NCBI RefSeq assembly: GCF_900109525.1
Contig: NZ_FOAN01000006.1
Location: 124,001 to 188,000, forward strand
Source: Allobosea lupini
GTDB lineage: Bacteria > Pseudomonadota > Alphaproteobacteria > Rhizobiales > Beijerinckiaceae
DNA: 64,000 bases
Direction of reading: 5' to 3'
Made by a program: the position numbers and the translations under genes. Under the pieces are notes generated by a model. The model had not been told where the DNA came from, made no database searches, and was given only the letters and a program-made list of their open reading frames with translations. Positions 1 to 64,000 of the stretch are shown one piece after another (position 1 is the stretch's first letter; the number at the start of each line of letters is the position of its first letter).

Positions 1-268
1 AGCCGGAGCGCGGGTCGAGAAAACTCCAGGCGCCGTCCTCGAAGATCGCAAGATCGTCCTGGTGACCGGCGAAGACGCCGGTGCCGCCAGCGGGCACGAT
101 ATAGGCGGCGGTCTCGCCAGGCGAAGCCGGCGGGACGGTCTGCGTCCGGCTGGCGACGACGAGATGCACCAGCGCATCGAGCCGCATCAGCGCATCATTG
201 TGTGTGACGTGTTTTTGCGCCTGCCCGGCGGCGAGCAGGGGCAGGCCAAGACGTGGCGTTTCGCTCAT
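1..268 (-). CDS. DUF2793 domain protein, 5' part only (runs off window)
   Basis: The reverse strand opens with ATG at 268 and stays open to the window edge, giving the first 89 residues. The N-terminus reads RLGLPLLAAGQAQKHVTHN followed by ALMRLDALVHLVV, which I recognise as the DUF2793 signature. The family occurs in prophages, gene transfer agent-like clusters and near tail-fibre genes of alphaproteobacteria; its biochemical role is unknown. The later GGTGVFAGHQDDLAIFEDG stretch also fits the family. The C-terminal part lies outside the window, so I cannot say whether a tail or adhesin domain follows. No other phage gene is visible in this window. Confidence 0.75.
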   Translation of the reverse strand, partial: MSETPRLGLPLLAAGQAQKHVTHNDALMRLDALVHLVVASRTQTVPPASPGETAAYIVPAGGTGVFAGHQDDLAIFEDGAWSFLDPRSG

Positions 269-407
269 GGGACCTCGCTGGATCGGAGCGGCACGCGGGA
301 GGCGCGCCATGCCAGCCGATTATGCGGGCTCCGCAAGCCGCGGGGATCGATTGCGAATCTATCCCCGCACCGGGTCGATCGAGCCGGAAAAACGCGTTTG
401 CAGCCCC

Positions 408-1184
408 TCAGCTCAGCATCCGCGTATCGCCGCAGACCGAGATCTCCTGGCCGGAGATCGTCTTGGCAAAGGGCGAAGCCAGGAAGACGATCTGCTTGGC
501 GATGTCATTGGGGTCGACGAACTGCTTGATCGAGACACCGGCGAAGAGCCGGTTGGTCATCTCGTCATGCGAGACGTTGAGCGAGCGCGCCTTGTTGGCG
601 ATCACGCTCTGGATGCGCGGCCCGTCGACCAGGCCGGGGCAGATTGCGTTCGCCCGGATACCGAACTCGCCTAGCTCGGCCGAGAGCGCCTTGGTGAAGC
701 CGATCACGCCCCATTTCGCCGCGGCATAGGGCGAGCGCAGCGGGAAGCCGTGCTTGCCAGCCTGGCTCGAGAGATTGACGATCGAGGCGTTCGTCGACTG
801 CTTCAGATGCTCCACGGCGAGCCGGGTGCAGTTGAACTGGCCGGTGAGGTCGATGGCGACGCAGGAATCCCAGTCCTCCGGCGCGATCTCGTCGACGCGG
901 CCCGTCGGCCCGGCGATGCCGGCATTGTTGACCAGGCAATCGAGGCCGCCGAGCGCCGCCAGGGCTTCCTCGAACAGGCGCGCCACCGCCTTGCGGTCGG
1001 AGACGTCGCAGACCGAGCGCGTGATCGCCGGATCGGATTCTGCCATGGCCGCGAGCGCCTTCTCGTCGACATCGCAGATATGGACCTTGGCGCCCTCCGC
1101 CGCAAAGGCGCGCGCCGTCGCCCGGCCGATGCCATTGGCGCCCGCCGTCACCAGCACGCGCAAACCCTTGATCGTCAGATCCAT
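408..1184 (-). CDS. SDR family NAD(P)-dependent oxidoreductase
   Basis: Classical short-chain dehydrogenase/reductase of 258 residues, the usual length. It has the cofactor motif TAGANGIG (13-20), an acidic residue at the end of beta-2 (Asp38, suggesting NAD preference), NNAG (86-89), the catalytic Ser near 139-140 and YAAAK (Tyr153, Lys157). It probably oxidises or reduces a hydroxyl/keto group on a small acid. It lies downstream of the GntR gene on the same strand (38-nt gap) and diverges from the ABC importer, so it probably belongs to the same catabolic module as the CRYL1-like dehydrogenase and BKACE enzyme at 6970-8881. The exact substrate cannot be read from the sequence. Confidence 0.9.
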   Translation of the reverse strand: MDLTIKGLRVLVTAGANGIGRATARAFAAEGAKVHICDVDEKALAAMAESDPAITRSVCDVSDRKAVARLFEEALAALGGLDCLVNNAGIAGPTGRVDEIAPEDWDSCVAIDLTGQFNCTRLAVEHLKQSTNASIVNLSSQAGKHGFPLRSPYAAAKWGVIGFTKALSAELGEFGIRANAICPGLVDGPRIQSVIANKARSLNVSHDEMTNRLFAGVSIKQFVDPNDIAKQIVFLASPFAKTISGQEISVCGDTRMLS

Positions 1185-1222
1185 CGTTTCCGTCCCTTTT
1201 CCTTCGTTCTTCGGCCGACCGG

Positions 1223-1987
1223 CTACTCCGCCAGCCGCGCCGTCCGTTCGATATGCTCGGCCGCCGCGCTGATGTCCTCGACCAGCGCCTGCCGCGCCGC
1301 GGCCGGATCGCGTCGCCGCAGCGCGGCCAGCAATTGCGCATGCGCCACGACCGCACTGCCGCCATCGAGCCGCTTCGGCTCGTGCCGCATGTCGAGATTG
1401 AGAATCGGCCCGGCCTTGAGCCAGAGCCGGGAAATCATCTCGATCAGCGAGGGCATGCCGGCGGCTTCGTAGAGCGAAAAATGCAGGTCGCGATTGGCGC
1501 CGACCGCAGCGGCGGGGTCCGGGGGGTCCGCCCTGGCGGCAGCCAGGAATGCCGCCTCATGCCGGGCGACTACGGCGATGTGCGCGTCGGTGATCACCTT
1601 CGTCGCCTCCTCGGCCGCGAAGCCCTCGACCACCAGCCTGATCCGGGTGAGTTCGCGGAACTGCGCCAAAGTCAGCACCGGCACGCGCACCGCCCGGCCG
1701 GGCAGGACCTCCAGCGCCTTGTCCGCAGCGAGCCGGCTGACCGCCTCGCGCACCGGCATCATCGAGACGCCCAGCGCCTCGGCGACGCGGCGCAGCGACA
1801 GCTTCTCGCCCGGCGCCAATCGCCCGGCGATGAGCAGCGCCCGCAGCTCGCCGGTGACACGTTCTCCCAGCGTCTCATGCTGGAGCGAGCCGACCTCGTC
1901 GAGCGCCGACACCTCGCCGAGCTTCCCCGCTCCTGGGGAGGCTGGCCGCGATAGCGGCGCAACTGAGGGCTGGACTCGGGCAACCAT
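1223..1987 (-). CDS. GntR family regulator (FCD/FadR-type C-terminal domain)
   Basis: Transcription factor of 254 residues. An N-terminal winged helix (GEKLSLRRVAEALGVSMMPV and following VREAVSRL) precedes an all-helical FCD ligand domain with metal-binding His/Asp candidates (NRDLHF, and a late VVAHAQLL helix). FCD regulators usually bind an organic acid and release a short GT-N-AC palindrome. I use ATG 1987; a GTG at 2011 in the same frame overlaps the palindrome at 2002-2013 and is less likely. It diverges from the importer beginning at 2105 and precedes the SDR gene, so it is likely the local repressor of both arms. Confidence 0.88.
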   Translation of the reverse strand: MVARVQPSVAPLSRPASPGAGKLGEVSALDEVGSLQHETLGERVTGELRALLIAGRLAPGEKLSLRRVAEALGVSMMPVREAVSRLAADKALEVLPGRAVRVPVLTLAQFRELTRIRLVVEGFAAEEATKVITDAHIAVVARHEAAFLAAARADPPDPAAAVGANRDLHFSLYEAAGMPSLIEMISRLWLKAGPILNLDMRHEPKRLDGGSAVVAHAQLLAALRRRDPAAARQALVEDISAAAEHIERTARLAE

Positions 1988-2001
1988 GTCTGCCAACCTA
2001 A

Positions 2002-2013
2002 CTGTGATCACAG
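2002..2013. promoter_or_regulatory. Putative GntR operator (12-bp perfect palindrome)
   Basis: CTGTGATCACAG is a perfect palindrome, located 15 nt upstream of the gntR ATG (1987) and about 90 nt upstream of the importer gene (2105). The GT-N4-AC core matches the spacing seen in FCD-type GntR operators. Autoregulation plus control of the divergent importer is the simplest reading; this is inferred from position and symmetry only. Confidence 0.5.
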
Positions 2014-2104
2014 ATCACGACAAGCGGTCCGAGACCGCAGAGTGAAGAAGACGATCCACGCAATCCGACGCCGAAGCGCGCGGGAGAGTTCTGGGAGGAA
2101 CGGA

Positions 2105-3364
2105 ATGTCAGAGCAGTCAAGGATCAAGGGCCTCTCGCGTCGTCAGACGCTGGTCGGGCTCGGTGCGGCGGCTACCGGCCTCGTCGCCAGCCCGGCGGTC
2201 ATCCTCGCGCAGACGTCGGATGCGATCCGCTTCGGGCATCTGACGCCGCGCACCGGCTTCCTCGGCCCGCTCGGCGAATACGGCGTCATGGCCGCCGATC
2301 TCGCCGCCGAGGAGATCAACGCCGCCGGGGGCATCAACGGCCGCAAGCTCGAACTGCTCAAGGAGGATTCGGTCAATCCGCAGACCGCCTCGACCAAGGC
2401 CGAGCGCATGATCGAGCGCGACAAGGTCGCCTGCATCATCGGCGAAATCTCCTCGGCCTCCTGCCTGACGATCTCGCAGGTCGCGGCCCGCAACAAGACG
2501 CTCTTCCTCAACACCGGCGGTAATTCCGACGCGCTGCGCGGCGAGAGCTGCAACCGCTACATGTTCCATGTCGAGCACCAGAACTCGATGTATGTGAAGA
2601 GCGCCGGCCGCTCGCTGCTGGCGCAGGGGCTGGTCAAGGGCAAGAAGTGGTTCTCGCTCACTGCCGACTACGCCTTCGGCCATGACCTCAGCAAGGTGGC
2701 CAAGCGCTTCATGGAGGCCAATGGCGGCCAGTTCGCCGCCGACAAACTGGTGCCGACCGACGCGACCGATTTCTCGGCTCTGCTGCTGGAGATCCGGGCC
2801 GCCAAGCCCGACCTCGTCATCTCCAACCTCGCCGGCAACCAGATCACCAACTTCCTCAAGCAGTATTCCGAATTCGGCCTGACCTTCCCGGTCGCCGGCT
2901 TCGGCTTCGACACAGCCCTCGCCTGGGCCGCCGGCAAGGACAATTTCGGCGGGATCTGGCCCTGCGTCTGGCATCATCTGATCGACACGCCCTCGAGCAA
3001 GACCTTCGTCGCCGCCTTCACCAAGAAATACGGCAAGCCGCCGGAGAACCAGGCCTGGGGCGACTATGTCGGCGTCAAGGTGATGGCCCAGTCGATGAAC
3101 GAGCTGAAGTCGACCGACACCGCCAAGATTCTCGAGCATCTCGAGAAGGGCGCGAAGTTCGACGTGATGAAGCCGCGCCAGGGCTATTTCCGCGCTTCCG
3201 ACCACCAGCTGATCAGCGAGATGTACACGATCACCGCCCTGCCGGCGGCGCAGGTCAAGAACCAGTGGGACCTCTTTACCTCCTCGGCCCCGGTGCCCGG
3301 CCCGAACGAGGACATGGAGGTGATCGCCACCCAGGGCGACGAAGCCGTCTGCAAGATGAGCTGA
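2105..3364 (+). CDS. ABC transporter substrate-binding protein, branched-chain amino acid type (Tat-exported)
   Basis: Periplasmic type I binding protein of 419 residues (Peripla_BP_6/LivJ class). The N-terminus carries a Tat motif, SRRQTLVGLG (11-20), with a hydrophobic stretch and likely cleavage after VILAQ. The mature part begins IRFGHLTPRTGFLGPLGEYG, typical of this family. ATG 2105 is chosen because GGGAGGAA lies just upstream; an in-frame ATG at 2042 would add 21 basic residues before the Tat motif. It is the first gene of the importer operon (binding protein, LivH, LivMGF fusion) and is separated from LivH by a palindromic repeat. Members bind amino acids, amides, urea or aromatic and hydroxy acids, so the ligand is open. 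Confidence 0.92.
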   Translation: MSEQSRIKGLSRRQTLVGLGAAATGLVASPAVILAQTSDAIRFGHLTPRTGFLGPLGEYGVMAADLAAEEINAAGGINGRKLELLKEDSVNPQTASTKAERMIERDKVACIIGEISSASCLTISQVAARNKTLFLNTGGNSDALRGESCNRYMFHVEHQNSMYVKSAGRSLLAQGLVKGKKWFSLTADYAFGHDLSKVAKRFMEANGGQFAADKLVPTDATDFSALLLEIRAAKPDLVISNLAGNQITNFLKQYSEFGLTFPVAGFGFDTALAWAAGKDNFGGIWPCVWHHLIDTPSSKTFVAAFTKKYGKPPENQAWGDYVGVKVMAQSMNELKSTDTAKILEHLEKGAKFDVMKPRQGYFRASDHQLISEMYTITALPAAQVKNQWDLFTSSAPVPGPNEDMEVIATQGDEAVCKMS

Positions 3365-3385
3365 GCTGCTCGCTCAAACGACCTT

Positions 3386-3484
3386 GTCATCCCGGACAAG
3401 CCGCGTAGCGGCGCTGATCCGGGATCCATTCCGGAACGCTTCAGGAATGGATCCCGGGTCTCCCCTGCGGTCGCCCGGGATGAC
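3386..3484. repeat. REP-like palindromic repeat, family A copy 1
   Basis: The element starts GTCATCCCGGACAAGCCGCG, contains an inner GATCCGGGATCCATTCC / GGAATGGATCCCGGGTC inverted pair and ends CCCGGGATGAC, complementary to its start. Close copies lie at 29732-29834 and 36638-36749. Here it sits inside the importer operon between the binding-protein stop and the LivH start, where a stem-loop could protect the upstream mRNA or reduce expression of the permease genes. Confidence 0.8.
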
Positions 3485-3523
3485 GACTCACGCGCCAGAA
3501 CAGACGTTTGCAAAGGCCAACCC

Positions 3524-4399
3524 TTGCTCACCCTCTTCATCCAGCAGGTGCTGAACGGGCTGCTCGACGGGGTCTATTACCTCCTGATCGCGCTCGGCCT
3601 GTCGCTGATCTTCTCCCTCGGCGGCATCGTCAACCTGGCGCATGGCGCCTTCTATGCGATCGGCGCCTATCTCACGATTGTGCTGGCGCCCCATATCGGC
3701 TTCGGCGGCGCCATCATCGCCTCGCCGGTGCTGGTCGCGCTGATCGGCATCGTCATCGAGCGCGGGCTGTTCCAGCGCTTCTATCGGTCCGACCCGATCC
3801 TCTCGCTGCTGCTGACCTTCGGCCTCGCCATGGTCGCCGAGCAATCGCTGCGCATGATCTTCGGCGCGCCGCCGCTCTCCTTCTCGATCCCGCCGGCGCT
3901 GCGCGGCCAGCTCTTCATCGGCGACTTCATCTATTCGCGCTATCGCGCCCTGCTGATCCTGATCGCCGCCGCCTGCGTCCTCGGCCTCTGGTTCCTGCTG
4001 CAGCGCACCGCCTTCGGCCGCGTCGTCCGCGCCGGCGTGCAGAACCCCGACATGGTCGGCGCCCTCGGCATCTCCCTGCAGCCCTACATGATGACGGTCG
4101 CCGGCATCGGCATCGGCCTTGCCGGTCTCGCCGGCGTGCTGCTCGCGCCGATCTACTCGATCCATCCGGCCATGGGCCAGGAGATCATCACCCCGGCCTT
4201 CGTCGTCGTCGTCATCGGCGGTCTCGGCTCCTTCTGGGGCGTCGTCGTCGCCGCCCTGATGGTCGGGCTGGTCAAGGGCGTCACCATCGGCCTTGGCCTG
4301 ACGCAATGGTCGACCGCGGTGATCTACCTGATGATGCTGCTCGTCCTGCTCTTCCGTCCGCGCGGCCTGTTCGGCGAGCGCATCCAGCGCTTCGAGTGA
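3524..4399 (+). CDS. Branched-chain amino acid-type ABC permease (LivH-like)
   Basis: Integral membrane permease of 291 residues with about eight hydrophobic segments. The segment LGGIVNLAHGAFYAIGAYL is the LivH hallmark, and the C-terminal VVVIGGLGSFWGVVVAALMVG loop is the region that contacts the ATPase. TTG at 3524 is the likely start: AAAGG at about 3512-3516 is correctly spaced and the protein then begins at the usual place (LTLFIQQVLNGLLDG). It pairs with the LivM domain of the next gene (7-nt gap). Substrate specificity is set by the binding protein encoded upstream. Confidence 0.9.
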   Translation: MLTLFIQQVLNGLLDGVYYLLIALGLSLIFSLGGIVNLAHGAFYAIGAYLTIVLAPHIGFGGAIIASPVLVALIGIVIERGLFQRFYRSDPILSLLLTFGLAMVAEQSLRMIFGAPPLSFSIPPALRGQLFIGDFIYSRYRALLILIAAACVLGLWFLLQRTAFGRVVRAGVQNPDMVGALGISLQPYMMTVAGIGIGLAGLAGVLLAPIYSIHPAMGQEIITPAFVVVVIGGLGSFWGVVVAALMVGLVKGVTIGLGLTQWSTAVIYLMMLLVLLFRPRGLFGERIQRFE

Positions 4400-4406
4400 G
4401 GCCGAC

Positions 4407-6932
4407 ATGACCAGCTCCCAGCGCGACTATCTCCCGCTCGCCATCGCCGCCATCGGCCTCAGCCTGCTGCCTTCGCTGATGCATGCGGTCGGGCTCGGCA
4501 CGACGTCGGCCACTGAGGTGGTGGTCTTCGCCATCGCCTGCATGGCGCTCAACGTGCTGGTCGGCACGACCGGCCTCGTCTCCTTCGGCCACGGCGCCTG
4601 GTTCGGCATCGCCGCCTACGCCGCCGGCCTGATCCAGCGCAACTGGCTGCCGGGCCAGTTCGCCTTGCCGATCCTGCTCGCGGTCGCGCTCGTCGCTTTG
4701 ATCGCGTTTGCCTTCGGCGCGCTGATCCTGCGTCGCCGCGGCGTCTATTTCTCGCTGCTGACGCTGGCGCTTGCCGCCATGATCTATTCGGTCGCCTTCC
4801 GCTGGACCTCGGTCACCGGCGGCGAGGATGGCTTGGGTGGCATCAGGCGCCCGCTCTTCGCCGGCATCGATTTCGAGATCGCCTTGCCCTTCTACGTGCT
4901 GGTGGCGACGATCGGCTTCGCCGTGGTCTACGGCCTCTGGCGCTTCCATCGCTCGCCGGTCGGCACCGTGCTCGTCGCGATCCGCGAGAACGAGCAGCGG
5001 GCCCGCTTCCTCGGCTATGCCACTACCCGCTACAAGCTCGTCGCCTTCACCGTCTCGGCGGCGCTGACGGGCTTGGCCGGCACGCTCCTCCTCTTCAACA
5101 ACCGCATGACCTCGGCCGAGCCGATCTCGGTCGCCTTCTCCGGCGAATTGCTGGCCATGGTGGTGATCGGCGGCATGCGTTCCTTCCTCGGGCCGGCGCT
5201 TGGCGCGCTTTTCTTCGTCGTCTTTCGCGACCTGCTCTCCAGCGTCACCGAGAACTGGCTGTTCTGGTTCGGCCTGCTCTTCGTCGCCTTCATCGTCTTC
5301 TCGCCGGACGGCCTCGTCGGCGTCGGCCAGCGCCTGCTGAAGCCTTTCCGAAAGCAGGCGGCCGAGGACGCGGCGATGTCGGCCCGCAAGGCCGGCACGG
5401 TCGAGCTCCCAGCCTTCATGAAGCCGCAGGATACCGGCGACGGCACCATCCTGACCGCGACCGGCCTCGCCAAGAGCTTCGGCGGCATCAAGGCGGTCGA
5501 GAACGTCGATATCGCCATGCGCGACCGCAAGCTGCATGCGCTGATCGGCCCGAACGGCGCCGGCAAGACCACCGCCTTCAACCTGATTTCCGGCATGTTC
5601 GCGCCCGATCGCGGCGAGGTCCGCCTGCGCGAGCGAAATATTGCCGGCCTCTCGCCCGAGGCGATCACGCGGGCCGGCATCGGCCGCGCCTTCCAGATCA
5701 CCAACCTGTTTCCGACCCTTTCGGTCGCCGAGAATGTCCGCCTCGCCGTGCAGGCAAGGGCGCCGGAGCGCTTCGGGTTCTGGCGTTCGGCCGGCGCGCT
5801 TGGCCAGGTCAACGACGAGACCCGCCAGGTCGTCTCGACCATGGGGCTCTCCGGCATCGAACAGGCCGAGGCCGGCTCGCTGAGCTATGGCGGCCAGCGC
5901 CTGCTCGACATGTCGCTCGCGCTCGCCACCAGCCCGCGTGTGCTCCTGCTCGACGAACCGCTGGCCGGCCTCGCCGCGGCCGAGCGCGAGCGCGTCGGCA
6001 ACCTGATCAAGTCGATCTCGACGGACCTGCCGGTTCTGCTCGTCGAGCACGACATCGACCGCGTCTTCGCCATCGCCGACCATGTCACGGTGATGAACGA
6101 GGGCTCGGTGCTGGTCGACGGCACGGTCGAGGACGCCCGCTCCTCGCCCAAGGTGCAGGAGGTCTATATCGGCTCCGGCGCCCACGCGCTGGCCGAAAAG
6201 CCGCGCGAAAGCGCCGCCGGCGAGAAAGTCCTGCTTGGTCTGAATGAGGTCGACACCTTCTACGGCAAGAGCCATATCCTGCGGCAGGTCAGCTTCGGCG
6301 TGCACGAGAACGAGATCGTCGCTTTGCTCGGCCGCAACGGCGCCGGCAAGTCGACCCTGCTCAAGACCATCACCGGCATCGCCCCGCCGGCTTCCGGTTC
6401 GATCAGCCTCGCCGGCAGCGATATCGCCCGCCTGCCCCCGGCCCAGATCGCCCGCGCCGGCGTGGCTTACGTCCCGCAGGGACGCGGCCTCTTCGCCGGC
6501 ATGAGCGTCAAGGACAATATGGAGCTCGGCCGCCTGCGCCGCCGCACCGGCAACGGCACCCATTGGGAGGACGAGAAGATCTTCGCCTTCTTCCCGCGCA
6601 TCAAGGAGCGCTGGCAGTCGCCCGCCGACTATCTCTCCGGCGGCGAGCAACAGATGGTCGCGGTCGCCCGCGCCCTCTCCGGCGACACCAGGGTGCTTCT
6701 GCTCGACGAGCCCTTCGAGGGCCTGGCGCCGGCCGTGGTCGAGGAATTGTTCGAGGCCTTCGACAAGCTGCGCAAGGAGATCGCCATCGTCATCGTCGAC
6801 CACCATCTCGACCTGGCGCTGGCGCTCTCCGACCGCACCGTCGTCCTCGAGCGCGGCCAGGTCACCCATATCGGACCATCCCGCGCTCTCAGCCAGGACC
6901 TTGCGCTGCGGCGGCAGGTGCTGTGGCTTTGA
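4407..6932 (+). CDS. LivM-LivG-LivF triple fusion: ABC permease with two ATPase domains
   Basis: A single 841-residue polypeptide combining three normally separate subunits. Residues 1-310 form the LivM permease (GLVSFGHGAWFGIAAYAAG; C-terminal MVVIGGMRSFLGPALGALFF). Residues about 350-595 form the LivG ATPase with Walker A GPNGAGKTT (near 380), signature LSYGGQ and Walker B LLLDEP. Residues about 610-841 form the LivF ATPase with GRNGAGKST (near 640), LSGGEQQ (near 742) and LLLDEPFEGLAP. All ATPase motifs look intact. I re-read the frame across both junctions and it is continuous, so this is not a frameshift artefact. LivM-LivG fusions are known; the added LivF makes a complete inner-membrane half-system in one chain. 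Confidence 0.92.
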   Translation: MTSSQRDYLPLAIAAIGLSLLPSLMHAVGLGTTSATEVVVFAIACMALNVLVGTTGLVSFGHGAWFGIAAYAAGLIQRNWLPGQFALPILLAVALVALIAFAFGALILRRRGVYFSLLTLALAAMIYSVAFRWTSVTGGEDGLGGIRRPLFAGIDFEIALPFYVLVATIGFAVVYGLWRFHRSPVGTVLVAIRENEQRARFLGYATTRYKLVAFTVSAALTGLAGTLLLFNNRMTSAEPISVAFSGELLAMVVIGGMRSFLGPALGALFFVVFRDLLSSVTENWLFWFGLLFVAFIVFSPDGLVGVGQRLLKPFRKQAAEDAAMSARKAGTVELPAFMKPQDTGDGTILTATGLAKSFGGIKAVENVDIAMRDRKLHALIGPNGAGKTTAFNLISGMFAPDRGEVRLRERNIAGLSPEAITRAGIGRAFQITNLFPTLSVAENVRLAVQARAPERFGFWRSAGALGQVNDETRQVVSTMGLSGIEQAEAGSLSYGGQRLLDMSLALATSPRVLLLDEPLAGLAAAERERVGNLIKSISTDLPVLLVEHDIDRVFAIADHVTVMNEGSVLVDGTVEDARSSPKVQEVYIGSGAHALAEKPRESAAGEKVLLGLNEVDTFYGKSHILRQVSFGVHENEIVALLGRNGAGKSTLLKTITGIAPPASGSISLAGSDIARLPPAQIARAGVAYVPQGRGLFAGMSVKDNMELGRLRRRTGNGTHWEDEKIFAFFPRIKERWQSPADYLSGGEQQMVAVARALSGDTRVLLLDEPFEGLAPAVVEELFEAFDKLRKEIAIVIVDHHLDLALALSDRTVVLERGQVTHIGPSRALSQDLALRRQVLWL

Positions 6933-6969
6933 ACGAACCTTCTTTTTCGACTGCCATGGACAGGATCGC

Positions 6970-7911
6970 ATGACCAAGATCGCCATCGTCGGCTCGGGCC
7001 TGATCGGCCGCGCCTGGGCCACCGTCTTCGCCAGCCATGGCTTCGAGGTCGCGCTGCACGATGTGAAGCCGGAAGCCGCCAAGGCTGCCCGCACCCATAT
7101 CGGCAAGAACCTCCGGGAGCTCGCCGGCCACGGCCTCGTCGATGATCCCGCGGGCTCGCTCGCCCGCATCCGTGTCGCCAAGGACCTCGCCGACGCCTTG
7201 AAGGGCGTCGCGCTGGTGCAGGAGAACGGGCCGGAGACGGTCGAGGCCAAGCGCGAGCTCTTTGCCCAGATGGACGCGATCGCTCCGGCCTCGGCGATCC
7301 TGGCCTCCTCGACCTCCTTCATCATGGCCTCGACCTTTTCGGAAGAGCTGAAAGGCCGCGCCCGCTGCCTCGTCGCCCATCCGGTCAACCCGCCGCATCT
7401 GGTGCCGATCGTCGAGCTCGCGCCGGCGCCCTGGACCGATCCAAAGGTCGTCGCCAGGGCCAAGCGCCTTTACGAGCAGGCCGGCCAGGTCGCGATCATG
7501 CTGCGCAAGGAGAAGCCAGGCTTCGTGCTCAACCGGCTGCAGGCGGTGCTGCTGGCCGAAGCCTTCCGCCTCGTCGGCGAAGGCGTCGCCAGCGCCGAGG
7601 ATGTCGACAAGACCATCCGAGACGGGCTCGGCCTGCGCTGGTCGTTCATGGGTCCGTTCGAGACCATCGAGCTCAATGCGCCGGGCGGGATCCCCGACTA
7701 CTGCGCACGCTATTCGGAATCGCTCGACCGCATGGTCAAATCCTCGGAGGGGCGCGGCAACCCGTTCAAGCCGGAGACGGTCGCCGAAGTGATGCGCGAA
7801 TGGCGCGGTGCGCAGGAAGCCACCCGCGTCAAGCGCCTGAGCGACTGGCGCGACAGCCGCCTCGCCGCCCTGCAGGCGCACAAGCGCGCGGCGAAGCGCA
7901 AGCCGGCGTGA
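6970..7911 (+). CDS. 3-hydroxyacyl-CoA dehydrogenase family protein, CRYL1/carnitine dehydrogenase-like
   Basis: A 313-residue NAD-dependent beta-hydroxy acid dehydrogenase. It has GSGLIG (8-13) for NAD, SSTSF around Ser114-Ser116, the catalytic VAHPVNPPH (His137) with VELAPAP (Glu149), and the FVLNRLQ helix opening the C-terminal dimer domain. This pattern matches lambda-crystallin/L-gulonate 3-dehydrogenase and L-carnitine dehydrogenase better than true acyl-CoA enzymes. The product would be a 3-keto acid, which the BKACE enzyme downstream (37-nt gap) could take. ATG 6970 starts right at the Rossmann fold; longer in-frame starts overlap the end of the transporter gene. Confidence 0.88.
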   Translation: MTKIAIVGSGLIGRAWATVFASHGFEVALHDVKPEAAKAARTHIGKNLRELAGHGLVDDPAGSLARIRVAKDLADALKGVALVQENGPETVEAKRELFAQMDAIAPASAILASSTSFIMASTFSEELKGRARCLVAHPVNPPHLVPIVELAPAPWTDPKVVARAKRLYEQAGQVAIMLRKEKPGFVLNRLQAVLLAEAFRLVGEGVASAEDVDKTIRDGLGLRWSFMGPFETIELNAPGGIPDYCARYSESLDRMVKSSEGRGNPFKPETVAEVMREWRGAQEATRVKRLSDWRDSRLAALQAHKRAAKRKPA

Positions 7912-7948
7912 GTTCATGATTTAGGGATCAGCGAAGGACTAAAATCGC

Positions 7949-8881
7949 ATGGCCAAGAACCGCAAAGTCATCATCACCTGCGCCGTCACCGGCGCGATCC
8001 ACACCCCCTCAATGTCGCCCTATCTGCCGGTGACGCCCGACGAGATCATCGATGCCGCCGTCGGCGCCGCCGAGGCCGGCGCGGCGCTGGTCCATGTCCA
8101 CGCCCGCAACCCGAAGACCGGCCAGCCCGACCAGTCGCCCGAGGCCTTCGAGCCTTTCCTCAAGGTGATCAAGCAGCGCTCCAACTGCGTCATCAACATC
8201 ACCACCGGCGGCGCCCCGACCATGCTGGTCGAGGAGCGCCTCAAGCCCTGCGCCCATTTCAAGCCCGAGGTCGCCTCGCTCAACATGGGCTCGATGAATT
8301 TCGGGCTCTACCCGATGCTGAACCGCTTCAAGGAGTTCAAGTACGACTGGGAGCGGCCCTATCTCGAAGGCTCTGACGACCGCGTCTTCAAGAACACCTT
8401 CAAGGACATCGCCAACATCCTGACGACCTGCGCCGAGAACGGCACGCGCTTCGAGATCGAGTGCTACGACATCGGCCATCTCTACACGCTGGCCCATTTC
8501 GTCGATCGCGGGCTGGTGAAGCCGCCCTTCTTCGTCCAGTCGGTCTTCGGCCTGCTCGGCGGCATCGGCCCGCATCCCGAGGACGTCGCCCATATGAAGC
8601 GCACCGCCGACCGGCTCTTCGGCGACGACTATCACTGGTCGGTGCTCGGCGCCGGCCGGCACCAGCTCCCGATCGCGGCGATGGCGGTCGCGATGGGCGG
8701 CAACCTGCGCGTCGGCCTGGAAGACTCGCTCTGGCTCGGCCCCGGCCAGCTCGCCAAGTCGAACGCCGACCAGGTCCGCGCCGCGCGCAAGATCATCGAG
8801 GGCCTCGGCCTGGAGATCGCGACGCCGGACGATGCCCGCGAGCAGCTCCAGCTCAAGGGCGCCGACAAGGTCAATTTCTGA
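7949..8881 (+). CDS. Beta-keto acid cleavage enzyme (BKACE, DUF849)
   Basis: A 310-residue TIM-barrel enzyme. It has the Zn-binding HVHARNP (His49, His51), NITTGG, SLNMGSMNFG, the FEIECYD strand and GAGRHQLPIAAMAVAMGG with GLEDSLWL near the end, all hallmarks of 3-keto-5-aminohexanoate cleavage enzymes. BKACEs react a beta-keto acid with acetyl-CoA to give acetoacetate and a CoA ester. Subfamilies differ in the keto acid used (dehydrocarnitine, KAH, 3-oxoadipate-like and others), and I cannot assign one. Co-transcription with a beta-hydroxy acid dehydrogenase supports oxidation followed by cleavage. The carnitine thioesterase often found with carnitine BKACE is absent here. Confidence 0.92.
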   Translation: MAKNRKVIITCAVTGAIHTPSMSPYLPVTPDEIIDAAVGAAEAGAALVHVHARNPKTGQPDQSPEAFEPFLKVIKQRSNCVINITTGGAPTMLVEERLKPCAHFKPEVASLNMGSMNFGLYPMLNRFKEFKYDWERPYLEGSDDRVFKNTFKDIANILTTCAENGTRFEIECYDIGHLYTLAHFVDRGLVKPPFFVQSVFGLLGGIGPHPEDVAHMKRTADRLFGDDYHWSVLGAGRHQLPIAAMAVAMGGNLRVGLEDSLWLGPGQLAKSNADQVRAARKIIEGLGLEIATPDDAREQLQLKGADKVNF

Positions 8882-8979
8882 GATTGCTTTATCCCGGCCC
8901 TGGTGAGCTTGGCTCGCCGGAAACCGGACGATAAACCTCGCGGCCGACCCCAGAGCGAACCGGGCCGGCCGCGGAACCG

Positions 8980-10623
8980 ATGCAGATCTTCACCTTCATT
9001 CTGATCCTGGTCATGGCCGTGGTGGCCTCGCAGCCGCTGACCCGGCTGTTCAGGATCATTCCGCTGCCGATCGTCCAGATCGCGCTCGGCGCCGCCCTCG
9101 CGTGGCCGACCGCCGGCTTCCATCCTCATATCGATCCAGAGCTCTTCCTCCTGCTCTTCATCGCCCCGCTGCTCTTCGTCGACGCCTGGGAGGCGCCGAA
9201 GCGCGAATATCGCAAGCTGCTCCGGCCGATCCTGTCGCTCGCCTTCGGCCTGGTCTTCTTCACCACCCTGTTCGGCGGGCTTGCCCTGCATTGGTTGGTG
9301 CCATCCATGCCGCTGCCAGTCGCCTTCGCGCTCGCCGCCGTGCTCTCGCCGACCGATGCGGTCGCCGTCTCCGCGATCGTCGACAAGGAGAGCGTGCCGA
9401 AGAACCTGATGCATATTCTCGAAGGCGAATCCCTGCTCAACGACGCCTCGGGCCTGGTGATCTTCCGCTTCGCCGCCGCGGCCGCCCTGACCGGCAGCTT
9501 CTCGCTCTGGCAGATTTCGCTCGCCTTCCTCCTCGCCGTGGCCGGCGGTGTCGCCGCGGGTTTGCTCGCGGTCGTGGTCGTATCCTGGGCGCTGAAGCTG
9601 CTGGCGAAATTCGATCGGATCGCGCCGGAGGCACAGGTTCTGGTCGTGATGTTCCTGCCTTTCGCCGCTTTCCTCGCGGCAGAGGCCGTCCACGCCTCGG
9701 GCGTTCTCGCCGCCGTGGTCGCAGGCCTCACCGTCGGGCGCACGCGCACCGCCAACCAGCTCAGCGTCTCCGCCTATATGCTTGCCCATTCCTTCTGGAC
9801 GATGCTCGCCTTTCTGCTCAACGGCACGCTCTTCGTGCTGCTCGGCCTGCAATTGCCGGCGATCATCCGCACCGTTCCGCCGGTCCTCATCGGCACGCAT
9901 TGGCTCTGGCAGCCGCTCGGCATCATCGGCGCCCTGACACTCTGCCTGATCCTGCTGCGCTTTGTCTGGATCAGCGCCGCCATCGCGCTGAGCCGCATCG
10001 TCAGCCGGCACCTTCGCCTGGAGCAGTTCCACACCACGTTGCGCACGCGGCTGGCCGGCTCGATTGCCGGCGTGCGTGGCGCGGTCACGCTTGCCGGCGT
10101 GCTGTCATTCCCGGTGCTGGCGCTCGACGGCTCACCCTTTCCGGGGCGCGACGTCGCGATCTTCCTGGCCGCCGGCGTGATCCTGCTCTGGCTGGCGATC
10201 GCCAGCCTCGGCCTGCCGCCAATCGTGCGCGGGCTCGCCGCCGGCCAGGGGGCCGCTCACGCCACCGAGATGCGGCGGGCACGGATCACGGCGACCGAAG
10301 CTGCGATCGCACGGCTGGAAGGCGTTGCCCATCGTGGCGGCACCGATGGCGCCGCGACCGTCGACCAGGCGGTGGCGGAAGGGCTGATCGCGACCTATCG
10401 GCGGCGCCTCGCGCTGCTCGACGACGGCAGGACGCCGCGCGAGGAGGCGGTGGCGCTGCAGCGGGCTGAGAGCGCCTTGCGCCACACCGCCCTGGCGGCA
10501 GAGCGCGAGGCCTTGCGTGACCTGCTCAGGAGCGGCGCGATCGACGATGCGACCTTCAACGCGCTCGCGCACGAACTCGTCCTGCACGATGTGCTGGCCG
10601 AGTCGAAGGCCGGGTCACACTGA
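8980..10623 (+). CDS. Na+/H+ antiporter, CPA1 family (NhaP-type)
   Basis: Membrane antiporter of 547 residues: about 12 hydrophobic segments (residues 1-425) followed by a roughly 120-residue cytoplasmic tail rich in Arg, Glu and Ala helices. CPA1 hallmarks are visible: LSPTDAVAVSAIV and LEGESLLNDASGLV, with the ion-binding Asp, and later RGAVTLAGVLSFP. The family exchanges cytoplasmic Na+ (or K+) for H+ in pH and salt homeostasis. It stands alone, with 98 nt to the BKACE gene and a converging methyltransferase downstream. The RBS is not obvious; ATG 8980 is kept because it directly precedes the first membrane helix. Confidence 0.92.
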   Translation: MQIFTFILILVMAVVASQPLTRLFRIIPLPIVQIALGAALAWPTAGFHPHIDPELFLLLFIAPLLFVDAWEAPKREYRKLLRPILSLAFGLVFFTTLFGGLALHWLVPSMPLPVAFALAAVLSPTDAVAVSAIVDKESVPKNLMHILEGESLLNDASGLVIFRFAAAAALTGSFSLWQISLAFLLAVAGGVAAGLLAVVVVSWALKLLAKFDRIAPEAQVLVVMFLPFAAFLAAEAVHASGVLAAVVAGLTVGRTRTANQLSVSAYMLAHSFWTMLAFLLNGTLFVLLGLQLPAIIRTVPPVLIGTHWLWQPLGIIGALTLCLILLRFVWISAAIALSRIVSRHLRLEQFHTTLRTRLAGSIAGVRGAVTLAGVLSFPVLALDGSPFPGRDVAIFLAAGVILLWLAIASLGLPPIVRGLAAGQGAAHATEMRRARITATEAAIARLEGVAHRGGTDGAATVDQAVAEGLIATYRRRLALLDDGRTPREEAVALQRAESALRHTALAAEREALRDLLRSGAIDDATFNALAHELVLHDVLAESKAGSH

Positions 10624-10632
10624 GAGCCGGCG

Positions 10633-11415
10633 CTAGCGCCGAACCGCGAGGATGAACAGGCGCGGGAAGCGCAGCAGCACCTTGCCGTCCGGCTCGATCG
10701 GATAGGCGGCCGCGATCTTCTCGCGATAGAGGGCAAGGAAGGCCTCGCGCTCACCCGCCGGCAGCGGGTCGATATAGGGCTTCAGGCCCGTGCTCTTGAA
10801 CCACTCGACGATGGCGTCGTGCCCGGCGAGCGCATGGACATAGGTCGTCTGCCAGATATCGACCTCGCAGCCGGCTGCCATCAGCCAGCGCCGGTAATCC
10901 GAGAACGAGCCGATCACCGCCTTCGACGCCCGCGCATTGGCGAGACGCCCCGCCCACGGTCCTTCGGCCGCAGCCTCGTCCATCGAGACATGCGAGGGCT
11001 CGCTGAGGTTGTTCGGCATCTGCACGGCGAGCGCGCCGCCCGGCGCCAGCGACCGCGCCAGCCGCGCGAACAGGGCGGGGTGATCGGGGATCCATTGCAG
11101 CGCCGCATTGGCGAAGATCAGGTCGTAGCGCCCATCCGCCGACCAGCTCTCCAGGTCGGCCAGAGTGAAGGAGAGCTGCGGCAGGCGCTTGCGCGCCTTC
11201 TCAAGCATGTCCGGCGAGGAATCGAGGCCCTCGACCACCGCGTTCGGGAAGCGGGTGGCGACCAGCTCGGTGCTGTTGCCGGGCCCGCAGCCAAGATCGA
11301 TGCAGCGCTGCGGATCTGCGAGGCGAACGCGCTGGATCAGGTCGAGCGGCGGGCGCGTCCGCTCGTCCTCGAAGCGCAGATACTGGTTCGCATCCCAGTC
11401 GACCTTGCCCGCCAT
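10633..11415 (-). CDS. tam: Trans-aconitate 2-methyltransferase
   Basis: SAM-dependent class I methyltransferase of 260 residues. The opening [20 protein letters not shown] matches the start of E. coli Tam, and motif I is [10 protein letters not shown] (40-49). Later segments ([33 protein letters not shown]) are also Tam-specific. The enzyme esterifies trans-aconitate, a spontaneous product that inhibits aconitase. ATG 11415 is preferred over ATG 11433 because GGAG sits 8 nt before it. It is monocistronic and converges on the antiporter gene with a 9-nt gap. Confidence 0.92.
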
Positions 11416-11458
11416 CGTACCCGCTCCGTCCATGCAACCGGAGCGACGGCCTACGCCT

Positions 11459-12163
11459 CTACAGCGAGCGCATCAAGCCGCCATCGACGCGCAGGTTCTG
11501 GCCGGTGATGTAGCCGGCGCCGTCCGAGGCGAGGAAGGCGATCGTGGCGGCGATCTCCTCGCTGGTGCCGTAGCGCTGCATCGGCACCCCGGCGCGGCGC
11601 TCCTCGGTCGCCGGCAGCGAGTCGATCCAGCCAGGCAGGACATTGTTCATGCGCACGTTCTGCGCCGCATATTGGTCGGCGAAGAGCTTGGTGTAGGCGG
11701 CGAGCCCGGCGCGGAACACCGCCGAAGTCGGGAAATTGGCAGCCGGCTCGAAGGCCCAGGCGGTCGAGATGTTGATGATCGCGCCCGACTTCTGCGCCGC
11801 CATCACTGGCGCGACCAGCCGCGTCGGCCGGATCACGTTCATCAGATAGACGTCGAGCCCGGTATGCCATTGCTCGTCGGTGATGTCGGTGATCGGCGCG
11901 CGCGGACCATGGCCGGCGCTGTTGACCAGCACGTCGATGCGGCCGAAGCGCGCCATGGTTTCGTCGACCAGCCGCTTCAGGTCGTCGTTCGACTGGTTCG
12001 AGCCGGTGACGCCGAAGCCGCCGAGCTCCTTGGCCAGGGCTTCACCCTTGCCCGAGGAGGACAGGATCGCGACCTTGAAGCCGTCCTGCGCCAGCCGCTT
12101 CGCCGCGGCCGCGCCCATGCCGCTGCCGCCAGCGGTAACAATCGCGACTTTTTCTCCTGCCAT
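11459..12163 (-). CDS. SDR-fold protein with degenerate active site
   Basis: A 234-residue Rossmann protein of the short-chain dehydrogenase type. The cofactor loop TAGGSGMG (10-17) and NSAG (81-84, normally NNAG) are present, as is Ser133 in INISTAW. The catalytic YxxxK is not: at the aligned position the protein reads SAVFR (147-151), so Tyr is Ser and Lys is Arg, while the flanking AGLAAYTK helix and the [10 protein letters not shown] segment are conserved. I checked this in the DNA around 11700. The protein may bind nucleotide without classical SDR chemistry. The start is ATG 12163 because GGAG lies 6 nt upstream; GTG 12199 and ATG 12175 are alternatives. It diverges from a LysR gene that may control it. 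Confidence 0.85.
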
Positions 12164-12245
12164 GGGACGCTCCATCGTCTTGCCAAGGTACGCATGCACT
12201 GCAAGCAGCGCCGCTCACTCTCGCCTTTCTCGCATTAGCCGCATA

Positions 12246-12261
12246 AACTCGCCAGCGAGTT
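12246..12261. promoter_or_regulatory. Inverted repeat between SDR and lysR genes, putative LysR site
   Basis: AACTCGC-CA-GCGAGTT is a 16-bp near-palindrome with perfect 7-bp arms, 33 nt before the lysR ATG and 82 nt from the SDR start. LysR regulators usually bind a dyad in the divergent promoter region and activate the neighbour. The assignment rests on position and symmetry. Confidence 0.45.
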
Positions 12262-12293
12262 GGCCAGCGTCATATCGATAGAAAAACTACTGC

Positions 12294-13163
12294 ATGACAG
12301 AACAGCAGCAGCGCCTGCCTTCGCTCAACGCGCTACGCGCCTTCGAAGCGGCGGCGCGGCATCTCAATTTCCGTGCTGCCGCCGATGAGCTCGGCGTCAC
12401 CCAGGGCGCCGTCGCCCAGCATGTCCGCGGCCTCGAAAGCGAGCTGCGGCTGAAATTGTTCGAGCGTCAGCCGCGCCTGCTCGCGCTGACCAGTGCCGGG
12501 CGCAGCTATGCGACCCATGTCGCCCGCGCCTTCGCCCTGCTGGCCGAGGCGACCGATAATCTACGCCCTCAACCGCTGCGACTGACGATCAGCGCGACGC
12601 CGAGTATCGCGGCGAAATGGCTTGTGCCGCGCCTGCCCGAGTTCACCGGCGCCCATCCGCAGCTCGAACTCAGCATCCTCGCCAGCGACGCGCTGGCGAA
12701 CTTCCAGTCGGATGGCGTCGACATCGCGATCCGCCAGGGCCGCCCGCCCTTCGGCCCTGGCCTGACTGCGGACCTCCTGTTCGAGCACGACATCGTCGCA
12801 ATCTGCCAGCCGGCCATGCGCCCTGACGAGGAGGAGTTGGCGCGCCTGCCGCTGCTGCGCGACGGGCACGATCTCTGGCCGGAATTCTTCGAGCGTGCGC
12901 TCGGGCGATCCATGCCGCTGGCGATCCGCAGCACGCGCTTCAACCAGACAGCGCTGGCGATCGACGCGGCGATCGCCGGCCAGGGCGTCGCACTCGCCAG
13001 CCGCTTCCTGGTCGAGCCCGACCTCGTCGCCAGGCGCCTCGCTTTGGCGACGACGGCGAGCATGCGCGGTGGCCTCGACTTCTACGTGGTCAGCGCCCGC
13101 AAGCCTCGGCATGCCGAGCAGACCGCACTGGTCAGGGCGTGGTTGCTTGCCCAGCGCGGCTGA
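12294..13163 (+). CDS. LysR family transcriptional regulator (GcvA-like)
   Basis: A 289-residue LysR-type regulator. The N-terminal wHTH (LPSLNALRAFEAAARHLNF, then AADELGVTQGAVAQHVRGLE) is the GcvA/AmpR subgroup pattern, and the periplasmic-binding-like effector domain runs from about residue 95 to 285 (LRLTISATPSIAAKWLVPRL). It is divergent to the degenerate SDR gene, with a dyad at 12246-12261 between them. The effector is unknown. The stop at 13163 is 47 nt before the TetR start, with a separate promoter and operator in between. Confidence 0.9.
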   Translation: MTEQQQRLPSLNALRAFEAAARHLNFRAAADELGVTQGAVAQHVRGLESELRLKLFERQPRLLALTSAGRSYATHVARAFALLAEATDNLRPQPLRLTISATPSIAAKWLVPRLPEFTGAHPQLELSILASDALANFQSDGVDIAIRQGRPPFGPGLTADLLFEHDIVAICQPAMRPDEEELARLPLLRDGHDLWPEFFERALGRSMPLAIRSTRFNQTALAIDAAIAGQGVALASRFLVEPDLVARRLALATTASMRGGLDFYVVSARKPRHAEQTALVRAWLLAQRG

Positions 13164-13181
13164 TCAAAGGAAATGCTTGTA

Positions 13182-13203
13182 ACATACCGACTGTATGGTA
13201 TGT
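13182..13203. promoter_or_regulatory. Putative TetR operator
   Basis: ACATACC-N8-GGTATGT is a perfect 7-bp inverted repeat ending 7 nt before the tetR ATG (13211). A TTGTAA element at 13177-13182 abuts the left arm. TetR repressors commonly bind such sites over their own promoter, so this is probably the autoregulatory operator of the three-gene operon that follows. Confidence 0.6.
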
Positions 13204-13210
13204 ATTTCCC

Positions 13211-13849
13211 ATGGCACGCCCCACCAAGCAATCTCCCGAGCGCGGCAATGCTCGCACCCGCCTGCTCGAAGCGGCGCGCGATGTCATACGCGCCAAGGGC
13301 TTCGCCGGCACCAGCGTCGATGATCTCTGCCGCGCCGCGGATGTGACTAAGGGCGCCTTCTTCCACCATTTCGAGAGCAAGGAGGCGCTCGGCGTCGCAG
13401 CGGCCGAGTTCTGGACGCAGGAAGTCACGCCCTTTTTCGCGGCTGCCCCCTATCACGAGCCGGCCAACGCCCTCGACCGCGTTCTCGCCTATGTCGCCTT
13501 CCGCAAGGCGATCATCACCGGCGACCTCGCAGAGTTCACCTGCCTGGTCGGGACGCTGGCGCAGGAAGTCCATGCCAGCGCGCCCGATATCCGCGACGCC
13601 TGCGGCCGCAGCATCTTCGGCCATGCCGCGACGCTGGAGGCCGATATCGAACAGGCCCGCCGCGACCACGGCATCACCACGGCCGGCTGGAGTGCCGAGA
13701 GCCTGGCCAGGCACACGCAGGCTGTCTTGCAGGGCGGCTTCGTCCTCGCCAAGGCCGGCAACGATCCGGATCTGGCGCGCGAAAGCCTCGACCATCTGGG
13801 TCGCTACATTCGCCATCTCTTCCACGTCGCTGAGGAGCGCGCAGCATGA
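13211..13849 (+). CDS. TetR/AcrR family transcriptional regulator
   Basis: A 212-residue TetR-type repressor. The N-terminal HTH reads RTRLLEAARDVIRAKGFAG then TSVDDLCRAADVTKGAFFHH, followed by the FESKEAL helix; the C-terminal ligand domain (EVTPFFAAAPYHEPANALD) resembles the group where a conserved 'aefTCLVGTLAQEV' helix bears a Cys. ATG 13211 is chosen because homologues begin near MARPTK. No Shine-Dalgarno is visible in the 7 nt between operator and ATG, so translation may be leaderless. It heads an operon: its stop overlaps the next start (ATGA, 13846-13849). Confidence 0.92.
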   Translation: MARPTKQSPERGNARTRLLEAARDVIRAKGFAGTSVDDLCRAADVTKGAFFHHFESKEALGVAAAEFWTQEVTPFFAAAPYHEPANALDRVLAYVAFRKAIITGDLAEFTCLVGTLAQEVHASAPDIRDACGRSIFGHAATLEADIEQARRDHGITTAGWSAESLARHTQAVLQGGFVLAKAGNDPDLARESLDHLGRYIRHLFHVAEERAA

Positions 13850-14382
13850 GCCAATCCATGACGATCGGCTGCGCCTGCGGCCATACGCGACTGAAGGTGC
13901 AGGGAGCGCCGATCCTTGTCTCCGAATGCCTGTGCGACAGCTGCCGGGCCGCGGCGGCGCGGCTCGCCAAGCTGCCTGATGGCAGCGACATCCTCACCGC
14001 CTATGGCGCGACGCCGTCAGCCGAATATCGCAAGGACCGCGTCGAGATCGTCTCAGGTGCGCAGAGCCTGCGCGAATTCCGATTGAAGCCCGAAGCGGGC
14101 TCGCGCCGCATCGTCGCCACCTGCTGCAACACGCCCATCTTCCTGGAAATGAAGGGCGCGCACTGGCTCAGCCTCTATCTCCATCTCTGGCCTGAAGGCA
14201 CCCGGCCCAAGCCTGAGCTGCGGACCATGGCCGGCGACCTGCCCGACGCCTCCGCTTTGCCCGCCGACATCCCGAACCTGAAGACCCACACGGTCTCGTT
14301 CTACCTGAAGCTGCTCGGCGCCTGGATAGCCATGGGCTTCCGCAACCCGACGATCACGACAGCGGGAACGATCGATGCCTGA
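13846..14382 (+). CDS. GFA/CENP-V-like Cys-rich protein
   Basis: A 178-residue protein with the zinc ligands of the glutathione-dependent formaldehyde-activating (GFA) fold: CAC (Cys9, Cys11), CLCDSC (Cys28, Cys30, Cys33) and a late TCCNTP (Cys93, Cys94). The GFA family includes S-hydroxymethylglutathione synthase-like proteins and many uncharacterised members. The C-terminal third, with HTVSFYLKLLGAWIAMGF, looks amphipathic or membrane-associated. It overlaps tetR by 4 nt (ATGA) and the next gene by 8 nt, so all three are likely translated together. A role in aldehyde or electrophile stress is plausible but not shown. Confidence 0.75.
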   Translation: MSQSMTIGCACGHTRLKVQGAPILVSECLCDSCRAAAARLAKLPDGSDILTAYGATPSAEYRKDRVEIVSGAQSLREFRLKPEAGSRRIVATCCNTPIFLEMKGAHWLSLYLHLWPEGTRPKPELRTMAGDLPDASALPADIPNLKTHTVSFYLKLLGAWIAMGFRNPTITTAGTIDA

Positions 14383-14677
14383 CGACAAGATCGAGATCGA
14401 GAACGTCAACAAGCCCGGCAGGTCCGAGCGGGTCGACCGCGCCAAATATCAGGCGATGCGCAAGGCGCTGCTCGCGACATTGCCGGACGAGGCGCCGGGG
14501 CTGACCGTCCCCGACGCGAAGGAGGCGCTGCTGCCGCTCCTGTCGGATGAGCTTTTCCCGCAGGGCGCCACGGCCGGCTGGTGGCTGAAAGCCGTCCAGC
14601 TCGACCTCGAAGCGAAGGGCGTGATCAAACGCGCCCCACGCAAGCCGGTGCATCTCTACCGGCTCGCTGCGAGCTGA
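14375..14677 (+). CDS. Small conserved protein (DUF6958-like)
   Basis: A 100-residue soluble protein without signal peptide or cysteines. The opening KIEIENVNKPGRSERVDRAK and the GATAGWWLKAVQLDLEAKGV segment resemble a small uncharacterised family that I believe is DUF6958; the fold looks like a winged helix (helix, helix, wing with HLYRL at the end). It overlaps the GFA-like gene by 8 nt and is the last gene of the TetR operon. It might be a DNA-binding or adaptor protein, but no function can be assigned. Confidence 0.7.
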   Translation: MPDDKIEIENVNKPGRSERVDRAKYQAMRKALLATLPDEAPGLTVPDAKEALLPLLSDELFPQGATAGWWLKAVQLDLEAKGVIKRAPRKPVHLYRLAAS

Positions 14678-14679
14678 CC

Positions 14680-15810
14680 TCAAGCCGTCTCGGCAAACGC
14701 CGTCGCCAGCGCCGCGGCGGCTTCGTCGAGCTCGGCCGTCTCATGCGCGGCGCTGACCTGCAATCGCAGGCGCGCCTCGCCTTGCGCCACGATCGGAAAG
14801 GCGACCGCCGGGGCGAAGACGCCGGCCCGCGTCAGGCGCGCTGTCATCGCCCGCGCCCGCTCCTCGCCGCCGACCTTCACAGCCGTGATGGCGCTGGCGC
14901 TGTCATGGCAGGCGAGCGCATAGAAGCGCAGCGCCTCGCGCAGATGCGCGACATTGCGCCAGAGCCGCTCGCGCGGGCCGGGATCGTCGCGACAGATCTT
15001 CAGCGCCGTCAGCGCCGTCGCGGCGTTCGCCGTGGTCATCCCCATGGTGAAGATCCAGCTGCGCGACTGCGCCTTCAGCTTGTCGATCAGCGCGCGCGGC
15101 CCGGCAACGAAGCCGCCGCTGGCGCCGCCCAGCGCCTTCGACAGCGAGCCGGTCAGCAGCAGATCCGGCGCGCCATTGGCGAGCCCGCAGAGCGGCGCGG
15201 TGCCGCTGCCGCCCGGCCCGACCACGCCGGTCGCGTGCGCCTCGTCGATCATCAGCAACGCGTCGAACTCACGCGCCAGCGCCTGGATCTCCGGCAGCGG
15301 CGCCGCGCCGCCCTCCATGCTGAAGATGCCGTCGGTGACGATCAGCCGACGCTTCGCCCGTCTCGTTCCCTCCAGCGCCCGCCGCAGGCCGGCGACGCTA
15401 CGGTTCTCATAGGTCTCGACCTCGGCCCGGCTGAGCCGGCAGCCATCGATGATGCTGGCGTGGTTCAGCCGGTCGGAGATGATGACGTCGCCGGCGCCGA
15501 CCAGGGTCGTCAGCACCCCGCCATTGGCGTTGCCGCCGGAGGAGAACAGCGCCACCGCCTCGACGCCGAGGTAGGAGGCGAGATTCTCCGCCAGCGCCTC
15601 GTGCAAAGGCGTCGTCGCGAAGACCGGGTAGATGCCGGTGCCGCTGCCATAGAGCCGCAGCGCCTCATTGGTCGCCGCCAGCACGCGCTCATCGGTCGAG
15701 AGGCCGAGATAGTCGTTGGCGCCGAGCATGATCGTATCGACGCCATCGAGCAGAATGCGCCCGCCAGATCGACGCTCGATCACCCTGCGGGTGGTGACAT
15801 GCGCGTTCAT
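14680..15810 (-). CDS. PLP-dependent alpha-oxoamine synthase (BioF/Kbl-like)
   Basis: A 376-residue fold-type I PLP enzyme of the alpha-oxoamine synthase family. It has NDYLGLS (32-38), GSGTGIYPV, the PLP-stacking His117 (LNHASI), DEAHATG (Asp189, His192) and the Schiff-base Lys225 in [10 protein letters not shown]. Family members condense an acyl-CoA with an amino acid (BioF, ALA synthase, SPT, CqsA) or run in reverse on 2-amino-3-oxobutyrate (Kbl). No biotin genes are nearby. The gene overlaps the upstream M20 hydrolase by 4 nt (ATGA), so it probably works with an N-acyl amino acid hydrolase. I therefore do not call it bioF. A specialised oxoamine or amino acid catabolic role is more likely. 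Confidence 0.85.
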
Positions 15811-16982
15811 GGCGCCACCTTCGGCAGCGCGCCGGCGACAAGGCTCTGCCAGTAGCGCAGCACATGCGGAACGATCGCATCATTGAAGACGTAGCGGCCG
15901 CCGTGCAGGCCCTCGCCAGGGCCGACCTCGCCGGCGCCGATCCAGGCATAGCAGCCGCCTGCGGCGCGGATCATGAAGGCGAAATCCTCGCAGCCCAGGC
16001 TCGGCTTGAACTCGGTCGAAACGTTGTCAGGCCCGACAGCCGCAGCCGCTGCCCGCGCAGCCAATGCCGCCGCCTCGGCAGTGTTGATCACCGGCGGATA
16101 GCCGCGCTTGTAGTCGAGTATCGCGCTGACGCCATGCGAGGCGGCGACGCCATCCGCGATCTCGCCGATGAGCCGCTCGCACAGATCCGACAGCGCCGGA
16201 TCGAAGAAGCGACAGGTGCCCTGCAGCCAGATCTCCTTCGGCACGATGTTGCCGACATTGCCGCCATGAACCTGGGTCAGGCTGACGACGATCGGCGTCT
16301 GCGGGTCGACGGCGCGCGAGACGATGCGCTGCACGCTCTGGATGAAGGCCCCGGCGGCGAGGATCGGGTCGTCGCCGAGATGCGGCATGGCGACATGGGC
16401 TCCGAGTCCGGAGAAGCGCAGCTCGAAATTGTCGACCGCGGCCATCTGCGCCCCGGCGCGGGCCGCGATCGTGCCGAAAGGCACGCCCGGCCAGTTGTGC
16501 ACGGCATAGACAGCCTCGACCGGGAAGCGCTCGAACAGCCCGGCCTCGATCATCTTCATGCTGCCGCCCTCGTTCTCCTCGGCCGGCTGGAAGATGAAGT
16601 GGACGGTGCCGTCGAAATCCGGCGCCTCGCTCAGCAGCTTGGCCGCCCCGAGCAGCATGGCGCTGTGGCCGTCATGGCCGCAGGCATGCATCACGCCCTC
16701 GGTCTTCGAGGCATAAGGCAGGCCGGTGCGCTCGATCACCGGCAGCGCGTCGAGCTCGGCGCGCAGCCCGATGGCGCGCTTGCCCGAGCCCGCACGCAGC
16801 GTGCCGACGACGCCGGTGCCGCCGATGCCTTCCTGCACCTCCAGGCCGAAGGAGCGCAGCTTCTCGGCGACGAAGCGGGCGGTCTCCACCTCCTGGAAGC
16901 CGAGCTCGGGATTGGCGTGGATGTGATGGCGCCATGCGACGACCTCTGGCGTCAGCCTGGCGATCGGGTCATTGTGCAGCAT
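15807..16982 (-). CDS. M20 family amidohydrolase (hippurate hydrolase/aminoacylase-like)
   Basis: A 391-residue metallo-amidohydrolase of the M20D group. It has WRHHIHANPELGFQE (18-31), the dinuclear metal motif HACGHDGH (99-106), the catalytic EENEGG (Glu135-Glu136) and a late LGCEDFAFM. M20D enzymes remove acyl groups from amino acids or hydrolyse hippurate and IAA conjugates. No signal peptide, so cytoplasmic. It overlaps the oxoamine synthase gene by 4 nt and diverges from an AraC regulator across a 68-nt gap, so the AraC protein probably controls the pair. Confidence 0.9.
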   Translation of the reverse strand: MLHNDPIARLTPEVVAWRHHIHANPELGFQEVETARFVAEKLRSFGLEVQEGIGGTGVVGTLRAGSGKRAIGLRAELDALPVIERTGLPYASKTEGVMHACGHDGHSAMLLGAAKLLSEAPDFDGTVHFIFQPAEENEGGSMKMIEAGLFERFPVEAVYAVHNWPGVPFGTIAARAGAQMAAVDNFELRFSGLGAHVAMPHLGDDPILAAGAFIQSVQRIVSRAVDPQTPIVVSLTQVHGGNVGNIVPKEIWLQGTCRFFDPALSDLCERLIGEIADGVAASHGVSAILDYKRGYPPVINTAEAAALAARAAAAAVGPDNVSTEFKPSLGCEDFAFMIRAAGGCYAWIGAGEVGPGEGLHGGRYVFNDAIVPHVLRYWQSLVAGALPKVAP

Positions 16983-17050
16983 GGTTCTCTCCTGTCCGTG
17001 CCGCAGGATTAGGAGAGCGAGCCGGGCAGCGTCTTGAACCAGATTGACCG

Positions 17051-17875
17051 ATGAACGAGCCGCAGCAGGAGAGTCAGGCGTTCTGGCGCCACGCCGCCTT
17101 CCGCGAGCTCGGGCTGCTCGCGGCGCGCTTCCGCGAGCATCGCTATGACCGCCACACCCATGACGGCTACGTCATCGCATTGATCACCGAAGGCTGCGAG
17201 CGCGTGCGCGTCGGCAGGCAGGAGGTGCTGGCGCCCGCCGGCTCGGTGCTCGTCGTCAATCCCGAGGAATGGCATGATGGCGAAGCCGGCGCCGAGCAGG
17301 GCTGGGCCTACCGCACCTTCTATCCCTCGGTATCGCTGCTTTCGGAGGTTGCGACCGAACTCGGGCAGGCGCAGGCGCCGCTCTTCCCGGGGGCCCTGCT
17401 CGACGATCCCGAGCTCTCCCGGCTGCTCGCCGCGGCCCATGCGGAATCGACCTCTTCGGATGCGACCCGCGCCGAAGCCTCGCTGCTGACCGCGCTGCGC
17501 CGCCTGGTCCTGCAGCATGGCGATGCCGACCGGCCGGCCGAGCCGCTCGATCGCTCAGGCGCGCAGCGCCGCTTCTCGCGCTATGAGAAGGTGATCGAGG
17601 ACAACCTCGCCGAGGATCTCGACCTGCAGGCCCTCGCCGCAGCGGCCGGCGTCACCCGCTTCCAGGTCATCCGCGACTTCAAGAAGCTCACCGGCTCGAC
17701 GCCGGCCACCTTCATCCGCGACCGCCGCCTGCGCCGTGCAAACCGCCTGATCCAGGAGGGCACCAGCCTGGCCGACGCCGCCTTCGCCGCCGGCTTTGCC
17801 GACCAGAGCCATCTCTCGCGCAGCTTTCGCGCCGTCCACGGCATCACACCTGGCATGTTCCGCCGGGCGGGCTAA
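17051..17875 (+). CDS. AraC family transcriptional regulator
   Basis: A 274-residue regulator. The N-terminal half is a cupin-type arabinose-binding domain (HRYDRHTHDGYVIALITEG, then VLVVNPEEWHDGE). The C-terminal hundred residues carry two HTHs: LDLQALAAAAGVTRFQVIRD and LADAAFAAGFADQSHLSRSF, ending in HGITPGMFRR. It faces the M20/oxoamine synthase operon with only 68 nt between start codons, which implies a shared regulatory region. The ligand is unknown; an N-acyl amino acid is the natural guess from the neighbour. Confidence 0.92.
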   Translation: MNEPQQESQAFWRHAAFRELGLLAARFREHRYDRHTHDGYVIALITEGCERVRVGRQEVLAPAGSVLVVNPEEWHDGEAGAEQGWAYRTFYPSVSLLSEVATELGQAQAPLFPGALLDDPELSRLLAAAHAESTSSDATRAEASLLTALRRLVLQHGDADRPAEPLDRSGAQRRFSRYEKVIEDNLAEDLDLQALAAAAGVTRFQVIRDFKKLTGSTPATFIRDRRLRRANRLIQEGTSLADAAFAAGFADQSHLSRSFRAVHGITPGMFRRAG

Positions 17876-17888
17876 GGCGTCTGATCTC

Positions 17889-18602
17889 TCAGAACTTGTA
17901 GGCGAGGCTGGCGCGCACCGCATGGGCCGAGGGTTCGTGCTCGACGGTCCGGCCGAGATAGGCGCTCCCCCCGACATGGTCGAAGCGGCCATAATCGGTA
18001 TAGCGATAGTCGAGACCGAGGATGAGATTGTCGGTCAGGGCGTAATCGACGCCGCCGCCGACCGTCCAGCCGGTCCTGGAGGAATTGATCGTCTCGGTCA
18101 GGCCTGCCAGCGGGCTGACATAGGCGTATTCGAGCTTGGTGAAGGCGACGCCGCCGGTGGCGTAGACTAGGATGCGGTCGAGGCTGTAGCCGAGGCGGGC
18201 GCGCACCGAGCCCTGCCAGTCCTGCCGGACCCGGACTGTGCCGCCGAGATCGCCCCTCCCTTCGGCGGCGTTCATGCCTTCGATGTCGCCCTCGACACCG
18301 ACGACGACCGCGCCGAACTGATAGTTGAAGCCGAGGCGGGCGCCGCCGATGAAGGAGGACGGGCTGTAGTCGAAGGAGCGGCCGAGCGGCACGCGGCCGG
18401 CAGTCGCGAATTCGCTGGCCCGGTCGGAGCCCCAGGAGTAGCCGACCTGTCCGCCGACATAGACGCCGCTCCAGTTGTAGAAGGTCGGCAGTTCCGGCGC
18501 CGGCGGCAGGACGCCCCTGCCGCGCAGATCGGCTGCCAGCGAGGCTCCGGCACTCAGCAGGCCGATGGCGGCGACGGCGGCTTTCAGCAGGGTCTTCATC
18601 AA
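17889..18602 (-). CDS. Outer membrane beta-barrel protein (Omp25/31-like porin family)
   Basis: A 237-residue protein with a cleavable signal peptide (hydrophobic segment then SLAADLRG) and a barrel built from alternating hydrophobic strands. The NWSGVYVGGQVGYSWGS start, GFNYQFGAVVVGVEGDIEG, ARLGYSLDRILVYATGGVAF and the terminal RASLAYKF are typical of Hyphomicrobiales Omp25/Omp31/RopB proteins. The last residue is Phe, as needed for BAM-dependent assembly. It is monocistronic, with a palindrome at 18681-18696 in its upstream region, and converges on the AraC gene. Confidence 0.93.
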   Translation of the reverse strand: MMKTLLKAAVAAIGLLSAGASLAADLRGRGVLPPAPELPTFYNWSGVYVGGQVGYSWGSDRASEFATAGRVPLGRSFDYSPSSFIGGARLGFNYQFGAVVVGVEGDIEGMNAAEGRGDLGGTVRVRQDWQGSVRARLGYSLDRILVYATGGVAFTKLEYAYVSPLAGLTETINSSRTGWTVGGGVDYALTDNLILGLDYRYTDYGRFDHVGGSAYLGRTVEHEPSAHAVRASLAYKF

Positions 18603-18680
18603 GATCTCGGCTCGAACGACGGCTGCGGCCAGCGAGAATCCGGCCGGCGCCGCGGTGGCGACGGGAGCCCGATTATGAAA

Positions 18681-18696
18681 TCGTTAAGGTTAACGA
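18681..18696. promoter_or_regulatory. Palindrome upstream of omp gene
   Basis: TCGTTAA-GG-TTAACGA has perfect 7-bp arms, 79 nt upstream of the omp start in the interval shared with the divergent brkB gene. TTAAC half-sites recall CtrA boxes, but the TTAA-N7-TTAA spacing is not met. The function is undetermined. Confidence 0.4.
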
Positions 18697-18805
18697 ACCT
18701 CTAAGCCGCTTTTCGCCCGCGCCGGCCCGGAACGAAAACCTTTGCCGCGGCGTTGGCAGCGCGGCGGATCGGTTTAACATCGGCCGCCTTCGGACCGGAG
18801 CGCCC

Positions 18806-19831
18806 ATGGCCTATTTCAAGCGACTGACAGGCGCAGCCGGGCTGGCAGCCATGGCCGCAGGTTATGTCCACGGGCTGGTTTCGCGGCGGGTCGGCGAACC
18901 CTTGCGCCAGGCAAGGCAGGGACGCGGTGCCAGGAGCCCAATTACCCTGCCCTGGCGCGGCTGGAAGGATGTGCTGTTGCGCTTCGGCGCCCGCGTTCAG
19001 GAGGCGCGGGTGCTCTCGCTCGCCGGCGCCGTCGCCTTCTTCACCCTGCTCTCGCTGGTCCCGGCACTGTCGCTGCTGGTGACGCTCTACGGCATGCTGA
19101 CCGACCCGGCGACGATCGTCGGCCAGCTCGACGACGTCACCATCGTCTTCCCGCTGGCGGCGCGCGAACTGATCCGCGAGCAGGCGATCCGGCTCTCGAG
19201 CCAGGACACCGCCAATCTCTCCGTGACCTTCCTGATCAGCTTCCTCGTCGCGGTCTGGAGCGCCAATGCCGCGATGAAGGCCATCTTCGATGCCCTCAAC
19301 ATCATCTACGGCGTGCGCGAGCGCCGCGGCTTCATCCGCCTGAATCTTGTCTCGCTCGGCACGACGCTGAGCGCCCTCTTCGTGCTCATCCTGGCGCTCG
19401 CCCTGATCGCGAGTCTGCCCGTGGTCACTGCGCTCTTCCCCTTCGGCCACGAGCTGGAGGTGCTGATCCGCTGGCTGCGCTGGCCGGCCTTCTTCCTCGT
19501 CGGCATCACCGCGATCGGCTGCCTCTATTGGATCGGCCCAAGCCGCAAGCCGCCGCGATTCGCCTGGGTGCTGCCCGGCGCCATCGCCGCGGCGCTGCTC
19601 TGGGTCGCGACCTCCATCGGCTTCTCCTTCTATGTCAGCACGCTCGGCCGCTACACCGCGACCTATGGCTCGCTCGCTACCATCGTCGTGTTCATGACCT
19701 GGCTCTGGCTCTCGGCGACGATCGTGCTCTCGGGCGCCGAGCTCAATGCCGAACTGGAGCACCAGGCCCGCTATGGCTCCGCCCCGGCCCCGGTGACGCC
19801 GCTCAGCCGCAGCGCGCCCGGGGGACGCTGA
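18806..19831 (+). CDS. YihY/BrkB family inner membrane protein
   Basis: A 341-residue polytopic membrane protein of the YihY (formerly RNase BN)/BrkB family. The core begins with VLSLAGAVAFFTLLSLVPAL and contains about six helices, with WSANAAMKAIFDALNIIYGV, a large central NLVSLGTTLSALFVLILALA helix and a GSLATIVVFMTWLWLSATIV end, all conserved in the family. The first 50 residues form a basic cytoplasmic region. The function is poorly defined; BrkB was linked to serum resistance and YihY is not an RNase. It shares a 203-nt divergent region with the omp gene. Confidence 0.9.
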   Translation: MAYFKRLTGAAGLAAMAAGYVHGLVSRRVGEPLRQARQGRGARSPITLPWRGWKDVLLRFGARVQEARVLSLAGAVAFFTLLSLVPALSLLVTLYGMLTDPATIVGQLDDVTIVFPLAARELIREQAIRLSSQDTANLSVTFLISFLVAVWSANAAMKAIFDALNIIYGVRERRGFIRLNLVSLGTTLSALFVLILALALIASLPVVTALFPFGHELEVLIRWLRWPAFFLVGITAIGCLYWIGPSRKPPRFAWVLPGAIAAALLWVATSIGFSFYVSTLGRYTATYGSLATIVVFMTWLWLSATIVLSGAELNAELEHQARYGSAPAPVTPLSRSAPGGR

Positions 19832-19944
19832 AGCTCCGCTGGAGCATGATGCCACAGCCGCACCCGCTTGACCTTCACCTCAGCCGCGGCATCTCCTCCT
19901 CGGCACGCCAGGGCCCCTGCCCGGCCAGCCGCACGGATAGGCCC

Positions 19945-20316
19945 ATGATCACCGCGACCCGCATCCACCTTACCATCGCCATGCTGATGGGGCTGTCCGG
20001 CGTGACCCTGCTTGCCGCCGGCACGCATTCCGGCGCGTCCGACAACGTCCAGATCGCCGGGCAGATGCTGCTCTTTCACGCGCCCGCGGTGATCGCAGCC
20101 TGCGCCGCGCGTCGCGCCGAATTGCTCGCCGATTGGCCGGCACGGCTCGCGATCTCGCTGCTGATCCTCGGCGTCGCGCTGTTTTCGGCCGACCTCGCGA
20201 TGCGCGGCTTCCATGGTGAGCGGCTCTTCCTCGGCGCTGCACCGGCCGGCGGCTTCATGATGCTCGGCGGCTGGCTCGGGCTCGTCATCGCGGCGGTGTT
20301 CGCCAAACGAGCCTGA
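19945..20316 (+). CDS. Small membrane protein, DUF423 family
   Basis: A 123-residue protein with four predicted membrane helices (HLTIAMLMGLSGVTLLAAGT, LFHAPAVIAACAA, LAISLLILGVALFSADLAM, FMMLGGWLGLVIAAVFA). The GVALFSADLAMRGFHGERLF region and the AP-GG-MMLGGWL end fit DUF423, a widespread family of unknown function. ATG 19945 gives the family's usual length; an in-frame ATG at 19846 would add a non-hydrophobic extension. It lies 113 nt after brkB on the same strand and may be co-transcribed. Confidence 0.75.
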   Translation: MITATRIHLTIAMLMGLSGVTLLAAGTHSGASDNVQIAGQMLLFHAPAVIAACAARRAELLADWPARLAISLLILGVALFSADLAMRGFHGERLFLGAAPAGGFMMLGGWLGLVIAAVFAKRA

Positions 20317-20405
20317 CCGGCATCGCCGCGCTTTCGCAGCCTTTCGTCTTCCGCTAGAACGCGGCGCGGCGCGGCTGCCTCCCTGCGCCTTCGCGGAGCC
20401 TGCCG

Positions 20406-21302
20406 ATGAACGCCCCTCACAATCTCACGCCCTCGCAAGCCGCCGAACTGCTCGTCCAGGCGCTGCCGCACATGCAGCGCTACGACCAGGAGGTGATCGT
20501 CATCAAGTATGGCGGCAACGCCATGGGCGACGCCGCCACCGCCGAGGATTTCGCCGAGGACGTGGTGCTGCTCGAGCAATCCGGCCTGAAGCCGGTGGTC
20601 TGTCATGGCGGCGGCCCGCAGATCGCCCGCATGCTGGAGAAGCTCGGCATCAAGTCCGAGTTCAAGCAGGGTCTGCGCGTCACCGACGCCGCCACCGTCG
20701 ACGTGGTCGAGATGGTCCTGGCCGGCTCGGTCAACAAGGAGATCGTCGGCTACATCTCACGCGAGGGCGGCAAGGCGATCGGCCTCTGCGGCAAGGACGG
20801 CAACATGGTGACCGCCCGGAAGGCGACGCGCACCATCGTCGATCCCGATTCTAAGATCGAGCAGGTGCTCGACCTCGGCTTCGTCGGCGAGCCCGAGACG
20901 GTCGACACCACCGTGCTCAAGGCGATCCTCAAGGAAGAGCTGATCCCGGTGCTGGCGCCGGTCTGCGCCGCGGCCGACGGCCAGACCTACAATGTCAACG
21001 CCGACACCTTCGCCGGCGCGATCGCCGGAGCCCTCAACGCCAAGCGCCTGCTGCTGCTCACCGATGTGCCGGGCGTCCTCGACAAGGACAAGAAGCTGAT
21101 CCCCGAGCTCACCATCGAGCAGTGCCGGCGCCTGATCGCCGACGGCACCATCTCCGGCGGCATGATCCCGAAGATCGAGACCTGCATCTACGCGCTGGAA
21201 AAGGGCGTCGAAGCCGTCGTCATCCTCGACGGCAAGGTCCCGCATGCGGCGCTGATCGAGCTCTTCACCGATACAGGTTCCGGCACGATCATCCGGAAGT
21301 GA
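20406..21302 (+). CDS. argB: Acetylglutamate kinase
   Basis: A 298-residue amino acid kinase. It has the phosphate-binding KYGGNAMGD (34-42), the substrate loop [17 protein letters not shown], the [17 protein letters not shown] helix, [15 protein letters not shown] for N-acetylglutamate, [14 protein letters not shown] for ATP and the late [11 protein letters not shown]. It performs the second step of arginine synthesis, phosphorylating N-acetyl-L-glutamate. The N-terminal helix of about 25 residues is typical of the arginine-inhibited hexameric form. It is followed by two tandem hairpins at 21318-21417. Confidence 0.96.
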
Positions 21303-21317
21303 GAAGTCGCGGCCGTC

Positions 21318-21417
21318 ATTCCCGGGCGGAGCGAAGCGCAGACCCGGGAATCTTATGACGAGAAGGCGCTGATCGGCGCTTCCTCCGGCATGAGATGCTC
21401 GGGTCGAGCCCGAGCAT
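21318..21417. repeat. Two tandem stem-loops (REP-like family B)
   Basis: The first hairpin pairs ATTCCCGGG (21318-21326) with CCCGGGAAT (21343-21351). The second pairs ATGCTCGGG (21395-21403) with CCCGAGCAT (21409-21417), with a 5-nt loop. The unit is framed by CCGTCATT and ATGACGGCG. It lies downstream of argB and before the HAD gene; it could end argB transcription or stabilise its mRNA, but no U-tract follows. Confidence 0.65.
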
Positions 21418-21495
21418 GACGGCGTACTTCGCTATCGCAAGGACTTTGCAAGCATCTTGCATGTCATGATGGCGCGTCCCACATGACATGGCCCA

Positions 21496-22257
21496 ATGAA
21501 CCAGAATGCATCAATCACCGCCGCCGTCCCGCTCCTGCCGGAGCAGGCAGCGTTCGGCCATGTCGACCACTGGATCTTCGACCTCGACAACACGCTCTAT
21601 TCGCACGAGGCGCAGGTCTGGCCGCAGGTCAATGAGCGGATCAGCCTGTATCTGCTCCAGCTCTTCGGGCTCGACGGCCTCTCCTCGTACGAGCTGCGCC
21701 GCTATTACTACGAGCGCTACGGCACGACCCTGAACGGGCTGATGTCGGAGCATGGCGTCGACCCCGACGACTTCCTCGCCTTCGCCCACGACATCGACCT
21801 GACGATGCTCGATCCCAATCCCGATCTCGGCGCGGCGATCGCCGCCCTGCCCGGCCGCAAGCTGATCCTGACCAATGGCTCGCGTGGCCATGCTGAGAAC
21901 GTCGCCGGCAAGCTTGGGATCCTCCATCACTTCGAGGACATCTTCGACATCGTCGAGGCCGGCTTCCTGCCCAAGCCCGAGCGCGCGACCTACGAGAATT
22001 TCCTTGCCAAGCATGCGATCGATCCGGCGCGCGCGGCAATGTTCGAGGACATCGACAAGAACCTGATCGTGCCGAACGATCTCGGCATGAAGACGGTCCT
22101 GATCGTACCGCGCACGCCCGATCCCTTCCGCGATGCCGCGGAGCAGGCGGTGGTCGAGGCCGCCCACGTCCATTTCGTCACGAATGACCTGACCGGCTTC
22201 CTGAAGCCGCTGATGCGGGCGAGCGAGACCATCCCGCTCGCAACGCCTCAGGCGTAA
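21496..22257 (+). CDS. HAD-type pyrimidine 5'-nucleotidase
   Basis: A 253-residue HAD phosphatase of the SDT1/PHM8 type. Motif I is FDLDNTLY (Asp29, Asp31), motif II LTNGS, the motif III Lys lies in FLPKPERATYENFL and motif IV is FEDIDKNL. The cap LSSYELRRYYYERYGTTLNG is diagnostic of this subfamily, which dephosphorylates pyrimidine nucleotides (UMP, CMP) and related phosphates. In Hyphomicrobiales it often follows argB, as here. Its stop overlaps the stop of the converging amidohydrolase by 10 nt. Confidence 0.9.
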   Translation: MNQNASITAAVPLLPEQAAFGHVDHWIFDLDNTLYSHEAQVWPQVNERISLYLLQLFGLDGLSSYELRRYYYERYGTTLNGLMSEHGVDPDDFLAFAHDIDLTMLDPNPDLGAAIAALPGRKLILTNGSRGHAENVAGKLGILHHFEDIFDIVEAGFLPKPERATYENFLAKHAIDPARAAMFEDIDKNLIVPNDLGMKTVLIVPRTPDPFRDAAEQAVVEAAHVHFVTNDLTGFLKPLMRASETIPLATPQA

Positions 22258-23582
22258 CGCTCCGCCGCGAGCCCATGCGCCCGGCGCAGACTCGTGAGAT
22301 CGAGCCCCGGGATCGCGCCGTCGATCACCCGCCAGCGCCCACCGATCATGACGCGGTCCGCCCGGTTCGCCCCGCAAAGCACCAGCGCCGCGATCGGGTC
22401 ATGCGCGCCCGAGAAGCGCAGTTCGTCGAGGCGATAGAAGGCAAGATCGGCCTGCAGGCCGACGGCGATCCGGCCGATATCGGAACGCCCCAGGCAGCGG
22501 GCCGAGCCCTGCGTCGCCCAGCGGATCGTGTCGCGCGCCGTCACCGCGCTGGCGCTCTTGTAGTGCAGCCGGTTGACCAGCAGGGCGTGGCGCAATTCCT
22601 CCATCAGGTTCGAGCCGTCATTGCTGGCCGAGCCGTCGACGCCGAGGCCGAGCGGCGCACCGGCCGCCTCCAGCTCGCGCGTCTTGCAGAAGCCCGAGGC
22701 GAGAACGCCGTTCGAGGTCGGGCAATGGCAGACGCCGACGCCGGCCTTGCCGAGCCGCTCGCATTCCTCGCAGGAGAAATGGATGCCGTGCGCCAGCCAG
22801 GTCTTCGGCCGCAGCCAGCCGGCCTCCTCCAGCAGGTCGAGCGGGCGCTTGCCGTAGACTTCCCGGCAGTAGGCGTCCTCGTCCTCTGTTTCGGCCAGAT
22901 GGGTATGCAGCGGCGCATCGAAGCGCGTTGCCAGCTCGGCCGAAGCCGCCATCAGCGAGGTCGTCACCGAGAAGGGCGAGCAGGGCGCGAGCGCGATCTG
23001 CACCATGCTGCCGGGCGTGGGATCATGGAACAGGCCGAGCACCCGCTCGCAATCGGCGAGAATGGTGTCCTCGTCCTGCACGACCTCGTCGGGCGGCAGG
23101 CCGCCATCCTTCTGCGACAGGTTCATCGAGCCGCGCGAGATGGTGACGCGGATGCCGAGAGCCCGCGCCTCCTCGAAGGCGATGTCGACCGCGTTCTCCA
23201 GCCCGGCCGGATAGAGATAATGGTGGTCGGCGGCAGTGGTGCAGCCCGACAGCATGAGCTCGACCAGCGCGGCGCGCACCGCCAGCCGCAGATCCTCCGG
23301 CCGCAAACGCGCCCAGAGCGGGTAGAGCGCCTTCAGCCAGGGGAAGAGCTCGCGGTCGATCGCCGCGGGATGGGCGCGGGTCAGCGTCTGGTAGAAATGG
23401 TGGTGGGTGTTGATCAGCCCGGGCAGCACGACATGGCCGGAGGCATCGAAGGTCTCGGTCACCGGCAGCGCCGGATAGCCCCCGCTCGCGACGAGCGCGA
23501 CGATCACCCCGTCCTCCACCACGATCCCGCCTCCCGCATTCTCGGCGAGGATGGCGAGCGGGTTCCTGATCCAGGTGCGCAT
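22248..23582 (-). CDS. 8-oxoguanine deaminase-like amidohydrolase
   Basis: A 444-residue metal-dependent hydrolase of the amidohydrolase superfamily. It shows the metal motif NTHHHFYQTLTR (His60, His62), HTHLAETEDEDAYC, WLAHGIHFS and the catalytic Asp in GVDGSASNDGSN. These segments, with the opening RTWIRNPLA, match 8-oxoguanine deaminases, which convert 8-oxoguanine to urate; guanine or isoxanthopterin deaminases are the alternatives. I use ATG 23582 because homologues begin there. ATG 23636 and 23738 are in frame and would add unconserved residues. It diverges from the peptide importer, and 269 nt of shared upstream DNA lies between the starts. Confidence 0.85.
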   Translation of the reverse strand: MRTWIRNPLAILAENAGGGIVVEDGVIVALVASGGYPALPVTETFDASGHVVLPGLINTHHHFYQTLTRAHPAAIDRELFPWLKALYPLWARLRPEDLRLAVRAALVELMLSGCTTAADHHYLYPAGLENAVDIAFEEARALGIRVTISRGSMNLSQKDGGLPPDEVVQDEDTILADCERVLGLFHDPTPGSMVQIALAPCSPFSVTTSLMAASAELATRFDAPLHTHLAETEDEDAYCREVYGKRPLDLLEEAGWLRPKTWLAHGIHFSCEECERLGKAGVGVCHCPTSNGVLASGFCKTRELEAAGAPLGLGVDGSASNDGSNLMEELRHALLVNRLHYKSASAVTARDTIRWATQGSARCLGRSDIGRIAVGLQADLAFYRLDELRFSGAHDPIAALVLCGANRADRVMIGGRWRVIDGAIPGLDLTSLRRAHGLAAERYA

Positions 23583-23851
23583 GACGGGTCCGGCGCTCGG
23601 TGATTCTCCAGCAATGGCATAGGCTTGGACGGTCATGAAGGCCAGCCCCCGGTCCTGGGTCTTCCGGATGAGGTTGGCGTGCTCCGGCGCAAAAACACAC
23701 GCCCAGGGTGAACCCGGACGGCTGTTCGCGCCCACCATCTTTCAATAAGCTGTTGGCAAGGCGGCCGGCGGAATTTTCACCGCGAGGCTTCCGGTCCAAC
23801 AGGGGAAAACGTTCGCCTCGCGAGGCGAAGCGTGGCTCAAGGAGAGATCCC

Positions 23852-25444
23852 ATGAAGAAATTGTTGCTGGCGACGCTGTCGGCCTCGGCGCTGATGGCGG
23901 CGCAGCCGCTGGCCGCCAAGACGCTCGTCTATTGCTCGGAAGGCAGCCCGGAGAATTTCGCGCCGAGCGTCAACACCACCGGCACCTCGTTCGACGCCAA
24001 CACCCAGATCTACGACACCATCGTCCAGTTCGAGCGCGGCGGGGTCAAGGTCCAGCCGGCCCTCGCGGAGAAGTGGGACGTCTCGCCGGATGGCCTGACC
24101 TACACCCTCCACCTGCGCAAGAACGTGAAGTGGCATTCGAACAAGAACTTCAAGCCGACGCGCGACTTCAACGCCGACGACGTGATGTTCATGTTTGAGC
24201 GGCAGTGGAAGGAGGCGCACCCCTATTACAAGGTGACCAGCTCGAACCACTCCTACTTCAACGACATGGGCATGCCCAAGCTCCTGAAGTCGGTCGAGAA
24301 GGTCGATGACTACACCGTCAAGATCACGCTGAATCAGCCTGAGGCGCCGTTCCTCGCCGACCTCGCCATGCAATATGCCGGCGTGCAGTCGAAGGAATAC
24401 GCCGACGCCATGCTCAAGGCCGGCACGCCCGAGAAGCTCGACCAGGAGCCGGTCGGCACCGGCGCGTTCTATCTGGTGCAGTACCAGAAGGACGCGATCA
24501 TCCGCTACAAGGCCTTCCCCGAGTACTGGGCCGGCAAGGCCAAGATCGACGACCTGATCTTCGCGATCACGCCTGACGCCTCGGTGCGCTGGGCCAAGCT
24601 GCAGAAGGGCGAATGCCATGTCATGCCCTATCCGAACCCGGCCGATCTCGACGCCATCAAGAAGGACGCCAACGTCCAGATCCTCGAGCAACCGGGCCTG
24701 AACATCGGCTATCTCGCCTACAACACCGCCAAGAAGCCCTTCGACGACGTCAAAGTCCGCCGCGCCGTCAACAAGGCGATCAACAAGAAGGCGATCATCG
24801 ACGCGGTCTATCTCACCAGCGGCGTCGCGGCGACCAACCCGATCCCGCCGACCATGTGGTCCTATAACGAGACGATCAAGGACGATCCCTTCGATCCGGA
24901 AGCCGCCAAGAAGGAGCTGGCCGATGCCGGCTATCCGAACGGCCTGGAGATCGACCTCTGGGCTATGCCGGTGCAGCGTCCCTACAACCCCAACGCCAAG
25001 CGCATCGCCGAGCTGATGCAGGCCGACCTCGCCAAGGTCGGCATCAAGGCCGAGATCAAGACCTTCGAATGGGGCGAGTACCGCAAGCGCCTGCAGGCGG
25101 GCGAGCACCAGACCGGCATGTTCGGCTGGACCGGCGACAATGGCGATCCGGACAACTTCCTGCACACCCTGCTCGGCTGCGACGCCTCCAAGAACAATGG
25201 CGGCAACGTCGCCAAGTTCTGCTACCAGCCCTTCGACGAGCTGGTGACGAAGGCCAAGACGATCACCGACCAGGCCGAGCGCGAGAAGCTCTATCGGCAG
25301 GCGCAGGTGATCTTCAAGGAGCAGGCGCCTTGGTTCACCATCGCCCATGCGGTGCAGCTCAAGCCGGTCCGCAAGGAAGTGATCGACTTCAAGCTCTCGC
25401 CGTTCAGCCGCCACGTCTTCTACGGCGTCGACATCGGCAAGTGA
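23852..25444 (+). CDS. ABC transporter substrate-binding protein, dipeptide type (DppA-like)
   Basis: A 530-residue SBP_bac_5 family lipocalin-unlike binding protein with a Sec signal peptide (KKLLLATLSASALMAAQPLA). The mature part starts TLVYCSEGSPENFAPSVNT, close to DppA of E. coli, and Cys pairs (YCSEGSP..., GECHVM, LGCDAS...KFCYQP) match DppA disulfides. GGAGAG precedes ATG 23852. It captures dipeptides (or delta-aminolevulinate or heme in DppA-type systems) for DppB-F. A strong hairpin follows the stop (25470-25496), as is common for binding-protein genes that are expressed above the rest of the operon. Confidence 0.94.
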   Translation: MKKLLLATLSASALMAAQPLAAKTLVYCSEGSPENFAPSVNTTGTSFDANTQIYDTIVQFERGGVKVQPALAEKWDVSPDGLTYTLHLRKNVKWHSNKNFKPTRDFNADDVMFMFERQWKEAHPYYKVTSSNHSYFNDMGMPKLLKSVEKVDDYTVKITLNQPEAPFLADLAMQYAGVQSKEYADAMLKAGTPEKLDQEPVGTGAFYLVQYQKDAIIRYKAFPEYWAGKAKIDDLIFAITPDASVRWAKLQKGECHVMPYPNPADLDAIKKDANVQILEQPGLNIGYLAYNTAKKPFDDVKVRRAVNKAINKKAIIDAVYLTSGVAATNPIPPTMWSYNETIKDDPFDPEAAKKELADAGYPNGLEIDLWAMPVQRPYNPNAKRIAELMQADLAKVGIKAEIKTFEWGEYRKRLQAGEHQTGMFGWTGDNGDPDNFLHTLLGCDASKNNGGNVAKFCYQPFDELVTKAKTITDQAEREKLYRQAQVIFKEQAPWFTIAHAVQLKPVRKEVIDFKLSPFSRHVFYGVDIGK

Positions 25445-25469
25445 CGGTCTGCGTCAGATAACCCCGGCG

Positions 25470-25496
25470 CCGGCGGAGCATTCATTGCTTCGCCGG
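25470..25496 (+). terminator. Stem-loop after dppA-like gene (attenuator or mRNA stabiliser)
   Basis: CCGGCGGAGCA and TGCTTCGCCGG form an 11-bp stem (one G-T pair) around a TTCAT loop, 25 nt after the stop codon. There is only a loose U-rich tail. In a binding-protein-first operon such a structure usually raises the level of the first mRNA segment over the permease genes. Confidence 0.6.
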
Positions 25497-25726
25497 TGCG
25501 TTCATCGTTTCTATTGTTGCGATTTCGATCGCTGAATTTTGTCGAGTGTTTCGCACGAGATAGTTCCCGCGCTACGCGTGATCATGTTGATCCACCGATT
25601 TTGTGGCCGCGTTCTTGATCTTTGCAGCGTTCTGGTGTTTGCGCTGCGCCGGAATTCGAACTTGAATAAGATCACAAGACAGGCCGCCGCGCGACGAGAC
25701 GCCCGGCCAATAAGACTGGCGCAACC

Positions 25727-26737
25727 ATGCTTCGCTTCATCCTGACCAGGGTCAGCCTCGTCATCCCGACCTTCATCGGCATCACGCTGCTGGCCTTCTT
25801 CCTGGTCCGACTCGTTCCCGGCGATCCGATCGAGACCATGGCCGGCGAGCGCGGCATCGACCCCGCCCGCCATGCGCAATTGCTGAAGGAATACGGGCTC
25901 GACCAGCCGCTCTTCGTCCAGTACGGCCGCTATATCGAGCGTGTCGTGCAGGGCGATCTCGGCAAGTCGATCGTGACGCGCGACAGCGTCCTCTCCGAGT
26001 TCGGCCAGCTCTTCCCTGCCACCATCGAGCTTGCGCTCTGCGCCATCCTGCTCGCGCTGCTCGTCGGCTTGCCGGCCGGCATCATCGCCGCGGTGAAACG
26101 CAATTCGATCTTCGACCATGGCGTGATGGGCATCTCGCTCACCGGCTATTCGATGCCGATCTTCTGGTGGGGCCTGCTGCTGATCCTGCTGTTCTCGGTC
26201 CAGCTCGGCATCACCCCGGTCTCCGGCCGCATCGCGGTGCAGTACTTCATCGAGCCGGTCACCGGCTTCCTCACCATCGACAGCCTCCTCGCCGGCGACA
26301 CCGATGCCTTCTGGTCGGCGCTGTCGCATCTGGTGCTGCCCGCGATCGTGCTCGGCACCGTACCGCTCGCGGTCATCGCCCGCATGACCCGCTCGGCCAT
26401 GCTGGAGGTGCTCGGCGAGGATTATATCCGCACCGCCCGGGCCAAGGGCATGGCCCCCCTTCGGGTCGTCGCCCTGCATGCGCTACGCAATGCGCTGATT
26501 CCTGTCGTCACCGTCATCGGCCTGCAGGTCGGCACGCTCTTCACCGGCGCGATCCTGACCGAGACGATCTTCTCCTGGCCGGGCGTCGGCAAATGGCTGA
26601 TCGAGGCGATCAGCCGGCGCGACTATCCGGTCCTGCAAGGCGGAACCCTGCTCCTTGGAATGGTGGTGATGAGCGTCAACCTCCTGGTCGACCTGCTCTA
26701 CGGCGTGATCAACCCGCGCATCAGGCACGCACGATGA
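25727..26737 (+). CDS. Dipeptide-type ABC permease (DppB-like)
   Basis: A 336-residue BPD_transp_1 permease with six membrane helices. The N-terminus LRFILTRVSLVIPTFIGITL, the LVRLVPGDPIETMAGE signature and the EAA loop GEDYIRTARAKGMAPLRVV are typical of DppB/OppB. It forms the translocation channel with DppC. It lies 282 nt after the dppA-like gene; that interval has a lower GC content than its surroundings, and apart from the hairpin at its start I see nothing coding in it. Its stop is 40 nt before dppC. Confidence 0.94.
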   Translation: MLRFILTRVSLVIPTFIGITLLAFFLVRLVPGDPIETMAGERGIDPARHAQLLKEYGLDQPLFVQYGRYIERVVQGDLGKSIVTRDSVLSEFGQLFPATIELALCAILLALLVGLPAGIIAAVKRNSIFDHGVMGISLTGYSMPIFWWGLLLILLFSVQLGITPVSGRIAVQYFIEPVTGFLTIDSLLAGDTDAFWSALSHLVLPAIVLGTVPLAVIARMTRSAMLEVLGEDYIRTARAKGMAPLRVVALHALRNALIPVVTVIGLQVGTLFTGAILTETIFSWPGVGKWLIEAISRRDYPVLQGGTLLLGMVVMSVNLLVDLLYGVINPRIRHAR

Positions 26738-26777
26738 TGCGGCTCCAGTCCCTCAGCTCCCATCGGAGCCTTCGCCC

Positions 26778-27683
26778 ATGAGCACCGAGACCTTGCAAGC
26801 TACCGCCGCACCCGCCGGTGCGCCGCCGCATCCCGCCCGCGAGTTCTGGACCTATTTCAGCGCCAATCGCGGCGCCGTCGCCGGGCTCGTCGTCATTGGC
26901 CTCGTGCTGTTCTGCGCGCTGTTCGCACCGCTGATCGCCCCGCACGATCCGAACCTGACCAACAACACGGTCTTCCTGAAGCCGCCATTCTGGCAGGAGG
27001 GCGGCTCGCTCTCCTATCCGCTCGGCACCGACGCGATCGGCCGCGACATCCTCTCGCGGCTGCTCTATGGCGCGCGGCTCTCGCTGGTGATCGGTATCGC
27101 CGTCGTTGCGCTGGCTATCGTCGTCGGCATCGTGCTCGGCCTCGTCGCCGGCTTTTTCAAGGGCATCGCCGACATCGCGATCATGCGGCTGATGGACATC
27201 CTGATGACGATGCCGAGCCTGCTGCTCGCCATCGTCATCGTCGCCATCCTTGGGCCGGGTTTGATGAACGCGATGCTCGCCGTCGCCATCGTCGTGCTGC
27301 CGCATTATGTCCGCATCACCCGCGCCGCCGTCATCGCCGAGTCCTCGAAGGACTATGTCGTCGCCGCCCAGGTCAGCGGCGCGCGGACGGGAAGGCTGAT
27401 GTTCTCGGAGATCCTGCCGAACTGCGCCGCGCCGCTGATCGTGCAGGCGACGCTCGGCGTCTCCACCGCGATCCTCGACGCCGCCGCACTCGGCTTCCTC
27501 GGGTTGGGCGCCCAGCCGCCGACACCGGAATGGGGCACCATGCTCGCTGACGCCCGCGAGTTCGTACTGCGTGCCTGGTGGGTCGTCACCTTCCCGGGCC
27601 TTGCCATCCTGATCACCGTGCTCGCCTTCAACCTGCTCGGCGACGGGCTGCGCGACGCTCTCGATCCCAAATTGAAGCGCTGA
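26778..27683 (+). CDS. Dipeptide-type ABC permease (DppC-like)
   Basis: A 301-residue permease with the DppC/OppC N-terminal domain ([28 protein letters not shown]) and the [20 protein letters not shown] signature. The EAA loop reads [20 protein letters not shown]. About six helices are visible, and the end [18 protein letters not shown] is the family's standard terminus. It pairs with DppB and is followed after 4 nt by the ATPase gene, so they are almost certainly one transcript. Confidence 0.94.
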
Positions 27684-27687
27684 TCCC

Positions 27688-28710
27688 ATGCCCCTGCTCG
27701 AGATCGAAAACCTCAGCGTCGAGTTCCCGACCTCCCAGGGAACCCTGCGCGCGGTCGACCGCATCGACTTGACCCTCGACGAGGGCGAGGTGCTCGGCGT
27801 CGTCGGCGAATCCGGCTCCGGCAAGTCGGTCACCATGCTCGCGCTGATGGGCCTCGTCGGCTATCCCGGCCGCGTCCGCGCCGACAAGCTGCGCTTCGAC
27901 GGCCGCGACCTTCTGACCATGTCCGCCCGCGAGCGCCGCCAGCTCACCGGCAAGGACGTGGCGATGATCTTCCAGGAGCCGAGCACCAGCCTGAACCCCT
28001 GCTTCACCATCGGCTTCCAGCTCGCCGAGACGCTGCGCAAGCATGAGGGCATGGACCGCAAGGCAGCCAGGCATCGGGCGATCGAATTGCTCGAGCAGGT
28101 CGGCATTCCCGCCCCGGAAAGCCGCCTCAAAGCTTATCCGCATCAGCTCTCCGGCGGCATGAACCAGCGCGTGATGATCGCCATGGCGATCGCCTGCAAT
28201 CCGCGCCTGCTGATCGCCGACGAGCCGACCACGGCGCTCGACGTCACCATCCAGGCGCAGATCCTCGACCTGCTGATGACGCTGCAGCGCGAGCGCAACA
28301 TGGCGCTGGTGCTGATCACCCACAATATGGGCGTCGTCGCCGAGACCGCGCAGCGCATCATGGTGATGTATGCCGGGCAGATCATGGAAGAGCGCAAGGT
28401 CGATGCGCTGTTCTCTGCCCCGCAGCACCCCTATTCCGCCGCGCTGCTCGCCGCTTTGCCCGAGCGCAGCGAAGGGGCGAACCGCCTTGCAACCATTCCC
28501 GGCATGGTACCCGGCCTCAACGACCGGCCGAAGGGCTGCCTGTTCAGCCCGCGCTGCGCCTATGCCACCGAGCATTCGCGCACGGTCCAGCCCGAGCTCA
28601 GGTCCTGGCAGGACGGGCATGTGCGCTGCCATTACCCCCTCGGCGATCTCCAGCGCGAGGCGGAGCGCGCCCGCGACGAAGCCGGCGCGACGACGGAGGC
28701 GGCACGATGA
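27688..28710 (+). CDS. Dipeptide-type ABC ATPase (DppD-like)
   Basis: A 340-residue ATPase. Walker A is GESGSGKS (40-47), the Q-loop is [10 protein letters not shown], the signature LSGGMNQR, Walker [13 protein letters not shown] and the H-loop ITHNMG. The C-terminal oligo_HPY region contains [11 protein letters not shown] and a terminal CHYPLGD, the Cys pattern that is usual in DppD/OppD. It overlaps the dppF-like gene by 4 nt (ATGA). Both ATPases power the DppBC channel. Confidence 0.94.
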
Positions 28711-29690
28711 GCAATCCCGTCATTGAAGCCCGCGACCTCGTCCAGACCTATCAGGTCAGGCAGGGGCTGTTCCGCCCGACGGCGCAATTGCAGGCGGTGA
28801 ACAAGGTCTCCTTCGCGGTCGAGGCCGGGCGCACTCTGGCCGTGGTCGGCGAATCCGGCTGCGGAAAGTCGACGCTGGCGCGCATGGCGACCCTGATCGA
28901 GAAGCCGACCTCCGGGTCGCTGACGCTCGACGGGGTCGACGCCGTCTCGCCGCCGGCGAGCGAGCAGCGCCGTCTGCGCCGCACCGTCCAGTTCGTCTTC
29001 CAGAACCCCTATGGCTCGCTCAACCCGCGCAAGAAGATCGGCACGATCCTGGAGGAGCCGCTGCTGATCAACACCGACCTCTCCAAGGCCGAGCGCACGG
29101 AAAAGGCCCGCGCCATGATGGCCAAGGTCGGTCTGCGGCCGGAGCACTATGCCCGCTACCCGCACATGTTCTCAGGGGGGCAGCGCCAGCGCATCGCGAT
29201 CGCCCGTGCGCTGATCCTCTCGCCGAAGGTGGTGGTCGCGGACGAGCCGGTCTCGGCGCTCGACATCTCGATCCAGGCGCAGGTCCTCAACCTGCTGGCC
29301 GACCTGCAGGACGAGCTCAAGCTCGCCTATCTCTTCATCTCGCATGATCTCAGCGTTGTCCGGCACATCGCCCACGACGTGATGGTGATGTATCTCGGCA
29401 ATGCCATCGAGCACGGGCCGAAGGAGCGCATTTACGCCCGCCCCTTGCATCCCTATACGCAGGCGCTGCTCGCTTCGACCCCGCGCGTCGGCGGCGACAA
29501 GCGCGAGAAGATCGTGCTGCGCGGCGAACTGCCCTCGCCGCTCAACCCGCCGGCGGGCTGCGTCTTCTCGACCCGCTGCCCCTTCGTCGCCGATCGCTGC
29601 CGGACCGAGCGCCCGCAGAAGCGCGAGATCGACGGACGGCAGGTCGCCTGCCACTACGCCGAGACGTTCTTGGCCAAGGCGGCGGCTTGA
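28707..29690 (+). CDS. Dipeptide-type ABC ATPase (DppF-like)
   Basis: A 327-residue ATPase. Walker A is GESGCGKST (48-56), the Q-loop [13 protein letters not shown], the signature FSGGQRQR, Walker [12 protein letters not shown] and the H-loop ISHDLS. The oligo_HPY tail has [10 protein letters not shown] and ACHYAE. It closes the five-gene importer operon dppABCDF-like. A family A repeat (29732-29834) lies just downstream, between this gene and the converging double-ATPase gene. Confidence 0.94.
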
Positions 29691-29731
29691 GGGTCGGACC
29701 AAGCTCAGGCTTCGACACCAGCCATCACGCC

Positions 29732-29834
29732 GTCATCCCGGACAAGCCGTGTCAGCGGCGCCGATCCGGGATCCATGCCTGAGCCTATCCGAAAGAGGTT
29801 CCGGAATGGGTCCCGGGTCTTCGCCCGGGACGAC
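29732..29834. repeat. REP-like palindromic repeat, family A copy 2
   Basis: Starts GTCATCCCGGACAAGCCGTG, carries GATCCGGGATCCATGCC and GGAATGGGTCCCGGGTC inside, and ends CCCGGGACGAC. It lies between the converging ends of the dppF-like gene and the fused double-ATPase gene. The rest of the 281-nt interval shows nothing coding. Confidence 0.8.
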
Positions 29835-29971
29835 TCGCGCTTTTCTCAGCAGGTAGTGCCCAACCCTTTGGCGCTGCATCGCGTCCTGTCGTGTACACGG
29901 GTTCCGGGCTCAGGCTTTCAGCCCGCCCCGGAAAGACCGTGCGGCTCAGCCGAATCGCGCGGAAATCCCGC

Positions 29972-31822
<1,851 letters not shown>

Positions 31823-32181
31823 GCCTGGTCCTTCTTAGCGATCTGATTGGGCTGCGTAGCGGGCGTGAACACCCAGCCCGCGGCCGGTGGCCGGGTTGAA
31901 AGTCGTGTCAGAATACCCAGAGCGCGGCGGATGTCAGCAGCCGGCGTCACAAAAGATTCAGCACCCTGCCTGCTTTTTGCGCTGGCGCCAGACCGGACTG
32001 CACGGATTGCGCGCTGATTTAAGTACGGCTCGCGCCTGCATTGCATGACCAAACCGGGCGGCGCCGTCATGGCCCCAGCCGAGATGGAGCGCCACAAGCT
32101 GCTCGGCCGGCCGATCGCGATCAGGCTGAGCTCGCCCGGCGCGGCTTTCGCGGTCTCGATAGCGTGCCGACGGGCGCGATC
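31823..32181. other. 359-nt interval without a convincing gene
   Basis: This stretch lies between the start of the double-ATPase gene and the end of the marR-like gene. A hairpin at 31874-31898 (CAGCCC with a two-base bulge plus GGCC, loop GGT, GGCC plus GGGTTG) would be in the ATPase 5' leader. A short plus-strand frame from ATG 32044 (MTKPGGAVMAPAEMERHK...) has no RBS and overlaps the marR end; I do not call it a gene. The DNA near 31960-32040 has lower GC and may hold the ATPase promoter. Confidence 0.5.
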
Positions 32182-32727
32182 TCAGTCGCGCGCCTGCGCC
32201 TTCTCGTCGGCGACGATGTGATCGGCGAGATGGAGGGCTTGCTTCGCCCCGCGGGCGAGCCGCCGCATGATGCCGCTCAGCATCTCGAAATCCGCGCGAT
32301 CGAGCGAGGCGAACAGCGCGTCGTTCACCGGCCGCTGCAGCGCCGCCAGACGCTCCAGCATCGTTGACCCGAGCGGCGTTACCGAGAGATTGACCCGGCG
32401 CTTGTCGCTGGCATGCGGCTGCTTGGCGACGAGCCCACTCTTCACCAGCTTGTTCACCTCGATGGTGACGAAGGCGCCGCTGAGATGCAGCCGCTCGGCG
32501 ACCTGCGCCACGCCGACCTCGCCGGCGGCCGCGGCGCGGCTGATCGCGATCATGATCAGGTATTGCGGCGGGGTCAGCCCGATATAGGCGGCGAAACGCG
32601 CCCTCGCCTCCTCCAGCCGGCCGCCGAAGGCGAAGAAATCGTAGAGCAGGTCGCGGAAGCGCGTATCGCTGCCGTCATCCAGCAAATCCGGCTTTGCCAC
32701 GGTCATGCGCCGGTTCTCGCTCGACAT
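32182..32727 (-). CDS. MarR family transcriptional regulator
   Basis: A 181-residue MarR-type regulator. The winged helix contains GEVGVAQVAERLHLSGAF, VTIEVNKLVKSGLVAK and the wing KRRVNLSVTPLG. N- and C-terminal helices form the dimer interface. It diverges from the flavin reductase/monooxygenase operon, and a 27-bp perfect palindrome at 32761-32787 lies between them, 33 nt before its own start. It is therefore likely the repressor of that operon, released by an aromatic or phenolic ligand as is common for MarR proteins next to aromatic hydroxylases. Confidence 0.92.
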   Translation of the reverse strand: MSSENRRMTVAKPDLLDDGSDTRFRDLLYDFFAFGGRLEEARARFAAYIGLTPPQYLIMIAISRAAAAGEVGVAQVAERLHLSGAFVTIEVNKLVKSGLVAKQPHASDKRRVNLSVTPLGSTMLERLAALQRPVNDALFASLDRADFEMLSGIMRRLARGAKQALHLADHIVADEKAQARD

Positions 32728-32750
32728 GGTTTGCTCGTCCTCAAGGGCCG

Positions 32751-32779
32751 TTGACTGCCTTAGATAGCTTTGTTACAAA
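32751..32779 (+). promoter_or_regulatory. Putative sigma70 promoter of the flavin monooxygenase operon
   Basis: TTGACT (32751-32756) and TACAAA (32774-32779) are separated by exactly 17 bp, giving a good -35 and a fair -10 match. The predicted start lies near 32786, 40 nt before the flavin reductase ATG. The 27-bp palindrome at 32761-32787 covers the spacer, the -10 and the start point, the arrangement expected for repression by MarR. Confidence 0.6.
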
Positions 32780-32787
32780 GCTATCTA
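32761..32787. promoter_or_regulatory. Putative MarR operator, 27-bp perfect inverted repeat
   Basis: The arms TAGATAGCTTTGT and ACAAAGCTATCTA are perfectly complementary around a single central T. The site sits in the 100-bp divergent region between marR and the flavin reductase gene and overlaps the predicted -10. Length and AT-rich composition fit MarR-type operators. Confidence 0.75.
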
Positions 32788-32827
32788 GCAAAGAGACATC
32801 GGAAGAGCAACCGGAGAGGAGGCGGCG

Positions 32828-33346
32828 ATGGATGCCAAGGCCTTCAGGCAATCCCTGGGCGAGTTCGCCACCGGCGTCGCGGTGATCACCGCGCAGGGCA
32901 GCGGCGAGGAGCTCATCGGCATGACCATGAGTTCGTTCAACTCCGTTTCGATCGATCCGCCGCTCGTCCTGTTCAGCGTCGACAGGCGGGCGAACAGCCT
33001 GCCGGCCATGCTTGAGGCCAAGGGCTTCGCGGTCAACGTGCTGGCGCGCGAACAGGAGCACATATCCAACCGTTTCGCCCGCGCGCTAGGCGATAAATGG
33101 TCGGAGACCAGGCGCAGCGTCGGCCATGCCCAGGCGCCGCTGATCACCGGATCGCTCGCCCATTTCGAATGCGAGCCCTACGCCAATCACGACGGCGGCG
33201 ACCACGTCATCTTCCTGGTGCGGGTGCTGCGCCACACCGTGCGCCCCGGCACTCCGGCGCCCCTGATCTTCTTCCGCGGCCGCTATCGCGACCTCGTCGA
33301 CGAGACCCAGCGCGAGCCGTCCTGGCCGCTGCCCATCCACTACTGA
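32828..33346 (+). CDS. Flavin reductase domain protein (HpaC-like)
   Basis: A 172-residue NAD(P)H:flavin oxidoreductase of the HpaC/DIM6 family. It opens FRQSLGEFATGVAVITAQG, has MTMSSFNSVSIDPPLVLFSV for flavin binding, and a GDHVIFLVRVLRHT C-terminal strand with HYXX-like His residues. Such proteins supply reduced FAD or FMN to a separate oxygenase, here the HpaB-like protein encoded 25 nt downstream. It is the first gene of the MarR-controlled operon. Confidence 0.93.
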   Translation: MDAKAFRQSLGEFATGVAVITAQGSGEELIGMTMSSFNSVSIDPPLVLFSVDRRANSLPAMLEAKGFAVNVLAREQEHISNRFARALGDKWSETRRSVGHAQAPLITGSLAHFECEPYANHDGGDHVIFLVRVLRHTVRPGTPAPLIFFRGRYRDLVDETQREPSWPLPIHY

Positions 33347-33371
33347 CAGCCGAAACAGCGAGGACAGACCC

Positions 33372-34835
33372 ATGACCAAGACCGGACAGCAGCATCTGGC
33401 CAGCCTGCGCGACGACCGCTCGATCTATATCGACGGTGCCAAGGTCGAAGACGTCACCAGCCACCGCGCCTTCCGCAACGTGGCGCAGTCGGTCGCCGGC
33501 CTGTTCGACTTCGCCGGCGATGCCTCGCGCCGCGATCTCATGACCTTCGAGACCGAGACCGGGGGCCGCGCCAACCGGATCTGGCAATTGCCGACCTCCT
33601 ATGCCGACTTGGTCGAGCGCCGCCGGGCGCTGGAAGCCTGGACCGCGATCCATGGCGGCTTCCTCGGCCGTGCCCCCGACCATGTCGCCTCCTGCATCTC
33701 CGGCATGCGCATGGGCCTGCCGGTATTCGAAGGCTACGATCCCGCCCGCGCCGCGGCGCTCGAAGCCTATTACCGCTACGCCCGCGACAACGACCTCTAC
33801 CTCACCTACGTCATCATCAACCCGCAGGCCGACCGCTCCAAGAACGCGGCCGAGCAGGCCGACCCGTTCCTGACCGCCGGCGTGGTCGATCGCGATGCGC
33901 AGGGCATCACCATCCGCGGCGCCAAGATGCTGGCGACCGGCGGCGTCGTCGCCAACGAGGTCTTCGTGACCACGATCCAGCCGATGCAGCCGGGCGAGGA
34001 GCGCTATGCCGTCTCCTTCGCCATCCCGATGAACAGCAAGGGCCTGAAGATGCTCTCGCGCAAATCCTACGAGGCGCAGGCGGACTCGATCTTCGACAAC
34101 CCGCTGGCCAGCCGCTACGACGAGAACGACGCGGTGCTGTTCTTCGACGACGTCAAGGTTCCGTGGGACCGCGTCTTCATCGATGGCAGCGTCGAGATGT
34201 GCCAGAAGCAGTTCCACGCGACACCGGCGCATGTCTACCAGAACTACCAGGCGATGATCCGCCTCAAGGTGAAGCTGCAGTTCCTGATGGGCATCGCCCA
34301 TCGCACCACCCAGACCAACGGCATCACGCAGTTCCCGCAGGTGCGCGAGACCCTCGGCCAGCTCGCGGCGGAAGCGGCGATGGTCGACGCCTTCGTCAAC
34401 GCCATGGAAGCCAAGGGCACGCGGGCCGGCCCCTACTTCGTGCCCGACCGGCACATGCTCTATTCGGCGCAGGTGCTGACCCAGCAGATGTATCCGAAGA
34501 TCCTGAACTCGCTGCGCGAGCTCGCCGGCGGCGGCATGATCATGCTGCCCTCCTCGATCGCCGACTTCGCCAATCCCGAGATCGCGGCGATGATCGAGAA
34601 GACCCAGCAGTCGCCGGCCGCGAACTCGCATGACCGGGTCAAGTTCTACAAGCTCGCCTGGGACGCCGTCGGCTCCGAGTTCGGTTCGCGCCATCACCAG
34701 TACGAGATGTTCTATGCCGGGGCGACCTTCGTGACGAAGGGCCACTCCTTCCGCACCTACGACTGGGGCAAGGCCGGCGGCATCGTCCAGTCGATGCTCG
34801 ACTCCTACGACCTCAATACGAAATCAGCCGCCTGA
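33372..34835 (+). CDS. 4-hydroxyphenylacetate 3-hydroxylase family oxygenase (HpaB-like)
   Basis: A 487-residue acyl-CoA dehydrogenase-fold monooxygenase (HpaB N and C domains). It starts with SLRDDRSIYIDGAKVEDVTSH, typical of HpaB, and contains LTYVIINPQADRSK, KMLATGGVVANEVFVTTIQP, the DDVKVPWDRVFIDG flavin segment and NSHDRVKFYKLAWD. It uses reduced flavin from the preceding reductase to hydroxylate an aromatic or heteroaromatic substrate. Known members act on 4-hydroxyphenylacetate, phenol, chlorophenols and pyrrole-2-carboxylate. The downstream cupin and amidase are not part of the classic hpa pathway, so the substrate is probably different. Confidence 0.92.
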   Translation: MTKTGQQHLASLRDDRSIYIDGAKVEDVTSHRAFRNVAQSVAGLFDFAGDASRRDLMTFETETGGRANRIWQLPTSYADLVERRRALEAWTAIHGGFLGRAPDHVASCISGMRMGLPVFEGYDPARAAALEAYYRYARDNDLYLTYVIINPQADRSKNAAEQADPFLTAGVVDRDAQGITIRGAKMLATGGVVANEVFVTTIQPMQPGEERYAVSFAIPMNSKGLKMLSRKSYEAQADSIFDNPLASRYDENDAVLFFDDVKVPWDRVFIDGSVEMCQKQFHATPAHVYQNYQAMIRLKVKLQFLMGIAHRTTQTNGITQFPQVRETLGQLAAEAAMVDAFVNAMEAKGTRAGPYFVPDRHMLYSAQVLTQQMYPKILNSLRELAGGGMIMLPSSIADFANPEIAAMIEKTQQSPAANSHDRVKFYKLAWDAVGSEFGSRHHQYEMFYAGATFVTKGHSFRTYDWGKAGGIVQSMLDSYDLNTKSAA

Positions 34836-34855
34836 GCCGGCGAAAGGATCGCATC

Positions 34856-35236
34856 ATGCCCGTCAACAAGAGCCATGACGAATTCTACACCCTCGACATG
34901 TCCAAGGGCTGGGAAGTGCCGGCCGGCTATCCCGCCGGCATCCAGCAGAAGATCCTGTCGGGCGCCCTCGACGAGGTGAACAATCGCGGCACCCGCACCC
35001 GTCTGCTGCGCTTCCAGCCGGGCGTCTACACCACCGCGCCGTTTTCCCATGACTATTGGGAGGAGGTCTATCTGATGGAGGGCGACCTGACCGTCGGCAA
35101 TGATGCCAATGGCGAGGGCGGCGAGCGTTTTCCGCCGCACACCTATGCGGTGCGCCCGCCGCACGCTCCGCACGGGCCGTTCAAGTCCGAGAAGGGCTGC
35201 ATCCTGCTCGAAATCCATTATTTCGACCCGGTCTGA
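34856..35236 (+). CDS. Cupin domain protein
   Basis: A 126-residue single-domain cupin. Motif 1 is partly degenerate (TTAPFSHDYWEEVYLMEGDL, with one His and two Glu), and motif 2 is FPPHTYAVRPPHAPHGPFKS with two candidate metal His. It has no signal peptide. Such small cupins beside oxygenases may be dioxygenases, isomerases or lactonase-like enzymes that act on ring-cleavage or hydroxylated products. It lies 20 nt after the monooxygenase gene and 7 nt before the amidase, so it belongs to the same operon. Confidence 0.85.
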   Translation: MPVNKSHDEFYTLDMSKGWEVPAGYPAGIQQKILSGALDEVNNRGTRTRLLRFQPGVYTTAPFSHDYWEEVYLMEGDLTVGNDANGEGGERFPPHTYAVRPPHAPHGPFKSEKGCILLEIHYFDPV

Positions 35237-35243
35237 CCCCGTC

Positions 35244-36593
35244 ATGATGCCGACCCTTGCCAGCCTCGCCGACGATCTCGCCTCGGGACGGACGCGCTCG
35301 CTCACCCTCGTCAGCGAAGCGCTCGACCGGATCGAGGCGCCGGACGGCGAGGGCCGGCTCGCCTTCATCAAGGTCCATCGCGAGGCTGCGCTCGCCGCCG
35401 CCGAAGCGATGGACCGCCTGCGGGCTGCCGGGCTCGCGCCCTCGCCCTTCGCCGGCATTCCGATCTCGGTGAAGGACCTGTTCGACCTCGCCGGCGAACC
35501 GACGCCGGCAGGCTCGGTCGTGCTCGCCGATACAGCGCCGGCCGAGCGCGATGCCCCCGCGATCGCGCGCCTGCGCCGTGCCGGGCTCATTGTCGTGGGC
35601 CGCACCAATATGAGCGAGTTCGCCTTTTCCGGGCTCGGCCTCAATCCACATCACGGCACGCCGGCCTCGCCCTATGACCGTGCGAGCCGCCGCATCCCCG
35701 GCGGCTCGTCTTCGGGCGCAGCGGTATCGGTCGCGGACGGGATGGCGGCGGCCGGCATCGGCTCCGACACCGGCGGCTCCTGTCGCATCCCCGCCGCGCT
35801 CTGCGGCATCACCGGCTACAAGCCGACTGCGGCGAGCGTACCGCTGGACGGCGCCTTCCCGCTCTCCCAGAGCCTCGATTCGATCGGCCCTCTCGCCCGC
35901 AGCGTCGCCTGCTGCCGCGCCTTGCATGAGATCATGAGCGGAACCGAGCTGCCCAGGCACGCGATCGGCCTTGCCGGCCTGCGCATCGCCGTGCCGCAGA
36001 CGGTCGCGCTCGACGGCCTCGATGCGACCGTCGCGGCCGACTTCGCCCGGGCGCTCACCACCCTGTCCAAGGCCGGCGCGCAGATCGTCGAGCAGCCTTT
36101 CGCGCGCTTCGCCGAGGTCGCCCGCATCAACGCCAAGGGCGGCTTTGCGGCGGCCGAGTCCTACGCGCATCACCGCGCTCTGATCGCTGCGAAGGGCGAG
36201 GGCTACGATCCGCGCGTGCGCCTGCGCATCCTGCGCGGCGCCAACCAGGACTGCGCCGACGATATCGAGCTGCTGCGCGCCCGCGCCGCCTTCGTCGCCG
36301 CACTGCGCGAGGAGACCGGCGCTTTCGACGTGCTGGCGCTGCCGACCGTGCCGACGATGGCGCCGACCATCGCCGAATGCGATGCCGACGACGAGGCCTT
36401 CACCCGCCTCAACCTCTTGATGCTGCGCAATCCGACCCTGATCAACATGATGGACGGCTGCGCCATCTCGCTGCCGATGCATCGGGCGGGCGAGGCGCCT
36501 ACCGGACTGATGCTGGCGCGGGCCGGCGGCGAGGATTCGGCATTGTTCGGGATCGCAGCGGCAGCCGAAGCGGCGCTGGCGGGCGACCGCTGA
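35244..36593 (+). CDS. Amidase (amidase signature family)
   Basis: A 449-residue amidase signature enzyme. The Ser-cisSer-Lys triad is visible: Lys77 in SVKDLFD, Ser155 in the PGGSSSGAA motif and the nucleophile Ser179 in GSDTGGS. The family hydrolyses amides, ureas or imides to acid plus ammonia. ATG 35244 (or 35247) directly follows the cupin stop; earlier in-frame starts lie inside the cupin gene. As the last gene of the MarR operon, it probably releases ammonia from an amide that is either the substrate or a product of the monooxygenase step. Confidence 0.92.
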   Translation: MMPTLASLADDLASGRTRSLTLVSEALDRIEAPDGEGRLAFIKVHREAALAAAEAMDRLRAAGLAPSPFAGIPISVKDLFDLAGEPTPAGSVVLADTAPAERDAPAIARLRRAGLIVVGRTNMSEFAFSGLGLNPHHGTPASPYDRASRRIPGGSSSGAAVSVADGMAAAGIGSDTGGSCRIPAALCGITGYKPTAASVPLDGAFPLSQSLDSIGPLARSVACCRALHEIMSGTELPRHAIGLAGLRIAVPQTVALDGLDATVAADFARALTTLSKAGAQIVEQPFARFAEVARINAKGGFAAAESYAHHRALIAAKGEGYDPRVRLRILRGANQDCADDIELLRARAAFVAALREETGAFDVLALPTVPTMAPTIAECDADDEAFTRLNLLMLRNPTLINMMDGCAISLPMHRAGEAPTGLMLARAGGEDSALFGIAAAAEAALAGDR

Positions 36594-36637
36594 CCGCACA
36601 GCTTTTCACAAGTTTGGGCTTCCACATCCACCCTGCT

Positions 36638-36749
36638 GTCATCCCGGACAAGCCGCGCAGCGGCGCCGATCCGGGATCCATTCCGGCGCCTTTCCGAGAG
36701 AGGTTCAGGAATGGGTCCCGGGTCCACGCTGCGCTCCGCCCGGGACGAC
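36638..36749. repeat. REP-like palindromic repeat, family A copy 3
   Basis: Starts GTCATCCCGGACAAGCCGCG, contains GATCCGGGATCCATTCC and GGAATGGGTCCCGGGTC, and ends CCCGGGACGAC. It lies between the converging ends of the amidase and gntR genes, where it could act as a bidirectional transcription barrier. Confidence 0.8.
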
Positions 36750-36792
36750 CCGCGCATGTTCTGGATGACGACGCGCAGCGTCTAATGCCCCC

Positions 36793-37494
36793 TCAGCCCT
36801 GGCGGGTGATGTTGGCGCGGAAGGATTCGATATGGGCTCGCATCGCCCGCTCGGCCGCGTCCGGATCCTGCCGGGCGATGCCTTCGACGATGGCGGCATG
36901 CTCGTCGCAGATGCGCGAATGCTGCTCGTTGGTGCTGAGCGAGATGAACCACATCCGCGCCGAGCGCTCGTGCAGGTTCCGCAGCAGGTCGCTCATCACC
37001 GGGTTGCGGGCCGAGCCGGCGATGATCGCGTGAAACGCCTGGTCGAGATCGGCGATCGTCTCGATGTCGCGCGCCTGCGCCGCCTCGCGCATCGCCTCGA
37101 GATTGCGCCGGAGCTGGGCCGGCACCTCGGTACTGGCCCGCTCGGCGGCGACGCGCACGCAGAAGGTCTCGTTGACGATGCGCGCATCGATGATGTTGAG
37201 GATCTCGTCCAGGCTGACCGGCTTCACGATCGTGCCCTTGCGCGGCATCACCTCGACCAGCCCGTCATTGAGCAGCCGGTCGATCGCCTGGCGGATCGGC
37301 GTGCGGCCGATATCGAGCTGCGTGCTCAGCGCCGGCTCGCTCAGGATCTCGCCCGGACGCAGGCCGGTGGTGATGATCAGGCGCTTGATCGCATGATAGG
37401 CTTGGTCGCGCAGCGAGACATGCCGCTGCGCGTCCTTGGGCGTTTCCAGAAGCGTCACGTTACGTCGCACCGCGCGGTTTGAGGTTGCCGCCAT
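36793..37494 (-). CDS. GntR family regulator (FCD domain)
   Basis: A 233-residue FadR-type regulator. The wHTH reads LRDQAYHAIKRLIITTGLRP, then GEILSEPALSTQLDIGRTPI and RQAIDRLLNDGLVEV; the FCD domain follows (DARIVNETFCVRVAAERAS, ADLDQAFHAIIAGSARNPV, DEHAAIVEGIARQDP). It is transcribed after the DUF2848 gene with a 22-nt gap. ATG 37494 is preferred because longer starts would overlap DUF2848. Its probable target is the 44-bp palindrome at 38273-38316 upstream of the operon and of the divergent Liv-type importer. Confidence 0.88.
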   Translation of the reverse strand: MAATSNRAVRRNVTLLETPKDAQRHVSLRDQAYHAIKRLIITTGLRPGEILSEPALSTQLDIGRTPIRQAIDRLLNDGLVEVMPRKGTIVKPVSLDEILNIIDARIVNETFCVRVAAERASTEVPAQLRRNLEAMREAAQARDIETIADLDQAFHAIIAGSARNPVMSDLLRNLHERSARMWFISLSTNEQHSRICDEHAAIVEGIARQDPDAAERAMRAHIESFRANITRQG

Positions 37495-37516
37495 CGTCCT
37501 TCCGGAGACAGCGGCG

Positions 37517-38203
37517 TCAACCCCGGATCGGCAGAATCTTGAGGTCGTAGCCGAAGCGGATGCTGCGGCGCAGGACCGGGTCCTCCAGTTCGCCCTCAAA
37601 ACGGCTGGCCATCTGGATGCCGCCGATCGCTGGCATGGTGCCGCCGAAGATCGCCGTGCCGTCAGGCAGCGCGCCCGTGCCGTTGAAGCCGCGGATCAGG
37701 TCCTCCGGAGCGAGCAGGCCCGAGATCGGCCCCTCCTGGTAGAGCCGGCGCTCGCCGTCGATCACCGCGAAGCTGCGCAGGATCAGCTCGTCCCAATGGC
37801 CGGCGACCTCCTGATAGGGCCAGACGGTCGCAGCGACCGGCTTGTCGCAGACCTGCTTGGAGACGCTGATGCCATAGGTCTCGACCTGGCGGTCGGTATG
37901 GTCGGAGCCGACGCCGACATAAGTCTGGCCGCCGCAGGAGAGCAGCACGGCCTCGACCTCGCCGCTGCTGTTGGCGCCGACATCCTCGATGACCGGGTCG
38001 GTGGTCAGCCTGGCGGCGGCGACGCGATAGTAGACCGGCGTCGAGGTCGGCCGCTTCACGCCAAGCGCTTCCAGCTCGACCATGTGGTGCTCCATCGCCG
38101 CCTTGTCGCGCCCGGCCCAGCCGCCGATCACCAGTTCGTCGATCGCCGCGGTCAGCGGGCTGGAGCCGGTCCGGCTCTCCACCGTCAGTGCCAGGGTCTT
38201 CAT
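37517..38203 (-). CDS. DUF2848 family protein
   Basis: A 228-residue cytoplasmic protein that I recognise as DUF2848: it has LVIGGWAGRDKAAMEHHMVE, PVYYRVAAARLTTDPVIEDV, VGVGSDHTDRQVETYGISVS and FGGTMPAIGGIQMASRFEGE. The family has the look of a fumarylacetoacetase-like hydrolase fold, with acidic and His metal-ligand candidates (SDHTDR, ELED), but no reaction is established to my knowledge. It is co-transcribed with gntR and diverges from the importer. A role as hydrolase or isomerase on the imported compound is likely; this is inference. Confidence 0.8.
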   Translation of the reverse strand: MKTLALTVESRTGSSPLTAAIDELVIGGWAGRDKAAMEHHMVELEALGVKRPTSTPVYYRVAAARLTTDPVIEDVGANSSGEVEAVLLSCGGQTYVGVGSDHTDRQVETYGISVSKQVCDKPVAATVWPYQEVAGHWDELILRSFAVIDGERRLYQEGPISGLLAPEDLIRGFNGTGALPDGTAIFGGTMPAIGGIQMASRFEGELEDPVLRRSIRFGYDLKILPIRG

Positions 38204-38272
38204 CGCCTCTCGCCTTCCCGAAATCGCGCTGCCCCTTCGCCGGGCAGCCTGCCCAAAAAAACTTCGAGATGC

Positions 38273-38316
38273 CTCTATAAAAATCCTTGTGAAATTTCAC
38301 AAGGATTTTTATAGAG
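38273..38316. promoter_or_regulatory. 44-bp perfect palindrome in divergent promoter region
   Basis: Two 22-nt arms (38273-38294 and 38295-38316) are exactly complementary with no spacer; the core is TTGTGAAATTTCACAA and the ends CTCTATAA / TTATAGAG-type sequence. Within it TTGTGA (38287-38292) and TATAGA (38310-38315) form a -35/-10 pair with 17-bp spacing pointing right; by symmetry the same pair points left (38302-38297 and 38279-38274). The predicted starts lie on both sides, toward the importer (ATG 38394) and DUF2848 (ATG 38203). It is the likely GntR operator. Confidence 0.75.
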
Positions 38317-38393
38317 ATTTCCAAGCGCCGCAGCTGCGCGGGGACGGCGACGGCGCCCGGACAGGACGCCGATCGGAAACGGAGAGGAAAACC

Positions 38394-39686
38394 ATGATCA
38401 GATCAGCTTGGATGGCCGCTCTGGCGGTCTCGTTCGGCGCCGTTGCGGCTCCGGCCGTCGCGCAGGAGAAGCCGGCATCCCTTGGTGTCGGCGTCATGAC
38501 CTTCACCTCGGGCCCGGCAGCCGCCTATGGCGTCCCCGGCAAGAACGCCGCCGAGCTGATGATCGACATGATCAACGCCCGCGGCGGGATCGGCGGCGTG
38601 CCGCTGAAGGCGACCTATGTCGACGAGGCGCAGGGCACGCAGGGCGTCATCGCCGAATACCGCCGCCTCGCCGAAGACAAGTCCAACCAGGTGATGATCG
38701 CGGCGCTGTCGAGCGCCAACTGCCTGGCGCTGGCCCCGCTCGCCGAGCAGATGCAGGCCCCGACGATCGGCTGGAACTGCGACACGCACCAGCTCCTGCT
38801 CGACGGCAAGAGCAAGTATTATTTCCGCCCGAACGGCAACACGATCCCGGAATTCGTCGCCTATGCGCTCTATCTCCTGCAGCGCAAGCCGGACGTGAAG
38901 CGGATCGCCATCGTCAATCCCGACTACGCCTTCGGCCATGACGCGGCGCTGATCTTCAAGACCGCGATGAAGGCGCTGAAGCCGGATGTCGAGGTCGTGG
39001 CGGAGCTGTTCCCCAAGCTCGGCTCGGCCAATTTCCAGACCGAGATCTCGAAGCTCTCGGCCTCGCGGCCGGATGTGGTGTTCTCCAATCTCTGGGGCGC
39101 CGATCTCGAGAACTTCGTGCGCCAGGCCCAGCCGCGCGGGCTATTCACCTCGAGCCAGGTCGTGCTGGCGCTGGGCGAGACCGTACTCCAGCGCGCCAAC
39201 CTGCCCGAAGGCGTCATCGTCGGCGTGCTCGGTGACGGCTGGTGGATGTCGCCCGACGCCAGGGCCAATCCTGTGACCAAGGCCTTCGTCGAGGCCTATG
39301 AAAAGCGTTATGGCGAGTACCCGGTCTTCCCGTCGGTCAAGATGGCCAACGCGATCATCTACATGAAGGCCGCCTATGAGGCCGCGCTGAAGAAGACCGG
39401 AGGCAAATGGCCGAGCCGCAACGAACTCGCCGATGCCATGCGCGGCAGCACGGTCAAGACGCTGACCGGCACCACCGTGACCCGCAAGGACAATGACGGC
39501 CTCGTCGACCAGGTCGTCGGCGTCACCGCCAAGTCGCCCGACTACAAGTTCCCGGTGATCGGCGGCATGGTCCGCTACAAGGGCGACACGCTGATGCCGC
39601 CCCAGGGCGACGATGCGATCAAATGGGTGGGAACGCTGACCCCGGCCTTCCTCGCCACCCAGCCCAAGCCCGGCAGCTACCAGTAA
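38394..39686 (+). CDS. ABC transporter substrate-binding protein, branched-chain amino acid type
   Basis: A 430-residue Peripla_BP_6 protein with a Sec signal peptide (MIRSAWMAALAVSFG, cleavage near AVAQ). The mature part begins LGVGVMTFTSGPAAAYGVPG and has NARGGIGGVPLKATYVDEAQ. GGAGAGGAAA precedes ATG 38394. It heads the five-gene importer operon (binding protein, LivH, LivM, LivG, LivF). Placement beside the monooxygenase/amidase operon and DUF2848 suggests that it captures an aromatic or amide-bearing acid, not leucine. Confidence 0.92.
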   Translation: MIRSAWMAALAVSFGAVAAPAVAQEKPASLGVGVMTFTSGPAAAYGVPGKNAAELMIDMINARGGIGGVPLKATYVDEAQGTQGVIAEYRRLAEDKSNQVMIAALSSANCLALAPLAEQMQAPTIGWNCDTHQLLLDGKSKYYFRPNGNTIPEFVAYALYLLQRKPDVKRIAIVNPDYAFGHDAALIFKTAMKALKPDVEVVAELFPKLGSANFQTEISKLSASRPDVVFSNLWGADLENFVRQAQPRGLFTSSQVVLALGETVLQRANLPEGVIVGVLGDGWWMSPDARANPVTKAFVEAYEKRYGEYPVFPSVKMANAIIYMKAAYEAALKKTGGKWPSRNELADAMRGSTVKTLTGTTVTRKDNDGLVDQVVGVTAKSPDYKFPVIGGMVRYKGDTLMPPQGDDAIKWVGTLTPAFLATQPKPGSYQ

Positions 39687-39756
39687 TCCCCGCAGGCGGG
39701 AGGCGCCTCCACGCGCTCCCGCCTGATTCCCACATCATCAATCCCAGGTGCCGCCA

Positions 39757-40656
39757 ATGCTCGACACCCTGATTCCGCTTGCCGTCGACGGCCTCGCCAG
39801 CGCGGCGCTGATCTTCTTCGTCGCCGTCGGGCTGACCCTCGTCTTCAGCGTGCTGCGCGTGCTCAACGTCGCGCATGGCAGCTTCTACGCGATCGGCGCC
39901 TATGTCGCCGCCTCGATCGGCCTGTGGATCGCCAGCGCGGGCCTGAACCCCTGGCTCTCCTTCCCGGCCCTCGTCTTCAGCGCCGCGATCGTCGCCGCGC
40001 TGTTCGGCCCGCTGGTCGAGCGCTGCCTGATGCGCTGGACCTATGGCAAGTCGGAAGCGATCCAGATCCTCGTCACCTTCGGCCTGTTCCTGATCCTGGA
40101 GGACCTGCAGCGCATCGTCTTCGGCGTGCGCTCGCTCGCAGAAGACACGCCGATGCAGTTGCTCGGCTCGACGCAGATCGGCGACGTCGTCTATCTCAAC
40201 TACCAGCTCCTGCTGATCGGCCTCGCCGTCATCGTGGTCGTCGGCCTGCGCATCATGCTCACGAAGACTCGGATCGGCAGGCTGGTCACCGCCGTCGTGG
40301 CCGATCGCGAGATGGCACAGAGCATCGGCATCAACACCAACCGCGTCTTCATCCTCTCCTTCACGCTCGGCGTCTTCCTGGCGGCACTGGGCGGGGCGCT
40401 GGCGACACCGACCGCGGGCGCAGCACCCGGCCTCGGCGCCGAGACCATGGTGCTCGCCTTCGCCGTCGCCGCTATCGGCGGGCTCGGCCAGATCGAGGGC
40501 GCGGCGCTGGCGGCGATCATCGTCGGCCTCGCCCGCGTGCTCGCCATCTATTTCGCGCCGTCGCTCGATGCGGTCGCCCCCTACATCGTCATGCTCGTCG
40601 TGCTGCTGGTCCGCCCCTACGGACTGTTCGGCCAGGCGGCGACCCGGAGGATCTGA
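39757..40656 (+). CDS. Branched-chain-type ABC permease (LivH-like)
   Basis: A 299-residue permease with about eight helices. The LRVLNVAHGSFYAIGAYVAA segment is the LivH signature and VAAIGGLGQIEGAALAAIIV the ATPase-contact loop. ATG 39757 is chosen because AGG lies 8 nt before it; GTG 39748 is also in frame. It is 70 nt after the binding protein gene and 5 nt before the livM-like gene. Confidence 0.92.
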   Translation: MLDTLIPLAVDGLASAALIFFVAVGLTLVFSVLRVLNVAHGSFYAIGAYVAASIGLWIASAGLNPWLSFPALVFSAAIVAALFGPLVERCLMRWTYGKSEAIQILVTFGLFLILEDLQRIVFGVRSLAEDTPMQLLGSTQIGDVVYLNYQLLLIGLAVIVVVGLRIMLTKTRIGRLVTAVVADREMAQSIGINTNRVFILSFTLGVFLAALGGALATPTAGAAPGLGAETMVLAFAVAAIGGLGQIEGAALAAIIVGLARVLAIYFAPSLDAVAPYIVMLVVLLVRPYGLFGQAATRRI

Positions 40657-40661
40657 CCGCC

Positions 40662-41585
40662 ATGCGCGCCGCCCTCTTCCTCGTCGCCCTCGCCGCGCTG
40701 GCGCTCGCGCCGATCGCCGCGCCCTGGCTGCAATTCGTGCTGACGCTCGCCGTCGCCAAGGGTTTCGCCGCGCTCGGCGTCGCCGTGCTGCTGCGCGGCG
40801 GGCTGATCTCGATCGGCCACGCCATGTTCTACGCCGTCAGCGCCTATGCCATCGCCTTCCTGGCGCGGGCCGGCCTCAACGAGTTCGTGGTGCTGCTCGT
40901 GCTCGGCACGCTCGCCTCGGCCGTGACTGGCCTGATCGTCGGCGCCTTCCTGGTGCGCTACCGCGCGATCTTCTTCGCCATGCTCAACCTCGCCATGTCG
41001 ATGGTGCTCTACGCGCTGCTCTCCAAGCTCTACGGCATCACCGGCGGCACGGACGGCCTGCGCCTGGCGGTGCCGCGCTTTTTCGGTATGACGCTCGACA
41101 AGGCGAGCTTCGACACCGCGCTCTACTATGCCGGTCTCGTGCTGATGCTCGGCGTCGGCTACGGCGTGCAGCGCTATCTGGCGAGCCCGCTCGGCCATGC
41201 GCTCGCCGCCGTGCACACTAACGAGCTCCGGCTCGAATATCTCGGCGTTCCCGTCCGGATCGTGCTCCTGATCGCCTACACCGTCTCGGCCGCGCTCGCC
41301 GGCATCGGCGGGGCGATCGCGGCGATGGCGATCGGCCATATCCTGCCCGAGTTCGCCTTCTGGACGGCGTCCGGCCATCTCGTCCTGGTCGCGGTGCTCG
41401 GCGGCATCGGCGGCGTCGCCGGCCCCTTCATCGGCTCGCTCTTCCTCGAAGTGCTGCACACCCTGGCGGTCGGCGTCACCGATGCCTGGAACCTGATCAT
41501 CGGCGTCGCGCTGATCGGCGTCATCTTCTTCCTGCCGAGCGGGCTCTACGGCCTGCTCCGGCGCCGCAGCGGAGAACCGGCATGA
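40662..41585 (+). CDS. Branched-chain-type ABC permease (LivM-like)
   Basis: A 307-residue permease. It begins with a hydrophobic helix (RAALFLVALAALALAPIAA) and has LISIGHAMFYAVSAYAIAFL and VAVLGGIGGVAGPFIGSLFL, the LivM signatures. ATG 40662 has CGGAGG upstream. The frame is open much further 5', but that part overlaps livH in another frame and is not coding. It overlaps the livG-like gene by 4 nt (ATGA). Confidence 0.92.
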   Translation: MRAALFLVALAALALAPIAAPWLQFVLTLAVAKGFAALGVAVLLRGGLISIGHAMFYAVSAYAIAFLARAGLNEFVVLLVLGTLASAVTGLIVGAFLVRYRAIFFAMLNLAMSMVLYALLSKLYGITGGTDGLRLAVPRFFGMTLDKASFDTALYYAGLVLMLGVGYGVQRYLASPLGHALAAVHTNELRLEYLGVPVRIVLLIAYTVSAALAGIGGAIAAMAIGHILPEFAFWTASGHLVLVAVLGGIGGVAGPFIGSLFLEVLHTLAVGVTDAWNLIIGVALIGVIFFLPSGLYGLLRRRSGEPA

Positions 41586-42328
41586 CGACGCCCCTCCTCC
41601 AGGCCAAGGACCTGCGCATTGCCTTCTACGGCGTGCAGGCGGCCGACGGCGTCAACCTCGAGATCCGCGAGGGCGAATTCCTCGCCATCATCGGCCCGAA
41701 CGGCTCCGGCAAGACGACCTTCCTCAATCTCTGCACCGGCTATCTCCGGCCGAGCTCGGGCGAGGTCTATCTCGACGGCAAGCCGATCACCGCCATGGCG
41801 CCGCGCACCATCGCGCGGCGCGGCATCGCCCGCGCCTTCCAGATCCCGCAGCTCTTCCTCGACCAGACGGTTCTCGACAACCTGATGATCGCGGTCGCGG
41901 CCAAGCGCGGCATCTGGGTGCCGTTCAAGGCGCTCGACGCCGATGGCCGCCGGCGCGAGGCCGAAGAGCTGCTGGCGCTTGTCGGGCTCGACGGCGAGGC
42001 GCAGCAGCTGGCCGGCGCGCTGCCGGAGGGGCGGCGCAAGCTCCTCGACATCGTCATCGCTCTGGCGCTGAAGCCGCGCCTCGTCCTGCTCGACGAGCCG
42101 ACCAGCGGCGTCAGCACGATCGAGCGCTTCACCCTGATGGAGACGCTGATGGCCGCGCTGCGCCGCGCCAAGGTCACGGCGCTGTTCGTCGAGCACGACA
42201 TGGATGTGGTGCAGCGCTATGCCGACCGCGTCGTCGTCTGGGATTCCGGCTCGGTGATGGCGGAAGGGCCGCCCTCCGAGGTGTTCAAGGATGAGCGCGT
42301 GCTGCGCAATGTCGTGGGGGTGGCGTGA
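41582..42328 (+). CDS. Branched-chain-type ABC ATPase (LivG-like)
   Basis: A 248-residue ATPase. Walker A is GPNGSGKTT (38-46 region), the LivG-type Q-loop region is RAFQIPQLFLDQTVLDNLMI, Walker B is LVLLDEPTSGVS and the H-loop VEHDMD. The signature region reads LPEGRRKLLDIVIAL: the usual LSxG(E/G)Q is altered to a PEGRR form, seen in some LivG-type proteins. It overlaps both neighbours by a few bases, and all genes of the operon are translationally coupled. Confidence 0.92.
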   Translation: MTTPLLQAKDLRIAFYGVQAADGVNLEIREGEFLAIIGPNGSGKTTFLNLCTGYLRPSSGEVYLDGKPITAMAPRTIARRGIARAFQIPQLFLDQTVLDNLMIAVAAKRGIWVPFKALDADGRRREAEELLALVGLDGEAQQLAGALPEGRRKLLDIVIALALKPRLVLLDEPTSGVSTIERFTLMETLMAALRRAKVTALFVEHDMDVVQRYADRVVVWDSGSVMAEGPPSEVFKDERVLRNVVGVA

Positions 42329-42978
42329 TGCTGCGCATGGAAGACGTGACCGTCGCCATCGCTGGCGTGCAGGTGCTGCGATCGGTGTCGCTGGGGCTGA
42401 CCTCCGGCAGGACCACGATCCTGATCGGCCGCAATGGCGCCGGCAAGACCACGACGCTGCGGGCGATCATGGGGCTTTTGCCGGTCGAGGCCGGCGCGGT
42501 CCATCTCGGCGAACAGGAGATCGGCACGACCCCGGCCTATCAGCGTGCCGCGCAGGGCATAGGCTACGCGCCGGAGGACCGCCGACTGGTGCCCGAATTC
42601 ACGGTCGAGGACAACATCCTGCTGCCTGCGCTGGCGCTCTCCTTGCCGGCGCCCGAGCGGGCACGGCGGCTCGACGAGGTCTATGCGCTGCTGCCGCAGC
42701 TCCTCACCATGCGCACGCGCCCGGGCGGGGGCGTCTCGGGCGGCCAGGGCAAGATGGTGGCGCTGGGCCGGGCGCTGATGGTCGCCCGCACGGCGCTGCT
42801 GCTGGACGAACCCTTCCAGGGGCTCGCCCCGGCGCTGGCGCTCGACTACGCGCGCACGCTCGGCGAGCTCAGGCGTGGCCGGCCGGACCTTGCCATCCTG
42901 ATCACGGAATCGACGCCGGCGCTGCTCGACGCGATCGCCGACGAGACCCTCCAGATCGAGCGCGGCGCCATCAATTAA
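42328..42978 (+). CDS. Branched-chain-type ABC ATPase (LivF-like)
   Basis: A 216-residue ATPase. Walker A is GRNGAGKTT, the signature VSGGQGKMVALGRAL, Walker B LLLDEPFQGLAPALA and the H-loop region ILITESTP, where the usual His is replaced by Thr/Glu. It is slightly shorter than most LivF proteins (about 235). The start ATG overlaps the livG stop (TGATG). It ends the importer operon and converges with the cytochrome c gene, leaving 6 nt between stops. Confidence 0.9.
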   Translation: MLRMEDVTVAIAGVQVLRSVSLGLTSGRTTILIGRNGAGKTTTLRAIMGLLPVEAGAVHLGEQEIGTTPAYQRAAQGIGYAPEDRRLVPEFTVEDNILLPALALSLPAPERARRLDEVYALLPQLLTMRTRPGGGVSGGQGKMVALGRALMVARTALLLDEPFQGLAPALALDYARTLGELRRGRPDLAILITESTPALLDAIADETLQIERGAIN

Positions 42979-42984
42979 GCCGGC

Positions 42985-43371
42985 TCACATCTTCTTGCCG
43001 TCCTTGTCGAACTGCTTGAGGAAGGCAGTGAGGTCGGCGATCTCCTTGTCGTTCTTGATGCCGGCGAAGACCATCTTGGTGCCGGGGATCTTGGCCTTCG
43101 GGTCCTTGATGTATTCGGCGAAGACGGCCTCGTCCCAGGTGATGTTGGCGCCCTTGTTGGCTGTCGAATAGCTGTAGCCCTCGACTGCGCCGGTATGGCG
43201 CCCGAACAGCCCGTTGAGCTGCGGGCCGACCAGGTTCTTGGCGCCTTCGCCGACCTGGTGGCAGGCCCGGCACTTATTCCAGGAGCGCTCGCCGGCCGAA
43301 ACGTCCTGCGCCTTCGCGCTGGTCGTGAGAAAGGCAGCGGCGAAGGCAGCGGCGACGACAGGCAATTTCAT
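42985..43371 (-). CDS. Class I cytochrome c (c2-like)
   Basis: A 128-residue periplasmic monoheme cytochrome with a Sec signal peptide (cleavage near SAKAQ). The heme motif is CRACH (34-38), VGPQLNGLFGRHTG follows, and Met100 in PGTKM is the axial ligand, as in mitochondrial-type cytochrome c2. It is the distal gene of the soxC-D-fccAB run (67 nt after fccB) and probably carries electrons from thiosulfate or sulfide oxidation to the terminal oxidase. ATG 43371 is chosen by the signal peptide. Confidence 0.92.
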   Translation of the reverse strand: MKLPVVAAAFAAAFLTTSAKAQDVSAGERSWNKCRACHQVGEGAKNLVGPQLNGLFGRHTGAVEGYSYSTANKGANITWDEAVFAEYIKDPKAKIPGTKMVFAGIKNDKEIADLTAFLKQFDKDGKKM

Positions 43372-43438
43372 GCAGTTTGGACCCTGATAAGGAGAGTGAG
43401 TTGGCGCCGCCGCACGAAGCGACGGCGCGGTGAAGGCT

Positions 43439-44713
43439 TCAGCTGAACATGTCGGCGGTGATCGCGGCGTACCAGCCGACATTCTCGGCCTGGTTCTCCT
43501 TGCGCAGTTCGGCGCTCTCGCGTGGCTGCGAGACGAAGGTCTCGGTCGCCGCGATCTTGCCGTCCTTGGCCTCGTAGCGGCCGCCGACCTTGATCGTGTC
43601 GTCGGTCTCGATCAGCGACCAGCAGGTGTTGATGTAGCGGGCCGGAAAGGTGCGGGCATTGGTGAGCTCGCCCCGGATCACCATCGCCGCGACCTTGGCC
43701 TGGCTGTTGGCGGCGAAGGCGGATTTCGGCATGTCGCCGGCGATGCAGGCATCGCCGAGAACGAAGATGTTTGGATCGACGGCCGACTTCATCGAGGCCG
43801 CGTCGATGGTGCAGTAGCCGCCGGCGGGCGCCAGGCCCGCCGAGCGGGCGATCTCGCCGGCCATCTGCGCCGGGATGACATTGACGAAGGCGCAGTCCTT
43901 GTAGGTCTCGAAGCCGGTGACGACAGTGTTGGTCTTGGGATCGACCGACTTGATGCCGTCATGCACCTTCGGCCCTAGCCATTCGATCATCGCGCCATAG
44001 TGCTTTTCCCAGCCCTCCTGGAAGACGCCCTGCTTGGAGAAGCTGTCCTTGGGGTCGAGGATGAGGATCTTGCAGTCGCGCCTGCCGCTCGCCTTGAGCA
44101 GATGGGCGAACATCGATGCCCGCTCATAGGGGCCGGGCGGGCAGCGATAGGGATTGGGCGGGGCGATCATCACGATCGTGCCGCCATTTGGCACCGCGTC
44201 GAGCTTCTGCCTGATCAATTGCGTCTGCCGGCCGGGCTTCCAGCCATGCGGCATCGCCTCCTCGGCCTCCTTCGACCAGCCGGGGACTGAATCGTATTTC
44301 AGGTCGATGCCGGGCGAGACGACGAGGCGGTCATAGGGCAGGCGATCGCCCGTCGAGAGCACAGCCTCCTTCTTGTCGCGGTCGATCTGGGTGGCGCGGG
44401 CCCGGGCCAGCGTGATGCCATGGTTCTTCGCCAGCGCGTCGTAGCGATGGCTGATCTCGTCATAGCTCTTGAAGCCGCCGATGAAGAGGTTGGAGTGGAA
44501 GCAGGTCTGGTAGACCTCGTTCTCCTCGACCAGCGTCACCGCGATGGCGCCGTTCGAGTCCTTGGCGATGTACCGCGCCGCGGTCGCGCCGCCGGCTCCG
44601 CCGCCGATCACCACGACGCGCGGCTTGGCCTGGCCGAGCACGGCCGGCGAGGCGATGGCGAAGCTGCCGGCGGCGGCGAGGCCGGTCAGGAATGTGCGGC
44701 GACTGGTCGACAT
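43439..44713 (-). CDS. fccB: Flavocytochrome c sulfide dehydrogenase, flavoprotein subunit (FccB/SoxF)
   Basis: A 424-residue FAD protein with a Tat signal (TSRRTFLTGLAAAG). It has the FAD dinucleotide motif VVIGGGAGGATAARYIAKDS, a second Rossmann segment, FVNVIPAQMAGEIARSAGLA and FVLGDACIAGDMPKSAFAAN near the C-terminus, all as in FccB/SoxF. It oxidises sulfide to sulfur or polysulfide and passes electrons to the cytochrome subunit encoded 35 nt upstream (44749-45066). The redox Cys pair (TCFHSN near residue 70, ACIAG late) is present. Confidence 0.92.
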   Translation of the reverse strand: MSTSRRTFLTGLAAAGSFAIASPAVLGQAKPRVVVIGGGAGGATAARYIAKDSNGAIAVTLVEENEVYQTCFHSNLFIGGFKSYDEISHRYDALAKNHGITLARARATQIDRDKKEAVLSTGDRLPYDRLVVSPGIDLKYDSVPGWSKEAEEAMPHGWKPGRQTQLIRQKLDAVPNGGTIVMIAPPNPYRCPPGPYERASMFAHLLKASGRRDCKILILDPKDSFSKQGVFQEGWEKHYGAMIEWLGPKVHDGIKSVDPKTNTVVTGFETYKDCAFVNVIPAQMAGEIARSAGLAPAGGYCTIDAASMKSAVDPNIFVLGDACIAGDMPKSAFAANSQAKVAAMVIRGELTNARTFPARYINTCWSLIETDDTIKVGGRYEAKDGKIAATETFVSQPRESAELRKENQAENVGWYAAITADMFS

Positions 44714-44748
44714 GGTTCCCTCTCCCCTTCCCCTCGTGACGGCTAGCC

Positions 44749-45066
44749 CTAAGGACCGGGCTTCAGACTCTCGTAATAAGCGGCCAGCGCCGCGATCTCC
44801 TCACTGGAGAGTCGCGCGGCAACCGCCTGCATCACCTGGTTGTCGCGCTGCCGCTGCCGATAGGCGTTCATTAACGCGACGAACTGCTCGGCGGGGTGGC
44901 CGATGATCGCCGGAATGCCGCCGACCTGCCTGCCGCTGCTCTGATGGCAGCTCGTGCATTCGGACGAGAGATACTCCCCCAGCGCCTTGTCGCCGGCGGC
45001 GTTCGCCGGCGCACAGGCCAGTAGCAGCCCGAGCACCGCGAGACGGACGGCGCCGGCTCCTCGCAT
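44749..45066 (-). CDS. Monoheme cytochrome c, FccA/SoxE-like
   Basis: A 105-residue periplasmic cytochrome with a signal peptide (VRLAVLGLLLACAPANA). The heme motif is CTSCH (37-41), the Met ligand lies in NQVMQAVAARL, and the IPAIIGHPAEQFVALMNAYR helix is typical of the FccA/SoxE family. It precedes fccB by 35 nt and its ATG overlaps the soxD stop (ATGA), so it is probably the cytochrome subunit of FccAB. An alternative is that it replaces the missing second heme domain of the short SoxD encoded upstream. Confidence 0.85.
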   Translation of the reverse strand: MRGAGAVRLAVLGLLLACAPANAAGDKALGEYLSSECTSCHQSSGRQVGGIPAIIGHPAEQFVALMNAYRQRQRDNQVMQAVAARLSSEEIAALAAYYESLKPGP

Positions 45067-45803
45067 CAGTCGACCTTCGGCGCCGTCTTGGAATCCGGCG
45101 TCACGTCGAGGATCACCGCCCGTCCGGTGATCTTCACCTCCGGCTTGCAATTGGTCATGCACGGCTCCTTGCCCCAGAAGGCCTTCTCCGTGGTCTCGCG
45201 GTCGTCGTCGTAGAAGGCGGCCGCATTCGGCAGCTTCACGCTGGTAAAGTTCTTATCGGACAGTTCGAAGTCCTCGTCCTTCACGATGTCGTTCAGATAG
45301 AGCAAATAGGCGGTGACGGCGTAGAGCTCGTCCGGCGACAGCGATTGGGCGTTGCCATAGGGCATGGCCCGGCGGACATAGTCGAACACGGTCGAGAGAT
45401 CGGGCCAGAACGAGCCGATCGTCTTCTCCGGCCGGTCGGATCTGAGCGAGCCCATGCCGCCGGCCAGCACCGGCCAGCGGTTGTTGCCCTGGCCGAATTC
45501 GCCATGGCAGCTGGCGCATTGCGCCTGGAAGATCTCGTCGCCCTGCTTGACCGTGCCCTTGCCGGGCGGCAGGCCCTTGCCGTCAGGCCGCACCGCGATG
45601 TCCCAGGCCTTGATCTCCTCCGGCAGCGCCTCGCGGCCGAGGCCGAGCTTGGCCGCCGGGGCCGGAGCCTGGGCGGTTTTGGCCGGGAGATGGGCTTGCG
45701 CCTGCTTGGCCGCCGGCTTGGTCTGGGCGATCAGCGGCGCGGCGGCGAGCACGGCGAGCGCCGCCAGGCCCGCGAGCAGGACGGGATTAACCGATCTCGA
45801 CAT
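45066..45803 (-). CDS. soxD: SoxD-like cytochrome c (short, single heme)
   Basis: A 245-residue protein with a signal peptide (LLAGLAALAVLAAAPLIAQ), a Pro/Ala linker and one c-type heme motif, CASCH (96-100). FGQGNNRWPVLAGGMGSLRS, IGSFWPDLSTVFDYVRRAMP and ELYAVTAYLLYLNDIVKD match the N-terminal domain of SoxD, the electron-accepting subunit of sulfur dehydrogenase SoxCD. The well-studied Paracoccus SoxD has two hemes and about 380 residues; here the C-terminal domain is absent. The 3' end overlaps the next cytochrome start. Its start overlaps the soxC end by 17 nt. Confidence 0.9.
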   Translation of the reverse strand: MSRSVNPVLLAGLAALAVLAAAPLIAQTKPAAKQAQAHLPAKTAQAPAPAAKLGLGREALPEEIKAWDIAVRPDGKGLPPGKGTVKQGDEIFQAQCASCHGEFGQGNNRWPVLAGGMGSLRSDRPEKTIGSFWPDLSTVFDYVRRAMPYGNAQSLSPDELYAVTAYLLYLNDIVKDEDFELSDKNFTSVKLPNAAAFYDDDRETTEKAFWGKEPCMTNCKPEVKITGRAVILDVTPDSKTAPKVD

Positions 45804-47061
45804 TTTCGGTCTCCCCGTTCGCCTTCACATGCCAGGTCTGAATGCCGTTGTTGTGGTAGATCGAGTTGGTGCCGCGGATCTTGCGCAGCTCCTCCTTGGT
45901 CGGCTGGAGATAGCCGGTCGAATCGATGGCGCGCGACTGGATCAGGAGGTCCTGTCCGGCCCAGTCGAAGTCGACATAGAAGCGGGTGAGCGACTTATCG
46001 AACACCGGCCCGTCGATCCTGGCGTGCTGCCAGTTCCTGCCGCCGTCGAGGGTCACGTCGACGCGTTTGATCGTGCCGCGCCCCGACCAGGCCAGGCCGG
46101 AGAGGACGTTGCGGCCCTTCTGCTTCAGCGGCGCCTGCGGCGAGGGATTGGTCACCACCGATTTGGCGTCCATGAAGAAAGTGAATCGGCGCGAGCGGCC
46201 ATCGGCCAGAAGGTCGGTGTATTTCGAGGTCTCCTCGCGTGCCTGCCACGGCTGGTCGCCGACCTCGATGCGCCGGAGCCATTTGACCCAGAGATTGCCC
46301 TCCCAGCCGGGGATGACGGCACGCAGCGGATAGCCCTGCTCTGGGCGCAGCGCCTCGCCGTTCATGGCGAAGGCGATCAGCACGTCGTCGAGCGCCTTCT
46401 CGATCGGCAGCGAGCGGTTCATGCCGGAGGAATCGGCGCCTTCCAGCAGCAGCCATTTGGCATTGGCCTTCACCCCCGCCTCGGCCAGAAGCAGCTTCAG
46501 CGGCACGCCGGTATACATGACGTTGTGGACCATGCCGTGGGTGAACTGGCAGCCATTGAGCTGCGCGCCGCGCCACTCCATGCCGGAATTGGCGGCGCAT
46601 TCGAGGAAATGGATGCGGTTCTGCCGCGGCATCCGCCTGATGTCTTCCATGGTGAAGACCAGCGGCTTGTCGACGAGGCCATGGATCATCAGCCGGTGAT
46701 TGGCCGGGTCGATGTCGGCGATGCCGCCATGATGGCGCTCGAAGCAGAGGCCGGACGGGGTGATGATCCCGTCGAGCTCGTGCAGCGGCGTGAAGTTGAC
46801 CGAGGATTCCGGCGAGGCCGTCAGCCAGGAGACATCGCGGCGGATCACGTTCTTCTCGAAGCGCGACGGCGTGCCATAGGGCCGCTTGTCGACGCCCTCA
46901 CCCAGATAGCGGCTCCAGTCCTGGACCTCGGTGATCAGCGGATCGGGCTTCCCCGGCTCGGCGCGGGCAATGCTGGTGCCGGCGAGACCGGCTCCGGCGA
47001 CCACCGCCCCGCCGAGGAAGTGGCGGCGGCTCAGCGGACCGGGCTTTGCGGGAGAGGTCAT
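45787..47061 (-). CDS. soxC: Sulfur dehydrogenase molybdenum subunit SoxC
   Basis: A 424-residue molybdopterin oxidoreductase of the sulfite oxidase family with a Tat signal (SRRHFLGGAVVAGAG, 11-25). The Mo-ligating Cys is Cys155 in HFLECAANSGMEW; TPLHELDGIITPSGLCFERH and the C-terminal dimerisation domain (GGRNWQHARIDGPV) match SoxC. With SoxD it oxidises the sulfane sulfur bound to SoxYZ, so complete oxidation of thiosulfate to sulfate without sulfur globules is expected. It starts 43 nt after the soxB stop. Confidence 0.95.
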   Translation of the reverse strand: MTSPAKPGPLSRRHFLGGAVVAGAGLAGTSIARAEPGKPDPLITEVQDWSRYLGEGVDKRPYGTPSRFEKNVIRRDVSWLTASPESSVNFTPLHELDGIITPSGLCFERHHGGIADIDPANHRLMIHGLVDKPLVFTMEDIRRMPRQNRIHFLECAANSGMEWRGAQLNGCQFTHGMVHNVMYTGVPLKLLLAEAGVKANAKWLLLEGADSSGMNRSLPIEKALDDVLIAFAMNGEALRPEQGYPLRAVIPGWEGNLWVKWLRRIEVGDQPWQAREETSKYTDLLADGRSRRFTFFMDAKSVVTNPSPQAPLKQKGRNVLSGLAWSGRGTIKRVDVTLDGGRNWQHARIDGPVFDKSLTRFYVDFDWAGQDLLIQSRAIDSTGYLQPTKEELRKIRGTNSIYHNNGIQTWHVKANGETENVEIG

Positions 47062-47104
47062 GCCTCGTCTCCTTGCTCTTTAACTAGCGTGATGGCGGAG
47101 GCGC

Positions 47105-48802
47105 TCATGCCCCGCTCACCTTCACGGCGTCGTTCGGCTTGATGGTGATGGTCTTGGCCGCGGCGACATGGTCGCGGACCACGTCCCAGATCGGCGGGCC
47201 CTGCGTGCCCTCGTTGACGCTGGCCCAGCCGGCGACGACGTATTTACGAGAGGCGTCGATCGGCTTGCCGGATTTGAGGTGCGTCAGGCCGGAGATGCGG
47301 CTGCCCATCGGCTTGCCGACATCGATGGCGTAGCCCATGCCGCCGATGCGGACCATGTCGCCGCCGCCCTGGAAATAGGGGTCGGGGTGGAAGATATTGT
47401 CGGCGACGTCCTCGAGGATCTCCTTGAGCTGCGCGCCGGTCATCTCCATCCGGTAGCAGTTCGGATAGGTGATCGCGGTCGCGTTGCTGATCGCCTCCCA
47501 GGTGATCGCCTCGCCCGGCAGCAGCGAGCCGCCCCAGCGGAAGCCCGGCGACAGCGCGATCTCGGCGTCGCGCTGCGACAGCATGGCGTCGCAGATCAGG
47601 TCGTCGAAGCTGCCGTTGAAATTGCCGCGCCGGTAGAGCAGCGAGTCGGTGCGGCCGATTGCCCTGGCGAGCTCGGCGGCATAGGGCGCGCGCAGCTTGG
47701 TGACCAGCGCCGCCATCTCCGGATCGGGCGCGATCGCATCGGCGAAGACCGGCATCAGCTTGAAGCGGATATCGGCGACCTTGCCGTCCTTCACCGCGAT
47801 GTCGAGGCGCGAGACGAACTTGCCATGCGAGCCGGAGGCAACGAGGGCGGTCTGCCCGACCCGGATCAGCCCGGGCATGGCGTCATGGGTATGGGCGGTC
47901 AGGATGACGTCGATGCCCTTGACCCGGCTCGCCAGCTTGCGGTCGACGTCGAAGCCGTCATGCGAGAGCAGCACGACCACCGCGGCGCCCTCGGCGCGGG
48001 CTTCCTCGACCTGCTTCTGGATTTCCTCCTCGCGGATGCCGAACTCCCAGTCCGGGAACATCCAGCGCGGATTGGCAACGGCGGTACGTGGCAGCGCCTG
48101 GCCGATCACCGCGACCTTGACGCCGCCCTTCTCGAAGACTTTTCGGGCTTCGAAGACCGGCTCGTTCCATTCCTTGTCGCGGATGTTCTGGGCGAGGAAG
48201 GCGAAGGGCGCGGCCTCGACGATCTCTTTGACCCGCTCGGCGCCGAGCGTGAACTCCCAATGCGAGGTCATCGCGTCGAGCTTCAGCGCCGACATCACGT
48301 CGACCATGTCCTGGCCCTTGGTCTGGAGCGAGCTCCAGCTGCCCTGCCAGGTGTCGCCGCCGTCGAGCAGCAGCACCTTGTCGGCACCGCGCTCGGCCCT
48401 GACAGCCTTGATCAAAGTCGCGATCCGGTCGAGCCCGCCCATCCGGCCGTAATTGCGGGCGAGCGCGACGAAATCGTCCGAGGTCAGTGCGAAGGCATCG
48501 GCCGAGCCGGCGGCGATCTTGAAATGCTCGCGGAAGGCGGCGTCGGTCAGATGCGGCGGCAGGCCCTTGACCTCGCCGACGCCGAGATTGACCGCCGGCT
48601 CGCGGAACTGCAGCGGCATCAGCTGGGCGTGGATATCGGCCACATGCAGGATGGTGACCTGTCCCTGCGGCTCGAAGCGCAGGATGTCTGCCTGCGACAG
48701 CGTCTGCCGGGCGGCGGCGCGCCCGAGCGGGCCGAGACCGGAGGTTGTCGTCAAGGCCGCGGCGACCGCCGTCGCCTGCAGGAAGTCTCGTCTCGAGATC
48801 AT
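47105..48802 (-). CDS. soxB: Thiosulfohydrolase SoxB
   Basis: A 565-residue dimanganese hydrolase with a Tat signal (SRRDFLQATAVAAAL). The 5'-nucleotidase-like metal ligands are visible: HVADIHAQL, LDGGDTWQGS, SHWEFTLG, LSHDGFDVD and TAHTHD, followed by SGSHGKF. It hydrolyses the S-sulfonate of the SoxYZ swinging arm to release sulfate in the periplasm. It follows soxZ with a 154-nt gap that contains a palindromic repeat (48862-48950), unusual inside a sox operon. Confidence 0.96.
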   Translation of the reverse strand: MISRRDFLQATAVAAALTTTSGLGPLGRAAARQTLSQADILRFEPQGQVTILHVADIHAQLMPLQFREPAVNLGVGEVKGLPPHLTDAAFREHFKIAAGSADAFALTSDDFVALARNYGRMGGLDRIATLIKAVRAERGADKVLLLDGGDTWQGSWSSLQTKGQDMVDVMSALKLDAMTSHWEFTLGAERVKEIVEAAPFAFLAQNIRDKEWNEPVFEARKVFEKGGVKVAVIGQALPRTAVANPRWMFPDWEFGIREEEIQKQVEEARAEGAAVVVLLSHDGFDVDRKLASRVKGIDVILTAHTHDAMPGLIRVGQTALVASGSHGKFVSRLDIAVKDGKVADIRFKLMPVFADAIAPDPEMAALVTKLRAPYAAELARAIGRTDSLLYRRGNFNGSFDDLICDAMLSQRDAEIALSPGFRWGGSLLPGEAITWEAISNATAITYPNCYRMEMTGAQLKEILEDVADNIFHPDPYFQGGGDMVRIGGMGYAIDVGKPMGSRISGLTHLKSGKPIDASRKYVVAGWASVNEGTQGPPIWDVVRDHVAAAKTITIKPNDAVKVSGA

Positions 48803-48861
48803 GACTCATCCTTTGGATGCGCGCACATCGCGATCCAGGGGCTCTTCAAGTGGAGCTTTGG

Positions 48862-48950
48862 CCGTCATTGCGAGGAGCGAAGCGACGAAGCAATCCAGAA
48901 GGGGCAGAGCTCTGAGAGACTGGATTGCTTCGCTTTGCTCGCAATGACGG
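48862..48950. repeat. Inverted-repeat element between soxZ and soxB (family C)
   Basis: An 89-bp element with perfect 13-bp ends CCGTCATTGCGAG and CTCGCAATGACGG. Inside, GAAGCAATCCAG pairs with CTGGATTGCTTC, so nearly the full length can fold as a long hairpin. It is not related in sequence to the family A repeats, apart from the GTCAT end. It resembles the GTCATTGCGAGGAGC repeats common in many bacterial genomes. Confidence 0.85.
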
Positions 48951-48956
48951 TTGGCG

Positions 48957-49286
48957 TCAGCCGACTGTCAGCTTGTTCTTCGACGTGTATTCCGAGCCGT
49001 CGTCATCCTTCCAGGTGAAGGTGAACTCGCCCGATTCCGTGGCCTTGAAGAAGAAGGACTGGTAGGGATTGGCCGAGATCGCCGAGAACCAATCGGCCGA
49101 GAAGACCGGCTTGCCGTTGAAGCTCGCCGAGAACTTGTTGATGATCTTGCGCGGGATCGTCTCGCCCTTGGCATCCTTGCGCTGGCCGGATTCCATCTCG
49201 TGCGAGATCAGCGTCTTGATCTCGATGATCTCGCCGGCCGTGGCCTTGGCCGGAACGCGCACGCGGGGCGTGGGCTTGGTCGTCAT
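48957..49286 (-). CDS. soxZ: Sulfur-oxidation carrier subunit SoxZ
   Basis: A 109-residue immunoglobulin-like protein. It begins KPTPRVRVPAKATAGEIIEI and contains TLISHEMESGQRKD and IPRKIINKFSASFNGKPVFS, the SoxZ signature; the end is EFTFTWKDDDGSEYTSKN. It has no signal peptide and is exported with SoxY as a complex through the Tat pathway. It follows soxY by 43 nt. Confidence 0.96.
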   Translation of the reverse strand: MTTKPTPRVRVPAKATAGEIIEIKTLISHEMESGQRKDAKGETIPRKIINKFSASFNGKPVFSADWFSAISANPYQSFFFKATESGEFTFTWKDDDGSEYTSKNKLTVG

Positions 49287-49329
49287 GGATGTTTCCTCGC
49301 CTTGTTCTGGTCGATGACGATGAGCGGCT

Positions 49330-49794
49330 TCAGCCGCCGCAGCCGCCGATCGTGACCTTGATGTTGGCCTTGGCCGTGTGCAGCGTGCCGTTCGACATCT
49401 CGGCGACGCAGATGATGTCCTGCGTCTGGGCGAGCCGCATGCGCGTGGCGGCCGAGGCTTTTCCGCAGGCCGGTGTGAACTGGTAGCTGACGACGCCGGG
49501 CAGCGGGTTGCCCTCGGCGAAGACGTGCACGGTCTTGACGTAGTCGGCTTCGGTCATCGGGCTCTCGATCTCGACATTGATCGGCACGACCAGGCCATTC
49601 TCGGCGATCTCCGGCACGTCGAGCTTGATCTTGCCGGAGGCCATCGGCTTGTCGCCGTAGAGCTTCTTGATCTCGGCAGCGACCGCCTTCTCGTCGGCGA
49701 AGGCGAGCTTCGGTGCGATCGCGGCGGCGGCGAGCGCCCAGGCGGCGGCCTTCATCGCATCGCGGCGCGACAGCGTCGACGGTTGGATCAGCAT
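49330..49794 (-). CDS. soxY: Sulfur-oxidation carrier protein SoxY
   Basis: A 154-residue protein with a Tat signal (LSRRDAMKAAAWALAAAA). The C-terminus is GGCGG, whose Cys carries the sulfur intermediates in the Sox cycle. YGDKPMASGKIKLDVPEIAE and the VPINVEIESPM region fit SoxY. It is the first gene of the leftward sox operon (soxYZ, soxB, soxCD, fccAB) and diverges from soxAX over a 171-bp region with a candidate SoxR-type operator. Confidence 0.97.
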   Translation of the reverse strand: MLIQPSTLSRRDAMKAAAWALAAAAIAPKLAFADEKAVAAEIKKLYGDKPMASGKIKLDVPEIAENGLVVPINVEIESPMTEADYVKTVHVFAEGNPLPGVVSYQFTPACGKASAATRMRLAQTQDIICVAEMSNGTLHTAKANIKVTIGGCGG

Positions 49795-49877
49795 ACGGGG
49801 CTCCTCCCTGGAATTCGTCTCGTTTTAGCGCTTGACGGCGCCGCGCCCGGTCGCCAATCATTTGCACGTATCGTGAT

Positions 49878-49893
49878 ATTGTTTTTTGTGAAT
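49878..49893. promoter_or_regulatory. Candidate SoxR/BigR-type operator between soxY and soxA
   Basis: ATTG-N8-GAAT differs by one base from the ATTC-N8-GAAT element reported for SqrR/BigR-type persulfide-sensing ArsR repressors. It sits in an AT-rich patch of the 171-bp soxY/soxA divergent region. A short hairpin AGCCC-CCGAGA-GGGCT follows at about 49898-49913 in the soxA leader. Confidence 0.4.
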
Positions 49894-49965
49894 GTAAAGC
49901 CCCCGAGAGGGCTACCGCCAAGGGGCGCAGCATAAGCGCCGCCGGAGGAAACGAAAGGGCGAGGG

Positions 49966-50799
49966 ATGAAGCTTCCGATCATCGGAGCGGCCGCGTTGGC
50001 GGCCGTCATGATAGTCGCGGCTGGGCCGCTGACCGCGCAGTCACCGCCGCAGGACGACAGTGAGAAGGAGATCGAGCGCTATCGCCAGATGCTCTCGGAC
50101 CCGTTCTCGAATCCGGGTTTTCTCGCGGTCGATCGCGGCGAGGCGCTGTGGTCGACCCAGCGCGGCGCCAGGAATGTCTCGCTCGAAGCCTGCGATCTCG
50201 GCGAGGGGCCGGGCAAGCTCGAGGGCGCCTTCGCCAAGCTGCCGCGCTATTTCGCCGACGCCGACAAGGTGATGGACACCGAGCAGCGCCTGCTCTGGTG
50301 CATGCAGAAGATCCAGGACCTCGACACCGCCGATGTCGTGAAGCGCCGCTTCTCCGGGCCGGGCGTCGCCTCCGACATGGAGGACCTCGTCGCCTTCATC
50401 GCCAACAAGTCGAGCGAGATGACGATCCAGCCGCAGCTCTCCCATCCCAAGGAGAAGGAGATGGCGGCGGTCGGCGAAGCCCTGTTCTATACCCGCGGCG
50501 GCGTCAACGATTTCTCCTGCGCCACCTGCCATGCCGAGGAAGGCAAGCGAATCCGCCTGCAGGGGCTGCCCAACCTCTCGGTCAAGGGCAGGACCGCGCA
50601 GGAGACGATGGGCTCCTGGCCGACCTACCGGGTCTCGCAGAGCGCGCTGCGGACGATGCAGCACCGGCTCTGGGACTGCTATCGCCAGCAGCGCTGGCCC
50701 GTGCCGGAATACGGCTCTGAAGCCCTGACCGCGCTCACCGTCTTCCTGCAGAAGCAGGCTGAAGGCGGCGAGATCAAAGTCCCGTCGATCAAGCGCTGA
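49966..50799 (+). CDS. soxA: Sulfur-oxidation cytochrome SoxA (monoheme)
   Basis: A 277-residue SoxA with a signal peptide ([18 protein letters not shown]). The single heme motif is CATCH (185-189) and Cys238 in [10 protein letters not shown] is the axial, persulfide-forming ligand. The N-terminal lobe lacks a heme motif but keeps Cys76 and Cys112, which form a disulfide in monoheme SoxA proteins. With SoxX it couples thiosulfate to SoxY. Gene order is soxA-soxX, the reverse of the usual soxXA. The soxX start is 9 nt downstream. Confidence 0.95.
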
Positions 50800-50807
50800 G
50801 GGGGAAC

Positions 50808-51419
50808 ATGATGATCAGGACATTCATTCCCCTTGCGGCCCTGCTGGCTCTCGCGGGTTCGGCCCGCGCCCAGGAGCGCCCAGCCCAGGCCGTGATCGAC
50901 GCCTATCTGAAATCGACCTTCGGCAAGGCCTCGGCCGAATGGCAGGCCAGGATCAAGCCGGACGACTCGCTCGCCGTCTGCAACACGACCCGCAACAACC
51001 CCTCTTCGGCGCAGTCGGACGAGATTCTGAAGCGCGAGAGCGCCCGCGTGGTGTATCCCGCCGACGGCAAGTTGCTCGGCAACTGGAAGAACGGCTATCA
51101 GGTCGCCAACAACGGCCGCGGCGGCCAGTTCTCCGATCCTCCCGGCACCGTCGCCGGCGGCAACTGTTTCGCCTGCCACCAGCTCGATCCGAAGGAAGTC
51201 AGCTACGGCACGCTGGGCCCGAGCCTCGCTGCGTACGGCAAGGATCGCAAATACGATCCCGAGACGATCAAGGACGCCTACACCAAGATCTACAATTCGA
51301 TGGCGGTGGTGCCCTGCTCGAACATGCCGCGCTTCGGCGTAAACAAGGTGCTCGACGAGCAGCAAATCAAGGACGTGATGGCCTATCTGTTCGATCCGGA
51401 ATCGCCGGTGAACAAGTAG
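50808..51419 (+). CDS. soxX: Sulfur-oxidation cytochrome SoxX
   Basis: A 203-residue SoxX with a signal peptide (cleavage near SARAQ). It has one heme motif, CFACH (120-124), and GTLGPSLAAYGKDRKYDPET. The Met ligand is expected in CSNMPRFGVNKVLDEQQIKD. The 90 residues before the heme domain form an N-terminal extension with Cys58, typical of longer alphaproteobacterial SoxX proteins. It forms the SoxXA complex with SoxA and is followed after 18 nt by the MBL-fold gene. Confidence 0.94.
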   Translation: MMIRTFIPLAALLALAGSARAQERPAQAVIDAYLKSTFGKASAEWQARIKPDDSLAVCNTTRNNPSSAQSDEILKRESARVVYPADGKLLGNWKNGYQVANNGRGGQFSDPPGTVAGGNCFACHQLDPKEVSYGTLGPSLAAYGKDRKYDPETIKDAYTKIYNSMAVVPCSNMPRFGVNKVLDEQQIKDVMAYLFDPESPVNK

Positions 51420-51437
51420 GCTTTGCCGGAGCAGACC

Positions 51438-52325
51438 ATGCTGACGCGTCGCCTGTTCGTCACTGCCGGCGCCTGCGCCCTGGCCTCATCGGCCCTGGCG
51501 CAGGTCGTGGCGACGCTCGGCTCCGGCGAGGAGACGCTGACCGTCCTAAGCGACGGCAGCTTCGAATTGCCGCTGTCGATGCTGGCGCGCGACATCGCAC
51601 CGGCCGAGCTCGCCGCGCAGGCGAAGCAGAGCGGGCCGACACGCTCGGTCCTCAACGTCACCTGCCTGCAGCGCGGCAAGGACGTCGTCCTGTTCGATTG
51701 CGGCTCGGGCGCGAACTTCCTCGCCGGCTCGGGCAAGCTCGCCGAGAGCCTGAAGACGGCCGGGATCGAGCCCGACGCGGTGACGCATGTGCTGTTCACC
51801 CATCTCCACCCCGACCATTTCTGGGGCGCGCTCGACGAGTTCGACAGCCCGCTCTTTCCCAATGCCCGCTGGCTCGTCGCCGCGCCCGAGATCGGCTTCT
51901 GGACCGATCCCAAGGTCTATGAGCGCCTGCCTGAAGACCGGCACGCCTTCGCCGCCGGGGCACAGCGCATCGCCAAGGAACTCGGCGACAAGCTCGAGCG
52001 GCTGGAGCCCGGCCGCGAGTGGCTGCCCGGCATCGAGGCGGTGGCGACGCCCGGCCACACGCCCGGCCATGTCTCCTTCGCGTTAAAGGCGGCCGGCGGT
52101 CCGGTCATGGTGCTGGGCGATGCGCTGACGCATCCGCTGATCTCGTTCGCGCGGCCGGACTGGCGCCCGGCTTCCGACCACGACGCCGATCTCGCCGTCG
52201 TAACGCGGCGCAAGCTGCTCGACCGGCTTGCCCAGGAAAAGGGGCAGATCATCGGCTACCATCTGCCCGGTGCGGTCGGACGGGTCGAGCAGCAGGGCAC
52301 CGCCTACCGCTTCGTCTCAACCTGA
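51438..52325 (+). CDS. Exported MBL-fold metallohydrolase (SoxH-like)
   Basis: A 295-residue protein with a Tat-like signal (MLTRRLFVTAGACALA) and the metallo-beta-lactamase motif HLHPDH (His122, His124, Asp126, His127), then ATPGHTPGHVSF and LGDALTH, and a terminal GYHLPG. It probably binds one or two metal ions in the periplasm. Its placement in the soxAX operon resembles soxH of Paracoccus, which is dispensable for thiosulfate oxidation; a thiol-ester or persulfide hydrolase role is possible. ATG 51438 has GGAG 6 nt before it; a TTG at 51423 is in frame but less likely. Confidence 0.88.
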   Translation: MLTRRLFVTAGACALASSALAQVVATLGSGEETLTVLSDGSFELPLSMLARDIAPAELAAQAKQSGPTRSVLNVTCLQRGKDVVLFDCGSGANFLAGSGKLAESLKTAGIEPDAVTHVLFTHLHPDHFWGALDEFDSPLFPNARWLVAAPEIGFWTDPKVYERLPEDRHAFAAGAQRIAKELGDKLERLEPGREWLPGIEAVATPGHTPGHVSFALKAAGGPVMVLGDALTHPLISFARPDWRPASDHDADLAVVTRRKLLDRLAQEKGQIIGYHLPGAVGRVEQQGTAYRFVST

Positions 52326-52335
52326 TCGCAGGCCG

Positions 52336-53409
52336 TCAGCCGCGCTGCCACAGCCCCCTGATCGAGCCTTCGACCAGGAAAGCTATGCCGATCCGCGCGC
52401 CGATCATCATGCCCGCGACCGCCAGCGGCCAGGACAGCGCCATCATCGAGCCGGCAGAGATGCCCTGTCCGATCGTGCAGCCACCGGCGAGCACGCCGCC
52501 GCCGCCCATCAGCACGGCGCCGAGGAGATGGCGGCGCATCTCGCGGTCGTCGTCGAAGGCTTCCCAACGGAATTCCCGGTCGTAGAGCGCCGACAGGAAC
52601 GAGCCGAGCGTGACGCCGGCCAACGTGCCGATGCCGAATTCGAGCAGAACCGAGGGCGCGCTCAGCACGGCATAGAGCGCCCGGCCGACCGGGGAGACGA
52701 AGGTCAGGCTCTGCGCCCGCGGCACGGTCTCGAAGGCATCGACGGCGATGCCGGTCACCCACCAGCCGGCGACGACGGCGAGGCCGAGCGTCAAGCCCGC
52801 CAGCAGCAGGCGTGGCGAGCGGCGCAGGCGCGGGTCGAGCGCAACGATGGCGATCAGGACGATGGCCCCGACAGCAGTGATCAGGACACGTGCGGCCGGA
52901 GCGCCGAGATAGGTCAGGATGCCGGCGAGATCGCCCTTGAGGCCGCCGGGCAGCGGCCAGTAGACTTTCTCCAGCACCTCGATCCGGATCGGGGCCAACA
53001 TGCCGCGCAGCGTCGCATAGGCGACCGCGCCGAACACCATCATTACGATCAGGCTGCGCAGGTCGCCCGAGCCGAGCCGGATCAGCGAGCCGAAGCCGCA
53101 GGTGCCGACCAGCGCCATGCCGAGACCGAACAAGGTGCTGCCGACGAGGATCGACAGCCAGGGCAAGGCGGCCTGGACATAGGTGGAATTGGCGGGGTCG
53201 AGCAGATTGAGTCCGATCAGCGCCTGCGTGCCGATCAGTGCGATCGCGAGCGCAAGGCCAAAAATCCTGAGGCGGCGGGTGTCGCCGCCCATCCAGGCAT
53301 CCTCGACCGCACCGAAAGAGCAAAGGCGCGCGCGGCGGACGGTGAAGCCGCAGGCGGCGCCGACGGCGACACCAGCCAGTGCCGCGCCCCAGGCCGGCAG
53401 CTCGATCAT
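52336..53409 (-). CDS. YeeE/YedE family sulfur transporter (TsuA/SoxT-like)
   Basis: A 357-residue membrane protein with about nine helices and two repeats of the sulf_transp domain. Conserved Cys occur in GAACGFTVRRARLCSFGA, GTCGFGSLIRLGSG and GGCTIGQGISAGS; these line the thiosulfate path in TsuA. It lies in the soxR-proximal leftward operon, 28 nt after the ArsR gene on the same strand. The likely role is import of thiosulfate or another sulfur species into the cytoplasm, possibly for signalling to SoxR. It converges on the MBL gene with a 10-nt gap. Confidence 0.9.
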   Translation of the reverse strand: MIELPAWGAALAGVAVGAACGFTVRRARLCSFGAVEDAWMGGDTRRLRIFGLALAIALIGTQALIGLNLLDPANSTYVQAALPWLSILVGSTLFGLGMALVGTCGFGSLIRLGSGDLRSLIVMMVFGAVAYATLRGMLAPIRIEVLEKVYWPLPGGLKGDLAGILTYLGAPAARVLITAVGAIVLIAIVALDPRLRRSPRLLLAGLTLGLAVVAGWWVTGIAVDAFETVPRAQSLTFVSPVGRALYAVLSAPSVLLEFGIGTLAGVTLGSFLSALYDREFRWEAFDDDREMRRHLLGAVLMGGGGVLAGGCTIGQGISAGSMMALSWPLAVAGMMIGARIGIAFLVEGSIRGLWQRG

Positions 53410-53437
53410 GGCAATCGCCGCTGGCCGCTATTGGCGC

Positions 53438-53818
53438 TCACGATTTGCCGGCTTCGGGTCCTGGCGGATTGCAGAAGATGTCGTAGATCACGGCGATGAC
53501 GCGCCGGACATCGTCGCTGGCGAGGCTGTAATAGATCGCCTTGCCGTCGCGGCGGGTGGTGACGAGCTGGTCGAGGCGCAGGCGCGCGAGCTGCTGCGAG
53601 ACCATGGGCTGGCGCAGCGAGAGCAGGTTCTCCAGCTCGGTGACCGTCCGCTCGCGCTCGGCCAGCAGGCAGAGCAGCAGCAAGCGGTTCTCATGCGAGA
53701 GCGCTTTCAGGAAATCGCTGGCCTTGCGGGCCTTGCGCATCAGCTGGTCGAGCTCGGGCGAGAACTCGGCGCCGTCGCGCAGTTCGGTTTCGAGCGCTTT
53801 CGAGACGATCGCGGTCAT
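53438..53818 (-). CDS. soxR: ArsR family sulfur-responsive repressor (SoxR/BigR-like)
   Basis: A 126-residue winged-helix regulator. It contains LSHENRLLLLCLLAERERTV and LRQPMVSQQLARLRLDQLV for DNA recognition, then the wing GKAIYYSLAS. Two cysteines, Cys50 and Cys116, are at the positions expected for SqrR/BigR/SoxR proteins, which sense reactive sulfur by a tetrasulfide or disulfide bridge. It overlaps the soxS-like gene by 4 nt (ATGA) and precedes the YeeE gene. It probably represses the sox promoters at 49795-49965 and 54232-54299. Confidence 0.9.
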   Translation of the reverse strand: MTAIVSKALETELRDGAEFSPELDQLMRKARKASDFLKALSHENRLLLLCLLAERERTVTELENLLSLRQPMVSQQLARLRLDQLVTTRRDGKAIYYSLASDDVRRVIAVIYDIFCNPPGPEAGKS

Positions 53819-54231
53819 TGGGTCTGTGCGCCTGATCGTTGAACCTGAGGAGTCTCAATGACAGCAACCAGCCGCCCGAGCAAACCCCAGAACATGTCGT
53901 CGTTGAGATAGCCGGTGATCCGGCCGACTTCCTGGCCCTCCTCCATCAGCACGAAGGTCGGCGTCGCGATCACCGGCTCGCGCAAGCCCTCGCCCCGCAC
54001 GCCGCCGGCCGGCAGGTCGACCCGCCGCAGCGGCGCCGCCTTGCCTTCGGGCGTCCTGGCATAGACCGGCGCGGCCTCGCGCTCGAAGCGCAAGCAGAAC
54101 GGGCAGCCATTGCGCGTGTACATTACGAGCTCGGCTCCGAAGGCTGGCCGCGACAGGGCCGGCAGCGAGAACAATAGCGACAACGTGAACGCTGCGGCGA
54201 GCCCCGCCCGATATCTGCCGCTTGCAATCAT
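53815..54231 (-). CDS. soxS: SoxS-like periplasmic thioredoxin-fold protein
   Basis: A 138-residue protein with a signal peptide (AAAFTLSLLFSLPAL) and a thioredoxin-like active site CPFC (43-46) in VMYTRNGCPFCLRFE. The cis-Pro lies in IATPTFVLMEEGQEV. In Paracoccus, SoxS reductively maintains or reactivates SoxYZ. It is the first gene of the leftward soxS-soxR-yeeE operon and shares a 68-bp divergent region with soxW. Confidence 0.88.
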   Translation of the reverse strand: MIASGRYRAGLAAAFTLSLLFSLPALSRPAFGAELVMYTRNGCPFCLRFEREAAPVYARTPEGKAAPLRRVDLPAGGVRGEGLREPVIATPTFVLMEEGQEVGRITGYLNDDMFWGLLGRLVAVIETPQVQRSGAQTQ

Positions 54232-54246
54232 TCGCCGAACATAGTC

Positions 54247-54264
54247 GTATTCATATGTTTATAC
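54247..54264. promoter_or_regulatory. Imperfect dyad between soxS and soxW
   Basis: GTAT-TCATATGTTT-ATAC has outer 4-bp arms that are perfect and a partly symmetric AT-rich centre with CATATG. It lies 16 nt from the soxS start and 36 nt from the soxW start, in the only regulatory region for both. It is a candidate SoxR site, but it does not match the ATTC-N8-GAAT pattern. Confidence 0.35.
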
Positions 54265-54299
54265 CAGAGCCTGATGAAGCTCGGCGCGGAGGCGACGCC

Positions 54300-54818
54300 A
54301 TGATCACACGACGCAGCCTGCTGGCGAGCGCGGTGCTGGCAATGTCGGCGGCGCCGAGTTTCGCCAAGGCCAAGCTCGGCGAGGACGGGCTCTACCAGGA
54401 GGACTGGTATGTCGAGAGCTTTCTCGACCTCGCCGAGGACCTGACCAATGCGAACCAGGCCGGCAAGCGCTTCGCGATCCTCTGGGGCCTGCGCAACTGC
54501 CCGGCCTGCCGGCGCATGCACCAAGTTCATCTCGCCGACCCCGCCATCGAGACTTATATCCGCGACAATTTCGCGGTGCTGCACCTCAACATTCTCGGCG
54601 CCCGCGAGGTCACCGATTTCGGCGGGGGCAAGCTGACCGAGAAGGCGCTGGCGAAGCACTACGGCATCGAGGGCACGCCGGCGATCCAGTTCTTCCCGAC
54701 CAGCGCCGTCGGGCTCGCGGCGAAGCCGCCAAGGGAGCGCGAGGTCGCGCGCATGGCCTCGCTGCTGGAGCCGCAGGCCTTCATCGCCCAGTTCCGCGCT
54801 GTCAGGAACGGCGTGTGA
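54300..54818 (+). CDS. soxW: SoxW-like periplasmic thioredoxin
   Basis: A 172-residue protein with a signal peptide (TRRSLLASAVLAMSAAPS) and the active site CPAC (67-70) in WGLRNCPACRRMH. The cis-Pro lies in IEGTPAIQFFPT. The DWYVESFLDLAEDLTNANQA start is typical of SoxW/thioredoxin_2 proteins in sox clusters. SoxW is thought to pass electrons from CcdA/SoxV to Sox components. It is divergent from soxS and converges with the ChrA-like genes. Confidence 0.88.
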   Translation: MITRRSLLASAVLAMSAAPSFAKAKLGEDGLYQEDWYVESFLDLAEDLTNANQAGKRFAILWGLRNCPACRRMHQVHLADPAIETYIRDNFAVLHLNILGAREVTDFGGGKLTEKALAKHYGIEGTPAIQFFPTSAVGLAAKPPREREVARMASLLEPQAFIAQFRAVRNGV

Positions 54819-54836
54819 AACCGGACGCCCGGCCGC

Positions 54837-55373
54837 CTAGACCAGCGCCAGCATGTGCAGGCCAATGAAGCAGCCGGCCCCGGCTCCGATCAGCAGCAGC
54901 GGGTTGACCGGCGTCAGCATCAGGAGCGCGGTCGAAAGCAAGGCGAGACCGCGCGCGAACCAGCCGCCGTCGAGCGCCTGGATCAGGACATAGCTCGCCG
55001 CCAGGATCATCCCGGCCGCGACCGGCCGCAGGCCCGTCTCCAGCGCCGTGAGGATGCGGGCGCCCTGATAGCGCGACCACAGGCTGGTCACCGCATAGAT
55101 CAGCACCGCCGTCGGCCCGAAGATGCCGACCGTCGCGGCGAGCGCCCCCCAGAAGCCGGCGATCTGCCAGCCGATCAGAGTCGCCAGCAGCGAACCCGGC
55201 CCGGGCGCCAGCCGGGCGATGGCGAAGGCGTCGACGAATTGCGAGGCGCTCAGCCAGTGGTTCACGTCGACGATCTGGCGGTGCATGTCGGCGATCGCGC
55301 TCTGGCCGCCGCCGATCGTGACCAGCGACAGCGGCAGGAAGACGAGGAGGATGCTGAAGGCGGTGGGCGGCAT
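54837..55373 (-). CDS. Chromate transporter half-protein (short-chain CHR, ChrA-like)
   Basis: A 178-residue membrane protein with five to six helices and the CHR domain signature: LVTIGGGQSAIADMHRQIVD, FAIARLAPGPGSLLATLIGW and GALAATVGIFGPTAVLIYAV. It carries one CHR domain and works as a pair with the upstream gene (11-nt gap), as in short-chain CHR heterodimers. Known CHR proteins export chromate or act as sulfate/chromate antiporters. Inside a sox locus, sulfate or sulfite export is a sensible alternative. Confidence 0.9.
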   Translation of the reverse strand: MPPTAFSILLVFLPLSLVTIGGGQSAIADMHRQIVDVNHWLSASQFVDAFAIARLAPGPGSLLATLIGWQIAGFWGALAATVGIFGPTAVLIYAVTSLWSRYQGARILTALETGLRPVAAGMILAASYVLIQALDGGWFARGLALLSTALLMLTPVNPLLLIGAGAGCFIGLHMLALV

Positions 55374-55384
55374 CGCTGGCCTCT

Positions 55385-55933
55385 TCAGGCCTGATGATAG
55401 GCCACGGCGACGCTGAGCGAGCCGATGCCGAGCACCGTCCAGAGCAGCGGCCAGTGCAGGACCACGACAGCGATGAAGGTCGCGGCCATGACGGCGAGCG
55501 GGAAGATTCGCCGCGGCACGCGCCGCGCCGCCGTCAGCCCCATCGCCAGCGACAGGCCGATCGCCGCGGCGGCCGCGCCGTCGAGCGCGACATGGCTGAG
55601 CTCGTAGCCGGAGATCCAGGCGAAGGCGCTGCCGATCAGGACGATGACGATCGCGGCCGGGACGACGATGCCGAGCCAGGAGGCGGCGGCCCCGGCCCGC
55701 CCGGCCAGTCTATAGCCGATCCAGATCGCCATATTGGTGACGTTGACGCCGGGCAGCGCCTGCGCGATCGAGAGGCCGTTCAGGAAATCCTCCTCGCTCA
55801 GCAGGCGGCGGCGCTGCACGAACTCCCGCAGCATCCAGCCGCTGAGCCCGCCGCCGAAGCTGGTCAGGCCGATGCGGGCGAATATCAGGAAGAGTTGCAG
55901 CGGCGTTGGCCGCGGGACGTCTGGCTCGGACAT
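55385..55933 (-). CDS. Chromate transporter half-protein (short-chain CHR, ChrA-like)
   Basis: A 182-residue membrane protein with one CHR domain: LTSFGGGLSGWMLREFVQRR, FLNGLSIAQALPGVNVTNMA and ASWLGIVVPAAIVIVLIGSA. The first motif differs from its partner, as expected for the N-terminal-type half. ATG 55933 gives the standard start (SEPDVPRPTPLQLFLIFARI); longer frames are non-coding. It is transcribed before the other half and is divergent from the HMA gene at 56129. Confidence 0.9.
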   Translation of the reverse strand: MSEPDVPRPTPLQLFLIFARIGLTSFGGGLSGWMLREFVQRRRLLSEEDFLNGLSIAQALPGVNVTNMAIWIGYRLAGRAGAAASWLGIVVPAAIVIVLIGSAFAWISGYELSHVALDGAAAAAIGLSLAMGLTAARRVPRRIFPLAVMAATFIAVVVLHWPLLWTVLGIGSLSVAVAYHQA

Positions 55934-56128
55934 GGGCGTTCGTGGCAGCCTCGTCTTTCCCGCGAACAATGCAGGCTTTGCGCCGCCCGGCCAGCCCCAT
56001 GCTGCATATCCGGCATGAGCGCCACGGCGTGTCGCCGGCGCCGGCAAGAAAAGCGCGAAAGGCGCTTGACCTTGCCATCGTTGGAAGGTGCAGAGTGCGC
56101 CAATCACCAGTCGAAGGACTTTGCCGCC

Positions 56129-56395
56129 ATGTGCTCCTGCCAGCAGCATTCGACCACCGCCTCAGCTGTCACACCCACCCCCGGCGGTGCGGTCAGCTTT
56201 CGCGTCGAGGATATGGCCTGCGGCCATTGCGCCGGCGCGATCAAGCAGGCGGTCGAGGGCAAGGTCCCCGGCACTTCCGTTACCGCCGATCCCGGCTCGA
56301 AGTTGGTCAGCGTTGAGGGCAGCGCCGATGTCGCCGCGATCAGGTCGGCCATCAGCACGGCCGGTTATACGCCGGGCGAGGAACTGGTCGATTGA
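56129..56395 (+). CDS. Small heavy-metal-associated (HMA) domain protein
   Basis: An 88-residue soluble protein. Residues 22-86 form an HMA domain with the MACGHC motif (Cys31, Cys34) that binds Cu(I) or Zn. A short N-terminal leader has CSC and a His (Cys2, Cys4, His7), a second potential metal site, joined by a Thr/Pro linker. It resembles CopZ-type copper chaperones. GAAGGAC lies upstream of ATG 56129. It is 8 nt before the DUF411 gene, so the two are probably one operon for copper handling. Confidence 0.85.
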   Translation: MCSCQQHSTTASAVTPTPGGAVSFRVEDMACGHCAGAIKQAVEGKVPGTSVTADPGSKLVSVEGSADVAAIRSAISTAGYTPGEELVD

Positions 56396-56403
56396 GGCGG
56401 AGC

Positions 56404-56883
56404 ATGGCGAACGAGCTCACCCTCTCCCGCCGCGCACTGCTGTTCGGCGCCGCCGCATTCGCGCTGCCGCGACCGGCTGATGCCGCCGAGGCGCTGCCGA
56501 AGATGGTCGTGACGCGCGATCCGAACTGCGGCTGCTGCGGCAACTGGGTCAAGCATGTGCAGGCGGCCGGCTTCCCGGTCGAGGTGGTCGAGGTCGCGGA
56601 CGTCGCGCCGCTCAAGCTGAAGCTCGGCGTGCCCGATGCGCTCGCCTCCTGCCACACCGCCGAGATCGGCGGCTATGTGCTGGAGGGCCATGTTCCGGCG
56701 CAGGCGATCAAGCGCCTGCTTGCCGAGCGTCCGAAGGTGATCGGCCTCGCCGTCGCCGGCATGCCCGTCGGTTCGCCCGGCATGGAAGTGCCGGGTCAGG
56801 CGCCCGACATTTATGACGTCGTGGTCTTCTCGGCCGGCCGGCAGAACGTCTTCGCGCGCTATCGCGGATCACAGCCGATCTGA
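56404..56883 (+). CDS. DUF411 metal-binding protein (CopG-like)
   Basis: A 159-residue protein with a Tat-like signal (LSRRALLFGAAAFALP, cleavage near ADAAE) and the DUF411 core: DPNCGCCGNWVKHVQAAGFP (Cys42, Cys44, Cys45), SCHTAEIGGYVLEGHVPAQA and PGMEVPGQAPDIYDV. DUF411 proteins are periplasmic and often lie in copper or silver resistance loci. GGCGGAG precedes ATG 56404. It follows the HMA gene by 8 nt. The CGCC and CH sites could hold Cu(I). Confidence 0.9.
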   Translation: MANELTLSRRALLFGAAAFALPRPADAAEALPKMVVTRDPNCGCCGNWVKHVQAAGFPVEVVEVADVAPLKLKLGVPDALASCHTAEIGGYVLEGHVPAQAIKRLLAERPKVIGLAVAGMPVGSPGMEVPGQAPDIYDVVVFSAGRQNVFARYRGSQPI

Positions 56884-56911
56884 CGATCCTCACGCCAGCG
56901 AACGGACGGTC

Positions 56912-57838
56912 CTAGCCGCCTGGATCGGCTCGCTGCTGATTGCGAAACAGCTCCAGGATGACCTCCCGCGCCCAGCGCAGCATCGCGTTCTGGGCATGCC
57001 GCCGGCTCCAGTGCAGCGCGACGCTGAAATCGCGCTGCGGCAGCGCCGGCTCGAGCAGGGCGAAGGCGCCGAGCGGCTCGAGGTGCAGGCCGATCTGGCG
57101 CGGCATCAGCACGGCGAGGTCGGTAGCGCGGATGATCGGCGGCAGCGCCATGAAGCTGGAGACGACCAGCCGGATGCGCGGGTCGAGATGCAGCATCTCC
57201 AGCATGCGCTGCGTCTGGGCATGCGAGCGCACCGCAACGAAGTCGAGCTTCGCGATATCGTCGGCGCTCAAGGCGCCGTCGACCGCCCGTTGCGTCACCG
57301 GATGGTCGGCGCGCACGAAGACCTGGTAGCGATCGCTCAGCATTTCCGCATGGGCGGTGCCGCCCACGGTCGGCAGGAAGCCGAGCGCGAAATGCAGCTG
57401 GCCGTTGTCCAGCGCCTCGGAGATCGCCTCATGCGGCCAGGCGCGCGCGACAATGCGCAGGTTCGGCGCGATCTCGCGAAAGGTCGTCATCAGCGGCGGC
57501 AGGAAGCGGCCCTCGCCGATATCGCTGAGATGCAGGCGCAATTCGGCATCCGTCGTAGCAGGGTCGAAACGCTCGCCTTCGTTGAGGCCGGCTTCCAGCA
57601 GGGCCAGCCCCGCCTGGACCGAATGCGCGAGACGCTCGGAGCGGGCGGTCGGCCTGACGCCGCCGGCCCCGCGCTCGAACAGCGGATCGCGCAGCAGCAG
57701 CCGCAGCCGCGTCAGCGCCTGGCTCGTCGCCGGTTGCGAAAGGCCGAGCTCTTCGGCCGCGCGGCTGACATTGCGGGTGCGGTACACCGCGTCGAACAGC
57801 CTCAGCAGGTTCAGGTCGATCGCATCGATATTCGCCAT
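56912..57838 (-). CDS. LysR family transcriptional regulator
   Basis: A 308-residue LysR-type regulator. The HTH reads IDLNLLRLFDAVYRTRNVSR, then AAEELGLSQPATSQALTRLR, and the effector domain (LHLSDIGEGRFLPPLMTTFR, LHFALGFLPTVGG) fits the NodD/LinR/nahR-like aromatic-responsive group. ATG 57838 is chosen by homology; an in-frame start at 57862 is possible. It diverges from the benzoylformate decarboxylase operon with 79 nt between starts and is the likely activator of it. Confidence 0.9.
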   Translation of the reverse strand: MANIDAIDLNLLRLFDAVYRTRNVSRAAEELGLSQPATSQALTRLRLLLRDPLFERGAGGVRPTARSERLAHSVQAGLALLEAGLNEGERFDPATTDAELRLHLSDIGEGRFLPPLMTTFREIAPNLRIVARAWPHEAISEALDNGQLHFALGFLPTVGGTAHAEMLSDRYQVFVRADHPVTQRAVDGALSADDIAKLDFVAVRSHAQTQRMLEMLHLDPRIRLVVSSFMALPPIIRATDLAVLMPRQIGLHLEPLGAFALLEPALPQRDFSVALHWSRRHAQNAMLRWAREVILELFRNQQRADPGG

Positions 57839-57857
57839 GCGAATAATACTTAGTCGC
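57839..57857. promoter_or_regulatory. Putative LysR-type dyad upstream of mdlC-like operon
   Basis: GCGA-N11-TCGC lies immediately upstream of the lysR start, 60 nt before the mdlC-like ATG. The arm length and the N11 spacing fit the T-N11-A LysR box. It would place the activator next to the divergent promoter. Confidence 0.45.
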
Positions 57858-57917
57858 TTCATCTAATTGAGCAATGGCCAGTGTGCCGCCACAGTGCCTG
57901 CGATCCGAGGGACGCGC

Positions 57918-59531
57918 ATGCCAGCCGACAGCACATCCTCCCCTTCTCGCCCGAGCGTCCGCGACGCCGTGCTCGACCTGCTGCGCCAGCTCAAGATCGA
58001 TACGGTCTTCGGCAATCCCGGCTCGACCGAACTGCCGATGTTCCGCGAGTATCCCGAGGATTTCCGCTATGTGCTCGGCCTGCAGGAAGCGGTCGTGGTC
58101 GGGATGGCCGACGGCTATGCCCAGGCGACGCGCAATGCGGCATTGGTCAACCTGCACTCGGCGGCCGGCGTCGGCCACGCCATGGGCAACATCTTCACGG
58201 CGTTCAAGAACCAGACGCCGCTCCTGATCACCGCCGGCCAGCAGGCACGCTCGATCCTGCCCTTCGACCCGTTCCTCGCCTCGGTGCAGGCGACCGAGCT
58301 CCCGAAGCCTTACGTCAAATGGGCGATCGAGCCGGCGCGCGGCGCCGACCTGCCGCTGGCCCTGGCGCGGGCCTATCACATCGCGATGCAGCCGCCGCGC
58401 GGCCCGGTCTTCATCTCGATCCCGGCCGATGACTGGGACCAGCCGGGCGAACTCGTCATGCCGCGCCGCGTCAGCCAGGCGCTTGCGCCGGCACCGGATG
58501 CGATCGCCGCGATCGCCGAACGCCTCAACGCGAGCAAGCGGCCGGCCTTCGTCGTCGGCGCCGGCGTCGCCCGCGATTTGGCCGTCGCCGATGTCGTCGC
58601 GCTCGCCGAGCGCCATCAGGCCTCGGTCTATGTCCCGCCAATGTGCGCGCGCTGCGGGTTTCCCGAGCGCCATCGCCAGTTCTGCGGCTTCCTGCCGGCG
58701 ATGCGCGAGAAGATCGTCGAGCGCCTGGCACCGCACGACTTCATCCTGGTGTTGGGGGCGCCGGCCTTCACCTATCATGTCGAGGGCAACGGTCCGCACG
58801 TCCCAGAAGGCGCGCAGCTCGCACAGATCGTCGACGATCCGCAGCAGGCCGCCTGGGCGCCGGTCGGCGACAGCGTCATCGCCAGCCTCGACCTCGGCGC
58901 GCGGGCGCTACTGAACGCGAGCGCTCCCGGTAGCGGGCGCGAGGCGGCGCTGTCCCGCCCTGCGCCCCCTGCCCCATTACCCGGCGTGCCGATGTCGGCC
59001 GCCTATGCGCTCTCGGTGATCGACCGGGAGCGTCATGCCGACGACGTCGTGGTCGAGGAGGCGCCGAGCACCCGCTCGACCATCCAGACCTATCTGCCGA
59101 TGAACGGCGCCGACAGCTTCTACACCATGGCGAGCGGCGGTCTCGGCCACAGCATGCCGGCGGCGGTCGGCATCGCCCTGGCACGCCGGCGGATGAAGCT
59201 GCCGGGCCGGGTGATCGCGCTGATCGGCGACGGTTCCAGCCTCTATTCGATCCAGGCGCTCTACAGCGCCGCCCAGCTCGACCTGCCGATGACCTTCCTG
59301 ATCCTCAACAATCGTCGCTATGCGGCGCTTCAGGATTTCGCACCGGTCTTCGGTTACGCGCCGAACGACAAGCCGGCCGGAACCGAATTGCCGGGCCTCG
59401 ATTTCGCGCAATTGGCCGGTGGGCAGGGCGTGTCGGGCGAGCGGGTCGAGCGCCCCGAAGACCTCGCCCCGCGCCTGCGCGCCGCCTTCGCTGCGTCCGG
59501 CCCGAACCTGATCGATATCGTGATCGCCTGA
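57918..59531 (+). CDS. mdlC: Benzoylformate decarboxylase-like ThDP enzyme
   Basis: A 537-residue thiamine diphosphate enzyme. The active-site residues of Pseudomonas MdlC are all present: Ser36 in FGNPGSTELP, Glu57, His80 in LVNLHSAAG and the late His of the FPERHRQF segment. The ThDP motif is GDGSSLYSIQALYSAAQ with LNN. These residues separate it from acetolactate synthase and pyruvate decarboxylase and favour an aryl 2-oxo acid substrate. Decarboxylation yields an aromatic aldehyde for the next gene product. GAGGGA lies before ATG 57918. Confidence 0.88.
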   Translation: MPADSTSSPSRPSVRDAVLDLLRQLKIDTVFGNPGSTELPMFREYPEDFRYVLGLQEAVVVGMADGYAQATRNAALVNLHSAAGVGHAMGNIFTAFKNQTPLLITAGQQARSILPFDPFLASVQATELPKPYVKWAIEPARGADLPLALARAYHIAMQPPRGPVFISIPADDWDQPGELVMPRRVSQALAPAPDAIAAIAERLNASKRPAFVVGAGVARDLAVADVVALAERHQASVYVPPMCARCGFPERHRQFCGFLPAMREKIVERLAPHDFILVLGAPAFTYHVEGNGPHVPEGAQLAQIVDDPQQAAWAPVGDSVIASLDLGARALLNASAPGSGREAALSRPAPPAPLPGVPMSAAYALSVIDRERHADDVVVEEAPSTRSTIQTYLPMNGADSFYTMASGGLGHSMPAAVGIALARRRMKLPGRVIALIGDGSSLYSIQALYSAAQLDLPMTFLILNNRRYAALQDFAPVFGYAPNDKPAGTELPGLDFAQLAGGQGVSGERVERPEDLAPRLRAAFAASGPNLIDIVIA

Positions 59532-59547
59532 TTTGCGAGGCCCAGAG

Positions 59548-61008
59548 ATGACCAGCACCGACACCATAAATCACCTGATCGACGGCAAGGCGGTCTCGGC
59601 GACCGGCGGGCGCGTCTTCGAGCGCCTGAATCCGCTCGACGGCTCCGTCGCCAGCCGCGCCGCCGCGGCGACGCCGGACGACGCGCGCGCTGCGGTCGAG
59701 GCCGCCGCCCGTGCTTTCCCGGCCTGGTCGCAGACGCCCCCCGCGAAGCGTCGCGAGCTGCTGGTCAAGGGCGCGCATGCGCTGGAGGCGCGCGCTGCGG
59801 ACTTCACGGCGGCGATGTCGGCCGAGACGGGGGCCTCCGCGATCTGGGCCGGCTTCAACGTCCATCTCGCCGCCGACATGCTGATCGAGGCCGCCGCGCT
59901 GACGACGCAGATCAGCGGCGAGGTCATCCCCTCCAATGTGCCCGGCAGCCTCGCCATGGCGGTGCGTCAGCCGGCCGGTGTCGTGCTCGGCATGGCGCCA
60001 TGGAACGCACCGGTCATCCTCGCCACCCGCGCCGTCGCCGTGCCGCTCGCCTGCGGCAACACCGTCGTGCTGAAGGGCTCGGAGCTCTGCCCGCGCACCC
60101 ATGGGCTGATCATCGCGGCGCTGCAGGAGGCGGGGTTGCCCGAGGGCGTCGTCAACTTCGTCACCAATGCGCCGGAGGATGCCGCCGAGGTCGTCGCGGC
60201 GATGGTGGCGCACCCTGCGGTCAGGCGCGTCAACTTCACCGGCTCGACCCATGTCGGTCGCATCATCGCCAAGCTCTGCGCCGAGCATCTGAAGCCGGTG
60301 GTGCTGGAGCTCGGCGGCAAGGCGCCAGCGCTCGTCCTCGACGATGCCGATCTCGACGCGGCGGTCGCCGGCATCGCCTTCGGCGCCTTCGCTAATTCCG
60401 GCCAGATCTGCATGTCGACCGAGCGCATCGTGGTCGATAGCGCGATAGCCGACGATTTCGTCACCCGGCTCGCCGCGAAAGCAACGAGCCTCCCGCTCGG
60501 CGATCCCCGCAAGGGGCCGGTGGTTCTCGGCTCGGTCGTCGACATGAAGGCGACCCAGCGCTGCAACGCCCTGATCGACGACGCGCTCGCCAAGGGCGCG
60601 ACGCTCGTCTGCGGCGGCAAGTCGGAGACGACCTTGTTCCCGGCGACGCTGCTCGACCATGTCACCCCGGCTATGCGGATCTATGGCGAGGAGAGCTTCG
60701 GCCCGGTCAAGGCGATCGTGCGCGTCGACGGCGAGGAAGCGGCGATCGCCTGCGCCAACGACAACCCCTACGGTCTCTCGGCTGCCGTCTTCACCGGCGA
60801 CACGGCGCGCGGCTGGCGTGTCGCTTCGCGGATCGAATCCGGCATCTGCCATGTCAACGGCCCGACCGTGCACGACGAGGCGCAGATGCCCTTCGGCGGC
60901 GTCAAGAACAGCGGCTATGGCCGCTTCGGCGGGCGCGCCGGCATCGAGGCCTTCACCGAATTGCGCTGGCTGACGCTGCAGACCACGCAGCGCCACTACC
61001 CGTTCTAG
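59548..61008 (+). CDS. Aromatic aldehyde dehydrogenase (benzaldehyde/vanillin dehydrogenase-like)
   Basis: A 486-residue NAD(P)-dependent aldehyde dehydrogenase. The catalytic Cys288 is in NSGQICMS, Glu254 in LELGGKAP, and Asn153 in APWNAPV. The GVVLGMAPWNAPVILATRAV segment is typical of the vanillin/salicylaldehyde/benzaldehyde subgroup. It lies 16 nt after the decarboxylase gene and would oxidise the aldehyde to the aromatic acid. ATG 59548 has GAGG upstream; a TTG at 59533 is less likely. Confidence 0.92.
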   Translation: MTSTDTINHLIDGKAVSATGGRVFERLNPLDGSVASRAAAATPDDARAAVEAAARAFPAWSQTPPAKRRELLVKGAHALEARAADFTAAMSAETGASAIWAGFNVHLAADMLIEAAALTTQISGEVIPSNVPGSLAMAVRQPAGVVLGMAPWNAPVILATRAVAVPLACGNTVVLKGSELCPRTHGLIIAALQEAGLPEGVVNFVTNAPEDAAEVVAAMVAHPAVRRVNFTGSTHVGRIIAKLCAEHLKPVVLELGGKAPALVLDDADLDAAVAGIAFGAFANSGQICMSTERIVVDSAIADDFVTRLAAKATSLPLGDPRKGPVVLGSVVDMKATQRCNALIDDALAKGATLVCGGKSETTLFPATLLDHVTPAMRIYGEESFGPVKAIVRVDGEEAAIACANDNPYGLSAAVFTGDTARGWRVASRIESGICHVNGPTVHDEAQMPFGGVKNSGYGRFGGRAGIEAFTELRWLTLQTTQRHYPF

Positions 61009-61016
61009 ACGTGCAG

Positions 61017-61940
61017 ATGAGCCCGATCCGGATCTCGATACTCGGCGCCGGCGCGATGGGATCGCTGTTCGGCGGGCTCATGGCCGAAGCCGGGCATGCG
61101 GTCGAGCTCATCGACGTCAACCCGGCCCAGATCGCCGCGGTTCGCGAGCAGGGCCTGCTGATCCGCAACGATGCCGGCGAGCGCCGGCTCGCGATCCCGA
61201 TCAAGCGGCCGGAGGAGGCGACAAGACAGCCGGACTGGCTCATCGTCTTCACCAAGGCGATGCATACGCAAGGCGCGCTCGCGGCTGCCAGGCATCTCAT
61301 CGGGCCGCAGACCCGCCTGCTCAGCCTGCAGAACGGGCTCGGCAACGCCGAGAAGCTGACGGCCTTCGCCGACGCCTCGCGCATCGCCATCGGCATGACC
61401 ACCGTCCCGGCCGATCTCGTCGCGCCCGGCGAGGTACATTCGCACGGCGAGAGCAAGACCCGCGTCGTCATGGCCGATGGCAGCGAGAACGCCGCACTCG
61501 CTGCGCTGGCGGCAGCGCTGGACGCGGCCGGGCTGCCCTGCACGGTCGATCCCGATGCGGTCGTCGCGATCTGGGAAAAGGTCGCCTTCAATGTGGCACT
61601 GAACAGCCTGTGCGCGGTTACCCAGCGCACGGTCGGTGGCCTTGGCGCTGCGGCCGAAGGGCGGCGGCTCGCCCATGCCGTCGCGAGCGAGACTCTCGCC
61701 GTAGCGCAGGCGGAGGGGCTCGCGGTCTTGGCCGAGCGCACCCATGCGACGATCGACCATGCGCTCGACCACCATGGCGGGCACAAGCCCTCGATGCTGC
61801 AGGACCTGCTGGCGAAACGCCCGACCGAGATCGAGACGCTGAACGGCGCGATCGTTCGTGCCGCCGAAAGGCACGGCATCGCCGTTCCACGGACCGAGAC
61901 GCTCTACGCATTGGTGAAATTGGCGGAGCACGCCGCCTGA
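61017..61940 (+). CDS. Ketopantoate reductase family 2-hydroxy acid dehydrogenase (possible D-mandelate dehydrogenase)
   Basis: A 307-residue NADP-type Rossmann protein of the PanE/ApbA family. It has GAGAMGS (10-16), the catalytic Lys188 in WEKVAFNVALNSL with Asn192 and Asn196, and Glu271 in RPTEIETLNGAIV. Standard annotation would be 2-dehydropantoate 2-reductase. However, it lies 8 nt after the aldehyde dehydrogenase gene in an operon with benzoylformate decarboxylase, and D-mandelate dehydrogenases of Enterococcus belong to this family. It may therefore interconvert a D-2-hydroxy acid and the 2-oxo acid used by the decarboxylase. Confidence 0.82.
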   Translation: MSPIRISILGAGAMGSLFGGLMAEAGHAVELIDVNPAQIAAVREQGLLIRNDAGERRLAIPIKRPEEATRQPDWLIVFTKAMHTQGALAAARHLIGPQTRLLSLQNGLGNAEKLTAFADASRIAIGMTTVPADLVAPGEVHSHGESKTRVVMADGSENAALAALAAALDAAGLPCTVDPDAVVAIWEKVAFNVALNSLCAVTQRTVGGLGAAAEGRRLAHAVASETLAVAQAEGLAVLAERTHATIDHALDHHGGHKPSMLQDLLAKRPTEIETLNGAIVRAAERHGIAVPRTETLYALVKLAEHAA

Positions 61941-61991
61941 CGACCGGACGCGGGACAACTCGCGCCGGCAGGAATGAGGGGAGAAGCGCAG

Positions 61992-62540
61992 ATGCAGGAA
62001 CCCGTGCCGGGCGCACCGGCGAACGATCCGATCGTCTTCGGGCCGTCAGGGCGCGTGCTGCTGGCCGTCGCGAAAGTCCTGGCGATCGTCGGCGGGCTGC
62101 TCTTCGTCGGGCTCGTCGCGATGTCGATCGTCTCGATCGTCGGCCGCAAGCTGTTTTCCGCCCCGGTCCCCGGCGATGTCGAGCTCCTGCAGATGATCGC
62201 CGCGGCCGCCTCCGCTGCCTTCTTCGCCTATTGCCACCTCAACCATGGCGACGTGAAGGTCGACTTCTTCACCGCCGCGGCCCTGCCCTGGGTCAACCAC
62301 CTGCTCGACGCCTTCGGCTCGCTCCTGGTCGGGCTGGTCGGAGCCGTCCTGACCTGGCGCGTCTATGTCGGCGCGATCGGCACCCGGCAGGATGGCGAAA
62401 CCTCGGCGATCCTCGATATTCCGGTCTGGTGGGCGCAGATCGCGATGGCGCCGGGCTTTGCGATGCTGGCGCTGGCCGGCTTCTACATGGCGACACGCCA
62501 TGCCCAGGAAGCCCTGCATCGCGAGGAGGCCCGTCGATGA
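61992..62540 (+). CDS. TRAP transporter small permease (DctQ-like)
   Basis: A 182-residue four-helix membrane protein of the DctQ family. The VLAIVGGLLFVGLVAMSIVS helix, the VGRKLFSAPVPGDVELLQMI segment and the HGDVKVDFFT motif are characteristic. GGGGAGAAG stands 8 nt before ATG 61992. Its stop overlaps the large permease start by 4 nt (ATGA). With DctM and the periplasmic binding protein it forms a Na+-driven TRAP importer. Confidence 0.92.
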   Translation: MQEPVPGAPANDPIVFGPSGRVLLAVAKVLAIVGGLLFVGLVAMSIVSIVGRKLFSAPVPGDVELLQMIAAAASAAFFAYCHLNHGDVKVDFFTAAALPWVNHLLDAFGSLLVGLVGAVLTWRVYVGAIGTRQDGETSAILDIPVWWAQIAMAPGFAMLALAGFYMATRHAQEALHREEARR

Positions 62541-63871
62541 GCGGGATCTCGATCGGCTTCACCATCTTCGCCTGCCTGCTGGCCTTGATGGCGTTCCGCG
62601 TGCCGATCGGCATCGCGATGTTCGTCGCGGGCTCCGGCGGCTATGTCTACCTGATGGGCGGCAACTGGGCGCCCTGGCTCAATATCCTGAAATCCATCCC
62701 CTATGCCCGCTTGTCGAACTACGACCTGACGGTCATCCCGCTCTTCCTGCTGATGGGCCAGTTCGCCACCCATGGCGGCCTGTCGGCGAGCCTGTTCCGC
62801 TGCGTCAGCGCCTTCATCGGCCATCGCCGTGGCGGCGTCGCCATGGCGGCTATCGGCGCCTGCGCCGGCTTCGGCGCGATCTGCGGCTCCTCGCTGGCAA
62901 CCGCAGCGACGATGGGCCAGGTCGCCCTGCCCGAGCTGCGCCGCTACCGCTATTCCGGCAGCCTCGCCACCGGCGCGCTCGCCGCCGGCGGCACGCTCGG
63001 GATCATGATCCCGCCCTCGGTGCCGCTGGTGATCTACGCGATCCTAACGCAGGAATCGATCGGCAAGCTGTTCATGGCCGCCGTGCTGCCCGGCCTGATC
63101 GCGATGTTCGGCTACATGTTCGTGGTGCAGCTCATCGTGCGGCGCAATCCCGAGGCAGGCCCGGCCGGCCCGCGCGTGCCGTGGCCGGAGCGGCTCAAGG
63201 TGCTGGCCGGCGTGTTTCCGGTGATCCTGGTCTTCGTGCTGGTGATCGTCGGCATCTATGGCGGCTGGGCGACGCCGACCGAGGCGGCCGCGATCGGGGC
63301 AGCGGCCTGCGGGGCGATCGCGGTGATCAGCGGCGGCATGCGCTGGCGCGGGCTGATCGACAGCGCGCTCGGCACGGCGCAGGCGACGGCGATGATCCTG
63401 CTCGTCCTGCTCGGCGCCGACATGCTGAACACGGCGCTCGCTCTCTCGCAGATGCCGGCCGAGCTCGCAGGCTGGGTCAAGGACAGCGGCCTCGCACCGC
63501 TTTTCGTGCTGGCGATGATCCTGCTGATCTACATCCTGCTCGGCTGCGTCATGGATTCGCTGGCGATGATCCTGCTGACGATCCCGATCTTCTATCCGAT
63601 GATCGTCGGGCTCGATTTCTACGGCATGTCGGTCGAGGACAAGTCGATCTGGTTCGGCATCCTGGCGCTGATGGTGGTCGAGATCGGCCTGGTGCATCCG
63701 CCGGTCGGGATGAACGTCTACATCATCAACCGCCTCGCCAAGGACGTGCCGCTGGTCGAGACCTTCAAGGGCGTGATGCCCTTCCTGGCCTCCGATCTCG
63801 TCCGCATCGTCCTCCTCGTCGCCTTCCCCTCGATCTCGCTCGTCCTGGTCAAGGCGTTCGGGGCGCTGTGA
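62537..63871 (+). CDS. TRAP transporter large permease (DctM-like)
   Basis: A 444-residue polytopic membrane protein with about 12 helices and the DctM domains. It has IPLFLLMGQFATHGGLSASL, GFGAICGSSLATAATMGQVA, GTLGIMIPPSVPLVIYAILT and LVHPPVGMNVYIINRLAKDV, all conserved. It moves the substrate across the inner membrane with Na+. ATG 62537 overlaps the dctQ stop; the frame is open further upstream, but that part overlaps two other genes and is not coding. Confidence 0.94.
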   Translation: MSGISIGFTIFACLLALMAFRVPIGIAMFVAGSGGYVYLMGGNWAPWLNILKSIPYARLSNYDLTVIPLFLLMGQFATHGGLSASLFRCVSAFIGHRRGGVAMAAIGACAGFGAICGSSLATAATMGQVALPELRRYRYSGSLATGALAAGGTLGIMIPPSVPLVIYAILTQESIGKLFMAAVLPGLIAMFGYMFVVQLIVRRNPEAGPAGPRVPWPERLKVLAGVFPVILVFVLVIVGIYGGWATPTEAAAIGAAACGAIAVISGGMRWRGLIDSALGTAQATAMILLVLLGADMLNTALALSQMPAELAGWVKDSGLAPLFVLAMILLIYILLGCVMDSLAMILLTIPIFYPMIVGLDFYGMSVEDKSIWFGILALMVVEIGLVHPPVGMNVYIINRLAKDVPLVETFKGVMPFLASDLVRIVLLVAFPSISLVLVKAFGAL

Positions 63872-63917
63872 GGCCGTTCACCGAGAAGCAGACAACAACC
63901 ACGCAGGGAGGTGCAGC

Positions 63918-64000
63918 ATGAGCAAGCAACGGAAGTCCATCCTCAATCGGTTCCGCAGTGGCCTGTTGGCTGTCGGCGGGCTGGCAGGCCTGCTGGCGGC
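63918..64000 (+). CDS. TRAP transporter substrate-binding protein, 5' end only (DctP-like)
   Basis: GGGAGGTGCAGC precedes ATG 63918, and the frame is open to the window end. The first residues (MSKQRKSILNRFRSG, then LLAVGGLAGLLA) form a basic and then hydrophobic signal peptide. Position after dctQM makes a periplasmic TRAP binding protein the expected product. Only 27 residues are visible, so identity rests on context. Confidence 0.7.
   Translation, partial: MSKQRKSILNRFRSGLLAVGGLAGLLA

Follow-up and report, generated by a model that had tools for sequence, protein, structure and literature searches.

A 44-bp perfect palindrome as the candidate single operator of a divergent DUF2848-gntR and Liv-type importer locus

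Introduction

What is the role of a long, perfect palindrome in the gap between two divergent operons, and how much of its symmetry is needed for that role? The palindrome in question lies at positions 38273-38316 of the window, i.e., of the whole 64,000-nucleotide stretch of Allobosea lupini DNA that was analysed. Direct reading of its sequence, CTCTATAAAAATCCTTGTGAAATTTCACAAGGATTTTTATAGAG, gives 44 bp that belong to neither strand in particular. It sits in a 190-bp gap between two divergent units, the DUF2848-gntR operon (minus strand) and a Liv-type importer (plus strand). The first gene of the leftward operon encodes a DUF2848 protein (37517-38203, minus strand; Pfam DUF2848, 9.7e-76). The same operon includes a gene for a GntR-family regulator with an FCD domain (36793-37494, minus strand), which is the predicted repressor of both operons. 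This protein is an FCD-type GntR regulator by definition, since it combines a GntR winged helix with an FCD domain and both Pfam scores are above the cut-off (GntR, 8.7e-17; FCD, 4.6e-30). The first gene of the rightward importer operon encodes a periplasmic substrate-binding protein (38394-39686, plus strand; Pfam Peripla_BP_6, 3.4e-54), and is followed by the importer's permeases LivH and LivM and ATPases LivG and LivF (39757-42978, plus strand; Pfam BPD_transp_2 and ABC_tran), names that were assigned from gene order.

The reading that we favour, with a probability of about 80%, takes the palindrome for the one operator of a divergon, where GntR represses both operons through shared −35/half-sites and a ligand releases it; we infer binding, repression, the ligand and promoter activity. 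According to this model, a dimer of the FCD-type GntR protein would bind the central TTGTGA-N4-TCACAA. Each half-site would also serve one of two mirror-image promoters as its −35 hexamer, and the matching −10 hexamer would lie towards the outer end of the opposite arm. With GntR bound, both −35 elements would be covered, so that the importer operon and the regulator's own DUF2848-gntR operon would be shut off together until the protein is released by a ligand, probably the compound imported or one of its breakdown products. Mirrored −10s would give both operons a similar promoter. Positions are counted here as pairs from the centre, beginning with d1, and those at d9-d17 may be contacted by further regulator subunits.

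Results

The palindrome was exact on re-reading, with 22-nt arms that are 100% complementary and no spacer, as originally noted, and it is far beyond what chance would provide. No spacerless arm in the window is longer. The longest arm in 60 dinucleotide shuffles of the window had a mean of 9.2 and a maximum of 15, and 5000 shuffles of the 190-bp intergenic region gave 11 at most. Local composition leads to an expected count of 2e-7 such palindromes per 64 kb. Together, the shuffles and this estimate exclude a chance origin. The palindrome is A+T-rich, with a GC content of 27% versus 67% for the window, and its centre (38294.5) is close to the intergenic midpoint (38298.5). A search of the 6.13-Mb genome with up to 3 mismatches found it once, which eliminates a dispersed repeat.

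The widely conserved part of the palindrome is the central GTGANATNTCAC (38289-38300), the heart of the predicted GntR site, TTGTGA-N4-TCACAA, at 38287-38302 (no strand). Evidence that this motif belongs to the GntR protein came from counting its occurrences, with no more than 1 mismatch, in the 450 bp that precede DUF2848 or GntR genes. Among loci selected for DUF2848, the motif was found in 15 of the 18 with a GntR homologue and in 1 of the 36 without one (Fisher, 1.4e-9), a contrast to be read with the knowledge that the motif centre was refined by eye on some loci later counted, that the loci are related, and that six of the 15 are the same-genus loci that supplied the motif. With those six removed, the contrast is 9/12 versus 1/36 (Fisher, 1.2e-6). 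A locus was scored as lacking GntR if the stretch retrieved, which reached 1.5 kb for most loci, encoded no homologue at 38% identity or more. This set of 54 loci consists of 18 from the same genus, 29/37 further places (8 without the locus), 6/56 plasmid records and 1/2 besides. Locus L115 was excluded because the palindrome itself had retrieved it; L019, a weak partial match with no DUF2848 hit, was included, and dropping it gives 1/35. A second set was selected by GntR and has 32 loci, corresponding to 34 places outside the genus, since two loci hold two places each. The motif occurs in 29 of these 32 and is missing in L077, L094 and L099; at L077, a contig end cuts the locus just where the site would be.

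The motif is also concentrated in the upstream windows. Their 29 kb hold 24 exact cores, versus a single one in the 358 kb that make up the rest of these loci, with 0 for the reversed pattern; if one mismatch is allowed, the counts are 32 and 8, with 1 for the reversed pattern. A phylum-wide search of 388 genomes, made after the motif was fixed, yielded three new GntR loci, all from one other family, and all three have the exact core. In two of them it lies within about 120 bp upstream of GntR. In the third it lies just upstream of the DUF2848 gene and was seen only in a longer stretch (L165). No core motif was found in the 17-18 kb (L162, L163) around L129 and L131, where a GntR protein of 50-51% identity is encoded beside DUF2848. 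L143 is a DUF2848 locus that carries the motif with no GntR in its 1.5-kb flanks. L147, the third miss among the 18 beside L129 and L131, has exact cores further out, in a longer stretch with a different gene order (L164, positions 3395 and 13819). One precedes the importer operon (LivH) by 62 bp, and the other lies on the flavin reductase side, about 0.6 kb upstream of that gene. GntR in this rearranged locus may control the whole module.

The window has no second core with up to 1 mismatch. The exact core occurs once in the whole 6.13-Mb genome, at this site, but the reversed control also occurs once, so the single genomic core proves nothing alone; the 16-mer with up to 2 mismatches has two further places in the genome. 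With one exact core in 6.13 Mb there is no sign of a large regulon, and a global-regulator site was rejected. The association of motif and gene (15/18 versus 1/36) upholds the proposal of a regulatory site with the adjacent GntR as its probable regulator. Judging from these comparisons, the neighbouring GntR protein is very probably the regulator of the palindrome.

Within the genus, the palindrome follows the locus closely. A DUF2848 orthologue at 86% identity or more is present in 6 of 67 same-genus genomes, and the palindrome core (the 22-bp centre, up to 3 mismatches) is present in exactly those 6 and in 0 of the 61 others. In another 12 same-genus genomes, DUF2848 matches reach 57% identity at most, with L019, a short partial match, as the weakest; all 12 are without the core. 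The comparison of intergenic regions that the original prediction had called for came out in its favour, with the core kept in 6/6 genomes that have the orthologue. Across these six loci, no change occurs in any of the 32 arm columns of ATAAAAATCCTTGTGA-N4-TCACAAGGATTTTTAT, whereas only 51 of the 160 intergenic columns outside are invariant. The pairing is not complete everywhere: four relatives (G057, G065, G035 and G059) are unpaired at the central pair, d1, with G059 also unpaired at d22, and G058 is unpaired at d2, d19, d20, d22 and d23. The eleven genes that run from flavin reductase to LivF stand in the same order in all five same-genus relatives. This order recurs in a Candidimonas metagenome-assembled genome (betaproteobacteria) with 69-83% protein identity, where the palindrome is 46 bp long and perfect, with different outer letters.

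A scan of all genomes in the species-genome collection for TCCTTGTGANNNNTCACAAGGA returned 9 stretches: three from the same genus, one from Candidimonas and five without the locus, one of which (L120) has a 28% GntR match. A family scan with up to 2 mismatches matched 22 of 397 genomes, four of them same-genus. Only one of the 18 matches outside the genus (L026-L043) adjoins DUF2848, namely L027, in genome G150; at the remaining 17 no window proteins were found. The length of the palindrome, which was stressed at the outset, is not general for this operator, because 24 of the 28 loci aligned from outside the genus lose their unbroken symmetry by d9 (within 18 bp). Three loci (L145, L146 and L148) have intermediate perfect palindromes of 28-30 bp with a different flank. 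The 34 loci of this centred alignment were chosen for a visible site, and about a dozen loci with the motif are absent from it, so the alignment cannot give the frequency of the site.

The genes at 32828-36590 encode a flavin reductase, an HpaB-type monooxygenase, a cupin and an amidase. They accompany DUF2848, GntR and the importer in Bosea relatives, Candidimonas, and Roseateles and Paracoccus plasmids, and this joint occurrence suggests that the flavin reductase, monooxygenase, cupin, amidase, DUF2848, GntR and importer genes form one catabolic module. A second palindrome, TAGATAGCTTTGT-T-ACAAAGCTATCTA, lies at 32761-32787, between a MarR gene (32182-32727, minus strand; Pfam MarR_2, 6.6e-11) and the flavin reductase gene. 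The five same-genus relatives retain this palindrome with few changes, and it is probably the MarR operator.

The predicted promoters lie within the palindrome. The rightward promoter (38287-38315, plus strand), directed towards the Liv-type importer, has its −35 element, TTGTGA, at 38287-38292 and its −10 element, TATAGA, at 38310-38315, with a spacing of 17 bp. The leftward promoter (38274-38302, minus strand), directed towards DUF2848-gntR, has its −35 at 38302-38297 and its −10 at 38279-38274, again with 17 bp between them. Each predicted promoter draws one hexamer from each arm, and the inferred transcription starts, at ~38322 rightward and ~38267 leftward, are about 55 bp apart. Both promoters match the sigma-70 consensus at 8/12, a score that no pair in the gap exceeds and that one other pair per strand equals, and a scan at a threshold of 9/12 found none. 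Given these scores, the ties on each strand and the empty scan, the promoters are weak predictions from this sequence alone. In all seven long-arm loci (six same-genus and Candidimonas), −35/−10 pairs occur at 17 bp on both sides. Their −10 variants are TATAGA, TATGAT, TATGGT, TATAGT and TAAGAT, each with 4 or 5 of 6 letters of the consensus; in G058 the two arms differ (TATGAT and TATAGT), with both −10s at 5 of 6 and at 17 bp. Two mirror-image promoters are a likely reading, as far as comparison of sequences can tell. The TTGTGA/TATAGA arrangement first proposed stands in its geometry (17 bp, one hexamer per arm) and in the seven-locus comparison.

Comparison of the loci divides the arms into three zones. 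The zone at d3-d8 is the operator part seen across genera. The letters at d9-d17 are invariant in the six same-genus loci, with one mirrored change (d14) in Candidimonas, a degree of conservation beyond that expected of a promoter spacer. Between species, d18-d23 varies, mostly in mirror, and this zone contains four of the six letters of each −10 (d16-d21). Across the seven loci, with G-T counted as a pair, two-sided changes occur in 7 of 23 pairs (13 cells) and 96.9% of cells pair. The covariation score is 0.263 versus 0.115 after shuffling, with 0/500 shuffles as high, and slid versions reach 0.097 at most. Strict pairing at d17-d23 holds in 43/49 cells, a value that whole-arm permutations equal in 16/5040, while d24-d30 shows no arm match (16/49 cells; 3364/5040 permutations). 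The sample is seven related loci, three of which share the same letters at d17-d22. When only five representatives are used, permutations reach the d17-d23 match in 4/120, and support for mirrored change is therefore moderate. Such change of the outer arms in step between species is unusual.

The survival of so long a palindrome had been taken to suggest selection. Template switching in replication is described as rendering imperfect palindromes more perfect (PMC7202029), so symmetry alone does not imply selection; the conservation of letters (32/32 versus 51/160 columns) does point to it. We lean towards a mixture of selection and template switching as what keeps the outer-arm mirror. A reading that gives most weight to replication holds that the central operator is selected and the perfection of the outer arms is made by template switching: once the core has folded into a hairpin, polymerase would use one arm as the template for the other, and concerted evolution of the arms would require no symmetric recognition. 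This is compatible with the operator reading, and we consider it a real possibility, if somewhat short of an even chance. It is supported by the two-sided changes, covariation and permutation results given above, by a mechanism already on record (PMC7202029), and by the folding of the single strand at −18.6 kcal/mol for this palindrome and −20.6 kcal/mol for the Candidimonas version. Moreover, d23, which lies outside the −10 hexamer, is paired in 5/7 loci with three pair types, two of which occur in the close relatives G057 and G065. However, G058 is asymmetric at the five positions listed above yet keeps both −10s at 5 of 6, which shows that this locus does not enforce symmetry; d1 is unpaired in three relatives, or in four if G059 is counted; and homogenisation alone would not give the letter identity at d9-d17. 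The argument also depends on seven loci, three with the same d17-d22 letters. An extension of this idea, in which the promoter-operator evolves as one mirrored unit and template switching copies −10 changes between arms, so that operon strengths are matched by mutation rather than by selection on each promoter, is unlikely on present evidence, though worth stating. We are similarly doubtful that the regulator reads the full 44-46 bp as two or three GntR dimers or a tetramer, with the outer arms as sub-sites and not promoters. The near-invariance of d9-d17 would fit such a complex, and there are precedents in an FCD regulator that is a tetramer (PMC7797058) and in an operator described as bound by three NanR dimers (PMC8012715), but symmetry is over by d9 in most aligned loci outside the genus, and the d18-d23 letters vary within it.

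Other readings dispense with GntR. The GTGA...TCAC pattern resembles a CRP half-site, which could indicate a CRP/FNR-like protein, or the nearby MarR protein, as the regulator instead. In CRP sites, TGTGA and TCACA are separated by 6 bp; here the distance is 4 bp. The strong association with the adjacent GntR gene, the different palindrome (32761-32787) that precedes the MarR gene, and the single exact core in the genome also argue against another regulator, and we regard this reading as very improbable. Less probable still is that the palindrome is an RNA hairpin, a terminator, a mobile repeat or a product of chance. The strand can fold, but the palindrome is single-copy and conserved, chance is excluded, and a scan of 37900-38600 found 0 intrinsic terminators (a G+C-rich stem, then a T run). 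An RNA-hairpin role was rejected because the palindrome lies upstream of both inferred starts.

Discussion

Operation of the palindrome as a single GntR operator would make it a predicted operator, with unusual half-site spacing, for FCD GntR regulators tied to DUF2848 clusters in several Pseudomonadota families. Searches on DUF2848 and on the core sequence, by title and abstract start and with subscription journals mostly outside their scope, found no published description of this site. With its mirrored outer arms, the site is a natural case in which to ask whether selection or template switching maintains the perfection of long regulatory palindromes.

Parallels can be drawn with Atu1419 of Agrobacterium, a tetramer and also an FCD regulator with palindromic sites, one of which is located between −10 and −35 of a promoter (PMC7797058). 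As described there, Atu1419 differs in using a 10-bp site, ATGTATACAT, with two sites 190 bp apart and DNA looping, whereas the window here has the one core.

The symmetry of the locus also recalls bidirectional promoters of E. coli and Salmonella, where DNA symmetry admits polymerase in two orientations, one excluding the other (PMC12825309, PMC10268837). In those reports, divergent starts are 7-25 bp apart and a −10 element is shared. Here, the predicted −10s are separate, it is the −35 elements that overlap, and about 55 bp lie between the inferred starts. Judged by its predicted elements, the palindrome is probably not what PMC10268837 defines as a bidirectional promoter. Polymerase competition at the palindrome is possible by geometry. 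Five bidirectional promoters tested in E. coli are described as having basal activity too low for such competition, which did appear once one direction was strongly activated (PMC12825309).

In its predicted working the locus resembles the single-site divergons of GntR proteins (FadR and HutC subfamilies), which have one site near the intergenic middle (PMC4494728). As in those systems, the locus has an FCD-type GntR protein, a regulator gene within one of the two operons, and one mid-gap palindrome, a near-central site between the regulator's operon and the structural operon. The FadR-subfamily consensus is given as TKGT/ACMA boxes with 2-3 nt between GT and AC (PMC4494728). TTGT and ACAA boxes are present in the palindrome, but with the spacing GT-N8-AC, and the site is therefore not assigned to this consensus. 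The palindrome differs from the divergons described in PMC4494728 in this spacing, in a symmetry that extends over 44-46 bp, and in half-sites that would serve as the −35 hexamers of two predicted mirrored promoters.
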